Shown: positions 1 through 42,549, numbered from the stretch's first letter. The stretch: DNA of 42,549 nucleotides from Sulfobacillus benefaciens (GCA_003023725.1 PXYT01000031.1:1-42549); one strand, 5' to 3'. Made by a program: numbers and translations. Notes: a model not told the origin generated them from the sequence alone.

Positions 1-28
1 TTCAATTCCTCATAGGTAGGCTACAAAC
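1..28 (-). CRISPR. Leader-proximal CRISPR repeat, cut by the window edge
   Basis: Bases 1-28 match the usual type I-B repeat pattern. The plus strand reads TTCAATTCCTCATAGG followed by TAGGCTACAAAC, so two bases of a probable 30-nt repeat are missing at the left edge. Read on the minus strand it begins GTTTGTAGCC and ends GAATTGAA(AC), the ATTGAAAC-type end that gives the crRNA 5' handle in I-B systems. The array is therefore transcribed leftward, away from the cas genes. Only one repeat is visible, so no spacer can be read. Confidence 0.85.
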
Positions 29-205
29 CCATTTTGGGTTGATATCAGTGGCTTGTCAATATCATGTGGCATGGGATATATTGGCAATCATCCGAGCGCA
101 AATCCCGAATGGCTTGTGGATAAACGTTTTGGGGATTTTTCCCGGTGTCGTCGATCTCCCGGGGTTTTTGCGCTATTGGAGGTCGACGACAAAAATGCAG
201 AAGCA
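29..205 (-). promoter_or_regulatory. CRISPR leader with a 14-bp inverted repeat
   Basis: This is the non-coding stretch between the cas2 stop and the first repeat. In this orientation it occupies the leader position, where array transcription starts and Cas1-Cas2 inserts spacers. It holds an inverted repeat: arms 146-159 (TGTCGTCGATCTCC) and 178-191 (GGAGGTCGACGACA), one mismatch, with an 18-nt A/T- and G-tract loop. No U-run follows on either strand, so it is less likely to be the terminator of the cas operon than a leader element. The exact promoter could not be placed. Confidence 0.6.
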
Positions 206-469
206 TTACAGAATAAAACCCTCGCTAACTTTTGGCTTACCCATCGTAATCCGGGAACTGTATCTTTGCGAAGCAAAAACATAGATTACAATGTAATCCT
301 CTTTGCTATTTATGACGGTTCCTAACTCCCGCTGCATTTTCTTTAACTTTCCTTCCGTCAATTCTCCTTCGAAAACCGAATTTTGTATCCAGTTAAGGTA
401 TTTTCGGCAAATTTTTAGGATTTTGGGATCACGCTTTACACCGGCATCATAGACAGTAATGACAAACAT
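206..469 (-). CDS. cas2: CRISPR-associated endoribonuclease-fold protein Cas2
   Basis: Cas2 pairs with Cas1 in the spacer-integration complex. The 87-residue protein starts MFVITVYDAGVKRDPKI, the beta-strand with the conserved Asp and then the ferredoxin-like fold typical of Cas2, followed by the NWIQNSVFEGELT segment characteristic of the family. The ATG at 469 is chosen because GGGGAG lies six bases upstream; a longer reading to 520 would overlap cas1 and adds residues unlike Cas2. It is the last gene of the operon, 13 bases after cas1. Confidence 0.93.
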   Translation of the reverse strand: MFVITVYDAGVKRDPKILKICRKYLNWIQNSVFEGELTEGKLKKMQRELGTVINSKEDYIVIYVFASQRYSSRITMGKPKVSEGFIL

Positions 470-482
470 CTCATTCTCCCCT

Positions 483-1475
483 CTACCACTGAGCCACAAA
501 GGGATCATAGATCTCATCACCCAGCAAATGTTTCTCTAACTTGTAAAGTTCCAGTCGAATGAGTCTGCGGTAGGAAACCATTTTACGGATTTTTCGATGG
601 CGAATGACTTGTCTCAATCTTTCATCAAACTGCTCCACAAAGACCTTCCGTGCCTTTTCCGACATCACTATTCCGCCCTCGAGACGCGCAAAGTCTTTTA
701 AGGCGATCATGCGTCGGCCCACCAGGGTAAAGATCAGCCGATCAACAATAATCGGTTTAAATATCTCGGCGACGTCGAGATGCAAGGAAAAGCGCCGGTC
801 GTTGGTCGTATGCAGGTAGCCGATACGGGGATCCAAATGGGTTTTATAAATCTCCGACAACACAACGCTGTACATCATGGAATTGCCAAAGCTTATTAAT
901 GCATTCAACTGATTTGCCGGAGGTCGCCGACTCCGCTTTTGAAAGGAAAATCCCGATCCAGATAGAATGACGTCAAAGCCTTGATAATAAAGGTCGCGAA
1001 TATTGCCTTCAATAGCCATTAACTCCGGAATTTTAGACGTCTTTTCAAAGGACTGTGCAAGAGTTTCAATTTGCTGTGCTATCTCGTCCACATCCTTACC
1101 GCGGCTTGCGTAATATCGCAAGATTTTGAGGATATTCGCAGCCGCTCCTTCCACGAATGATCGAGCCAATATTACGCGTCTTTCGGGATCCAAATAGCTT
1201 TCAGCCTGTTTCAGGGTCATGAACCCCGAATTATAATGCTCTCGAGGATAAAAAGACCCCATGTAGTAGCCATAATGGTTAAAATAGTGCAACGTAATCT
1301 CTTTTTCCGACAAAAACTCAAGAAAACGTTTGTTGAAGTCAACTTCCCCGTGCACGAAGATTTCGCGAATTGATTCTACCGGCAAGTAGCGTTTTCCTTT
1401 CTCCGTTTCGAACACAATGGTATTTCCCTTACGCCGAAAAACCCCATCGGAAAATACATTCACAACGCGTTCCAC
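483..1475 (-). CDS. cas1: CRISPR integrase Cas1 (type I-B)
   Basis: Cas1 is the metal-dependent integrase that inserts new spacers. The protein is about 330 residues and opens with VNVFSDGVFRRKGNTIVFE, the standard N-terminal beta domain. Active-site features are visible: the Glu in AIEGNIRDLYY, the His in GYLHTTNDRRFSLHLD and the Asp in HLDVAEIFKPIIVDR. The start is assigned to a GTG at 1475 with GGAGGG just upstream. Reading from 1547 would add 24 non-Cas1 residues and overlap cas4. It sits between cas4 and cas2 in the adaptation module. Confidence 0.93.
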   Translation of the reverse strand: MERVVNVFSDGVFRRKGNTIVFETEKGKRYLPVESIREIFVHGEVDFNKRFLEFLSEKEITLHYFNHYGYYMGSFYPREHYNSGFMTLKQAESYLDPERRVILARSFVEGAAANILKILRYYASRGKDVDEIAQQIETLAQSFEKTSKIPELMAIEGNIRDLYYQGFDVILSGSGFSFQKRSRRPPANQLNALISFGNSMMYSVVLSEIYKTHLDPRIGYLHTTNDRRFSLHLDVAEIFKPIIVDRLIFTLVGRRMIALKDFARLEGGIVMSEKARKVFVEQFDERLRQVIRHRKIRKMVSYRRLIRLELYKLEKHLLGDEIYDPFVAQW

Positions 1476-1504
1476 GTGTAACCCTCCGTCGGAATAGTCT
1501 TGTT

Positions 1505-2038
1505 TCAACTCCAGCAGAATTCGGCATAACCACAGTGCGCACACCACGATACACGCGTGGCCGGAGGAGGCACAGGCAAAGCGACCAAGTCATTGATGTC
1601 TTCTTGAATCTCCAACAGTCGTTTGCGCCAATCATCGTCCAAAGCCACAACATCCTTCCGTTTCTCCTCGGGGAATCGCAGTTCGCCCTTCGCATGAATC
1701 CCACGCTGTTCCAGTTCGAAAAGATAATAGGCGAGCTGCGTTCGGGCACTATCAATGGCCCGGCTGCTCTTTTTAATCTCCACCACAATTACCTCACCGT
1801 CCCGTTCGATAACGCGATCCATTTTGCTGCTATCGACTGCGACTTCGTGCCCTTCCCTTGCGTAAGCACGCTCGTGGAGAAATCTCCCGTACTCGATATT
1901 AGGATCATCTTCGTCCGGATTCACGGCGTGGGCCATAAGCCATAATTCTCGTCGGCAAATCATGTAGTACCATATATATGTTCCGCCAATGTGAGGCAGG
2001 GGAGCAAGGGACACCGAGTCATCGTCATCTTCTTTCAC
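1505..2038 (-). CDS. cas4: Cas4 RecB-family exonuclease
   Basis: Cas4 trims prespacers and helps select the PAM side before Cas1-Cas2 integration. The 177-residue protein has one Cys near residue 28 (YMICRRELWL) and the C-terminal trio WCAHCGYAEFC, the four ligands of the [4Fe-4S] cluster. The RecB nuclease core is recognisable from GRFLHERAY, the Asp in SSKMDRVIE and EIKKSSR. Its ATG overlaps the cas3 stop by four bases (ATGA), indicating translational coupling. Confidence 0.93.
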   Translation of the reverse strand: MKEDDDDSVSLAPLPHIGGTYIWYYMICRRELWLMAHAVNPDEDDPNIEYGRFLHERAYAREGHEVAVDSSKMDRVIERDGEVIVVEIKKSSRAIDSARTQLAYYLFELEQRGIHAKGELRFPEEKRKDVVALDDDWRKRLLEIQEDINDLVALPVPPPATRVSWCAHCGYAEFCWS

Positions 2039-4404
2039 AAAATCACCCCCTCATCCTGGGCTCCTCGCAAATACCAGTGTCCTAGTCCTAAAGCCATGGA
2101 ATAACTTTCAACGTCTACCAGTCTTTGAATGCTAAGCTGTGCGTTCATCTCCGTCAGGCCGATCAGGGAAGGCCGCACGTTGACGATAAAGCGGCCGATG
2201 AGATTAAGAAAACGCTTGCGGCTTATAAAGTCCAGGCGGCGCAGGAAACCCCGGGACGTGAACCGTTCGTAGATCTGCTCGACCTCAACGTCAAACAACT
2301 GCATCAACTCGCGTGTATCGTCACCGATCCATTGTTCCGGACAATCCGGAGGCCCTCCCAACGGAATAAATACCGGTTCTTGGGGGATATAATTCTGCCC
2401 AAACGGTTCGAGACCTGCTAACCTTGCCCAGTGTCCATTAGCGGCGTCGATAATACGCTGGGTCCCAGCGGCATAGTTATTGCGTTCAAAGACGCGCTTG
2501 AAATAGCTGTTCAACATCTTCGGTATCTCTAGCTCCGTCACCACACGTTCGGGAAATAAAACCGCATCGGTCTCTTCTCGCATAATGGCGTCCCGGTACA
2601 CAAAGGGACGGGAGTCTTTGCCATCATCGCGGTAAAAATCAAACACACTGACCGTCGCCGCATCATTCTCGCCATGCCGGTTAGCCCGGCCGGCCGCCTG
2701 AATGATCGATGGCAGAATGGCCCGGGCCCGCAAAACCTGACGGAAGCTGATATCAATCCCCGCTTCAAGAGTCTGCGTTGCCACCACTAGTGTCGGCCGG
2801 ATGGGATCTTCGAGGGCCTTTTTTATCAAATGCAGTTGATAGGTCTTGTGCAGGGGCTGCATTGCACCATGGAGGACAAACAGCGTTATCGATGACTCTT
2901 CTTGAAGCAAGGATGCCACCTGCGCCACATCGGCAATGGTATTCAGGATGACCGCGCAGGACCCGGCTGAATGCGCGCATTCCAGAGCCCACTGAGCCGT
3001 ACTTTGAGCGTTTTTGGCTTCACCCGCTACCGAAAGGTGAAACCGGCCGGACTCCGCAGGCAAAGGCGGCGATTCGACAACTGTCACCATGTCCGGCAAA
3101 TGGGCAAATTGGAAGGGTGGAACCGTTGCAGACATGATCAGTACCTGGGTATCCAATTCCCGCACCACTGAACCCAGCATCGTCAAAAACATGTTCCACG
3201 CTGAGGAATCCATGATTTGAGGCTCATCAATCACAACGTATGCATTTCTTAAAGCTGTTAACCGCATACTCTCTTGAGCCTTGGCTGGAAACAACGTGGT
3301 GAAAAGTTGATTGAACGTCGTGACCACGGCGGGAGACTGCCATGATTCCATCAATAACAAAGGGCCCTCCACTCTCTCCGCTCCCTTGACAGGTGGCAGG
3401 GCCATATGATGTTGCTCCAATACCTCCAATGCCGCGGCAGTGCGGATCACGTCCGCCACTTGTGTCACAATTGACAAGTAAGGGGCGACGTAAATTAAAC
3501 GGCCCCCAGGTCGATTATGAAAGTGATTTAAAGCCGCTTTGAGAGCCACGATGGTTTTACCCGAACCCGTGGGCATTTGCAAAATGGTAATCGGCTTATC
3601 CTCTGCTTGCACTCGCCCTTCCACGGCTTTTTGGACCCGTTCGCGAAATTCAGCCATAACCGCGCCACCCAAAGAATTGACCCGGTTCTTTTCCGTGTTC
3701 ACATACTCTTCAATCCTGCCCAACGACACCTCGGCTGTCTTGGCATTGATCCCTTCATCCTGATCGATATTGGCTGCATCAAACCGGTCGGCCGCGATGA
3801 GGTAACTGGTGGGCAGGCGCAACGCCCACCCAACAGCGGTAGGCAAATCATCTATCGAGTCGAGCTGCATCATAAACCATTTTCGCCACCGCCGGTTCAT
3901 CTGACGTAGTTCCTGTTCCAATCGCGTTCCCTCTTCGGGAAGGGAGGAGAAAGAGGGACATTCGCTATGTAAAAAGCGGCGAAAGCCCTCCACATCCATC
4001 TCGCTCAAAGCTCCTGATTGCCATCCGCCAATCCAGGGTGGGTCGGCCTCCAAATCGTCGAGCCTGCCGTGGTGGCACGCTATGTCCCGGCAAAGAAACA
4101 TGGCATAGCGTACCATGTCCCGAGGCAGATTATGCTGCTGAACCAGATAAAAGAAGAGTGCCGATCCTAAAAAGGCATGATTGACTCCCGAGCCTTCTCC
4201 GCGAATATAGTGTTGCCAGCTCTCACGGGCTTTTCCGGTATCATGAAGAACTCCGGCTAGCTTTAGCAACTCGCGCCGCATTCCCTCTTCGTACTGGCTC
4301 GCCTTGGCACCCACGGCTCGAAGATGATCCGACAACAAAAAGTTGGCACCGTCCGCATCCGGACGCGCTATGCAGATCTCAAAATTCCGTCCACCCATTT
4401 CCAC
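2035..4404 (-). CDS. cas3: Cas3 HD nuclease-helicase
   Basis: Cas3 is recruited by Cascade to unwind and degrade the invader DNA strand. The 789-residue protein has the fused architecture. The N-terminal HD nuclease carries LHDTGK at residues 53-58 and a downstream HHG motif (CHHGRL). An SF2 helicase follows: Walker A PTGSGKT near residue 280, the Walker B variant VVIDEPQ near 392, SAT motif III, and the motif VI-like QAAGRANRHG. The start is GTG 4404 with GGAGG four bases upstream; ATG 4398 is also possible. No catalytic motif appears broken. Confidence 0.94.
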   Translation of the reverse strand: MEMGGRNFEICIARPDADGANFLLSDHLRAVGAKASQYEEGMRRELLKLAGVLHDTGKARESWQHYIRGEGSGVNHAFLGSALFFYLVQQHNLPRDMVRYAMFLCRDIACHHGRLDDLEADPPWIGGWQSGALSEMDVEGFRRFLHSECPSFSSLPEEGTRLEQELRQMNRRWRKWFMMQLDSIDDLPTAVGWALRLPTSYLIAADRFDAANIDQDEGINAKTAEVSLGRIEEYVNTEKNRVNSLGGAVMAEFRERVQKAVEGRVQAEDKPITILQMPTGSGKTIVALKAALNHFHNRPGGRLIYVAPYLSIVTQVADVIRTAAALEVLEQHHMALPPVKGAERVEGPLLLMESWQSPAVVTTFNQLFTTLFPAKAQESMRLTALRNAYVVIDEPQIMDSSAWNMFLTMLGSVVRELDTQVLIMSATVPPFQFAHLPDMVTVVESPPLPAESGRFHLSVAGEAKNAQSTAQWALECAHSAGSCAVILNTIADVAQVASLLQEESSITLFVLHGAMQPLHKTYQLHLIKKALEDPIRPTLVVATQTLEAGIDISFRQVLRARAILPSIIQAAGRANRHGENDAATVSVFDFYRDDGKDSRPFVYRDAIMREETDAVLFPERVVTELEIPKMLNSYFKRVFERNNYAAGTQRIIDAANGHWARLAGLEPFGQNYIPQEPVFIPLGGPPDCPEQWIGDDTRELMQLFDVEVEQIYERFTSRGFLRRLDFISRKRFLNLIGRFIVNVRPSLIGLTEMNAQLSIQRLVDVESYSMALGLGHWYLRGAQDEGVIL

Positions 4405-4419
4405 ACATCCTCCACTGCC

Positions 4420-5121
4420 TTACCACAACGCCACTGCCGAATCGCACCCCGGCTCCTTTAAGAAATGTACAGGCCGCTCTTGGCTTGTTTCTTTCATGAC
4501 TATGGTAAAGGAGCGGTTTTTTGCCTCATAAATAAAGTTGATGGTACCCCTGAACCGCCGTCCCGGCTGGGCCTGATACAGCATCCCGCCTGCCCGTTTA
4601 AACAGTCTTTTACCGCCTGACACCTCCAATGAAGCGATCACGTGGTCGGGAACCACCCCTTTGATCAGAAATGGTTCATGGATATCCCCAAACGGTTCGC
4701 CGTCCACCAGATCCACAAACTCGGGAACCGCCAGCGCAAAAGCCGAACCTAAATAGGTATGATAGGTTGCCTGATGGCGCCGAATGCGCTGAGTCAAATC
4801 CTGGATCAGAGCGCCGGAATAATAGACACGGTACGCCGGGTTAATCACCAACTCCACCGTCGTCGGCCGATTAAAGGATTTATCGGATTCCAAAAAGCCT
4901 TTGCCGAGCAGCGAAAGTTGCTGCACCCGGGTTTGAACCGGATGCAACAGCTCAAGACCGGTCCAGCCGTCATCGGGCCATGTTTCCAGTCCCATAATCG
5001 ATGCAAGCAATCCTCTAAGAGCGGTTCTCGGGATGAACGGGTAGGTGCTGTGCGTCGAAGTGGTATCGGGTCTCCGGTAATGAGCGACGGACGCCCGCAC
5101 GTCAAAGATTAGCAATTCCAT
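4420..5121 (-). CDS. cas5: Cas5 (type I-B, Csh/Cas5h-like) Cascade subunit
   Basis: Cas5 caps the 5' handle of the crRNA in Cascade. The 233-residue protein has an N-terminal RAMP fold (ELLIFDVRASVAHYRRP) followed by STYPFIPRTALRGLLASIMG, the segment conserved in Cas5 of types I-A and I-B. A glycine-rich C-terminal segment (RRFRGTINFIYE) follows. The ATG at 5121 is preferred over a TTG at 5127 because the AAGGG lies about 10 bases before it. It stands between cas7 and cas3 with short gaps on both sides. Confidence 0.9.
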   Translation of the reverse strand: MELLIFDVRASVAHYRRPDTTSTHSTYPFIPRTALRGLLASIMGLETWPDDGWTGLELLHPVQTRVQQLSLLGKGFLESDKSFNRPTTVELVINPAYRVYYSGALIQDLTQRIRRHQATYHTYLGSAFALAVPEFVDLVDGEPFGDIHEPFLIKGVVPDHVIASLEVSGGKRLFKRAGGMLYQAQPGRRFRGTINFIYEAKNRSFTIVMKETSQERPVHFLKEPGCDSAVALW

Positions 5122-5146
5122 GTTCAATTTGCCCTTTCGCGATCAT

Positions 5147-6112
5147 CTAGAAGCTGAATTCTTCTGCATCAAGAGTTCCGGTGACCCGAAGCTCCGGATT
5201 TTTCCATACCCGTATGCGCAAGATGCGATCCCGGTAGCGGACAATACGGTCATTTAATCCGGTGATGTCGACGACCACATCCTCCAACGCCTTGGGAATC
5301 TGAATTCCGGATCGGAGGCTGGCACGAATGCTTTCATCTAAATAGCCGATGCGGAAAAAAGGGTCGTCGTATTCGATATGCACCAACAGTTGGGGTTGCT
5401 GAAATCCCCGTCCTCTGGCCTGACGGTGCAAGGTCCCTTTCCATAATGCCTCCAGCATGAGATCTACGTCATCCGACGTCATCCCCGTGTCACGGGCAAT
5501 CGTGGCGTTAATCACACCCGTCATAGCAAATACCGCAAACGGCAGGTACCATGACGTCCAGATAGTTCCCTGGGTGTTGCCTTCGTCAGTCCCGTCCTCT
5601 TTGATCACAGCATCCTTCGAAGGCATCATCACCGTACCTTGAACATACCTGGTTTCAACAGGGTGAAGAGAATGAGCCCAGCTAAATTGCGCGGGGCCAG
5701 TGAGATGAAAGCTTTGCCCTGCAACGGAATATACGGCACCAAAAATTCTAACGTCATAGGCATGATCGCAAAGAGCCCGGCGTCTTTCCTCACTGTTTTT
5801 CAAATTCTTGACATTAATTCCTGCGCGCTGAAAAATGCTGTCCACTAAACTGCCCCGTCCAAGCAATTTTCCCTCCGCTGTTCGTTCTTCATGCACAAAC
5901 ACAAACTTATCCCGGTTCGTGTCGCCTTCCGGATATTTTGCCAAAACGTAGTCCCGAACATCCCGTTTGACGCTGACATCCGACAAGGAAATCCTCCCGT
6001 CCTCTTCGCCAAAAAGGCGCCTGGCGTCGCTGTCCGCTAGGGGGTCACGGTTCGGAATCCCGTCCTTCACACTCTTCAAAAATACAAATTCACTACTGTG
6101 CACTGTACTCAT
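5147..6112 (-). CDS. cas7: Cas7 (Csh2 family) Cascade backbone subunit
   Basis: Cas7 forms the helical backbone that wraps the crRNA spacer. The text is typical Csh2: SVKDGIPNRDPLADSDARRL near the N-terminus, RRALCDHAYDVRIFGAVYS, TGPAQFSWAHSLHPVETRYVQGT and GVINATIARDTGMTSDD. Start choice is uncertain: ATG 6112 gives 321 residues and is preferred. ATG 6124 directly abuts GGGAGG, and a TTG at 6154 overlaps the cas8b stop. Cas7 and cas8b are certainly coupled. Confidence 0.92.
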   Translation of the reverse strand: MSTVHSSEFVFLKSVKDGIPNRDPLADSDARRLFGEEDGRISLSDVSVKRDVRDYVLAKYPEGDTNRDKFVFVHEERTAEGKLLGRGSLVDSIFQRAGINVKNLKNSEERRRALCDHAYDVRIFGAVYSVAGQSFHLTGPAQFSWAHSLHPVETRYVQGTVMMPSKDAVIKEDGTDEGNTQGTIWTSWYLPFAVFAMTGVINATIARDTGMTSDDVDLMLEALWKGTLHRQARGRGFQQPQLLVHIEYDDPFFRIGYLDESIRASLRSGIQIPKALEDVVVDITGLNDRIVRYRDRILRIRVWKNPELRVTGTLDAEEFSF

Positions 6113-6150
6113 AATAATGGCCATCCTCCCTGCTTTCCGTAAATTTTTCT

Positions 6151-8133
6151 TCAATTCGTCTCTTGGATTGGAGCATCCGCATTTTTCACCGCTCGCTGCG
6201 GTGAACCGAGATCATATAGACCGTAACCAGACCAAAACGCCGCCATAAAAGCATCCCGCACCTTGCGCACGGCTTCTGCGTTCCGGGTAAATTCGGCCAA
6301 ACATACCGCTATTCGCTGACGAAAGGACGGGTCCAAACCCATGTTCAACATATGAGACAATTCCTCAATTTTGCCCAGAGCGCGAAATCCGGCCACATCC
6401 GGCGTGAGTGCGGTTCCAAATGTCATGACACGCTGAGTCAGGTAGTCCTTACTGGTCTTGCGATAATATTGAGCGGAAAAACGCCTAACCAGGTGACCCA
6501 TCACAAAACCCAAATCTTCCACGTCATCGCCAAAAGCGAGCGCGCTGGGATCACCATTAGCCATGGCTTGAAGTTCCTGCCACGTGCGCATAATACCTCC
6601 TCCTCCTTTTTCTTCTTGTTGGGTTGGTGACGCCAGAACGTGCAATCGGCGCAAAAACCATGAAAACAACATGTAAAATTTGGCTTCCGTTTGCAAGGGC
6701 CAAAGGCTCCCGTGAAGGGAGGCTTTCCCCGCCTCCTGCAGATTGGCTGAGACGCGGTGAACAAAGCGTTCCCGTTTCAACTCTTCCAGCCTCAGCACAT
6801 GCGTCAGACTTTGCCATAAGTATCCGGAGCCGTAGGCTCTACCCAAAAGTGATGGAATACTGCGCTGATAGGAAGGAAACTCTAACTCCTGCGCATATTC
6901 ATTAAGATCAAAAAGGAGATCATCGTAGAGACGTGCCACCGAAGAGGGGAGAACGTCTTCGATCACAGCCCACAACTGCACGTCGGCATTCTGGATCGTG
7001 TAATAAATCAGCGTCAGACGAAAAGCATCGTCAGCAAGCTCCTCCGGAAGCCGTGCGTCAAATCCCACGATCTGTCCCAGATGCCGGTCTGCTCCGCTTT
7101 CTGATCCCGCCTTTTCGCGCATTTTGCGCACTCCTTGGAGAATGTTCTGTTGAAACATCTCGTTCTCAAGCACGCTATCTAAAACCGGCAACACCAGGGC
7201 TGAACCGTTTAACCGGGGCACCGAGGACAGCCGTGGCGCATTGACATTTCCCTTAAATACCTCTTGCAGAATTTGCGGTGAAATGCTGTTTGAAAGATCC
7301 GTGAATAACTTTCCTCCATAAGATAAAGCCGCATAGCATTGTTGACACACAGCGATTGCTTCATGAAGCGCCGATCTACTCACTTCAGTCGAGAAGGGCG
7401 CGGTCCAGGTGACACTAAACCATGGCCAAGCCTTGGAATACAGCGAGACCACTTCGCCCGGTTTATGACAAAATGAACATACCCCGTCTTGGTCGTGCCC
7501 ATATTGTCCGCCTTCTTCCAGTTTGGCCCACCACAGTTTGTCCAAAATCCACGCCAGATTCGCCCAGAGTTCTTGATTTTCGTCGTGACCTGGGCCCAGC
7601 CTGACCCCGTCGCGAGGGTTAAAAGGAGGTTCATGAGAATATGCCCCGCTATGGACATCCACAAGGACAATGAGCCCCTTGGATTCCGGAGCGTCCATAA
7701 TGCGTTCGGCCAATTCCTCCGACACGGCGGCAACTATTCCACTATATCGGCTTCCGTCAAACGTTTTCGCTACCCGGCCATTTAAAAACGAGGAGAGGCT
7801 TGCAACAGTGTTTACCTGATCGTGACGATAAAAAGGATAAACAGGAACAGCGTAACGCCCTTGCGGGACTCTGGCGTTTCCCCCGGTGGGAACAATGACG
7901 GGCGCAGCCACGGCCAGATGCAAATCCGGAACAAAGACCGTGCGCTTCTTTTCTTGGGTCTGCAGTTCTCCCCATTGACGATAGGGAAGAACGTGAACAG
8001 CCTCGTCTTCGATTTCCACCAAGAAAACTTGTTGGTAGAAATCGCGGCCCTTTCCCTCAATGTCGGTCAGCTGACGAAGCAAAACGCTGGGTTCTACGGC
8101 CCCCTCGACAAACGGTTTTCCCAGTCTTATCAA
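6151..8133 (-). CDS. cas8b: Cas8b large subunit of type I-B Cascade (TM1802/Csh1-like)
   Basis: Cas8b is the large Cascade subunit that recognises the PAM and recruits Cas3. The 660-residue protein is assigned by operon position and by the zinc-finger-like pairs CSFC (about residues 213-216) and CQQC (about 266-269), typical of the TM1802/Csh1 branch. Large Cascade subunits diverge fast, so the subtype rests on the pairing with Csh2-type Cas7 and this Cas5. The start is a TTG at 8133 with no strong ribosome binding site in front, so the N-terminus is uncertain. Confidence 0.85.
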   Translation of the reverse strand: MIRLGKPFVEGAVEPSVLLRQLTDIEGKGRDFYQQVFLVEIEDEAVHVLPYRQWGELQTQEKKRTVFVPDLHLAVAAPVIVPTGGNARVPQGRYAVPVYPFYRHDQVNTVASLSSFLNGRVAKTFDGSRYSGIVAAVSEELAERIMDAPESKGLIVLVDVHSGAYSHEPPFNPRDGVRLGPGHDENQELWANLAWILDKLWWAKLEEGGQYGHDQDGVCSFCHKPGEVVSLYSKAWPWFSVTWTAPFSTEVSRSALHEAIAVCQQCYAALSYGGKLFTDLSNSISPQILQEVFKGNVNAPRLSSVPRLNGSALVLPVLDSVLENEMFQQNILQGVRKMREKAGSESGADRHLGQIVGFDARLPEELADDAFRLTLIYYTIQNADVQLWAVIEDVLPSSVARLYDDLLFDLNEYAQELEFPSYQRSIPSLLGRAYGSGYLWQSLTHVLRLEELKRERFVHRVSANLQEAGKASLHGSLWPLQTEAKFYMLFSWFLRRLHVLASPTQQEEKGGGGIMRTWQELQAMANGDPSALAFGDDVEDLGFVMGHLVRRFSAQYYRKTSKDYLTQRVMTFGTALTPDVAGFRALGKIEELSHMLNMGLDPSFRQRIAVCLAEFTRNAEAVRKVRDAFMAAFWSGYGLYDLGSPQRAVKNADAPIQETN

Positions 8134-8150
8134 CGAATCGACGAGAATAA

Positions 8151-8936
8151 CTACACCCCCTTGCTATATGACCCGGCCATCTCAACCAGACCAAATCCCT
8201 GCGAATTCCGTGCACCAAACCCCGCGTCCCATCCTACCTGCAGAAGATCTTTCGGACCTTCAATGTCGAAAACCCCGCTGTACCCTTTGATGACCGTGTC
8301 CTTGTACCTTACAATGTTTAACTTTGGTTCATTCTTAACGCGAATACGAAAAGGCAGAGACTCTGCCGGCTCCATCACAAAGGGTTTCCCCGTGACAACC
8401 GTATACTTGCGAAGCAAATTCTCAATTATCAGCTGTTGAAATTCGTGTTCTTTGGGGTGAAAGTAGACCGTATAATGGCTTCCGTCTGGTTTGTTTAGCG
8501 TACTATGCACTGTAAGCGGGGATAACGTCCGTACACGAACTCTAGAACCCGGGACGACATAGTCATCGACCGACACAGAAGCTATACGGCAAACTTGGGG
8601 GCCTAGGATAAATTCGTTGCGCATGACCAGTGCGTTGACGAACTGTTGAATAAGAAGTTTCAAAGGCGACGCAATAATCAGACGAACAGGAAAGACGAAC
8701 TCAATGGTTTCTTTTGCTTGGCGAAATCGCCCTTGGATTCGGGAAAAGGAAAAAAGCCGAAACGACCGCTTTTCAACGGGAAATCCCACATCGTGAATCG
8801 CAGCTGCCACGTCCTCCTGCATGCTCCTGTAAATCGCCGCCTGAACCCATTCAACATAATGGTAAGGCAGAACTAGGGTTTGCTGTGAAGATTGTTTAGG
8901 TACGAGTTCCAATGTCACGCGCACGATACTGGTCAC
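8151..8936 (-). CDS. cas6: Cas6 pre-crRNA endoribonuclease
   Basis: Cas6 cleaves the repeat RNA and generates the 8-nt 5' handle. The 261-residue RAMP protein ends with the glycine-rich loop GFGARNSQGFGLVEM, the hallmark of Cas6. The N-terminal half contains LPYHYVEWVQAAIY, where the His may be the catalytic one, as in other Cas6 proteins. It starts at a GTG (8936) and is the first gene of the operon, so the cas promoter should lie in the 8937-9100 region. The gap to cas8b is 17 bases. Confidence 0.93.
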   Translation of the reverse strand: MTSIVRVTLELVPKQSSQQTLVLPYHYVEWVQAAIYRSMQEDVAAAIHDVGFPVEKRSFRLFSFSRIQGRFRQAKETIEFVFPVRLIIASPLKLLIQQFVNALVMRNEFILGPQVCRIASVSVDDYVVPGSRVRVRTLSPLTVHSTLNKPDGSHYTVYFHPKEHEFQQLIIENLLRKYTVVTGKPFVMEPAESLPFRIRVKNEPKLNIVRYKDTVIKGYSGVFDIEGPKDLLQVGWDAGFGARNSQGFGLVEMAGSYSKGV

Positions 8937-9561
8937 ATCCCCATAATAAGTTCCATATAGTGGTCTTCGACATAATACGAGAATAATCCTCCCGTTCTGC
9001 GAAGATCCCTGTCAAGTCTTCCATGGCTCTCCATCATGGCTCGTACATATTATCAAGGAACAAGCATTCCGACACAACCGTTGGAGAACCTTCTCTAAGA
9101 GGTTATCGCCGGCTCAGCGCCTTCGCTAAATTCTGTCGTGGACACGACCAGCTGCAGGCTGGCCTGATGCCGAAACCGTTCACCCCATACCCCATATCCC
9201 CCAAAAGGGGCCAAGGACTGCGTTAGCGGCCCAAGTCAACGACCACTTAATACCGTATATCGATCGGCCGCGAAATATGGGGGGAAGTGAGCTAAATCCA
9301 TCCGACACACCAAAACTTATGTCCAGCTATAAGTTCATCTCATTGTGTACAGCATAGGGAGTTTATACATTTATATCGCTACCATTACTCCTTCATCCAA
9401 TGCGAGGCAGCACTCGATTCAGTTGAGCTGTATCGCCGTCCTATCAGAATGAACTTTACTCCACCCCCAATAAACGGCGAACTATTCCGTCTGTTTTGCT
9501 GTTCCCTATGCTTGTTCTACGGTTAAATGAATATTCCGTGCGTTCTAAAGGAGATGGTCTT
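8937..9561. other. Intergenic region between the cas operon and the first transporter
   Basis: No convincing gene is seen here. It must carry the leftward cas promoter and the rightward promoter of the MFS gene. A minus-strand TTGACA occurs at 9010-9015, but no good -10 lies at the standard spacing. Small inverted repeats (GTCGTG/CACGAC near 9134-9147) are present. Short open frames here have no coding character. Confidence 0.5.
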
Positions 9562-10869
9562 ATGACGACGGCCGCCCAGGACTATGGAACGGTTCCCAAT
9601 AGGTGGGTCCAAGCGGTTTTAGCTTTGATAATCATGTTGTTCATCAGTCCCTACGAATATACGTTTACCCTTTTCGAAAGTCCCATTGCCAAAGCCCATC
9701 ACTGGGCCCTTCCCGGTGTTGCGCTTACCTTTACAATTTATGTGCTGGTTGCTTCGTTTTTTATGATTCCGAGTGGATTTTGGTCGGACCGCTGGCAGCC
9801 ACGGTGGTTCACCACGGTAGCCGGTGCCATCACCGGACTAGGGTGGATCATGAGCGCTCATGCTCAGACTTTGCCTGAATTGTACTTAGCCTACGGCATC
9901 GGGTCTCTCGGACCGGGATACATCTATGCGAACAGCGTGAACAATGCCTTAAAATGGTTTCCCGAAGCACATCGGCGGGGATTGGCCGTTGGGCTGATTG
10001 ACATGGGGTTCGGTGCAGGCTCCGCGCTCTTTATTCCGTTCCTGGCAGGGGTTATAAAGAGCGGACCTTTTGGGTACCAAACTGCCTTCACCGAAATGGG
10101 AATTGCCATGATTGTAGTAATCGTAATAGTCGCACAGTTTCTCCATTACCCCCAAAAGGGGTGGTTGCCTGAAGGATTCTCACCCGAACTCGAACGGCAA
10201 CAGCGTTTACACAGCCGAGTCGCCAATGCTACCCAAGATCTGGGCCCTCGCGACGTACTGAAAACGTGGCAATTTTGGTTGGCTTGGATTGGCATGGCCT
10301 TGATCACCGCCGCAGGATTAATGGTCACGGCCCACATCGTGGATATGGCAAAAGTGGATGTCTTAGTCGCCGGAGCCGTGGTGGGAGTCGCAGCGGCAAC
10401 CCTGTCCCGTATTCCCAACGGTCTCATGCGTTGGGTTGCGGGAATCGTCTCCGATTACATCGGACGCGAATTGTCCATGTTGATTGCCTTTGTGATTTGC
10501 GGCCTGTCCCTGTTTTTTATGGCACAAACTCATAACGGCACCCTGTTTATTATCCTGGCGATGGTGGCTATGGGCACATGGGGACCGCTCTTCACCCTAT
10601 TCCCCGCACTCGTGGGAGATTATTTTGGACGCCCTCACTCCGGTATAAATTATGGAATGCTCTATACCGCAAAGGGTATCGGGGGTGTCTTTGCCGGATT
10701 CATAGCCGCAGCGATTTTTCACTCTACCCATTCATGGACCACGGATTTTGATATCGCCGCAGTATTTGCCATCGTGGCCGGAATCATTGGGATTTTCTTA
10801 AAACCGCCGGGTACAAGACTCGTTCATGGAACAAGAAATAGTCACGAGCATTCATCGGCCGCCAGTTAA
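9562..10869 (+). CDS. MFS transporter, oxalate/formate antiporter-like (OFA family)
   Basis: This is a probable oxalate:formate exchanger or a related monocarboxylate carrier. The 435-residue protein has about 12 hydrophobic segments. It carries MFS loop motifs (SGFWSDRWQPRW after TM2; AGIVSDYIGRE between TM8 and TM9). A Lys in TM11 (YTAKGIGG, residue 371) corresponds to the substrate-binding Lys of OxlT. The ATG at 9562 is used because AAAGGAG lies eight bases upstream; the upstream 22-residue extension has no such site. It sits at the edge of the oxalate cluster and faces away from the others. Substrate is inferred from family and context. Confidence 0.8.
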   Translation: MTTAAQDYGTVPNRWVQAVLALIIMLFISPYEYTFTLFESPIAKAHHWALPGVALTFTIYVLVASFFMIPSGFWSDRWQPRWFTTVAGAITGLGWIMSAHAQTLPELYLAYGIGSLGPGYIYANSVNNALKWFPEAHRRGLAVGLIDMGFGAGSALFIPFLAGVIKSGPFGYQTAFTEMGIAMIVVIVIVAQFLHYPQKGWLPEGFSPELERQQRLHSRVANATQDLGPRDVLKTWQFWLAWIGMALITAAGLMVTAHIVDMAKVDVLVAGAVVGVAAATLSRIPNGLMRWVAGIVSDYIGRELSMLIAFVICGLSLFFMAQTHNGTLFIILAMVAMGTWGPLFTLFPALVGDYFGRPHSGINYGMLYTAKGIGGVFAGFIAAAIFHSTHSWTTDFDIAAVFAIVAGIIGIFLKPPGTRLVHGTRNSHEHSSAAS

Positions 10870-10903
10870 GACCCCAAAATTACCAATCGCCACTCTAACC
10901 CCT

Positions 10904-10960
10904 CCCCAGCCCTGCCCTAGGGCTGGGGTTCCAAAATTACATGAAGTGTGATTTTGGAAC
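10904..10960 (+). terminator. Two tandem stem-loops after the MFS gene
   Basis: The first hairpin has 10-bp perfect arms at 10904-10913 (CCCCAGCCCT) and 10919-10928 (AGGGCTGGGG) with a 5-nt loop. The second has arms 10928-10937 (GTTCCAAAAT) and 10951-10960 (ATTTTGGAAC). They lie 35 bases after the stop at 10869. Neither has a long U-run, so termination is plausible but not certain; a small mobile repeat is an alternative. Confidence 0.45.
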
Positions 10961-11323
10961 ATTCTCTCATGAGAGCGTTGAATACTGAATGAAGACCGTT
11001 CACAACCGGGAAATATTTCCTCTGGAACGCATGTCATGTCAATTGCGGTATGGCAAGAGTCTGTCACTGGGTTTCCCTGGTTTGGAGAACGCACCAGAAA
11101 TTCCAAGCCGTTCGGTTCGTCACAGACTGCGAGGAAAACCCTTTGCTCCCTCTCCGAACTGGGAAAAGCTGTCTTTCTGAACCTATATAAAAATTCTATG
11201 GCAAGGCTTCAAACCATTCTACTTGTTGATAAGCCTGCTTATTATCATAATATGGGTAGTTGCGGTAAGCGAATGTAATTCCGGCGAAAACGGCTCAGCA
11301 GGCCAAAAGCTCGACCAACGGCA

Positions 11324-11361
11324 AAGCCGCAGGCGCAACCATCACGTTGGCACTGCGGCTT
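11324..11361 (-). terminator. Stem-loop after the minus-strand MFS gene
   Basis: AAGCCGCAG (11324-11332) pairs with CTGCGGCTT (11353-11361), with a further inner CCAAC/GGTTG pairing. It lies about 30 bases past the stop codon at 11392. The U-run is short. Confidence 0.45.
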
Positions 11362-11391
11362 CCAGCAAAAAGAGTGTTGTCAACCGATCAT

Positions 11392-12765
11392 TTATTGGGT
11401 GGCGGTTTCTTCTTCCGATACGCCAAGGGACTGGCGGCTCAGGACAGGACGCGGTTGTTTAAGGGTCAAGGTGAGTAGCGCCGCTACTATCCCCAAACAC
11501 CCTGCGAGAATATAACCACCCGTGTAGCCAAATGAGGAAATCATAATTGCCGAGGCTACACCACCGTAGATTCCGCCAACAATTTTGGCGGAATAGACGA
11601 CGCCATAATTCGAGGCATTGTTGGCTTCGCCGTAATAGTCGGGCGTAATGGTGGCAAAAAGCGGAAACAAAGCGCCACCTCCAAGACCGGCAAAGAAGGC
11701 AAAGAAAACGAAGAAGAACTCATTATGAGCCAACCCAGACGCTAACACGCCGAATTGAACCAGTCCTTCCATGGCAAAGAAGAGCGTCATGGCGTTTCTA
11801 CGGCCTATAAGATCGGAGACCCAACCCACGAACGCGCGTCCGCCGCCGTTCACGATAGCCAGCACACCGGCGGAGGCAGCGGCTACAAACGGTCCGAAAT
11901 GATCGTGTTTAGCAAAAGGTACATTGAAGCCGGTACCAAAGAGAGAGACTCCGGCAATCAGCACGAAGGTGATCCATAACACGTAAACCTGCCATGTCCC
12001 CATCATTTCTTTGGTGGTCCACTGTTTCACAGCCGGTGGATTGGCCCTTAAGGCACGGTTACGGCGGTCATCTTTCCACGTCAGGGGATTCACTTCTTTG
12101 GGCCACCAGTTCTTCGGAGGATCTTTCAAAAAGAAGCTGATAATGATAAGTCCTCCACCCAGAATCAAGCCGGTGAGATAGAGGATGGTGACAAAGTTGC
12201 TAGGGTGAAAGTAAAACGAAAACATGAAAATAAATGGCACCGAGCCATACGCATAGGCACCATTAACAAATCCTGTGCGCAGACCCTTTTTCTCAGGATA
12301 CCATTTACTGGTAATGTTAATCGCACTGGAATAAACCATTCCGGCGCCGAGTCCTCCAAGGGCTGCATAGCCAACATACGCGACCCAGAGCGCTTGAGAA
12401 TGCGCAAGAAAGTAGTAAGACAGAAGAACCATTATTCCACCGATTAACACGGCTCGTTTGACAGGCAAATAACCATGTTCGCGAAGCCACCCGGTCGGAT
12501 ACGAGGCACCAGCCTCAAAAATCACGTAAACCGTGTAATTCCAAAATGCGGCGACAAGGTTCCAATGGTACACATGGGCTAATGTGTGTTCGGCAGCTCC
12601 CCAGCCGTATTCGAAGGTGCTAATCAGAAACATTGCGATCCATGGGACTAAAATCATGACCCATCGTCCATAGCCCATGATTTGCTTGGGTGTTTCGCCG
12701 ACCCGGTAAACACGGCCGTTTTGATCCTTGACTTCACGATACGATGGCTCGGACGTATTCATCAT
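11392..12765 (-). CDS. MFS transporter, oxalate:formate antiporter family (OFA)
   Basis: This 457-residue membrane protein has about 12 transmembrane segments and reads as a member of the OFA branch of the MFS. Visible features are GGLGAGMVYSSAINITSKWYPEKKGLRTGFVNGAYAYGS in two parts around TM4-TM5, GRAFVGWVSDLIGRRN in the TM8-TM9 loop, and a TM11 Lys (YSAKIVGG, residue 394) equivalent to the substrate Lys of OxlT. The start ATG 12765 has GGGGG about ten bases upstream; an 18-residue longer form lacks support. Oxalate uptake in exchange for formate would fit the neighbouring Frc/Oxc/FDH genes. The exact substrate is inferred. Confidence 0.83.
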   Translation of the reverse strand: MMNTSEPSYREVKDQNGRVYRVGETPKQIMGYGRWVMILVPWIAMFLISTFEYGWGAAEHTLAHVYHWNLVAAFWNYTVYVIFEAGASYPTGWLREHGYLPVKRAVLIGGIMVLLSYYFLAHSQALWVAYVGYAALGGLGAGMVYSSAINITSKWYPEKKGLRTGFVNGAYAYGSVPFIFMFSFYFHPSNFVTILYLTGLILGGGLIIISFFLKDPPKNWWPKEVNPLTWKDDRRNRALRANPPAVKQWTTKEMMGTWQVYVLWITFVLIAGVSLFGTGFNVPFAKHDHFGPFVAAASAGVLAIVNGGGRAFVGWVSDLIGRRNAMTLFFAMEGLVQFGVLASGLAHNEFFFVFFAFFAGLGGGALFPLFATITPDYYGEANNASNYGVVYSAKIVGGIYGGVASAIMISSFGYTGGYILAGCLGIVAALLTLTLKQPRPVLSRQSLGVSEEETATQ

Positions 12766-12839
12766 TGCCGATTGTTCCCCCTTTACTATTGACTTTCGTG
12801 CAAAAAGCTCTTCAATCAATGCTCGTCCTTAGGTAAAAT

Positions 12840-12849
12840 ACTGATCAGT
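12840..12849. promoter_or_regulatory. Perfect 10-bp palindrome in a divergent promoter region
   Basis: ACTGATCAGT is a perfect palindrome in the gap between the leftward MFS gene and the rightward small membrane ORF. Its position suits an operator, possibly for one of the nearby LysR regulators, although it does not show the classical T-N11-A form. Function is inference only. Confidence 0.25.
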
Positions 12850-12872
12850 GATATTTGACGGGGGTAAAAATT

Positions 12873-13142
12873 ATGGTACCAGCATACGCCAACATATCTT
12901 TACACGCCGTTCTGAACACATTGAACCATCTTGGGTTCTGGGCACAGATAGCCATATGTCTGGCATTCTTTTCTTTTGGAATGGTTACGGGGATAGCCCT
13001 GACGCTCTATCGAATCCAGAATCGCCGATCCCTCAACCGTCCACTGGCATCAAGGCGTCGAAGCGACGGTGTCATTTGGTTAGCAGGCTATAGACAAAAT
13101 CCCTCACTAAATAGAACCCGCACCAAAAACAGATACAGATGA
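12873..13142 (+). CDS. Small single-pass membrane protein, unknown function
   Basis: The 89-residue predicted protein has one clear hydrophobic segment (WAQIAICLAFFSFGMVTGIALTL, here noted as residues about 23-45) followed by a basic tail rich in Arg. The ATG at 12873 has GGGGG eight bases upstream. It is divergent from the MFS gene at 11392-12765 and lies before the LysR gene. I recognise no family; it could be an accessory protein of the transporter or a spurious frame. Confidence 0.45.
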   Translation: MVPAYANISLHAVLNTLNHLGFWAQIAICLAFFSFGMVTGIALTLYRIQNRRSLNRPLASRRRSDGVIWLAGYRQNPSLNRTRTKNRYR

Positions 13143-13302
13143 AGAATCGAGTTATGACGCCCTGTTGCTAGTCAGTACGTAACAAGAGGTGATGAACGTA
13201 GACGAGTCCGTGTGACGATGGATCTCATCCGGATTATCACCTCCTCTGGTATGATTGTATACGCTCAAAATTTCGGGCATAAGCAGATCCAGTTATGTCC
13301 TG

Positions 13303-14250
13303 TCATAACATTTGATTATCCAGGTTTTCATTGGGCCGTTGACGTTCAGCCCCTCGATCCGAAGAGATTCTCTGGGCATAGGCGCGAAGCTTATCCGCAA
13401 AAAGAGACACTTCAAGACTCAGCGGGGCGTTTTTGGAACTCACCAACGCAAGCTGCCGTTCCTGGGGAGGATCGAGTTCGGCCACATGAACATAACCCAA
13501 GGACGCCCATGACTGCGCGACTTCCCAAGGAACGATCGATATTCCCATACCCGCCCTGACAAATCCGACAAGAGCCCCCAGGGTCGCCACTTCCACTGTA
13601 ATTTTCGGTAAAAATCCTGCATGCTGTGCCATAACGGACACACGCTGAGCCAGGCTGTATTCAGGCCGTAACATGACAATCTGTTCGGTTTGTAACTCCC
13701 TCAGATGATAGGAAGCTTTGTGGGGATGGTCCAGGGGGAAAACCACCGTTAATTTTTCCTTCCACAAGGGCTCAATATTCAGTTTCCAGGCGTTAATCGG
13801 CAGAGCTAACACGGCGACATCTATTTGACCTTTTCGAATCATCTCTTGCATTTTTTCCGAACGTTCCTCGACCACCGTGACCTTTATTCCCGGATAACGG
13901 TCATGAAAAGGACGATATATAGCAGGGAAGTGATGGGTAGAAAACGGTGTGACTGGAGACACACCAAACATCACTTCCCCGTGAATTTCCGCCAGGGTTC
14001 GTTCGATCTTGCTAGGAATACCCGAGACGAGTTCGAGGACTTTCCGGCCCTCGCTGACGACAATTTTACCCGCGTGTGTTAAAGCCACGCCCCGAGGCTG
14101 CCGTTCCAATAAGGGCTGCCCCAGTTCGTCTTCGAGGGCTCGAATTTGGTAAGTGATAGTGGGTTGAGCCATATTCAACGTCGTTGCCGCCCCAGATATG
14201 GAACCATGGTCAGCCACCGCTATCAACAGAAATAGCTGGTGAAGAGTCAT
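13303..14250 (-). CDS. LysR-family transcriptional regulator (first of two paralogs)
   Basis: The 315-residue protein starts MTLHQLFLLIAVADHGSISG and has the LysR winged helix-turn-helix at residues 1-60 (AATTLNMAQPTITYQIRALEDELGQPLLER), then the two-lobed effector domain (GVSPVTPFSTHHFPAIYRPF). ATG 14250 follows AAGGGG by six bases. It is visibly paralogous to the LysR gene at 24691-25641: both share GVSP(V/L)(T/S)P, HHFP/QHFP, IYxPFH and GFVxAGMGI(S/A)IVP. It probably controls the oxalate/formate genes. The effector (oxalate, oxalyl-CoA or formate) is unknown. Confidence 0.85.
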   Translation of the reverse strand: MTLHQLFLLIAVADHGSISGAATTLNMAQPTITYQIRALEDELGQPLLERQPRGVALTHAGKIVVSEGRKVLELVSGIPSKIERTLAEIHGEVMFGVSPVTPFSTHHFPAIYRPFHDRYPGIKVTVVEERSEKMQEMIRKGQIDVAVLALPINAWKLNIEPLWKEKLTVVFPLDHPHKASYHLRELQTEQIVMLRPEYSLAQRVSVMAQHAGFLPKITVEVATLGALVGFVRAGMGISIVPWEVAQSWASLGYVHVAELDPPQERQLALVSSKNAPLSLEVSLFADKLRAYAQRISSDRGAERQRPNENLDNQML

Positions 14251-14461
14251 CGCCATCCCCTTCATCTATCAGTTCCGTTACGCTTTGACGGTTTCCCTGC
14301 CGCCGGGGCAACACCCGACTCGATTCACCACAACCGATCCTTCAAAAGTGTACTGACGCCGAGGCTTTTATGCAATCTTGAGAGGATAAGCGCTACCGTT
14401 CGATGAATACTTCTTCTATTCTGAACTAACAGGGCCGGGTCTTGAACGGCGTGGAATAACA

Positions 14462-14494
14462 AAACAAAAGGGCCGGTTATGTGCCCTTTTGTTT
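14462..14494 (-). terminator. Rho-independent terminator of the formate dehydrogenase operon
   Basis: Perfect 12-bp arms at 14462-14473 (AAACAAAAGGGC) and 14483-14494 (GCCCTTTTGTTT) enclose a 9-nt loop. On the minus strand the stem is followed by a U-rich tail (TTTTGTTTTGTT). It lies 26 bases after the stop of the gene at 14521 and so ends the fdh transcript; it could also act on plus-strand transcription. Confidence 0.85.
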
Positions 14495-14520
14495 GGTAAG
14501 CGTCCTGAGTAAAACAGGTG

Positions 14521-15012
14521 TTATGACCACGCGGGATCAGGGTAGACAAAATAACTATGGTAACAGGCAATAACCCCCATCATTAAGGCCACCCCGGGTT
14601 CCATGTCTGCCAACTCCATTTCAAAACGTTCTCGGTGGATGCCGCGATCTTGTATCCATGCGGTGATACAGTGGTCATATACCTCCGCCTTCAGCCCACA
14701 GCCCATGAATCTGCCTCCGATAGTCCCCACAATGCGAGTGGAATTGCGGAGGTCGAGATAGAGCGTGTCCCCGAACACACTTCCACCGACACGGACCCGC
14801 AAGTCTTCCCCGGCACGGTAGCTCCCGCGAATCCTGCGCTTGAGCACATGTCCTCCGCAATGTCCTTCAATGATGCCAGAGCTGCTGATCCACAACATCA
14901 TATGCAATGGGCGTCCGCCTGCACTGAATTGCGCCCGAATAGCCTGACTGGTTTCGCTTTCAGCCCACAGGGGCGAACCCATGAGCCCAACACGGCCTAA
15001 CACGATTCCCAT
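14521..15012 (-). CDS. Conserved-looking protein of unknown function at the end of the fdh operon
   Basis: I do not recognise this 163-residue protein. It has no signal peptide or clear transmembrane helix and is rich in short beta-like runs with many glycines (SSSGIIEGHCGGHVLKRRIRG; GTIGGRFMGCGLKAEVYD). There are several cysteines (EGHCGGH, MGCGLK, HCITAW, IACYHS) but no standard metal motif. ATG 15012 has GGGGG nine bases upstream. It follows the iron-sulfur subunit gene by about 157 bases and precedes the strong terminator at 14462, so it is probably cotranscribed with the formate dehydrogenase. A role in its assembly is only a guess. Confidence 0.6.
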   Translation of the reverse strand: MGIVLGRVGLMGSPLWAESETSQAIRAQFSAGGRPLHMMLWISSSGIIEGHCGGHVLKRRIRGSYRAGEDLRVRVGGSVFGDTLYLDLRNSTRIVGTIGGRFMGCGLKAEVYDHCITAWIQDRGIHRERFEMELADMEPGVALMMGVIACYHSYFVYPDPAWS

Positions 15013-15168
15013 TGCGCCCATCCCCCTGTGCTCTTAGAGCACTCGCGCGAAAACCCCGTCTTGTCCTTGTCGGATCCCGGGTCAGCTCAATCGCTTTTTT
15101 GTGCTCCGTCCCGCGCCCCGCCCGGGGCAAGGCTAACGGTGCAACTCGCCCAAACGACGCCGAAATAT

Positions 15169-16020
15169 TCACGAATTGGATGCCAAGCCATCCTCGCTTT
15201 GAACAAATTCGTAACCATAGCGCCCCTTAACACAAAGCATCCCATGGGTGATGGGGTGGTCCATCGGCGAGGTCACTTTAACAATTTTATTGTCCATAAC
15301 GTGTAGCTGTAATTCACATCCGACCCCGCAGTAAGAACACACGGTCTCCGTGACGGAAATCTTATTCTCGTCCCACTGATCCTGATTCCGCATATCCCAC
15401 TCCGTCTTACCAATCAGGGCACCGGTCGGACAGACCGCGACGCAATTCCCACAATACACGCAGTCCGACTCAGGGAGATCCCGTCCAAATCCGGCATCGA
15501 TATGGGCATTAAATCCGCGACCGGCCACGGCAATAGCAAACGTGTTTTGTGCATCTGTTCCACAGGCCTCCACACAGCGGTAACACAGAATACACTTTGA
15601 AAAATCTCTCACATATAACTCGTTGTCCACACGCACCGGTTGTTCCCAGCTCGCTCCACCGGAAAAACGTCCGGCTTGCGCCCCCGACTCTTCGGCCAAA
15701 TGACGTAAATCAGGAGCCAATGTGGCATCGGAAGTGGAGAGTAACAGTTCGGCCACCACCTTGCGTGCATTGCGGACCCGTTCCGTATTGGTCATCACTT
15801 CCATGCCGTCCTCGGCGATCCGAGAGCAGGACGCAACAAGAGGCCGCGATCCTTTGAGCTCGACCACGCATGCCCGGCAAGCGTTGGCAGGCGACAAATT
15901 CTCATGCCAGCACAAAGTCGGAACGGAGTGACTGACCTGGTCACATGCCTCGCGCAGCGTTGTCCCCTGGGAGACACTCACCTCTTCACCGTCTATCGTC
16001 AGGGTTACGGAAGTCCCCAT
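15169..16020 (-). CDS. Formate dehydrogenase alpha subunit, N-terminal iron-sulfur half (split gene)
   Basis: The 283-residue protein is the electron-wire part of an NAD-linked formate dehydrogenase alpha subunit, encoded as a separate gene. It has a [2Fe-2S] domain (C37, C48, C51, C65), two [4Fe-4S] ferredoxin motifs (C143/146/149/153 and C187/190/193/197) and then the start of the molybdopterin enzyme proper (CSYCGVGC at 228-235 with C263 in MLCVKGRYGY). It stops at exactly the point where ordinary alpha subunits continue into the catalytic domain. That continuation, RLTTPLVRDNG, is the N-terminus of the gene at 17660-19678. The HxxxCxxC cluster usual between the [2Fe-2S] and ferredoxin domains is absent. 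ATG 16020 has AGGAGG seven bases upstream. Confidence 0.9.
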   Translation of the reverse strand: MGTSVTLTIDGEEVSVSQGTTLREACDQVSHSVPTLCWHENLSPANACRACVVELKGSRPLVASCSRIAEDGMEVMTNTERVRNARKVVAELLLSTSDATLAPDLRHLAEESGAQAGRFSGGASWEQPVRVDNELYVRDFSKCILCYRCVEACGTDAQNTFAIAVAGRGFNAHIDAGFGRDLPESDCVYCGNCVAVCPTGALIGKTEWDMRNQDQWDENKISVTETVCSYCGVGCELQLHVMDNKIVKVTSPMDHPITHGMLCVKGRYGYEFVQSEDGLASNS

Positions 16021-16049
16021 CTTCATTCCTCCTCGTACCCGTTGCCGGG

Positions 16050-17267
16050 TTAATCATGATGTCGCAGCTCGGGGCGGTCCAGTGCGGATAAAAGCGCCAG
16101 AGGTGCCGTCTGCCCTAGTCCGCAAATCGATGCATCCCGCATAGCCTGCCCCAGTTCCCGCAGATCTTGGGTCCTGGACCAGAGGTTCCCGGATTCCGCT
16201 ATCTCCAGAATCCTGCGAGTCCCGATCCGGCAGGGCACACACTGTCCGCACGATTCTTCGGCAAAAAACCGCGCCATTTTTGTTAACACCCAAGTCAAAT
16301 CCACCGTATCGTCGAAGACCATCATCGCACCTGAACCAATGCTGGCCCCCACTTTGCTCAACGACGGGTAGTCCAGAAGAGTGTTCTGTACTTCAGCTGC
16401 ATTCAGAAAGGTTCCGGCGGCCCCTCCCAGCAGCACAGCTCCCAAACGCCCTGTCCCTGCCACTGATCCCCCCAACTCCGGCGCGTTAAGAATGTCTGCC
16501 ACAGGGGTTCCGAAGGGTACTTCATAGACTCCCGGACGGTGAATATGACCGCTTAAGGCCACGAGTTTCGTACCCGGGGTATCTTTAGTGCCGTATGCTT
16601 TAAACCATTCCACATCGTGCGCGAACAAAACCGCAACATTGGCCAGCGTCTCCACATTTTGAATGAGGGTCGGAGAACCCCACAATCCCTTGTTTGTGGG
16701 AAACGGAGGCTTTACCCGCGGTTCCGGCCGCATGCCCTCGATGCTGTTGAACAAGGCCGTTTCCTCGCCAGCAATATAGGCTCCGGCACCCCGGCGGATT
16801 TCCACCTCCACCGTGTCCGGGCCTACCAAGCCGACTCTTCTCAAAGTCTCTATCGCGGCGGCCAGGACTTGCTCCACTTCGCGATATTCGCCGCGGATAT
16901 AACAAAAGGCTTTACGCGCCCCCACGGCGTGAGCGGCGATAACGAGCCCCGATAAAGGTCCCAACGGATCTTGTTCCAGCAAGACCCGATCTTTGAATGT
17001 GCCCAATTCGCTTTCGTCTGCATTCATGACAACATATTTTTGGGCACCAGGAGCCTGGGAAACCATCGACCATTTTAGGCCCGTGGGAAAGGCTGCGCCG
17101 CCCCGGCCTTTGATTCCGCTTTGGCTCACCTCGGCAATAATGTCCGAAGGGGTCATCAACATAGCCCGCGCCATGGCCCTCTCGAAACCCCGTTCGGTCA
17201 ACCGCTCCACGGAAGTGGGTCCGGACATGATACCCGTTTCGGGAAGAAGGCGACGAATTTCAGTCAT
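16050..17267 (-). CDS. fdsB: NAD-linked formate dehydrogenase beta subunit (NuoF/FdsB-like)
   Basis: This is the diaphorase subunit that takes electrons from the alpha subunit and reduces NAD+ through FMN. The 405-residue protein has the FMN/NADH site (GRGGAAFPTGLKW at 54-66; MNADESELGTFKDR at 81-94; RRGAGAYIAGEETAL). Four cysteines bind the [4Fe-4S] cluster (C340, C343, C346 in ESCGQCVPCRIGT, and C382 in SICGLGQTAP). It is shorter than many NuoF homologs because it lacks an N-terminal thioredoxin-like fusion; that domain is the preceding gene, with which it overlaps by eight bases. Confidence 0.93.
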   Translation of the reverse strand: MTEIRRLLPETGIMSGPTSVERLTERGFERAMARAMLMTPSDIIAEVSQSGIKGRGGAAFPTGLKWSMVSQAPGAQKYVVMNADESELGTFKDRVLLEQDPLGPLSGLVIAAHAVGARKAFCYIRGEYREVEQVLAAAIETLRRVGLVGPDTVEVEIRRGAGAYIAGEETALFNSIEGMRPEPRVKPPFPTNKGLWGSPTLIQNVETLANVAVLFAHDVEWFKAYGTKDTPGTKLVALSGHIHRPGVYEVPFGTPVADILNAPELGGSVAGTGRLGAVLLGGAAGTFLNAAEVQNTLLDYPSLSKVGASIGSGAMMVFDDTVDLTWVLTKMARFFAEESCGQCVPCRIGTRRILEIAESGNLWSRTQDLRELGQAMRDASICGLGQTAPLALLSALDRPELRHHD

Positions 17268-17709
17268 GGCGCACCTCCGTCACGGCCGTTTTCACCTCTT
17301 CGGGTGAGGCACGGCGCAAAACCTTGCCGCCAATCCATGCTGCCGGAGCATGGTCACACTGACCTAAACAAGCCGACTCCTTCACAGCAATCGGACGGTT
17401 AACCGCACTCTTTTCCGCCGCATCCTTGAGATTCTGTGCGCCCTGCAGAGCACACATCACATCCGTGCAGATATAGACCGGAACCCGGCCCTCCTCACCC
17501 TCAAAGAGGCTGTAGAACGACGCCACACCAAAGACCTCGGCAGAAGGCACGCCGAGGATCTTCGATACTGCTTCCATAGCGTCCTGGGAAAGGTAACCCT
17601 CGCTTTCGGCCACACGCCACAGAGCAGGAAGCAGTTGGGCCCGCTCCCTGGGCAAATCCTCAAGAAGAGCTGACACGACTTGGTAGACTGCCGAATTTTG
17701 AGTGTCCAT
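17260..17709 (-). CDS. fdsG: NAD-linked formate dehydrogenase gamma subunit (NuoE/FdsG-like)
   Basis: The 149-residue thioredoxin-fold [2Fe-2S] protein is homologous to NuoE and FdsG. The four ligands are C81 and C86 (ICTDVMCALQG) and C114 and C118 (ESACLGQCDHAPA). The N-terminal helical part (LLPALWRVAESEGYLSQDAM) and GVASFYSLF are family hallmarks. Its ATG 17709 has AGAGG just upstream and lies inside the catalytic-subunit gene, giving a 50-base overlap in a different frame. It donates or accepts electrons alongside the NuoF-like subunit. Confidence 0.93.
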   Translation of the reverse strand: MDTQNSAVYQVVSALLEDLPRERAQLLPALWRVAESEGYLSQDAMEAVSKILGVPSAEVFGVASFYSLFEGEEGRVPVYICTDVMCALQGAQNLKDAAEKSAVNRPIAVKESACLGQCDHAPAAWIGGKVLRRASPEEVKTAVTEVRHD

Positions 17710-19678
17710 CGGTATCCTCTTTTCTTATCCTTGATGACAGAGCATTGCTCGTCAAATCGCCATCGGCTGTGACGACCGCCACCCGTTCCAGCCTTACGGC
17801 CGCCGCTTTAAATTCTGCGGTTCCGGACCGCGGATCCGTGGCATCAATCGTCAACAGGTTGGTCATGACTTCATCCGGAAAATGAAACGTCATAAAGACC
17901 GTTCCTGGCATGACCGTTTCCGACAGCCGCACCGGAACCTCCAGTTGCCCCCGCCTGGAAACGACTGCAATGACTTCGCCATCCTCAATGCCCAGCATTT
18001 GAGCATCTTGGGGATGAATCTCCATCCATTCGCCTGTGTTGTGGGGATGATGATAAACATTGGACTGCACGCCCGTGTTATAGAAAGCGAGACGGCGCCC
18101 CGTTGTCAGAAGAAAAGGATATTCCTTGGAAACTTGCTCGGCCGGAGGCATCCATTCCACAGGGTTAAAGGGAGCTTTCTGGGAAACGTTTTCGGCCCAC
18201 AGCCGCTCATGCAACACTTTTGTGCCGGGATGCCCTTCCTCGGGAACTGGCCACTGCAATCCGTGTTCCTTTTCCAACCGATCATAAGTCATACCCCGGT
18301 AATTGGTAGTCAAAAGCCGCATCTCGTCGAAAACCTCTTCAGCTTCCTGCAAACGCCAGTTATGTCCCATTTTACGCGCCAAGGACGCCACAATCCACAA
18401 ATCGTCCTGGGCCTGACCAGGCGCCCGGCGAGCCGCTTTGACCCTTTGAACCCGGCGTTCGCTATTCGTGTAAGTTCCCTCACTTTCAGCGAACGACACG
18501 CGAGCGGGAAACACGACATCAGCCATTTCTGCCGTCGCCGTCAAGAATATATCTTGGACAACCAATGCATTCAGGCTCTCAAACAAATGCCGCACATACT
18601 CACTGTTTGCCTCGGACTGAATCGGATTTTCACCAATGACGTACAACCCCCGCATGCGTCCATGCTCGATGGCTTCAAACATTCTCGTTTGGTCCCATCC
18701 GGGCTGTTCCGCAATCGGCACGCCCCATGCCCGGGAAAATTTTTCTCGGACGGCCGGGTCCGACAAATCTTGAAACCCTGGCAATCTGTTGGGCAGTGCG
18801 CCCATGTCTCCCCCGCCTTGCACGTTGTTCTGTCCGCGAAAAGGACTGAGCCCCGAACCTGGGCGCCCGACGTTGCCGCACAAAAGGGCCAGATTAATCA
18901 ATGCCAGCACATTGTCCACGGCATTATGGTGCTCCGTAATTCCCAAGGTCCAGCCGATGATGGCCGTCGGGGCTTGCGCATAGCGATGCGCCAAGGACTC
19001 AATCTGCTCCGCAGAAATTCCCGTAATGGCAGAAGCCCGCTGTGGCGTCCACGTCTTAACACTGGCGGCATATTCTTCAAATCCTTCTGTCGCCCTGTTG
19101 ACGAAATCCTTATGGTATAAGCCGTCCCGTATAATGACGTGAGCCAAAGCATTAGCCAATGCAATGTCCGATCCCACCGCAATTTGCAGGTGCTCACGGG
19201 CTTTTTGGGCCGTCAATGTCTTGCGGGGATCCACCACGACCAATTCGGCGCCGTTATGCACCCCTTTCATGATGTGGTGGAAGATAATAGGATGCGCCTC
19301 CGCCACATTGGCACCCACCAGCAAAATGAATGCCGTGTGATGAAAATCTTCATAAGAGCTTGTTCCTGCGCCACTTCCAAATACGGCCGTGAGACCCACG
19401 ACCGAAGGAGCGTGTCACGTTCTGTTGCACGAATCGATATTGTGTGTGCCGAAAACGACCCGGGCAAATTTCGAAGCTAAATAATTTAATTCATTTGTCG
19501 ATTTGGAACAGCTGAATACCCCTAAACCATTTGGGCCATACTCGCTCTTGACGCCTTCGAACAATCGAGCGGCTCTCGTTAATGCCTCTTCCCAGCTAGC
19601 CGGACGCAATTGCCCGTTATCCCGAACCAAAGGCGTAGTCAGTCTCATCTGTCCGGATTTTCGCTTGTTCAAAGCCAT
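17660..19678 (-). CDS. fdhA: Selenocysteine-containing formate dehydrogenase catalytic subunit (C-terminal part of a split alpha subunit)
   Basis: This is the molybdenum/tungsten bis-MGD catalytic part that oxidises formate to CO2. It is one reading frame of 672 residues interrupted by a TGA at 19415-19417. The residues around the TGA read IDSCNRT-[TGA]-HAPSVVGLTAVFGSG, which is exactly the active-site Sec/Cys-His of FdhF-type enzymes, so the TGA is read as Sec88. A SECIS-like hairpin follows (19385-19403). It starts MALNKRKSGQMRLTTPLVRDNGQ in pieces, i.e. at the point in normal alpha subunits just after the first [4Fe-4S] domain, which here is encoded at 15169-16020. Together the parts give about 955 residues, normal for the family. 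GGGGG precedes ATG 19678. Confidence 0.92.
19385..19403 (-). promoter_or_regulatory. Bacterial SECIS hairpin downstream of the UGA
   Basis: In the mRNA the stem GGUCGUG pairs with CACGGCC and closes a GGUCU loop. Counting the U of UGA as 1, G15, G16, U17 and the loop G22-G23-U24-C25-U26 fall at the same positions as in the E. coli fdhF SECIS (recalled from the literature), whose loop also carries AGGUCU. This is the SelB-binding signal expected for Sec insertion. Confidence 0.88.
19415..19417 (-). other. Selenocysteine codon (TGA) of fdhA
   Basis: The in-frame TGA is codon 88 of the catalytic subunit. Reading continues in the same frame for 584 further codons of intact homologous protein, and the next codon is the catalytic His (CAC). 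Recoding rather than a nonsense mutation is the straightforward reading. Confidence 0.92.
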
Positions 19679-19742
19679 ACTGTTCTTCCCCCTTTCCCGG
19701 TAGGTTTTGCTTGATCAGTTTTTGCCAACCATAAGAGCGCAA

Positions 19743-20186
19743 TCACTTCGAAGTAGACTGCGCCTGACACAACGCAAGATCTTTCTTTAACTTGCGCATT
19801 TCCTGAAATTGTTGGGACACGTCCCGCATTACCGCGGCAATGCCCATCATTTGTCCAGAGTCGTCATGAAATGGCAAAATGGTGAACTCGACCGAGATCC
19901 TGGAACCGTCCTTGCGAATAGCCGGTACCGCCAGCAAAGCCCCCGCCTCATAGTGACTTTTGCCCGTACGCATGGTGGTCTCAAAACCGTCCCAATGCCG
20001 GCGACGCAAATTTTCCGGGATGATAATGTCGAGCGATTGTCCTAGGGCTTCGGATTGTTCAAAACCGAATATTCGCTTGGCACCCTCATTCCAGAAGAGA
20101 ATATTGCCGCTTGCGTTGGCATAGACGACTGCGTCGGACATGTGTTCAACCAGGCTTACCGCGAATCGTGTTTCGTCCCAATCCAT
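19743..20186 (-). CDS. Single PAS-domain protein
   Basis: The 147-residue cytosolic protein consists of one PAS domain (VEHMSDAVVYANASGNILFWNEGAKRIFGF in two parts, then EALGQSLDIIIPENLRRRHWDGF) with a PAC-like end (FHDDSGQMMGIAAVMRDVS) and a short C-terminal helix, probably a coiled coil. There is no kinase, cyclase or DNA-binding output. ATG 20186 has GGGGAG six bases upstream; a longer form from 20252 lacks this. It lies between oxc and fdhA in the same direction. It may sense redox state or a ligand for the pathway, but its partner is unknown. Confidence 0.82.
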   Translation of the reverse strand: MDWDETRFAVSLVEHMSDAVVYANASGNILFWNEGAKRIFGFEQSEALGQSLDIIIPENLRRRHWDGFETTMRTGKSHYEAGALLAVPAIRKDGSRISVEFTILPFHDDSGQMMGIAAVMRDVSQQFQEMRKLKKDLALCQAQSTSK

Positions 20187-20404
20187 GTAAATCTCCCCTT
20201 TGTGCCGGAACGCATCTTCACGACTGCCTCCCGTCCCCTGTAAAGCCATCACCCGGTAGCAGGGGTGGGTTCACCGGTTCCGGATCTCTTCAGTCAGCTT
20301 CGCCCTGTGTTCCGGTTTTACGCGAAAACAGGGGCATTCCGCGAACCAGTGTCCACATCCGCATTTACCGACGAAAAAACAGCCTGAGCCGTGCGGAAAA
20401 CCCC

Positions 20405-22087
20405 CTACTTGGTTAACCCGCTTTTCGGATTCAGGCCCTGTATATGTCCGCTTTCGGTACCAGCCGTCGGGTCGATGACGCAGTTAATCAAAGTCGGCTC
20501 CCCGGACTCCAAGGCCTCATATAACGAACGCGAGAGGCTCGCAGTGTCACTCACGTGGTATCCCCGGCCACCAAAAGCTTCTATTATTTTATCATAGCGT
20601 GCAGTGGCCAGTAACCCCGTCGGCGAGGGAGGGCTGCCTTCCGGATCTCCCCGGTAAATACCACCGTTATTGAACACCACGGTAACCACCGGCAAATGGT
20701 AACGGCAAATGGTTTCCAGTTCCATGCCGTCAAAACCGAAAGCGCTATCTCCTTCGATCGCGACGACCGGTTGTCCACTCTCGGCACTCGCGGCAATAGC
20801 ATAGCCCATGCCGATACCCATTATGCCCCAGGTTCCGGTGTCTAGGCGCCTTCGCGGCTCGGACATGTCAATGATGTTTCGGGCAAAGTCGAGTGTGTTC
20901 GCGCCCTCGTTGACAACATAGACATCAGGCCGGTTGGACAGAACATCACGGATGGCGCGCAAGGCACTGGAGAAATTCATCGGATTGGGATCAGCATTGA
21001 GGCGCACGGCCATTTTTTCGATGTTTTTTTGCTTTTTTTGGGTAATTCCCTCGAGCCACTCGTAGCTAGGCTGAATGGCATTCGGCTCGAGGGACTCAAG
21101 AAAAGCGGCCATGGATGACTTGATGTCGCCGACAACCGGTGCCGCGATCGGGCGGTTACTGTCCATCTCCGCCGCCGAAATGTCGATCTGCACGTATTGA
21201 GTACTTTCCGACCATAAAGGACTTTTGCCATGCGACAACAACCAGTTCAGACGTGCTCCGATTAACATCACAACGTCTGCCTGTCCTATGGCAAAAGATC
21301 GCGCAGCCGCAGCAGACAATGGATGCGTATCGGGCAGTATCCCTTTGGCCATCGACATAGGCAGAAAGGGAATCCCTGTGGTTTCGATAAATGTGCGAAT
21401 ATCTTGGTCCGCCTGCGCATAAGCCGCGCCTTTGCCCAGAATAATCAGAGGACGTTTGGCTGTTTTCAACAAATCCAGAGCTCGTCTCACCGATTGCGGC
21501 GACGGCGGCTGACTGGGTGCCGGATCGACAACTTTAATCAGCGAGTGTCTGGCCGTTTCCACGTCAATCGTGGAGCCCAACACCTTTGCCGTCAGATCGA
21601 GATAGACTCCGCCTGGGCGCCCGGAAACCGCCGCGCGAATTGCGCGGGCCACCCCTACGCCGATATCTTCAGGGTTATTCACACGAAATGCTGCCTTGGC
21701 AAACGGTTTAGCAGCATTCAGCTGGTCAATTTCCTCGTAGTCTCCTTGCTGCAAATCCACTATAGCCCGATCACTGGATCCGCTGATGAGAATCATCGGG
21801 AAGCAGTTGGTCGTGGCGTTGGCCAGAGCAACCAATCCATTTAAAAATCCCGGGCCGGAAACCGTCAGACAAACTCCGGGTTTCTGGGTCAAGTACCCGG
21901 CAATCGACGCCGCGTGACCTGCGCTTTGTTCATGACGAAAACCAAAATACCGGATTCCCTCCGCCTGTGCCAAACGGGCCAAATCGGTTATGGGAATGCC
22001 GGCGACCCCGTATATGGTATCCAGCCCATTCAGTTTCAGAGCATCGACAACCAGATGAAAGCCATCAGTCAAGTCTGGCAATGCCAT
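20405..22087 (-). CDS. oxc: Oxalyl-CoA decarboxylase
   Basis: This thiamine-diphosphate enzyme converts oxalyl-CoA to formyl-CoA and CO2. The 560-residue protein has the three domains of the TPP decarboxylase family. The N-terminal catalytic Glu is in [15 protein letters not shown] (E53). A central domain follows ([16 protein letters not shown]). The C-terminal TPP-binding motif is [15 protein letters not shown] ending in NNGG (about residues 440-470). The [15 protein letters not shown] start is typical of Oxc. ATG 22087 has GGGGGG about seven bases upstream. It is 183 bases downstream of frc in the same direction. Confidence 0.94.
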
Positions 22088-22172
22088 TTTTGTCCCCCCT
22101 CGTCTACTGTTCAACCGTCTTCTTTGGCGATTGTCTTATCTTCACACCGTAACACGGTGCCATTGGTCACCG

Positions 22173-22205
22173 CGTCCATCTCCCTGTGTTCTGCGGAGAT
22201 GGACG
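22173..22205 (-). terminator. Intercistronic stem-loop between frc and oxc
   Basis: Perfect 11-bp arms CGTCCATCTCC (22173-22183) and GGAGATGGACG (22195-22205) with an 11-nt loop. Direct repeats of ACGGTGCCA flank it. There is no U-run, so it is more likely an mRNA-stability or partial-termination element than a full terminator. Confidence 0.4.
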
Positions 22206-22270
22206 AACGGTGCCAGGAACTATAGTTTGGCCAATGGTGAATATGGGGAGAACTCTCTACACGACTCTTT

Positions 22271-23521
22271 TCACACGACTCTCTTTTCACGAAGCTCGGC
22301 AATTTGTTCCGGCGTGTAGCCGAGGGTTCTCAACACTTCGTCCGTGTGCTCACCCAACAACGGGGATCCTTGAATTTCGGGTTTGAACCGGGAAAACTTT
22401 ATCGGGCTGCCCACTGTCAGGTAACTCCCGCGCTTTTTTTGCTTAACCTCCACAATGGTGCCGCTTTCGCGCAAGTCGGGGTCGTTCGCGATTTCTTTCA
22501 TGTTCATGACCGGCGCACAGGGAATGTCATACTTGCGGAGAATATCGACCGCCTCATATTTCGTCTTGTCGGAAAGCCATTCTTCGATGCGCCCGAAGAT
22601 CTCGAAAATATGCGATTGCCGTGCTTTAGCGGTGGCGTACTCCGGATCCTCGACCCATTCGGGTTTGCCGATAGCCTCACAAGTTCGTGCCCAGTTTTGC
22701 TCTTGAATGGTGAAGTAAATGTACGCATTGGGATCGGTTTCCCAGCCTTTGCATTTCAGCACCCAACCCGGCTGTCCTCCGCCACCGGCGTTGCCGCCGC
22801 GGGGGACGACGTCCGTAAAGGTCCCATTCGGATATTGCGGATATTCTTCGAGATACCCCACCCGCTCCAATCGTTGTTGGTCGCGGAGTTTCACCCGCGT
22901 CAGATTCAGCACGCAATCCTGCATGGACACGGTGACCTTTTGGCCTCTTCCGGTTTTTTCGCGGTCAATCAAAGCCGTCAGAATGCCAATGGCCAAATGC
23001 ATTCCGCTGTTGGAGTCACCCAGAGCTGCTCCGCTAACCAAGGGAGGTCCGTCCCAAAACCCTGACGTCGAGGCGGCACCGCCAGCACATTGCGCGACGT
23101 TTTCATATACTTTGAGATCGGAGTACCGGGAGTTTTCGCCAAATCCTTTGACTGAACCGAAAATGAGCCGCGGATTCAGTTCTTGAAGCCGCTCCCAGCC
23201 GAAACCCATACGATCCATGGCGCCCGGGGCGAAATTTTCCACCAACACATCGGCATCCCGAATCAGTTTCTCCATGATTTCCTTGCCTTCAGGCGTCTTG
23301 GTGTTCAATTCCAGGGACCTCTTATTGCTGTTCAGCATTGTAAAATACAAAGCATCAATATCCGGAATATCCCGTAACTGATTGCGCGTCACATCCCCGA
23401 CTCCGGGCCGCTCCACCTTTAATACGTCGGCACCAAACCATGCCAACAATTGCGTGCAGGAAGGGCCGGCCTGTACTCCGGTAAAGTCGATTATCTTGAT
23501 TCCTTCTAGCGGTAGACTCAT
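22271..23521 (-). CDS. frc: Formyl-CoA:oxalate CoA-transferase
   Basis: This class III CoA-transferase moves CoA from formyl-CoA to oxalate, giving oxalyl-CoA and formate. The 416-residue length is that of E. coli YfdW. The catalytic Asp is D169 in ALGDSNSG, matching the reported position. Gln17 (TGVQAGP) and the glycine loop [12 protein letters not shown] are present, as is [15 protein letters not shown]. From memory the sequence is very close to enterobacterial YfdW, closer than one expects between phyla. It is first of the frc-oxc-PAS-fdh series and divergent from the LysR gene at 24691, with 1.1 kb between. Confidence 0.95.
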
Positions 23522-24199
23522 ATAGACTCACTCCCTCGTTTTGTTTGTCTTGTCCGTGTAAGGATTACTACTCAATGTCTGCTCAAAACCTGTTCTTTCC
23601 CCACTTTCATGGGTTGTCACGCGATCAATCGCGGTACCAAACCACGGACCGTTGGGGTCTAGTTGCCGTGAGGCAGTGTTCAGTGGCACAACAGGATGGG
23701 GCATTTGGGCCCGCGTTCCTGGCGTAGTCGCAATCATCCTGCCAGATTCGAACGGGATGTTTACGGCCGTGTTCCCGCTTGCTCCGCGTCCTCTTGTCAA
23801 GGGGCCTGGTCATGCCCTGTTTACATCCATCCAATGCCTTGGGTTTCCCATGGACAGGACATAACTCCAATCTTGCCTTCGGCTATGGTGGAAAGACGAG
23901 CGGCATCAGGCGGTTACTTGGTCGACAAGTGGTTGATAAATCGATGTTATTTTATGATGGGCAGGCCATTAGTTCAATGAAGGTGTATTATCGGTCGACA
24001 TAATAATTAGTTATAGAGGGGGAGTCGGTGGGAACCCCGCTCCTAGGAGTCCACCCTCGGCAGATAGAGTGGAAGAATTTCACCACCAGTCCCCCCAGAG
24101 ATCCGGGCGCAAACCTCTTGGCTTAACCGGCGCGCGCGCACCCTATTCCGGAACGCGTTGGCACGCCCGACCGGCTCAGAGACGGTGTGACCTCTCCTC

Positions 24200-24251
24200 C
24201 GAAGGGGTGGGCGCAAGAGAAGAAGAAGCCTTGAGTGCGCCCACCCCTTCG
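24200..24251. repeat. 16-bp perfect inverted repeat (strong hairpin) in a structured block
   Basis: CGAAGGGGTGGGCGCA (24200-24215) pairs perfectly with TGCGCCCACCCCTTCG (24236-24251) around a 20-nt loop. Surrounding 24040-24300 is far more GC-rich than its AT-rich neighbours. It may be the remnant of an insertion-element end or of a structured RNA such as the guide RNA of an IS605-type element. No tnpB or other transposase is left beside it, so this is a guess. Confidence 0.5.
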
Positions 24252-24470
24252 CTCCATGCCCATGCGAGCCATGACTGCAACCGCACAGTCCGCTCACCGT
24301 AACCGGATGGCTCCCCTAGGCATCAGGGCAATCTTTACACGCAGCGAGAGCCTAAAACCCTTCTCCCCATTGTTTCCCGAAATGGCCAATGTGCCCGACC
24401 CACACAGCCGAGCATGGAAGCTGCTGGCGCATATAACCCCGCAAAACGTCATATACAAATGGCACAAATG

Positions 24471-24488
24471 ATAATATTATAAATTTAT
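24471..24488. promoter_or_regulatory. Two overlapping AT palindromes upstream of lysR
   Basis: ATAATATTAT (24471-24480) and ATAAATTTAT (24479-24488) are each perfect 10-bp palindromes. They lie about 200 bases upstream of the LysR gene in the divergent region. They could be an operator, or a chance result of AT-rich DNA. Confidence 0.25.
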
Positions 24489-24643
24489 TATGGGTGATGA
24501 CATACCTGTCCCGTTCTGCTTTTCGGTTCTATTCTGAATTTTTCCAAGCTCGCACGAATACCATTGGCCGACCGAAGGCTGTGTTAAGGTTAAGATTGTA
24601 TGGTTTCGTGGCAGTAATCTCACTTTGGAGTAAATATTTTGAT

Positions 24644-24649
24644 TATAAT
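24644..24649 (+). promoter_or_regulatory. Candidate -10 box of the LysR gene
   Basis: A perfect TATAAT lies 42 bases upstream of the ATG at 24691, in an AT-rich context. The -35 at 17-bp spacing is poor (CACTTT), as is common where an activator assists. Confidence 0.45.
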
Positions 24650-24690
24650 GGCAACAAAGGAATTCCTTATACCTGATGGGAGAGATACTT

Positions 24691-25641
24691 ATGACGCTGC
24701 GCCAATTGGAATTTCTGATCAGCATCGCGGATCTTGGCAGCCTTTCCGCTTGTGCAGAATATTTTGGCGTGACGCAACCCGCCGTCACTAACCAGATACG
24801 GCTTTTGGAAGAGGAGTTGACTACACCTCTTTTAATCCGGGGCGTCCGGGGTGCCACCTTAACGGATAGCGGACAAAAAGTCGTTCTCCAGGCTCGAAAG
24901 GTGTTAGAAGAGGTCAAACGTATTCCCATGAATCTCGAGGAAATGAAGCATTCCATTACCGGCAAAATTGTTCTCGGCGTGAGTCCGTTATCTCCGGTGT
25001 CCATTCAACATTTTCCCCGTATCTACCAGCCCTTCCACAAGGCTTTCCCGGAAATTCGCATTGAAGTGATTGAGATCGAGGCGCTGCACCTGGCCGATGA
25101 AGTCCGCAAAGACCGGGTGAATCTGGCGCTGACTCCTCTTCCCCTTTTTACCACTAAAGCCCAGTTTGAGCCGTTGTGGAGTGAGGAGCTTGTTGTCATC
25201 TCGAACCCCGAAGACACTCTCCCCGATCCCGTACCGATGGTTTCACTGCGTGATCACAAATTTGTCTTCATGAAAGAGGGGTACAGTCTCAATCTGACAG
25301 TGGCTCGGTTGGCGCAGCGAGCTGGGTTTGTCCCCGAAATTATCAGTGAAGCCAGCAGTATTCACGCGCTGTTAGGATTTGTTGCCGCAGGCATGGGTAT
25401 CGCCATCGTGCCCCGGGATACCGTGTGTTTGGAAGCCAAGGCCGGATTCGTCAATGTGTCGCGTCTGCTTCCCTCAGCCCATCGCCGCCTGGCCATGGTG
25501 TTCCGCTCGCGGGAAGAAATCACGCCGGCTGTCGATGTGTTCATGAACTACATTCGCGCTTATTCCGAACAGGTGTCGACCGAAAGGTTGCATGAACGCA
25601 GTTTGCATGAGCGCACCTTGAGTTTGGGCCGAACCCCTTGA
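24691..25641 (+). CDS. LysR-family transcriptional regulator (second paralog)
   Basis: The 316-residue protein begins MTLRQLEFLISIADLGSLSA with the LysR DNA-binding domain (AEYFGVTQPAVTNQIRLLEEEL) and a substrate-binding effector domain. ATG 24691 has GGGAGAG six bases upstream. It is divergent from frc, the usual LysR arrangement for control of the neighbouring catabolic operon. It resembles the LysR at 13303-14250 over its full length, so the two probably arose by duplication and now flank the cluster. The C-terminus carries a small internal duplication (LHERSLHERT). Confidence 0.88.
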   Translation: MTLRQLEFLISIADLGSLSACAEYFGVTQPAVTNQIRLLEEELTTPLLIRGVRGATLTDSGQKVVLQARKVLEEVKRIPMNLEEMKHSITGKIVLGVSPLSPVSIQHFPRIYQPFHKAFPEIRIEVIEIEALHLADEVRKDRVNLALTPLPLFTTKAQFEPLWSEELVVISNPEDTLPDPVPMVSLRDHKFVFMKEGYSLNLTVARLAQRAGFVPEIISEASSIHALLGFVAAGMGIAIVPRDTVCLEAKAGFVNVSRLLPSAHRRLAMVFRSREEITPAVDVFMNYIRAYSEQVSTERLHERSLHERTLSLGRTP

Positions 25642-25840
25642 GGCCGGAGAGCGAACAAAGCTTGTGAGTGTTTATAGCGGAACCTGCCTGCGACCTATGG
25701 GAGCGAGTCACCAATGGCATGGCAGGAGGTTTCTGCCCTATGTGTGCCTCTTTCGAAACCAGCGAACGTATTCAGGAAAGAAGGGATGATACCAACAGTG
25801 CCACCCCCGTCCTTGCTTGACGATGAGCTCTATCTTGACC

Positions 25841-26089
25841 TTAGCAAGGCGCTTCCAAGTTAACATTGTCCATCTCAATTTCAGGCCATAGCACCAAGGC
25901 GGCTCCCACCGACAGCCGCCATTCCGAGGGCAAAGCCCATTTCATCGGCACTTCGAACCACTCGTCCGGTTCCGATGCGTCAATCAACCACGGTTTGAAA
26001 CCGATCGCTCGCGACGGGAGTGGTTCAAACGACAGACAATACACGGGCATTCGATCATCAGGGTCATGATAACGCCCGCATCTGCTCAT
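25841..26089 (-). CDS. Small hypothetical protein
   Basis: An open frame of 82 residues from ATG 26089 (GGGG ten bases upstream) with protein-like composition (MPVYCLSFEPLPSRAIGF; EWFEVPMKWALPSEWRL). The frame is open back to 26140. I recognise no family. It stands alone between the LysR gene and the lipoprotein gene and may be a real small gene or a remnant. Confidence 0.4.
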   Translation of the reverse strand: MSRCGRYHDPDDRMPVYCLSFEPLPSRAIGFKPWLIDASEPDEWFEVPMKWALPSEWRLSVGAALVLWPEIEMDNVNLEAPC

Positions 26090-26479
26090 ACAAGTCTTAC
26101 CCCGGCCTGGTTGAACGTGAACAATCGGCAACATCCTCAATTCAAACCGCCTTGGAATCCTTAGCCAGATTTAACCTCACGTAATGAACATATTAGTCAT
26201 GCACTTCAATAAATTCGCTTCCCCATTTCGATTTCTCTGCATAAATCCGTATATTGCTTCTTTACTAAATATTTTTATTTCATGAGATATTTTTTATGTG
26301 TTATACGGATAGAATATCGTCCAGTATTTGGTTGCTCCTGGGGTCATACGGTTGATTTCATCTCAAGAAGGAGAAAAGCGGGAAGGAGAAAAGCATCCGG
26401 TAACTTTTTCGCCAGTATCGCGTTATAGATGGTAAATAAATATACGGGTTATCCTGGAATTCCGAAGGGAGCTTAAGGT
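26090..26479. other. Upstream region of the lipoprotein gene with a tandem 13-nt repeat
   Basis: This 390-base AT-rich region holds no gene. GAAGGAGAAAAGC occurs twice at 26367-26379 and 26382-26394, a 15-nt period of ribosome-binding-site-like sequence about 90 bases before the start codon. No clear promoter pair is seen. Confidence 0.4.
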
Positions 26480-28357
26480 ATGCGTGCCACTCGGTGGGTC
26501 TCACTGGGAACTATCGCCCTCGTAGCGTTAGCCGGTTGCGGCCGGTCAAATCATGTTGCCACATCAAAGGAACTTCTCACCCGGCCTTTTGTCACACAGG
26601 GTTCCATCCAGCCTCACTGGCAATCTGGCGGGCACAATACCGTGTCTCTTTTGTCGGTCCGGTTTTTCGGGCCGCGGAAAGGCATTGCAGCCGGGTCTTT
26701 CGGGACATCCTACGGAATCTTTAGCACCACAACCGGCGGGCAGCGCTGGCAGTTACTGTCAACATTGCCCAAAATTTTTAACCTGGACATGCTATCCCTC
26801 TCTCAGGGATGGGCCACGACATGCCGACAAGCCGGGTGTTCCTATCCGGACGAACTTCAAGAGACCGTCGACGGCGGAAAAACCTGGCACACAGTCTATC
26901 GTTCTGGATCTCACATGCTGATGGGCCCCCCTGATTTCGTCACACCAAACACCGGCTTTATGGTTGACACCATCCAAAGCACTCAAAGTCAAACAACAAG
27001 CCTCATAAAGACGACAGACGGAGGCATACAATGGACACGGCTCCCCTCCCCCATACAATTTCCCGGTAATTTAGGGGCCGCGATAGATTTTGTGAACACC
27101 CGTGATGGATGGCTCCTGGCCGGAGGCGAACCCTCAGCAGGTTATCAGCGGAAATCTTTATACGCAACGCAAAATGGCGGCTTAAGCTGGAAACGGATCG
27201 CCAGTAGCGGACCATTGGGATCGCCAACCGGCCGGACTTCTCTTCCTGGTGGCGGATACGTCGACACCCTGGATTTTCTTAATGGTTCCCAGGGATATCT
27301 TCCCCTCAACCGGGGTCCGATTTTGGTGACACATGACGGAGGTCGCCAGTTCCGCCCCGTATGGACCCAAATCTTTTCCCCCGGCACCTCAATGGTTCTA
27401 AGCCTGTCTTTCCCCTCTGCCACAACCGGCTATGTCCTGACAACCTTCTCCGGTATGAATACGTTATGGCGGACCGCCAACGACGGGAGGACCTGGAACG
27501 TAGTCTATCCCCCACTCGAACCCAATGGTCCCACCGCCTTCGCCGGCCGCCAACTTGGCGCAGGCATTGACACAACCGGGTACCAATCGTCGGAAGTCCT
27601 GCTGACCAAAAATGGGGGAAGGTCCTGGACCCTTGTCAACAGAGATCTCCGGATCTGGGGCTCACCGTATTGGGGGCCGCATCATACTCTATGGGTGAGC
27701 ACTGCTGGCGGGCAGTTGTGGTACAGTGCCGATGAAGGAAGCCATTTTTCTCCCGTGTCTCTTCCTGGACATGATCGAATTGAAAGCCTGGCCATTAATC
27801 CCGAGACCCGAACCATTACAGCCGCAATGAACACGGCTCAGGGTATGACTGTCTTCCGCATGCCGTTGCCTTCCGGGACCCAATCTGTTTCCTCAGGCCA
27901 TTGGCAGGCAGTGAGCTGGCCCGTGAGTCCCGATTGGTTCAGCACTCCCGCCTCCCATGATGTCTGGGCTATCGGTACCGATATCACCGCATCCCGGGCA
28001 CTGGCCCAATTTGAGCGGACCCACCCCAATAATCCGAAGGCTGTCAAACAGTATACAGTGAAACATCCTCTTACACTCTATCTGTATCATGCCAATTCCC
28101 AGGGGCAGTGGACACGCTATTTGCTCCCCAAGAGTGTCAGCGCATCCAATGAGCCTCTGGGATTGGTCTTCACATCGCGCCAATTCGGCTATTTTTGGAC
28201 GTCTACGACCTTATACGTCACCCATAATGGCGGCAAAAACTGGACATCCCTCGCTACGGGGCAGTCTAATCCCTTGTACGGGGTATCGTTCATCTCGCCT
28301 TTTACAGCCTGGATCACTTTTGCCGACGGATCCCGGTTACTGACGACGATCAAATAA
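26480..28357 (+). CDS. Lipoprotein with BNR/Asp-box beta-propeller repeats (YCF48/sortilin-like)
   Basis: The 625-residue exported protein starts with a lipoprotein signal peptide: basic n-region, hydrophobic core and lipobox LAGC at about residues 17-20, so it should be anchored outside the membrane. The rest is a string of about nine Asp-box blades with the pattern (S/T)x(D/N)GGxxW, for example TVDGGKTWH, TTDGGIQWT, TQNGGLSWK, TKNGGRSWT and THNGGKNWT. Such propellers act as binding or assembly scaffolds; glycosidase activity is not implied without catalytic residues. ATG 26480 has GGGAG eight bases upstream. It is monocistronic. Confidence 0.82.
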   Translation: MRATRWVSLGTIALVALAGCGRSNHVATSKELLTRPFVTQGSIQPHWQSGGHNTVSLLSVRFFGPRKGIAAGSFGTSYGIFSTTTGGQRWQLLSTLPKIFNLDMLSLSQGWATTCRQAGCSYPDELQETVDGGKTWHTVYRSGSHMLMGPPDFVTPNTGFMVDTIQSTQSQTTSLIKTTDGGIQWTRLPSPIQFPGNLGAAIDFVNTRDGWLLAGGEPSAGYQRKSLYATQNGGLSWKRIASSGPLGSPTGRTSLPGGGYVDTLDFLNGSQGYLPLNRGPILVTHDGGRQFRPVWTQIFSPGTSMVLSLSFPSATTGYVLTTFSGMNTLWRTANDGRTWNVVYPPLEPNGPTAFAGRQLGAGIDTTGYQSSEVLLTKNGGRSWTLVNRDLRIWGSPYWGPHHTLWVSTAGGQLWYSADEGSHFSPVSLPGHDRIESLAINPETRTITAAMNTAQGMTVFRMPLPSGTQSVSSGHWQAVSWPVSPDWFSTPASHDVWAIGTDITASRALAQFERTHPNNPKAVKQYTVKHPLTLYLYHANSQGQWTRYLLPKSVSASNEPLGLVFTSRQFGYFWTSTTLYVTHNGGKNWTSLATGQSNPLYGVSFISPFTAWITFADGSRLLTTIK

Positions 28358-28440
28358 CATCCTGGTGAATGGGCAGAACAAAGATGCCTCTTTCGCAAAG
28401 CCTGCTAGGTCCATGTCTTCCTAAATGGGAAGAGGTGTTG

Positions 28441-28477
28441 TTCACTTTCTCATAGGGAGAATAGGTAGGCTACAACC
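28441..28477 (-). repeat. Degenerate copy of the CRISPR repeat
   Basis: Bases 28441-28456 match bases 1-16 of the repeat at 14 of 16 positions. Then come nine inserted bases (GAGAATAGG), then 28466-28475 match repeat bases 17-26 exactly (TAGGCTACAA). The exact shared core ATAGGTAGGCTACAA is 15 nt. No second repeat lies at spacer distance on either side. It directly abuts the transposase remnant. Confidence 0.6.
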
Positions 28478-28852
28478 TTGAAGGCGTTGCAGAAACTCGA
28501 GATCGAGCGGGACTACCTCCAAGCGGCCAACCGTCTACGGGAAGGCCTAGAGAGCACGCTCACCGTCCATCGGCTCGGGTTGTCGGGCACGCTGCGGCTT
28601 TCGCCAGCCACGACCAATCCCCTCGAGCCCGTCAATAGCCAGTTTCAGAGCCATGCCCAGAACGTAAAGCGCTGGTTCAACGGCATGCATGTTCTCCGCT
28701 GGCTGGCGAGTGCCAGTTTGTTTCTTGAGGACCGATTGCGACAATTGTCCGGTCAGCGTGACTTATACCAAATGCAAACCGCCTTGCAGTCCCATATGAG
28801 GCCACAGGCGGTTTCGTCGAACGTCACACTGTACTTCGTTCTCAACGCTTGA
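28478..28852 (+). pseudogene. 3' remnant of an IS256/mutator-like transposase gene
   Basis: The 124 residues resemble only the C-terminal part of mutator-type transposases: NPLEPVNSQFQSHAQNVKRW then NGMHVLRWLASASLFLEDRLRQLSG, comparable to the usual N-x-(I/L)E ... VKRWRxGxMxLRW ... E-x-x-FRR pattern. The catalytic DDE region and the N-terminus are missing and there is no plausible start site (a TTG right at the repeat junction). It is therefore a dead fragment, joined at its 5' end to the degenerate CRISPR repeat. Confidence 0.65.
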
Positions 28853-28901
28853 GATCACCTAGAAACGTGAGAGACGCTATTTCTAGCCATGTCCTGCCAG
28901 C

Positions 28902-29189
28902 TCAGTTTCGCGTCCCCTCAAACGCCATGTCCTCAAGAAAGTTTTCCGTGATAATCGCTTCGGCACTCCAGAGGTTCTGATCCCCAGGCGGCCACGCAAT
29001 GGTCCAGACGAATGTCCGAGCGGGATCGACCTGTTCTTGCTGGAACGCGACACAAATCACATCCCCCACGTCCGAAACACTCACCACGTCGAATTGGGGG
29101 AGGCCCGGTCGACCACCTGTGGGTGAAATCCGCAGCTGTTCACGAACCACGGCGCAGACAGCGAGTGACAAACATTCCTTATCCTGCAT
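28902..29189 (-). CDS. Hypothetical protein, last gene of a small operon
   Basis: The 95-residue protein starts MQDKECLSLAVCAVVREQL and contains a beta-rich C-terminal half (DVVSVSDVGDVICVAFQ, RTFVWTIAWPPG). The ATG at 29189 has GGGGG six bases upstream, a good reason to prefer it over the longer frame from 29462, whose extra part looks like noise. No family is recognised. It follows the frameshifted gene by 168 bases. Confidence 0.55.
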   Translation of the reverse strand: MQDKECLSLAVCAVVREQLRISPTGGRPGLPQFDVVSVSDVGDVICVAFQQEQVDPARTFVWTIAWPPGDQNLWSAEAIITENFLEDMAFEGTRN

Positions 29190-29356
29190 GGCTTGCCCCC
29201 TACTGCGACGTATTGACCCAGTCCGGGCACGTCGCTTCATACCCCCTGTCCCCGTAGTGCGGGTGATCATACCCATTTCATTCCCGGTGGGCGCCGCATT
29301 GCGGGATTCAAAGGCGAGAACCTGCTGATCTTGTGGCGTGTTGCACCCGTGCAGAA

Positions 29357-30210
29357 TCAATGACGACGTCGTTTCTTGTTTTTCTTTCTGTTTTTGGGTT
29401 TTTTGTGCTCTGTTCGGCCCGAGTGCTTCGATCCGGATGTGTGGGCCGAACGTTCGGGCCATCTGTGGTTCTCACCAAACAGCGAACCAAGGCTTGGGAT
29501 TGCCCCGGCAGATAAAGAGTCAAAGGGATCGGCAACATGGTCTTGGTCAATGTTTCTTATTGCTGTGAGACTATCCGCAAAAATCTGCTTCTCTTTCGCC
29601 CACATGTCCGGATCCGCGCTATCGGGCGGTGTCCAACGGTGGACGAAATCGTATCTCCACAGATCAGACTGATATCCTTCGATTAACATGGATTTGGAGT
29701 GCTCAGCCAGAGATATTAAATGGGCGTGCTCTTCTGTGGTCATCCACCCGTGGTTTTTCAAGAAGTCGGCCACATAAGGAATACCCCAGAGTGTAAGGAA
29801 GCCTTGTCCTGTTCGGATGACAAAAATCCCGAATAGGCGCTCAGATATTGAAGGAGTTCCTCCTCCGTCGGATAAAAATAGGTATCGGGTTGGATATCCT
29901 GCCGACCTTCCAACAGCCGAAACAGGCCGTCCCAGATATAGGACGAAGTCGTAAACGGGAGATTTTTTGCCTCTCGTTGATCCCGCAGGAAAAACCAGAA
30001 GAGATCGTTGAGAACGGCGGGACGCCGTTCCTTGTTGCGCCAGTCCGACGTGGGCTGCGGCCAATTTGGATCGGATAGCAGGGGAATTACTTGCGAGCCA
30101 AAGTCCACGGCCTCATCGCCATATAACTCGTGCTCCAATTCCGCTAAAGATGCGGCATTTGGCGATTCTCCGCACGAAATTTGGTCATAGAGGCCCTCAC
30201 ATTGATCCAA
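29357..30210 (-). pseudogene. Hypothetical gene broken by a one-base frameshift
   Basis: Two overlapping frames join into one protein of about 284 residues. The first (from ATG 30210) runs MDQCEGLYDQISC to LLQYLSAYSG. The second continues FVIRTGQGFLTLWGIPYVADF to a highly basic tail (KKPKNRKKNKKRRRH). The switch fits loss of one T from a homopolymer (plus-strand A-run at 29822-29826): adding one base gives SGFFVIRTG. The start overlaps the stop of the preceding gene, so the pair was translationally coupled. No family is recognised. It may be a real pseudogene or a sequencing error. Confidence 0.6.
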
Positions 30211-30715
30211 ATATAAGAAATTCGCTTAAGTCGCTCTCCACACCGTGAATAATGTCTGGTGAGGCGTGAATCAGCGGGTAACCTGTTTTTGCCTGTTCGA
30301 TTGCGATGTCTCGCTTTTGATAGAGACACAGCCACCGGAACGTCATTAAAAAGTTCGTCACGAATTTCACCGGATCTTTCCGAAAATAGCCAGCTGCAGT
30401 AGCGATTTGGGCCGGGTCGTCGTGAAAGAGTCCCCAGGCGAGCATGATGTCCTCTACGTACCCTAGTTCCTGGAGATGAAACGCGGGGCACGCCCGCCGG
30501 AGCTTTTCCACGAGAGGGACCACCGCTGTCGGGCCGGCGGTGTCTTCCAATTCCGCGATGAGAATACTCATTTCCGTGTCTTCCAGAAAGTCCTCGGTCA
30601 ACGGGTAGTCCAAGGTTTGATTGATGAAGTCGCAACGATCGGCGGGGGACAAGGTTGAATAGGTATCTAACCAATTGTCGACATGGGTTATCAAGTCGGG
30701 AGTGACTGCGGGCAT
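30197..30715 (-). CDS. Hypothetical protein, first gene of a small operon
   Basis: The 172-residue, mostly helical soluble protein (HVDNWLDTYSTLSPADRCDF; LVEKLRRACPAFHLQELG; FLMTFRWLCLYQKRDIAIE) starts at ATG 30715 with a near-perfect AGGAGG eight bases upstream. It ends in ATGGATCAATGTGA, overlapping the next gene. I do not recognise a family. The coupling suggests it works with the frameshifted downstream product, for example as a two-protein complex. Confidence 0.7.
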   Translation of the reverse strand: MPAVTPDLITHVDNWLDTYSTLSPADRCDFINQTLDYPLTEDFLEDTEMSILIAELEDTAGPTAVVPLVEKLRRACPAFHLQELGYVEDIMLAWGLFHDDPAQIATAAGYFRKDPVKFVTNFLMTFRWLCLYQKRDIAIEQAKTGYPLIHASPDIIHGVESDLSEFLIFGSM

Positions 30716-31279
30716 GAAATTTTCCTCCTCATTACGTAGTGATTATGTAGTGTGTATGTGGAACATGGAATCAATCAGTCCGAAACCAACGATGAGATTA
30801 GCACGCTCTCATAAAAACCTTCCACCCGTTCCATTGTTTACAGACCTGATGGAGAAATTCACATAACAGGACTGAAATCTTTAAATATCCGAGGTTTTAG
30901 GGCTAACGCAATGTGTCAGGTACCCTCTACGTTGGCATTCCGGTCGTTTTCTCCCCGTAACCGGTGCCGATGCTGAGGTATCGGCGAAAGCCTATTGTCG
31001 ATTCCACGCCTATTATGACAGGATTTCCGCCGACGTTGTAGCGAAGCCCCCAACCACGTATCGGATTTTAAGTCGATGATGTTTACGAAGGGTCTATCCT
31101 TTTGCCAAAAGGGATACCCACTCCGCCCATGAACCTCACTAGCTGGAGGATCCCACATGCCACGGCACAGAAATTGGGATTGCCGCCCCTGAATCATGTG
31201 CCCGAGTGCGGCCTCCGTTAAAGTTCGACAAAATAGCCTCGTTCAGTAGCGGCAAGATGCCTCGTGGAACTGTGGGTCA
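30716..31279. other. Gene-free region
   Basis: No supported gene. A minus-strand open frame at 30916-31197 has no ribosome binding site and an Arg-rich, noise-like translation. Nothing else stands out. Confidence 0.5.
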
Positions 31280-31447
31280 TCACTCTTCGTCCTTCAGCCA
31301 CTGACGAGACACAAAAAACAGGGCGATCACCACCAGGCCCCCTAAATAGGCGACCCATGAAACATGTTTAAGCGTGCCAGTGAGAATCAACACACCTCCA
31401 ATTAATCCTCCGCCGCGGAGGATCCATAAACGCACCTGTCGAGTCAT
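31280..31447 (-). CDS. Small two-helix membrane protein
   Basis: The 55-residue protein starts MTRQVRLWILRGGGLIGG and has two hydrophobic segments (about residues 8-26 and 30-47) with a short charged tail (RQWLKDEE). GAGG lies eight bases before ATG 31447. It is a typical small membrane protein of unknown function, standing alone. Confidence 0.6.
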   Translation of the reverse strand: MTRQVRLWILRGGGLIGGVLILTGTLKHVSWVAYLGGLVVIALFFVSRQWLKDEE

Positions 31448-32195
31448 TTCTGGTTCCTCTCTCTCATTTTTTATTGATCTCATGTTATCACTTCGATCCC
31501 TGCAGCCAGCCGCGGAAACGAGCGTCGATCAGGCAATTTACCCAATATTAATCGTCAGGGTCCTCTGGTATTTCACTGTCTCTGAAGGAGATCCGGACGA
31601 CTCTGCCAACGCAGTCTCACGATGCCGGTACGCCCAATGAACTCGCACACAGCTGGGGTTTGAAGCCAGCAACCCGCAAGACTTCCCCTGGGAATAACTT
31701 CCATCGGCTTGGTGAAATATATAGATCGTGGTATGCAACAGAATAAAGCCACCTTAGGGGTCCACGTACAGTGAATCTCGGCTTGTTGTGGGTTCTTCGT
31801 TCATATAATCGTCTGTCAATAACGCGAGCGCTTGAGCCACTGTGTCCCAAGCATCATCATAAGCAACAAACGACTGCCTTACTGATATGTTTTATGAGCA
31901 TCGCTTGGCTCTGTTAAAGCGAAATTGTTTGGGTAAAAGAATGAAGAGATGGGACTTCTCGCATTGTCCGATGTTCTAAGTCCATTAAATTCCGCGTCTT
32001 TGATATAGTAGGGAGGGGATTTTTGTTGGCACATTCCTCAATTTAAAGCTGCGTCCCAGCATGTCTGTGCGCTTCGTCGAAATTCACCATCACCCCTAGT
32101 AAGATCGCAGACAGATGCTATGGCGAATAAATCTTATGTCTGTGTACTCAGACATGGTTAAATAACATTAAACACAATGGAGGAATGCAATCCAT
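31448..32195. other. Intergenic region upstream of the helicase-nuclease gene
   Basis: About 750 bases without a convincing gene; open frames at 31538-31850 lack ribosome binding sites. The rightward promoter of the large gene should lie here. A purine-rich GGGAGGGG run occurs near 32012, and GGAGG occurs at about 32180, 12 bases before the start codon, a rather long spacing. Confidence 0.45.
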
Positions 32196-35100
32196 ATGGA
32201 AGTGGTTTCTGGACTGGGATCCGGTGAGGCTCGACGCAAAATGAAACAGGTATATGAATATCTTCAAGAGCTTTACCGTTTAAAAAACCCCATAAAAACC
32301 CGTCTTGACCAACAATTATGGTCTTTAAACCTTGGTACTCTCCCTCAAACTCCCTGGATTGCCTTGGCAACCCGTGAGAATGAGCCTGACGACACCAATG
32401 TGGGACTGGAGGATATAACCCAGGAGCCAGAAGACTTGCCGCCACTACTGCGCGTAAGCAGACCACAGCTGATTGCAGCTCCTGAGCCCCCTGCCATCCT
32501 CACAGACTGGCTTCATGAAGGCTGGCATCTTCCCGACTGGACGCCTGGATATTTTGAAGAACGACAAGTCCCAGACAGTACAAATGAAGATGACATCCAA
32601 ACTGTCCGGTTCGAACATGATTTTCGCCGACCGCAGGCATTTCAAGAATGGCTCGAAGAATGGAGTGCTTGGGCCGAGCTCGAGAAGCCCCTCCAAGCCG
32701 CTCTGGTAATCTACGAAAAATTATATAATCTATATAACCAAATTGAGCGCGAAGCTGAGCAAGTCGAGCTGGTGCTGGGCTCTGGCATGTTGACCTGGAC
32801 TCTCTCATCATCTGGCCTGAGTCGTTCTATTCACCATCCCGTGCTTCTGCAACGAGTACAGCTCCGGTTTAATCCTGCAGTGCCGGAATTCACTGTCGTT
32901 GAGACAGACCGGGGTCCTGAACTTTATTCGAGTCTCCTGCGCATTTTGCCGGAAATACGGGCCACCGCCATTTCCGAATTGCTGAGTGATCTTGACGAAC
33001 ACGGCTACCATCCCTTGGGCACGAGTGAAACAGATACGTTCTTAACCCAAATTGTGACACAGATCTCACCTCATGGACAGTTTTATCGTGACACACCGTC
33101 TTTAGGTGACAAAACCGTTCCCATCATTACGCGACAGCCCGTGCTATTTCTTAGGCAGCGAAACATGGGCTTCGCCTTGGCCTTAGAACGGATTTTGGTC
33201 GATCTGGACCACGCCAACATCTTGCCAACGGCTGTGCTAAACCTTATGGGCGTGGAATCCAACAACATTCTCCGGCCAAGCCCGAACAAGCCAGAAATTT
33301 TAGACGTCAATGGAGATGATGACCGAGTTCTTTTCAGTAAGGAATCGAACGCGGAACAACTGCAGATTGCTTTACGTCTGGACGAGTACGGCGCCGTCTT
33401 AGTGCAAGGGCCTCCAGGAACAGGAAAAACTCATACCATTGCAAACCTGCTGGGGCATTTATTGGCGCAAGGAAAAAGTGTGTTGGTCACGAGCCATACG
33501 GCAAAAGCCTTGCGTGTTTTGCGGGATAAGGTTGCGCCATCCTTGCAGCCTTTGTGTGTGAGTGTCTTGGAAAACGACCAGGAAAGCCGCAAGCAAATGG
33601 AGAGCTCTGTTGATGCGATAGCGGAACGTCTTTCTACGCTTCATGACGCAGAGCTCGCACACGAAGCCTCTTTGCTGAGCCGGCAACGAAGCCTGCTTCT
33701 TCATGAAATCCGTGATCTCCGCAAGAACTTAAGACAAGCCCGGCAAGAGGAGTATGCGCCGATTATCGTGGCTGGTGAATCATTTGATCCTGCCCAAGCA
33801 GCCCGCCTGGTCCGAGCCAAAGAAGAATACGACAGCTGGATTCCAGGTCCTGTCGACTTAGCTCAACCCCTGCCGCTATCAATAGGTGAGCTGGCCGAGT
33901 TATATGCCTCCAACATCGAAATTGATCCCCTGTTCGAACAGGAATGGCACAGGACATTGCCCGACCCCAAACAAATTCCGTCTGTCAGACACTTTCAGGA
34001 ACTCATCGATCGGCTCAATGAGTTGCAAGGCACGGATATTGCCTATCGGCAGAATATGTGGAAGAACCCTAAGGCCTCTGCAATGTCGGATCAAGATCAA
34101 GAAATAGTCAATTTACGTGCACAACTCTCATCCGTGGGTGAACTTTTGGCCGAGAAAGATCCATGGCAAAACGCGGTGATGGAGGCAGGATTGGAAGGCT
34201 GGGGATTGCGTACGACATGGGAAAACTTTTTGCATGAGATTGATGCTGTCCATCATCAATTCGTGGATGCGCAGCCGCTTCTCATGCAATACGATGTGCA
34301 CATCGACAACGATATCCTCCTTGATCAATCATCTAGGGTAGCTACGGAACTTCTCAAGTATGCCCAAAGGGGCGCGAAACTGACGTTCTTTAACCGCCTC
34401 CTGAAACCCGAATGGAGAAGATTTCAAGAGAAAGTCACCGTGAACAATCACCCCCCCTCAGAACCTGAGCATTTCGAAGCAATCCAGCTTACCATCGAGT
34501 TGCAACATTCCCGCCTGCGCTTGAAAGAAAGATGGCACAGACACATCACTCTAGCTGGAGGTCCTCCGGCAGATGCTTTAGGTGATCGGCCTGAAGAGGC
34601 GGCTTTCCAGTTTACCTATCGCATTACCCGCTACCTTAATTGGTTTCGGGATGAATGGACCCCGCTGCAACGGAAATTGGAACAGCATGGATTAAATGTC
34701 GAGGCCTTATGGCATGACACGCCCGAGGTACTGGGCAATCACGCACAATTGCAGCGTTTGTCCGTACTGATTCGCGAGATTTTGCCCCCGGTTGTGGATG
34801 CCCACATAAACCGCATTCTTTCACACAAGGTCTTTGATGAATTTGAGGTCATACACAGCCAGCTTCGTAAGGCCTTAGACGCCGCGCCGGGTTCACTCAT
34901 CCTTAAAAATCTGTATGACGCCGCGACAGCCCGTAATCTTGAGGAGTACAGGCTGGCCGTAAACGAACTGGTGAAATTTCACCGGACAGCCCACCTGCTT
35001 GAGCGCCGACAGGAACTCCTCTCGAAATTGGAGGCTGTAGCACCAAAATGGGCTGCCAATATTCGCACGCGGTCTGAAAAGCATGCTCTGGGTGTGATAC

Positions 35101-36803
35101 CGGGAGACCCTCAGGCCGCGTGGACATGGCGGCAATTGCATGATGAGCTCGAGAAACGGGGCCAAACGTCCATGGACGAGTTGCAGCGTCAAATTGCGGA
35201 GAGGACAGAACATCTGCGCGAAATTACCGGACAACTTATTGAAAAGAAAGCCTGGAGAGAGCAGGTGCAACGCACCACGCTCCCCCAACGCCAGGCATTG
35301 CAGGGCTGGAAACAACTAATGCGGAAAATAGGGAAAGGAACGGGTATTCGAGCCCCGCGGTTGCGGGCCGAAGCCAGAAAACTCATGCCCGTGTGCCAAA
35401 GTGCTGTGCCTGTATGGATTATGCCCATGAGCCGTGTGGTTGAGAACTTTGTTCCCGGACAAAATCAGTTTGATGTCGTAGTCATTGATGAAGCCAGCCA
35501 GGCCGATGTTATGGCATTGACAGCTTTGTACTTTGGCCAACAAGTATTGGTGGTTGGCGATGACGAACAAGTGAGCCCCGATGCCGTAGGGCAACGTTTG
35601 GACGAGACTCAGCGGCTCATTGATACTTACCTGGTTGACGTACCCAATGCATCATTGTACGACGGCAAATCGTCAATCTACGATCTCGCTAAAACCAGTT
35701 TTCCGGAAGTGCGCCTCCGAGAGCACTTTAGATGTGTGTCACCCATTATTCAGTTCAGCAATCATTTATCCTACAACGGCGAGATTCGGCCCTTGCGCGA
35801 TGCCAGCCAAGTAATGCGAAAGCCAGCCACAGTAGCCTACCGGGTCGAAGGAACTTCTGCCATTTTCAATGGCACCGTCAACAGAGAAGAAGCTTTCGCG
35901 CTGGTTTCTCTCTTGGTGGCAGCCACCGAACATCCGGCTTACGAGGAAGCCACGTTTGGAGTGATCTCGCTCTTAGGGGATGACCAAGCTTTACTCATTG
36001 ATGATTTAATTCGCAGGCATCTGTCAGCTACAACATATCAAAAACACCTCATTCGCTGCGGAAACTCCGCGCATTTTCAAGGAGACGAACGCGATGTGAT
36101 GTTTCTTTCCATGGTATATAGCCCCGGAGAAAATGGGCCCTTGCGTAGGCTATCAGACCCAGATAACCGCACACGCAAGCGATATAATGTCGCCGCCAGT
36201 CGGGCACGAGACCAAATGTTGGTCATTCATTCGGTGGATCCATTGAACGATTTGAAGGAAGATGACTTGCGCAGAAAGCTAATTTTGCATGCTCAGAACC
36301 CGCACCAGTTTGATCGGAACCTGGACTCCCTCGCACAACGCACTGAATCGGAATTTGAACGGCAAGTCCTACAGCGTCTTGTCGAATCCGGGTATCGGGT
36401 GACGCCCCAATGGAAGGTGGGCGCCTACCGCATCGATATGGTGGTTGAGGGAAGCGGAAGACGCTTAGCAATCGAATGCGACGGAGATCGGTGGCATCCA
36501 TGGGATAAGTGGGACGACGATATGGCTCGCCAAGCCATCCTAGAACGGCTCGGTTGGCGCTTTGTTCGGATTCGCGGCACTCAATTCTTCCGTAACCCGG
36601 ACGCCACAATGCGCCTTGTGTTTGAGCGGTTGGAATCGGAGCATATCGCCCCTGAAGCCAACAACCGTATTTCAGATACCCAGGCTCACCAGGTAGCCGA
36701 AGTTAAAGGACAATTGGAACAAGAGAACGAGATTCGCGACTGGATCATTCAACGGTCTGCAGAACTTCGGCGGAAGTGGTTGGCTGAAGAGTCTCCGGGA
36801 TGA
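32196..36803 (+). CDS. SF1 helicase fused to a PD-(D/E)XK (DUF559/MTES_1575-like) nuclease; candidate defence protein
   Basis: The 1535-residue protein has an N-terminal region of about 390 residues that I do not recognise. A Upf1/AAA_11-type SF1 helicase follows: Walker A QGPPGTGKTHT at about 404-414, motif Ia (VTSHTAKALRVL), then after some 680 mostly helical residues Walker B VVIDEAS near 1095, VVGDDEQVSP near 1118, and the C-terminal AAA_12-like part ending RKRYNVAASRAR. The last 150 residues form an endonuclease domain: ESEFERQVLQRLVESGY, YRIDMVV and LAIECDGDRWH (Asp ... Glu-x-Asp), then ERLGWRFVRIRG. It is a single gene in an accessory area. Family members with this fusion are found in defence islands; activity here is inferred. 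Confidence 0.82.
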   Translation: MEVVSGLGSGEARRKMKQVYEYLQELYRLKNPIKTRLDQQLWSLNLGTLPQTPWIALATRENEPDDTNVGLEDITQEPEDLPPLLRVSRPQLIAAPEPPAILTDWLHEGWHLPDWTPGYFEERQVPDSTNEDDIQTVRFEHDFRRPQAFQEWLEEWSAWAELEKPLQAALVIYEKLYNLYNQIEREAEQVELVLGSGMLTWTLSSSGLSRSIHHPVLLQRVQLRFNPAVPEFTVVETDRGPELYSSLLRILPEIRATAISELLSDLDEHGYHPLGTSETDTFLTQIVTQISPHGQFYRDTPSLGDKTVPIITRQPVLFLRQRNMGFALALERILVDLDHANILPTAVLNLMGVESNNILRPSPNKPEILDVNGDDDRVLFSKESNAEQLQIALRLDEYGAVLVQGPPGTGKTHTIANLLGHLLAQGKSVLVTSHTAKALRVLRDKVAPSLQPLCVSVLENDQESRKQMESSVDAIAERLSTLHDAELAHEASLLSRQRSLLLHEIRDLRKNLRQARQEEYAPIIVAGESFDPAQAARLVRAKEEYDSWIPGPVDLAQPLPLSIGELAELYASNIEIDPLFEQEWHRTLPDPKQIPSVRHFQELIDRLNELQGTDIAYRQNMWKNPKASAMSDQDQEIVNLRAQLSSVGELLAEKDPWQNAVMEAGLEGWGLRTTWENFLHEIDAVHHQFVDAQPLLMQYDVHIDNDILLDQSSRVATELLKYAQRGAKLTFFNRLLKPEWRRFQEKVTVNNHPPSEPEHFEAIQLTIELQHSRLRLKERWHRHITLAGGPPADALGDRPEEAAFQFTYRITRYLNWFRDEWTPLQRKLEQHGLNVEALWHDTPEVLGNHAQLQRLSVLIREILPPVVDAHINRILSHKVFDEFEVIHSQLRKALDAAPGSLILKNLYDAATARNLEEYRLAVNELVKFHRTAHLLERRQELLSKLEAVAPKWAANIRTRSEKHALGVIPGDPQAAWTWRQLHDELEKRGQTSMDELQRQIAERTEHLREITGQLIEKKAWREQVQRTTLPQRQALQGWKQLMRKIGKGTGIRAPRLRAEARKLMPVCQSAVPVWIMPMSRVVENFVPGQNQFDVVVIDEASQADVMALTALYFGQQVLVVGDDEQVSPDAVGQRLDETQRLIDTYLVDVPNASLYDGKSSIYDLAKTSFPEVRLREHFRCVSPIIQFSNHLSYNGEIRPLRDASQVMRKPATVAYRVEGTSAIFNGTVNREEAFALVSLLVAATEHPAYEEATFGVISLLGDDQALLIDDLIRRHLSATTYQKHLIRCGNSAHFQGDERDVMFLSMVYSPGENGPLRRLSDPDNRTRKRYNVAASRARDQMLVIHSVDPLNDLKEDDLRRKLILHAQNPHQFDRNLDSLAQRTESEFERQVLQRLVESGYRVTPQWKVGAYRIDMVVEGSGRRLAIECDGDRWHPWDKWDDDMARQAILERLGWRFVRIRGTQFFRNPDATMRLVFERLESEHIAPEANNRISDTQAHQVAEVKGQLEQENEIRDWIIQRSAELRRKWLAEESPG

Positions 36804-37162
36804 CACGTTTGACGTCAAGATTTTTAGTGCAATAAATAGAGAAACTGATTTAGGGCGACCGTGGGTCAAGAGCCGATCGCCTCCGTCAGCCAAATCCAAG
36901 TGGCCCCTGGCGTTGGCATCGGCACAGGCGGGGAACGGTAGCGCTGTGTTGAAAGATAAGGAGGAATTTGCCAGGCACAAGCCTCATCGCGGTCGTTGGC
37001 TCTATTGAATTGCCTTGATGGCAAATCATTTCCGCCCATCGGGGCCGCAAATCATCACCACCTTCGCATCGAATCCGTGTGGCTCAATTCGGTTCCACAA
37101 CAAGTGGATTCGAGCGGACAAGTGACTAGGTATAACGTTTGGCAGCGCAACCGAACGTACGT
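36804..37162. other. Gene-free gap after the helicase-nuclease gene
   Basis: The 359 bases show no gene or strong terminator. Open frames crossing it overlap neighbours on the opposite strand and have no ribosome binding site. Confidence 0.5.
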
Positions 37163-37804
37163 TCAACCGAAGAACAAGGGCCAGTCAATCTTTGCAACTA
37201 ATGTGCGTGCTTCTTGGAAATGTGCTGCAATAGCTACCGTCACACTAGTTCCCGACTCTTGGCGTGTACACAAAAGACCCCAAGATGTCGGCTGTACACG
37301 CAATTTTGTCGACGGGTTTGCGGTTGGCCGTGAAATAGCCACGATTAATGCCGAAGACCCTGACGCGGCGATAATCGAACCGAATCCCTGTGTCGTAGCC
37401 GGCATCGACAAAGTTCCGAAAGATTGCCGTGAAGCACTATTCGTGAAGAGAAGAGGGTGTTTAGAAGACATCGACGATTGGTGATAATGCAGTTCCATGG
37501 AATTAGTCATTCTCCACGTTTTGGGAGTCTCTTGCGTCAAGTTAATAACGTGAAGGGATTGAGGCGACATGGCTACAACGGTAATGTGATGAGACCATGG
37601 CACGAGAAATCGAATAGGAGGAAGCGGAGACAGAGACATCAAGGGCTTTCCGACGGCCGCAGGAATTGAGGCATGGACGGTCGGCACGTAAGGATGACGA
37701 TTAAGCGTCGGTTGATTGGAAGCACCATGGAATTGATTGCCATATCCCAAGAATGTTACTAATCCCAACATTATCATTATACGCCACGCCCAGTTACGAA
37801 TCAT
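37163..37804 (-). CDS. Secreted protein of unknown function
   Basis: The 213-residue protein begins with a signal peptide or membrane anchor (MIRNWAWRIMIMLGLVTFLGYG). The mature part is rich in Ser, Thr and Pro with no recognised domain (PLPPIRFLVPWSHHITVVAM; GFGSIIAASGSSALIVAIS). GGGAG stands four bases before ATG 37804. A short fragment-like ORF lies 15 bases upstream. Function is unknown. Confidence 0.6.
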   Translation of the reverse strand: MIRNWAWRIMIMLGLVTFLGYGNQFHGASNQPTLNRHPYVPTVHASIPAAVGKPLMSLSPLPPIRFLVPWSHHITVVAMSPQSLHVINLTQETPKTWRMTNSMELHYHQSSMSSKHPLLFTNSASRQSFGTLSMPATTQGFGSIIAASGSSALIVAISRPTANPSTKLRVQPTSWGLLCTRQESGTSVTVAIAAHFQEARTLVAKIDWPLFFG

Positions 37805-37819
37805 CTGACTCCCTTCCCC

Positions 37820-38062
37820 TCATCGACGGCAAAGCTCAATCTGATACCATGTAAAACAGACTTCATTCGTTCGAGGTTTTGCTGCCATTCCCGTCCCCAC
37901 TTGATATGCCGAACCCCAAATCGGATACCTGACCTGATAAGATGATACGTCATAGATCGGGTAGGCTACCAATTCATACATTTTCCCCGCAGAAACCCAC
38001 ACGGACGCGCTGGCATCGACTTCATTGGAAGAGTTCCGCGGATGAGAACAGTTGCAGCGCAC
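37820..38062 (-). CDS. Short hypothetical protein or gene fragment
   Basis: The frame of 80 residues has protein-like text (GKMYELVAYPIYDVSSYQVRYPI; GTGMAAKPRTNEVCFTWYQIEL) and a GGAGG directly against a GTG start at 38062, too close to be ideal. It lacks a signal peptide although its composition suits an exported domain, so it may be the 3' remnant of a longer gene. It ends 15 bases before the secreted-protein gene. Confidence 0.35.
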   Translation of the reverse strand: MRCNCSHPRNSSNEVDASASVWVSAGKMYELVAYPIYDVSSYQVRYPIWGSAYQVGTGMAAKPRTNEVCFTWYQIELCRR

Positions 38063-38483
38063 CTCCTAAACAAACTCTCCAGAAATAGGGGGAAATAATA
38101 AAACAGAAATTATGGAGCCACCGAACCACTTTCCTTCGCTGCCTCAGTGTTAGATGCCGGTTCGGGACTGGTAACCGTCAGGGAGGCCGCTGGTGCTGTG
38201 AGATCTGCTTCAATGCCTTGTGAATTTCCGGCCTCTTCCCCACAGCTGTCATCTGTCTCTTAGGAATAGGCTTTCCTGCCTTAGCATCAGTAAACTGGTC
38301 TCAAGTCGCGTTCCCGGTCACGGCGCGGTGGCGCGACTCGGATGGGGATTTGCCCACTTAATATTTGAGGCTGCATGGAACCATACCCCCGCCAACGCAA
38401 TCATCACCGCCACTCTTCTTGTTCTGAAACAGTGTCGCAGCATTGTTTTTCCGCCCCGATCTTTAGGGCCCATGAGTTTCTGA
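38063..38483. other. Region with broken coding traces
   Basis: Minus-strand frames between about 38110 and 38260 read like protein (for example EADLTAPAASLTVTSPEPAS) but have no start codon, pointing to degraded sequence. No intact gene is seen. Confidence 0.35.
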
Positions 38484-39014
38484 TCACTCGGTAAATTCAT
38501 CCGCAAGAACGGAGTACATAAAGGAGTTCTGCCATTTTCCTTTTGCATAGAAATGTTCTCGCAACGTCCCTTCTTTTTTCATTCCAAGTTTCTCCATGAC
38601 TCTCGCCGAGGCCGTATTCTCTGGTCTGCAAGTCGCAAAAATTCGGTGCAGATGGATCTCGCAGAGACCGTATTGACATAACGAATACGCAGCCTCCGTT
38701 GCGAATCCCCGTCCCCAAAATGTCCTATTGAGACAATATCCCAAAGAGGCTTGGGAATGTTCTTCTAAATGCAGTCCGCATACGCCAATCAAGGATCCGT
38801 CCCCTTTGAGCGTAATGGCGACTTCATAGACTTTTCGCGGCGTCTGTCCCTGCGTGGAGATTATGTGGTGAACATAAGCCTTGGTGTCATCCTCGGAGTT
38901 GGGCCCCCACTCCATGAATTTTACGAGGTCGGCATCCGCAGCATAAAGGTGGATGGCCTGCCAATCATCGATGACAAGCTCCCGAAGAATCAGCCGTTCC
39001 GTTTCCAATACCAT
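38484..39014 (-). CDS. GNAT-family N-acetyltransferase (RimJ/RimL-like)
   Basis: The 176-residue protein starts MVLETERLILRELVIDDW, the standard opening of RimJ/RimL-type acetyltransferases. It has the acetyl-CoA loop region (LGYCLNRTFWGRGFATEAA) and the C-terminal HRIFATCRPENTASARVMEKLGMKKEG segment, seen here in parts, that defines the family. It would transfer acetyl from acetyl-CoA to an N-terminal or amine substrate that cannot be named. AAGGAG precedes ATG 39014 by ten bases; a GTG at 39020 is the alternative. Confidence 0.9.
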   Translation of the reverse strand: MVLETERLILRELVIDDWQAIHLYAADADLVKFMEWGPNSEDDTKAYVHHIISTQGQTPRKVYEVAITLKGDGSLIGVCGLHLEEHSQASLGYCLNRTFWGRGFATEAAYSLCQYGLCEIHLHRIFATCRPENTASARVMEKLGMKKEGTLREHFYAKGKWQNSFMYSVLADEFTE

Positions 39015-39921
39015 GTACACTCGTCTCCTTGCTCTTTAATCGTGTTGGGGCGATCCCGAGATCGAACCGAAAGCTCGACTTTTCCCCCTGTGCTCATTTA
39101 TTGCCAGTATCCATCACGGAAACTTTGGTCAATGAATGAAACCGCCGTGCGAATCAAAAATTTGGAGATGTAACCGGATGGGTCTCACGGCCGAGGGTCG
39201 TATGGTCAACAAAAAACGTAGAAGGGATTAAACTCTGTTGTGAACTCCGCATAACATATGCCGGCTACAATGGCGTTGCCTTCCGTACTAAACAAATTGG
39301 CCTAATTCACGAGTGAGAATGTCGGAAGGCCAGAGTCTGTGCCGCAATCTCTTGGCATGTTCTTGGTTGACTAGACCACTACCTTGCAGCCCCGGATCAT
39401 TGCATGGACAAGGATAAGGGATCAACACAAATTTTAGCAAAACGGGCCAAGTGAATAAAAACCACATTCAAACCGAGGCCCCCGATCACGGTAACGTATA
39501 ATGAAAATGGGAATTTGTGGACACTTAATTGGGCTGGAAGTTGAAATAACCCGTACTCAAAGTACAGATGTTCATAGAAACCTCGTCACCGGTACGGTAG
39601 TCTCTAACGAAAGAATAAAGGCGGCAGATCCGGATGACGAGTGATAACGCCAAGCTCCGCTCGCGGGATGGACAACGGCGCATGTGTGGAGCGACCTACC
39701 CATGGCAGAAGACTTCATGGACCCATGTGCCAATGCCTAGCGAACGTTTGTGAACGTCAGTGGACAGGGGGGAGGGGGGGCGCAATAATCTTAGGCGGAG
39801 CTAAGGCACTACGCCCGGAGAGCTTTGTGACACCGACCGTAATTGCAGAATTCAGCCATGGCCCGCCAGTTTCCGGGAATCTCATGATATTGCCCATAAA
39901 TCCATGAAAGTTGGAACGCGA
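39015..39921. other. Long gene-poor region
   Basis: No supported gene in about 900 bases. A TATAAT occurs at 39496-39501 without a good -35. A G-rich run (six and seven G separated by one A) occurs at about 39767-39780. The frame at 39641-39907 has no ribosome binding site and a Gly/Arg-rich translation. Confidence 0.5.
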
Positions 39922-40497
39922 ATGAACATCCATCAATTGATTTTCTGGTTGCTGTATGTCGTCTGGCTGGGGATGGAATTCATTGTCATCATGCACGCCC
40001 GCCGGCTCCGCAAAAAGCAATCCGGATCGTCCACCAAAGCCGATAAGGGCTCCATCTGGTTCATAGTCATCGGGATGTACATATTGATTGCTATTGCGTT
40101 TTTCCTATCGGTTCAGGGTCTGGGATTGATGCCCGGGTGGGTTCCCTACCTCGGCAATGTGATCATGGCTTTTGGCATCTTCATGCGGTATGGCGCAATC
40201 ACGCAACTGGGACGCTTCTTTTCCACGACGGTGCAAGTGGCATCAGATCAGACGGTGATTCATTCCGGATGGTACCGGCTTGTCCGCCACCCGGCATATA
40301 CCGGAGGATGGCTCATTGCCGTCGGACTGGGTGTGGGACTGGACACGTGGATCGGCACCCTGATCATCGCAGTGGGCCTATTTGCGATTTATGCCTACCG
40401 CATTTCCGTGGAAGAGCAGGCGCTTGTGGCGCATCTGGGCACAGCCTATAGAGACTACCGGCGGCACACATGGCGGATGTTTCCGGGCGCATGGTGA
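39922..40497 (+). CDS. Isoprenylcysteine carboxyl methyltransferase (ICMT/PEMT)-family membrane protein
   Basis: The 191-residue protein has four or five transmembrane segments and the C-terminal ICMT signature: SGWYRLVRHPAYTGGWLIAVG followed by RISVEEQALVAHLGTAYRDYRR, where SAM and substrate bind at the membrane. Bacterial members methylate various small or lipid substrates; the substrate here is unknown. The start could be ATG 39904 or 39922; the second is preferred as a better fit to the membrane N-terminus, but neither has a strong ribosome binding site. The stop overlaps the next gene (ATGGTGA). Confidence 0.82.
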   Translation: MNIHQLIFWLLYVVWLGMEFIVIMHARRLRKKQSGSSTKADKGSIWFIVIGMYILIAIAFFLSVQGLGLMPGWVPYLGNVIMAFGIFMRYGAITQLGRFFSTTVQVASDQTVIHSGWYRLVRHPAYTGGWLIAVGLGVGLDTWIGTLIIAVGLFAIYAYRISVEEQALVAHLGTAYRDYRRHTWRMFPGAW

Positions 40498-41210
40498 GAC
40501 GTCTGGATCCACACGTGAAAGCTCATAAACCGTTTTTCCCGGTCACACAATCGTCAAGAGGCCGTGTTCTGATCACCATGCTTTCTTTGGTTTTTATTAT
40601 CATCGCCGCCACGCTGTGGCCGGCGAGTCCCGGGCGCTGGTTTTGGGTTCCGGCTCTGGTCGGTCACTTGGTCATGGTCATCGTCGGCTATCTGGTCTGG
40701 ATCAGCACGGGAGTGCCCCGCCCACCACTCACCATACGGCCCCGATCCCCGCGAGCTTTTTTTCGCGTGGCAACCATCCTCGGCCTCGTCGTAATAGGGC
40801 TCACCGTGATGAGTCCTTCTAGCGGCCAGTTTCTGTGGTACCGCCATGGCATCGTCGCCCTGGTGGCATGGATCCTCTTTCAGAGCGTAATTGTCGGCTG
40901 GACAGAAGAATTCTATTTCCGCGGTGTGATCCAAGAGGTGCTGAGCCAGACCATATCCTCCAGGCCGTTCTTGGGAATTCCGGCATTCGTCTGGCTGAGT
41001 GCCGGTTTGTTTGGTTTGGCCCATCTCGTCAACCTGGATTCCCAGCCACTCCTCACGACCCTGATGCAAGTGTTAACAGCCTCAAGCCTCGGCCTTGTGT
41101 TTGGCCAATATTACCATAAAACGCAGGATTTAGCCGGAACTGCATGGCTCCACAACCTCTTCGACGGCGTGGTGACAATCCTGCCGTGGCTTTTCGTACT
41201 GATCAAATAG
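40491..41210 (+). CDS. CPBP-family intramembrane metalloprotease (CAAX protease-like)
   Basis: The 239-residue polytopic protein carries the three CPBP/ABI motifs: EE-x3-R in TEEFYFRGV (E139/E140), F-x3-H in FGLAHLVN, and HN-x3-(D/N) in HNLFDG. These are the metal-binding and catalytic residues of Rce1-like proteases. Many bacterial members serve in bacteriocin self-immunity or protein maturation; the target is unknown. ATG 40491 overlaps the stop of the ICMT-like gene, so the two are translated together, an interesting echo of the eukaryotic CAAX-processing pair Rce1 and Icmt. Confidence 0.88.
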   Translation: MVRRLDPHVKAHKPFFPVTQSSRGRVLITMLSLVFIIIAATLWPASPGRWFWVPALVGHLVMVIVGYLVWISTGVPRPPLTIRPRSPRAFFRVATILGLVVIGLTVMSPSSGQFLWYRHGIVALVAWILFQSVIVGWTEEFYFRGVIQEVLSQTISSRPFLGIPAFVWLSAGLFGLAHLVNLDSQPLLTTLMQVLTASSLGLVFGQYYHKTQDLAGTAWLHNLFDGVVTILPWLFVLIK

Positions 41211-41569
41211 CCATGGTGAGGAACCTTTCATCACAGAAGACCGATTATCCCTCACAAAAACTTGCCTAACCTTTCGGCAGTCCATTGGCATAACACAAAA
41301 TCGAGTGCAACAGCCCCACCGTGCGTTCGTGATGCGTAGCCTAGGAACGACAACAACCCCACCTTCCGGACGCCAAAGTTTGACATGGGGATCGGATCCA
41401 TTCGTGCCGGGATAATCAACCCAAATCATTTTGGTCGGGAGGTGTGTACTAATGCACTGCCCCGGTTAGCCCTTAAGACTTCAATTCAGAGGTTGATAAC
41501 CGGAGGCAGCACGACGACAAGCCAGTCCATGTTTTGCAAGAATCAGGCGAGTCCACACGGCGGTGTCGA
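41211..41569. other. Gene-free convergent gap
   Basis: The 359 bases lie between convergent genes. A minus-strand frame at 41130-41429 overlaps the protease gene and has no ribosome binding site. No clear terminator is seen. Confidence 0.45.
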
Positions 41570-42145
41570 TTAGTTGGCTGCTGGGACCGGGTACCACTGC
41601 AATAGCGATGTGTCAAAGACACTGGTGTTAAGCGGATATCCGTATCGGTATAGCTCTCTCCCGGTCTTTGACAGGGCAATGGGCCGCAGATGATTCAATC
41701 CGATCATGCGGTTCCACGAAAAGATCAGAGGTTTATTGAGTTCAACCGTTTTTCTTTGCCGGGAACCAGAAGGTCCGACCGCAATGTAGGCAATAGCGGG
41801 GTCAGAAACTTTCACAGCAACCACCGTAGCTTGTTGGCGGCCCCCATCCCCCGTGTAGCTCATCCAGCCAACAGTATGGACGGGCCCGGTCCGTTCGGGG
41901 CCGACGACGGAATTGGCCGGATTCCGCCAAAGAATCACGCTCCGTGACACTAAAGCCGTGCGCGAGCCCTTAGGTGTATTGAGCAGGAGCACTCGTCCCC
42001 AAGGGTAAGAGACGACCCCAAACTCATGGACGCTTGGCCCATCGTTCACCTTGGCGGCTGCCAATGGAGTCAGTCGATAACCGGCAAACCAAGCACCCAG
42101 CAGCACACAGACTGTGCCGATCCCGGCCCACATACGCAGTGGCAT
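41570..42145 (-). CDS. Membrane-anchored exported protein of unknown function
   Basis: The 191-residue protein has an N-terminal signal anchor (MPLRMWAGIGTVCVLLGAWFAG) and a beta-rich extracellular part without a recognised domain (VVSYPWGRVLLLNTPKGSR; RTGPVHTVGWMSYTGDGG). GAGGG stands six bases before ATG 42145. Upstream lies an RNA segment that can form two competing hairpins. Function is unknown. Confidence 0.65.
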   Translation of the reverse strand: MPLRMWAGIGTVCVLLGAWFAGYRLTPLAAAKVNDGPSVHEFGVVSYPWGRVLLLNTPKGSRTALVSRSVILWRNPANSVVGPERTGPVHTVGWMSYTGDGGRQQATVVAVKVSDPAIAYIAVGPSGSRQRKTVELNKPLIFSWNRMIGLNHLRPIALSKTGRELYRYGYPLNTSVFDTSLLQWYPVPAAN

Positions 42146-42203
42146 AAGATACCCTCATTTCACATTTAATCCCAACTCTACACTCTGGAACGAAAGCTTG
42201 CTG

Positions 42204-42277
42204 CTGGGTGTTGCTGCTCCCAAGCAGCGGCGCCCAGTGTCCCTAATTCTCTCGCCGTCCTCTAGCGAGCAACACCC
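42204..42277 (-). promoter_or_regulatory. Competing hairpins in the leader of the exported-protein gene
   Basis: The segment 42204-42218 (CTGGGTGTTGCTGCT) can pair with 42223-42237 (AGCAGCGGCGCCCAG, using G-U pairs). Its part GGGTGTTGCT (42206-42215) can instead pair perfectly with AGCAACACCC (42268-42277). The two are mutually exclusive. The block is 60-130 bases upstream of the ATG at 42145, where an attenuator or leader RNA could act. Confidence 0.35.
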
Positions 42278-42549
42278 TAAGTATCATTTTGCCCGTTAGC
42301 ACCTTAGGAGTGCCAATTTCAGAATACATCAACACTCATGCCTGGTTCTGCCGCGATAAGAAAAATCTCTTTACGGGAATTTCGCTCCGTTATACAATCC
42401 GGTTTTGGCCTGAGATGATCGTTCATTTGGGCCACCGTAAAATCTGCATTAGCATCCGCTTGACGGATATGATGACAGCAGCCGATTCATCATAAAATCT
42501 GCTGCCCTCCAAAAACAGTGAGTTGGATTGGAACATATGTTCTTATATT
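42278..42549. other. Right edge of the window
   Basis: No supported gene. A plus-strand frame at 42289-42495 has no ribosome binding site and no recognisable product. Confidence 0.4.

What the first reader, a model, noticed from the sequence alone, without database searches (positions are those of the whole stretch)
15169..19678. Formate dehydrogenase alpha subunit is split and the operon is circularly permuted
The alpha subunit is encoded as two genes at the two ends of the operon: catalytic C-terminal part (17660-19678), NuoE-like, NuoF-like, then the N-terminal iron-sulfur part (15169-16020). The usual order in NAD-linked formate dehydrogenases is NuoE-like, NuoF-like, alpha. Joining the end of this operon to its beginning recreates that order and a continuous alpha subunit: the N-part ends EFVQSEDGLASNS where homologs read FVxSxDRL, and the C-part begins with RLTTPL. 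This fits tandem duplication of an ordinary operon followed by loss of the outer halves. The split falls inside the domain holding the [4Fe-4S] cluster next to the molybdopterin, so two polypeptides must complete one cofactor pocket. I do not know a described case.
Basis: partly seen in the sequence, partly recalled or inferred. Interest (0 to 1): 0.82.

Follow-up and report, generated by a model that had tools for sequence, protein, structure and literature searches.

The report
Formate dehydrogenase with split catalytic subunit
A selenium-containing enzyme that oxidises formate has its core subunit encoded as two separate proteins at opposite ends of the operon, and this arrangement, which I did not find described in the literature I could search, recurs with the same break point in bacteria of at least eleven phyla.

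Summary
On the minus strand the operon reads C-part (19678-17660), NuoE-like, NuoF-like, N-part (16020-15169). The N-part holds the NuoG-like iron-sulfur region and the whole [4Fe-4S] domain next to the molybdopterin site; the C-part holds the rest of FdhA.

The same break and gene order occur in 100 distinct loci of at least 11 phyla, including complete genomes. Eight genomes have no other FdhA-like gene. Split forms make one clade in the C and N trees. All 100 split N-parts lack the His/Cys3 [4Fe-4S] motif that 49 of 50 other NuoG-bearing FdhA loci keep. In six Acidimicrobiia-type loci two opposite-strand genes separate the halves, so the halves must meet as proteins.

I read it as a working NAD-linked formate dehydrogenase with a two-chain catalytic subunit, fed here by oxalate breakdown. 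The break lies at the end of the Fe4S4 domain, not inside it. Circular permutation is possible, but a mosaic origin is equally open. New variant of a known kind; no biochemical proof exists.

The parts
17660..19678 (-). C-part of FdhA: selenocysteine-containing catalytic polypeptide, 672 aa, starting MALNKRKSGQM|RLTTPL
   Evidence: PF00384 and PF01568; TIGR01591 686 bits, cut-off 666; aligns to FdhF 60-693 and FdsA 306-931
19415..19417 (-). In-frame TGA, predicted selenocysteine (residue 88)
   Evidence: Aligns with Sec140 of FdhF; TGA at this site in 97 of 100 split loci, Cys in 3; tRNA-Sec and selB in the genome
19384..19404 (-). SECIS-like hairpin with GGUCU loop
   Evidence: the same loop sequence predicted in 81 of 97 split loci
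17260..17709 (-). NuoE-like thioredoxin-fold [2Fe-2S] subunit
   Evidence: PF01257
16050..17267 (-). NuoF-like FMN/NAD/[4Fe-4S] subunit
   Evidence: PF01512, PF10589
15169..16020 (-). N-part of FdhA: [2Fe-2S], two ferredoxin-type [4Fe-4S], and the Mo-proximal Fe4S4 domain; ends EFVQSEDGLASNS. The ORF list starts it at 16026; ATG 16020 has better spacing from the GAGGAGG site
   Evidence: PF13510, PF00037, PF04879; aligns to FdsA 21-308
15199..15357 (-). Molybdop_Fe4S4 domain carried by the N-part (C230, C233, C237, C265, K267, numbered from ATG 16026)
   Evidence: these residues are invariant in 27 aligned N-parts
20405..22114 (-). Oxalyl-CoA decarboxylase, upstream (metabolic context)
   Evidence: TIGR03254 971 bits
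22271..23521 (-). Formyl-CoA transferase, upstream (releases formate)
   Evidence: TIGR03253 735 bits
19743..20252 (-). Single-domain PAS protein between the oxalyl-CoA decarboxylase gene and the C-part
   Evidence: conserved at this place in relatives
11392..12819 (-). MFS transporter related to oxalate/formate antiporters (below the family cut-offs)

Best explanation
This is a working NAD-linked, selenocysteine-containing formate dehydrogenase whose catalytic alpha subunit is made of two polypeptides. The C-part binds the Mo/W bis-pyranopterin cofactor and carries Sec88, His89 and Arg281. The N-part caps it with the proximal [4Fe-4S] cluster and passes electrons through two ferredoxin-type clusters and a [2Fe-2S] cluster to NuoE/NuoF and FMN/NAD+. 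Here it oxidises formate released by oxalate breakdown. Shown from sequence: the split site, its conservation, the cofactor and catalytic residues, Sec insertion signals, co-inheritance, and absence of an alternative FdhA in several genomes. Inferred: physical assembly, metal, NAD+ as acceptor, direction of reaction. The split most likely arose once and spread over many phyla, by vertical descent, transfer, or both.
For: Domains are complementary: the N-part aligns to FdsA 21-308 and the C-part to 306-931 of the same chain. The C-part model superposes on FDH-H (TM 0.87/0.82) and FdsA (TM 0.87 by query). Catalytic residues U88=Sec140, H89=H141, R281=R333, invariant in 27 C-parts (the tool shows Sec as C). 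Cluster cysteines and K267 invariant in 27 N-parts. Same split site and C-E-F-N order in 100 distinct loci of 11 named phyla. Split forms are one clade in the C tree (SH-aLRT 98; 85/88 in a smaller careful tree) and the N tree (93). N and C distances co-vary, r = 0.87 against at most 0.08 when permuted. Eight genomes, one of them a single contig, have no other protein above about 180 bits to the FdhA model. Sec machinery present.
Against: No experiment. No multimer prediction was possible, and the N-part model is poor (mean pLDDT 64), so the interface is not modelled. The own genome also carries a continuous 1029-aa FdhA-like protein (C90, 32% to the C-part), but without E/F neighbours and of the ForC/YjgC kind. 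Co-inheritance shows partnership, not contact.
Confidence: 0.85

Rival explanations
1. On origin: circular permutation. An ordinary E-F-FdhA operon was duplicated in tandem (or excised and re-inserted as a circle) and the outer halves were lost, leaving C-E-F-N.
For: C-E-F-N is a cyclic rotation of E-F-N-C. Unsplit relatives often have E-F-FdhA in that order, and the nearest N-part relative, G131, has EF-U-A. The C data do not reject split + short + G131 as one group (p-AU 0.25).
Against: No intermediate or remnant was found. Best trees give the N-part and its Fe4S4 domain to a G131-like lineage (100; 94/88) but the C-part to Bacillaceae-type short FDHs (100/100).
Confidence: 0.4
2. On origin: mosaic. 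An E-F-N unit from a G131-like operon, ending just after the Fe4S4 domain, was combined with the catalytic part of a different, short Sec-FdhA that had lost its own Fe4S4 domain.
For: Fe4S4 identity to split forms is 0.58 for G131 against 0.39 for short FDHs; C-part identity is the reverse, 0.47 against 0.55. C data reject split + G131 without the short forms (p-AU 1e-8). G131 also shares loss of the His/Cys3 motif with split N-parts.
Against: Only 48 columns in the Fe4S4 domain; grouping split with short there is not rejected (p-AU 0.18). The short Fe4S4 domain may simply have evolved fast after losing its NuoG-like neighbour.
Confidence: 0.4
3. The N-part belongs to another enzyme (complex I NuoG or a HoxU/HydA-like subunit) and the C-part works without it.
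For: The N-part's best PDB match, by a hair, is HydA1 (150.6 bits against 150.4 for FdsA). NuoG also carries a Mo-like Fe4S4 domain.
Against: The genome has its own NuoG (C76, 31% identity). The C-part has no Fe4S4 domain of its own. N follows C-E-F in the split loci, and small genomes such as G035 keep only this pair.
Confidence: 0.04
4. The halves are joined after transcription or translation (split intein, trans-splicing intron).
For: None beyond the split itself.
Against: No intein or intron sequence: N-part tails after CVKGRYG are short (median 11 aa) and unconserved, C-part heads are short in the ORFs read, and Rfam finds no intron in the window.
Confidence: 0.02
5. Assembly error, frameshift or decaying gene.
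For: The window is from a draft assembly; a second C-part copy on contig C46 has a broken E gene and no F or N.
Against: Same structure in complete genomes and 100 distinct loci.
Confidence: 0.01

Closest known systems
NAD+-dependent Mo-FDH FdsABG of Rhodobacter capsulatus (6tg9)
   Same: NuoE-like + NuoF-like + FdhA with NuoG-like N-terminal region; N-part and C-part align to adjoining ranges of FdsA
   Different: FdsA is one chain with Cys at the active site; the split enzyme has two chains, usually Sec, and lacks the His/Cys3 cluster motif
Clostridial Sec-FdhA with NuoE/NuoF-like partners
   Same: Sec, NuoG-like region, E and F partners, about 900 aa in total
   Different: One continuous chain; keeps the His/Cys3 motif; 44-48% identity
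E. coli FDH-H (FdhF) and HDCR FdhF
   Same: Catalytic residues, fold of the C-part
   Different: Their Fe4S4 domain is fused to the catalytic chain and there is no NuoG-like region in it
Formylmethanofuran dehydrogenase FwdB/FwdD (from memory, not tested)
   Same: A Mo/W-bisPGD enzyme whose catalytic subunit is also divided between two polypeptides
   Different: There the C-terminal dinucleotide-binding domain is the separate chain, not the N-terminal Fe4S4 part
Sulfobacillus Sec-FDH noted by Justice et al. 2014 (PMC4378227)
   Same: Same genes: Sec-containing catalytic subunit syntenous with NuoEFG-like genes
   Different: In the passages read, the paper does not mention that the NuoG-like gene carries FdhA's Fe4S4 domain or that FdhA is split

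Membership tests
NAD-linked Mo/W-bisPGD formate dehydrogenase (FdsABG / clostridial type) | NuoE-like and NuoF-like partner subunits in the operon | tested here: met
   PF01257, PF01512, PF10589; found between C and N in the split loci
NAD-linked Mo/W-bisPGD formate dehydrogenase (FdsABG / clostridial type) | Catalytic Sec/Cys, His, Arg | tested here: met
   U88, H89, R281 align with FdhF U140, H141, R333; invariant
NAD-linked Mo/W-bisPGD formate dehydrogenase (FdsABG / clostridial type) | Alpha subunit as one chain with NuoG-like region, Fe4S4 domain and catalytic part | tested here: not met
   Two genes, break between PF04879 and PF00384
NAD-linked Mo/W-bisPGD formate dehydrogenase (FdsABG / clostridial type) | His/Cys3 [4Fe-4S] motif in the NuoG-like region | tested here: not met
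   Absent in 100 of 100 split N-parts; present in 49 of 50 comparison loci, absent only in G131
NAD-linked Mo/W-bisPGD formate dehydrogenase (FdsABG / clostridial type) | NAD+-linked formate oxidation activity | not testable with these tools
   No experiment
Formate dehydrogenase alpha, TIGR01591 | Score above curated cut-off (666 bits) | tested here: met
   C-part alone 686 bits over positions 52-671; the missing positions 1-54 are on the N-part, 58 bits
Bacterial selenoprotein | In-frame UGA at the Sec site, hairpin just after it, tRNA-Sec and SelB in the genome | tested here: met
Complex I NuoG | N-part groups with NuoG rather than with FdhA | tested here: not met
   31% to own NuoG; split N-parts group with G131's FDH operon at 100; deeper forks unresolved

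The most novel reading that the evidence does not exclude
The split lets one E-F-N electron-transfer module serve interchangeable catalytic subunits. In this genome a second intact Sec C-part (contig C46, 71% identical) has lost its F and N and has a broken E, and no second N-part was found, so it could only work by borrowing the module encoded in the window. The enzyme itself may have begun this way, as a mosaic of two FDH lineages joined exactly at the domain boundary.
Probability: 0.25. Interest if true: 0.78.

Novelty: new variant of a known kind. Interest (0 to 1): 0.64.

Why it matters
Mo/W formate dehydrogenases are studied as CO2-reduction catalysts, and their catalytic subunit is normally one chain. 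Here nature divides it between the proximal iron-sulfur domain and the metal site, with one cluster motif missing, in a clade of at least 11 phyla that includes cultured genera such as Sulfobacillus and Saccharopolyspora. That gives a natural two-piece system in which to test how the proximal cluster, the electron relay and the active site can be assembled or swapped. It also means that annotation pipelines may misname these genes: the Sec codon truncates the C-part in an ordinary ORF call, and the N-part looks like NuoG.

Tried and rejected
Chance, assembly error and decay: rejected by recurrence in complete genomes. A full-length FdhA serving the operon: rejected in eight genomes that have no other FdhA-like gene; in the own genome C90 is a distant ForC/YjgC-like protein. 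N-part as complex I NuoG: rejected. Intein or intron: no sequence evidence. My own first reading of G131 as a continuous FdhA was wrong: a TGA separates its iron-sulfur gene from FdhA, so it is EF-U-A with a different break. Structure of the N-part: poor model, TM 0.37 to FdsA, not used as evidence. A first attempt at a tree with NuoG used the wrong strand and was redone. Plasmid search gave only short stray matches.

Full report
WHAT IS THERE. The minus strand of 23521-15169 reads formyl-CoA transferase, oxalyl-CoA decarboxylase, a PAS protein, then C-part, NuoE-like, NuoF-like, N-part. The C-part is broken in an ordinary ORF list by an in-frame TGA at 19417-19415; read through it is 672 aa. 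The residue aligns with Sec140 of E. coli FdhF, the next with His141, and R281 with Arg333. A hairpin with a GGUCU loop follows the TGA. The genome has tRNA-Sec above the Rfam cut-off and SelB above its cut-off.

WHERE THE BREAK IS. The N-part carries a [2Fe-2S] domain, ferredoxin-type [4Fe-4S] motifs and the Molybdop_Fe4S4 domain (PF04879, profile 2-54 of 55); the C-part starts at position 1 of PF00384. Against FdsA (6tg9) the N-part covers 21-308 and the C-part 306-931. So the break is at the boundary between two domains. All four cysteine ligands and the lysine two residues after the last one (K267) are on the N-part. The two chains must still meet at one cofactor site.

HOW FAR IT REACHES. 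Searches of 40 relatives gave the same split and the same order C-E-F-N in nearly every genome with this enzyme, including one- to three-contig genomes. A class-wide search added more families. A scan of one genome per species added Acidobacteriota, Actinomycetota, Chloroflexota, Gemmatimonadota, Planctomycetota, Myxococcota, Spirochaetota, Rokuibacteriota, Dormiibacterota and Vulcanimicrobiota, next to Bacillota. In all, 108 records (100 distinct loci) have C first and N after it on the same strand; none had a separate N before C. Two more, from the phylum-wide search, agree. The scan kept only the best 80 loci, so counts by phylum are lower bounds. Many are metagenome-assembled genomes whose labels may be wrong. 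The site is TGA in 97 and Cys in 3 of 100 split loci; the Cys loci are Saccharopolyspora (two) and Lentzea.

IT IS ONE KIND OF ENZYME. In the C tree split forms are one clade (SH-aLRT 98; 85/88 in a smaller careful tree), in the N tree one clade (93); in the F tree they group with G131 at 99. N and C distances correlate at 0.87 against at most 0.08 in permutations. All 100 split N-parts tested lack the H-x3-C-x2-C-x5-C motif that binds a His-ligated [4Fe-4S] cluster in NuoG-type proteins; 49 of 50 comparison loci have it, and the exception is G131. So the split enzyme probably has one cluster fewer. That the motif binds the complex I N5 equivalent is established knowledge, not tested here.

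THE HALVES ACT AS SEPARATE PROTEINS. In six Acidimicrobiia-type loci two opposite-strand genes stand between the C-part and the EF-N genes, so the parts cannot come from one simple transcript there. N-part tails are short and variable, C-part heads are short in the loci read, and Rfam shows no intron. Eight genomes (G009, G014, G015, G022, G023, G026, G035, G038) have nothing else above about 180 bits to the FdhA model, so no hidden full-length FdhA does the work there.

HOW IT MOST LIKELY WORKS. Formate is oxidised at the Mo/W-Sec site of the C-part. Electrons go to the N-part's proximal [4Fe-4S] cluster, through two ferredoxin-type clusters and a [2Fe-2S] cluster to NuoE/NuoF, and reduce NAD+. 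In this window formate would come from oxalyl-CoA and formyl-CoA. The oxalate genes accompany the split operon in several relatives but are absent from many other copies, so the enzyme is not tied to oxalate. The pathway step is inference from gene content.

HOW IT AROSE. Continuous E-F-FdhA operons are common outside. The nearest N-part relative, G131, has fused EF, then an iron-sulfur gene, then FdhA with its Fe4S4 domain. But the C-part's sister is a group of short Bacillaceae FDHs (100/100), while the Fe4S4 domain's nearest is G131 (94/88). C data reject split + G131 alone (p-AU 1e-8) but not split + short + G131 (0.25); Fe4S4 data do not reject split + short (0.18). So permutation and mosaic origin both remain open.

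WHAT IS KNOWN. Justice et al. 2014 (PMC4378227) reported Sec-containing FDHs next to NuoEFG-like genes in all Sulfobacillus genomes; the passages read do not mention a split. Ten full-text searches found no description of a split FdhA. The library lacks most subscription papers, so an earlier description cannot be excluded. From memory, formylmethanofuran dehydrogenase (FwdB/FwdD) is a precedent for dividing such a subunit, at its other end.

LIMITS. No biochemical evidence, no complex model, and a poor N-part model. The trees are partly quick searches.

Noticed in passing
L022:8538-10859 (genome contig C46): A second, intact Sec-containing C-part (71% identical) with a broken E gene and no F or N nearby; no second N-part was found in the genome.
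   Followed up: partly
window 15169-16020 and other split N-parts: The His/Cys3 [4Fe-4S] motif is missing in all split N-parts tested and in G131, but present in the other 49 comparison loci.
   Followed up: yes
L196, L197, L203, L204, L218, L225: Two opposite-strand genes (an NADPH:quinone-reductase-like and a phytanoyl-CoA-dioxygenase-like protein, named by eye) separate the C-part from the EF-N genes; E and F are fused in these loci.
   Followed up: partly
L147:6064-10883 (G131): Related operon with a different break: fused EF, an iron-sulfur gene ending at TGA 8823, then FdhA with Cys and its own Fe4S4 domain starting three bases after that stop.
   Followed up: yes
window 19743-20252: A single-domain PAS protein is conserved between the oxalyl-CoA decarboxylase gene and the C-part in relatives that carry the oxalate genes; role unknown.
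   Followed up: no
window 1-28: CRISPR repeat-like match (RF01315) at the contig edge; no further copies in the first 1500 bases.
   Followed up: partly
window 14521-15021: A 166-aa ORF just downstream of the N-part with no Pfam or NCBIfam match, conserved in several relatives.
   Followed up: no
L186 (G006 contig C35): Remnant of another N-part with stop codons in a close relative, suggesting repeated gain and loss of operon copies.
   Followed up: no
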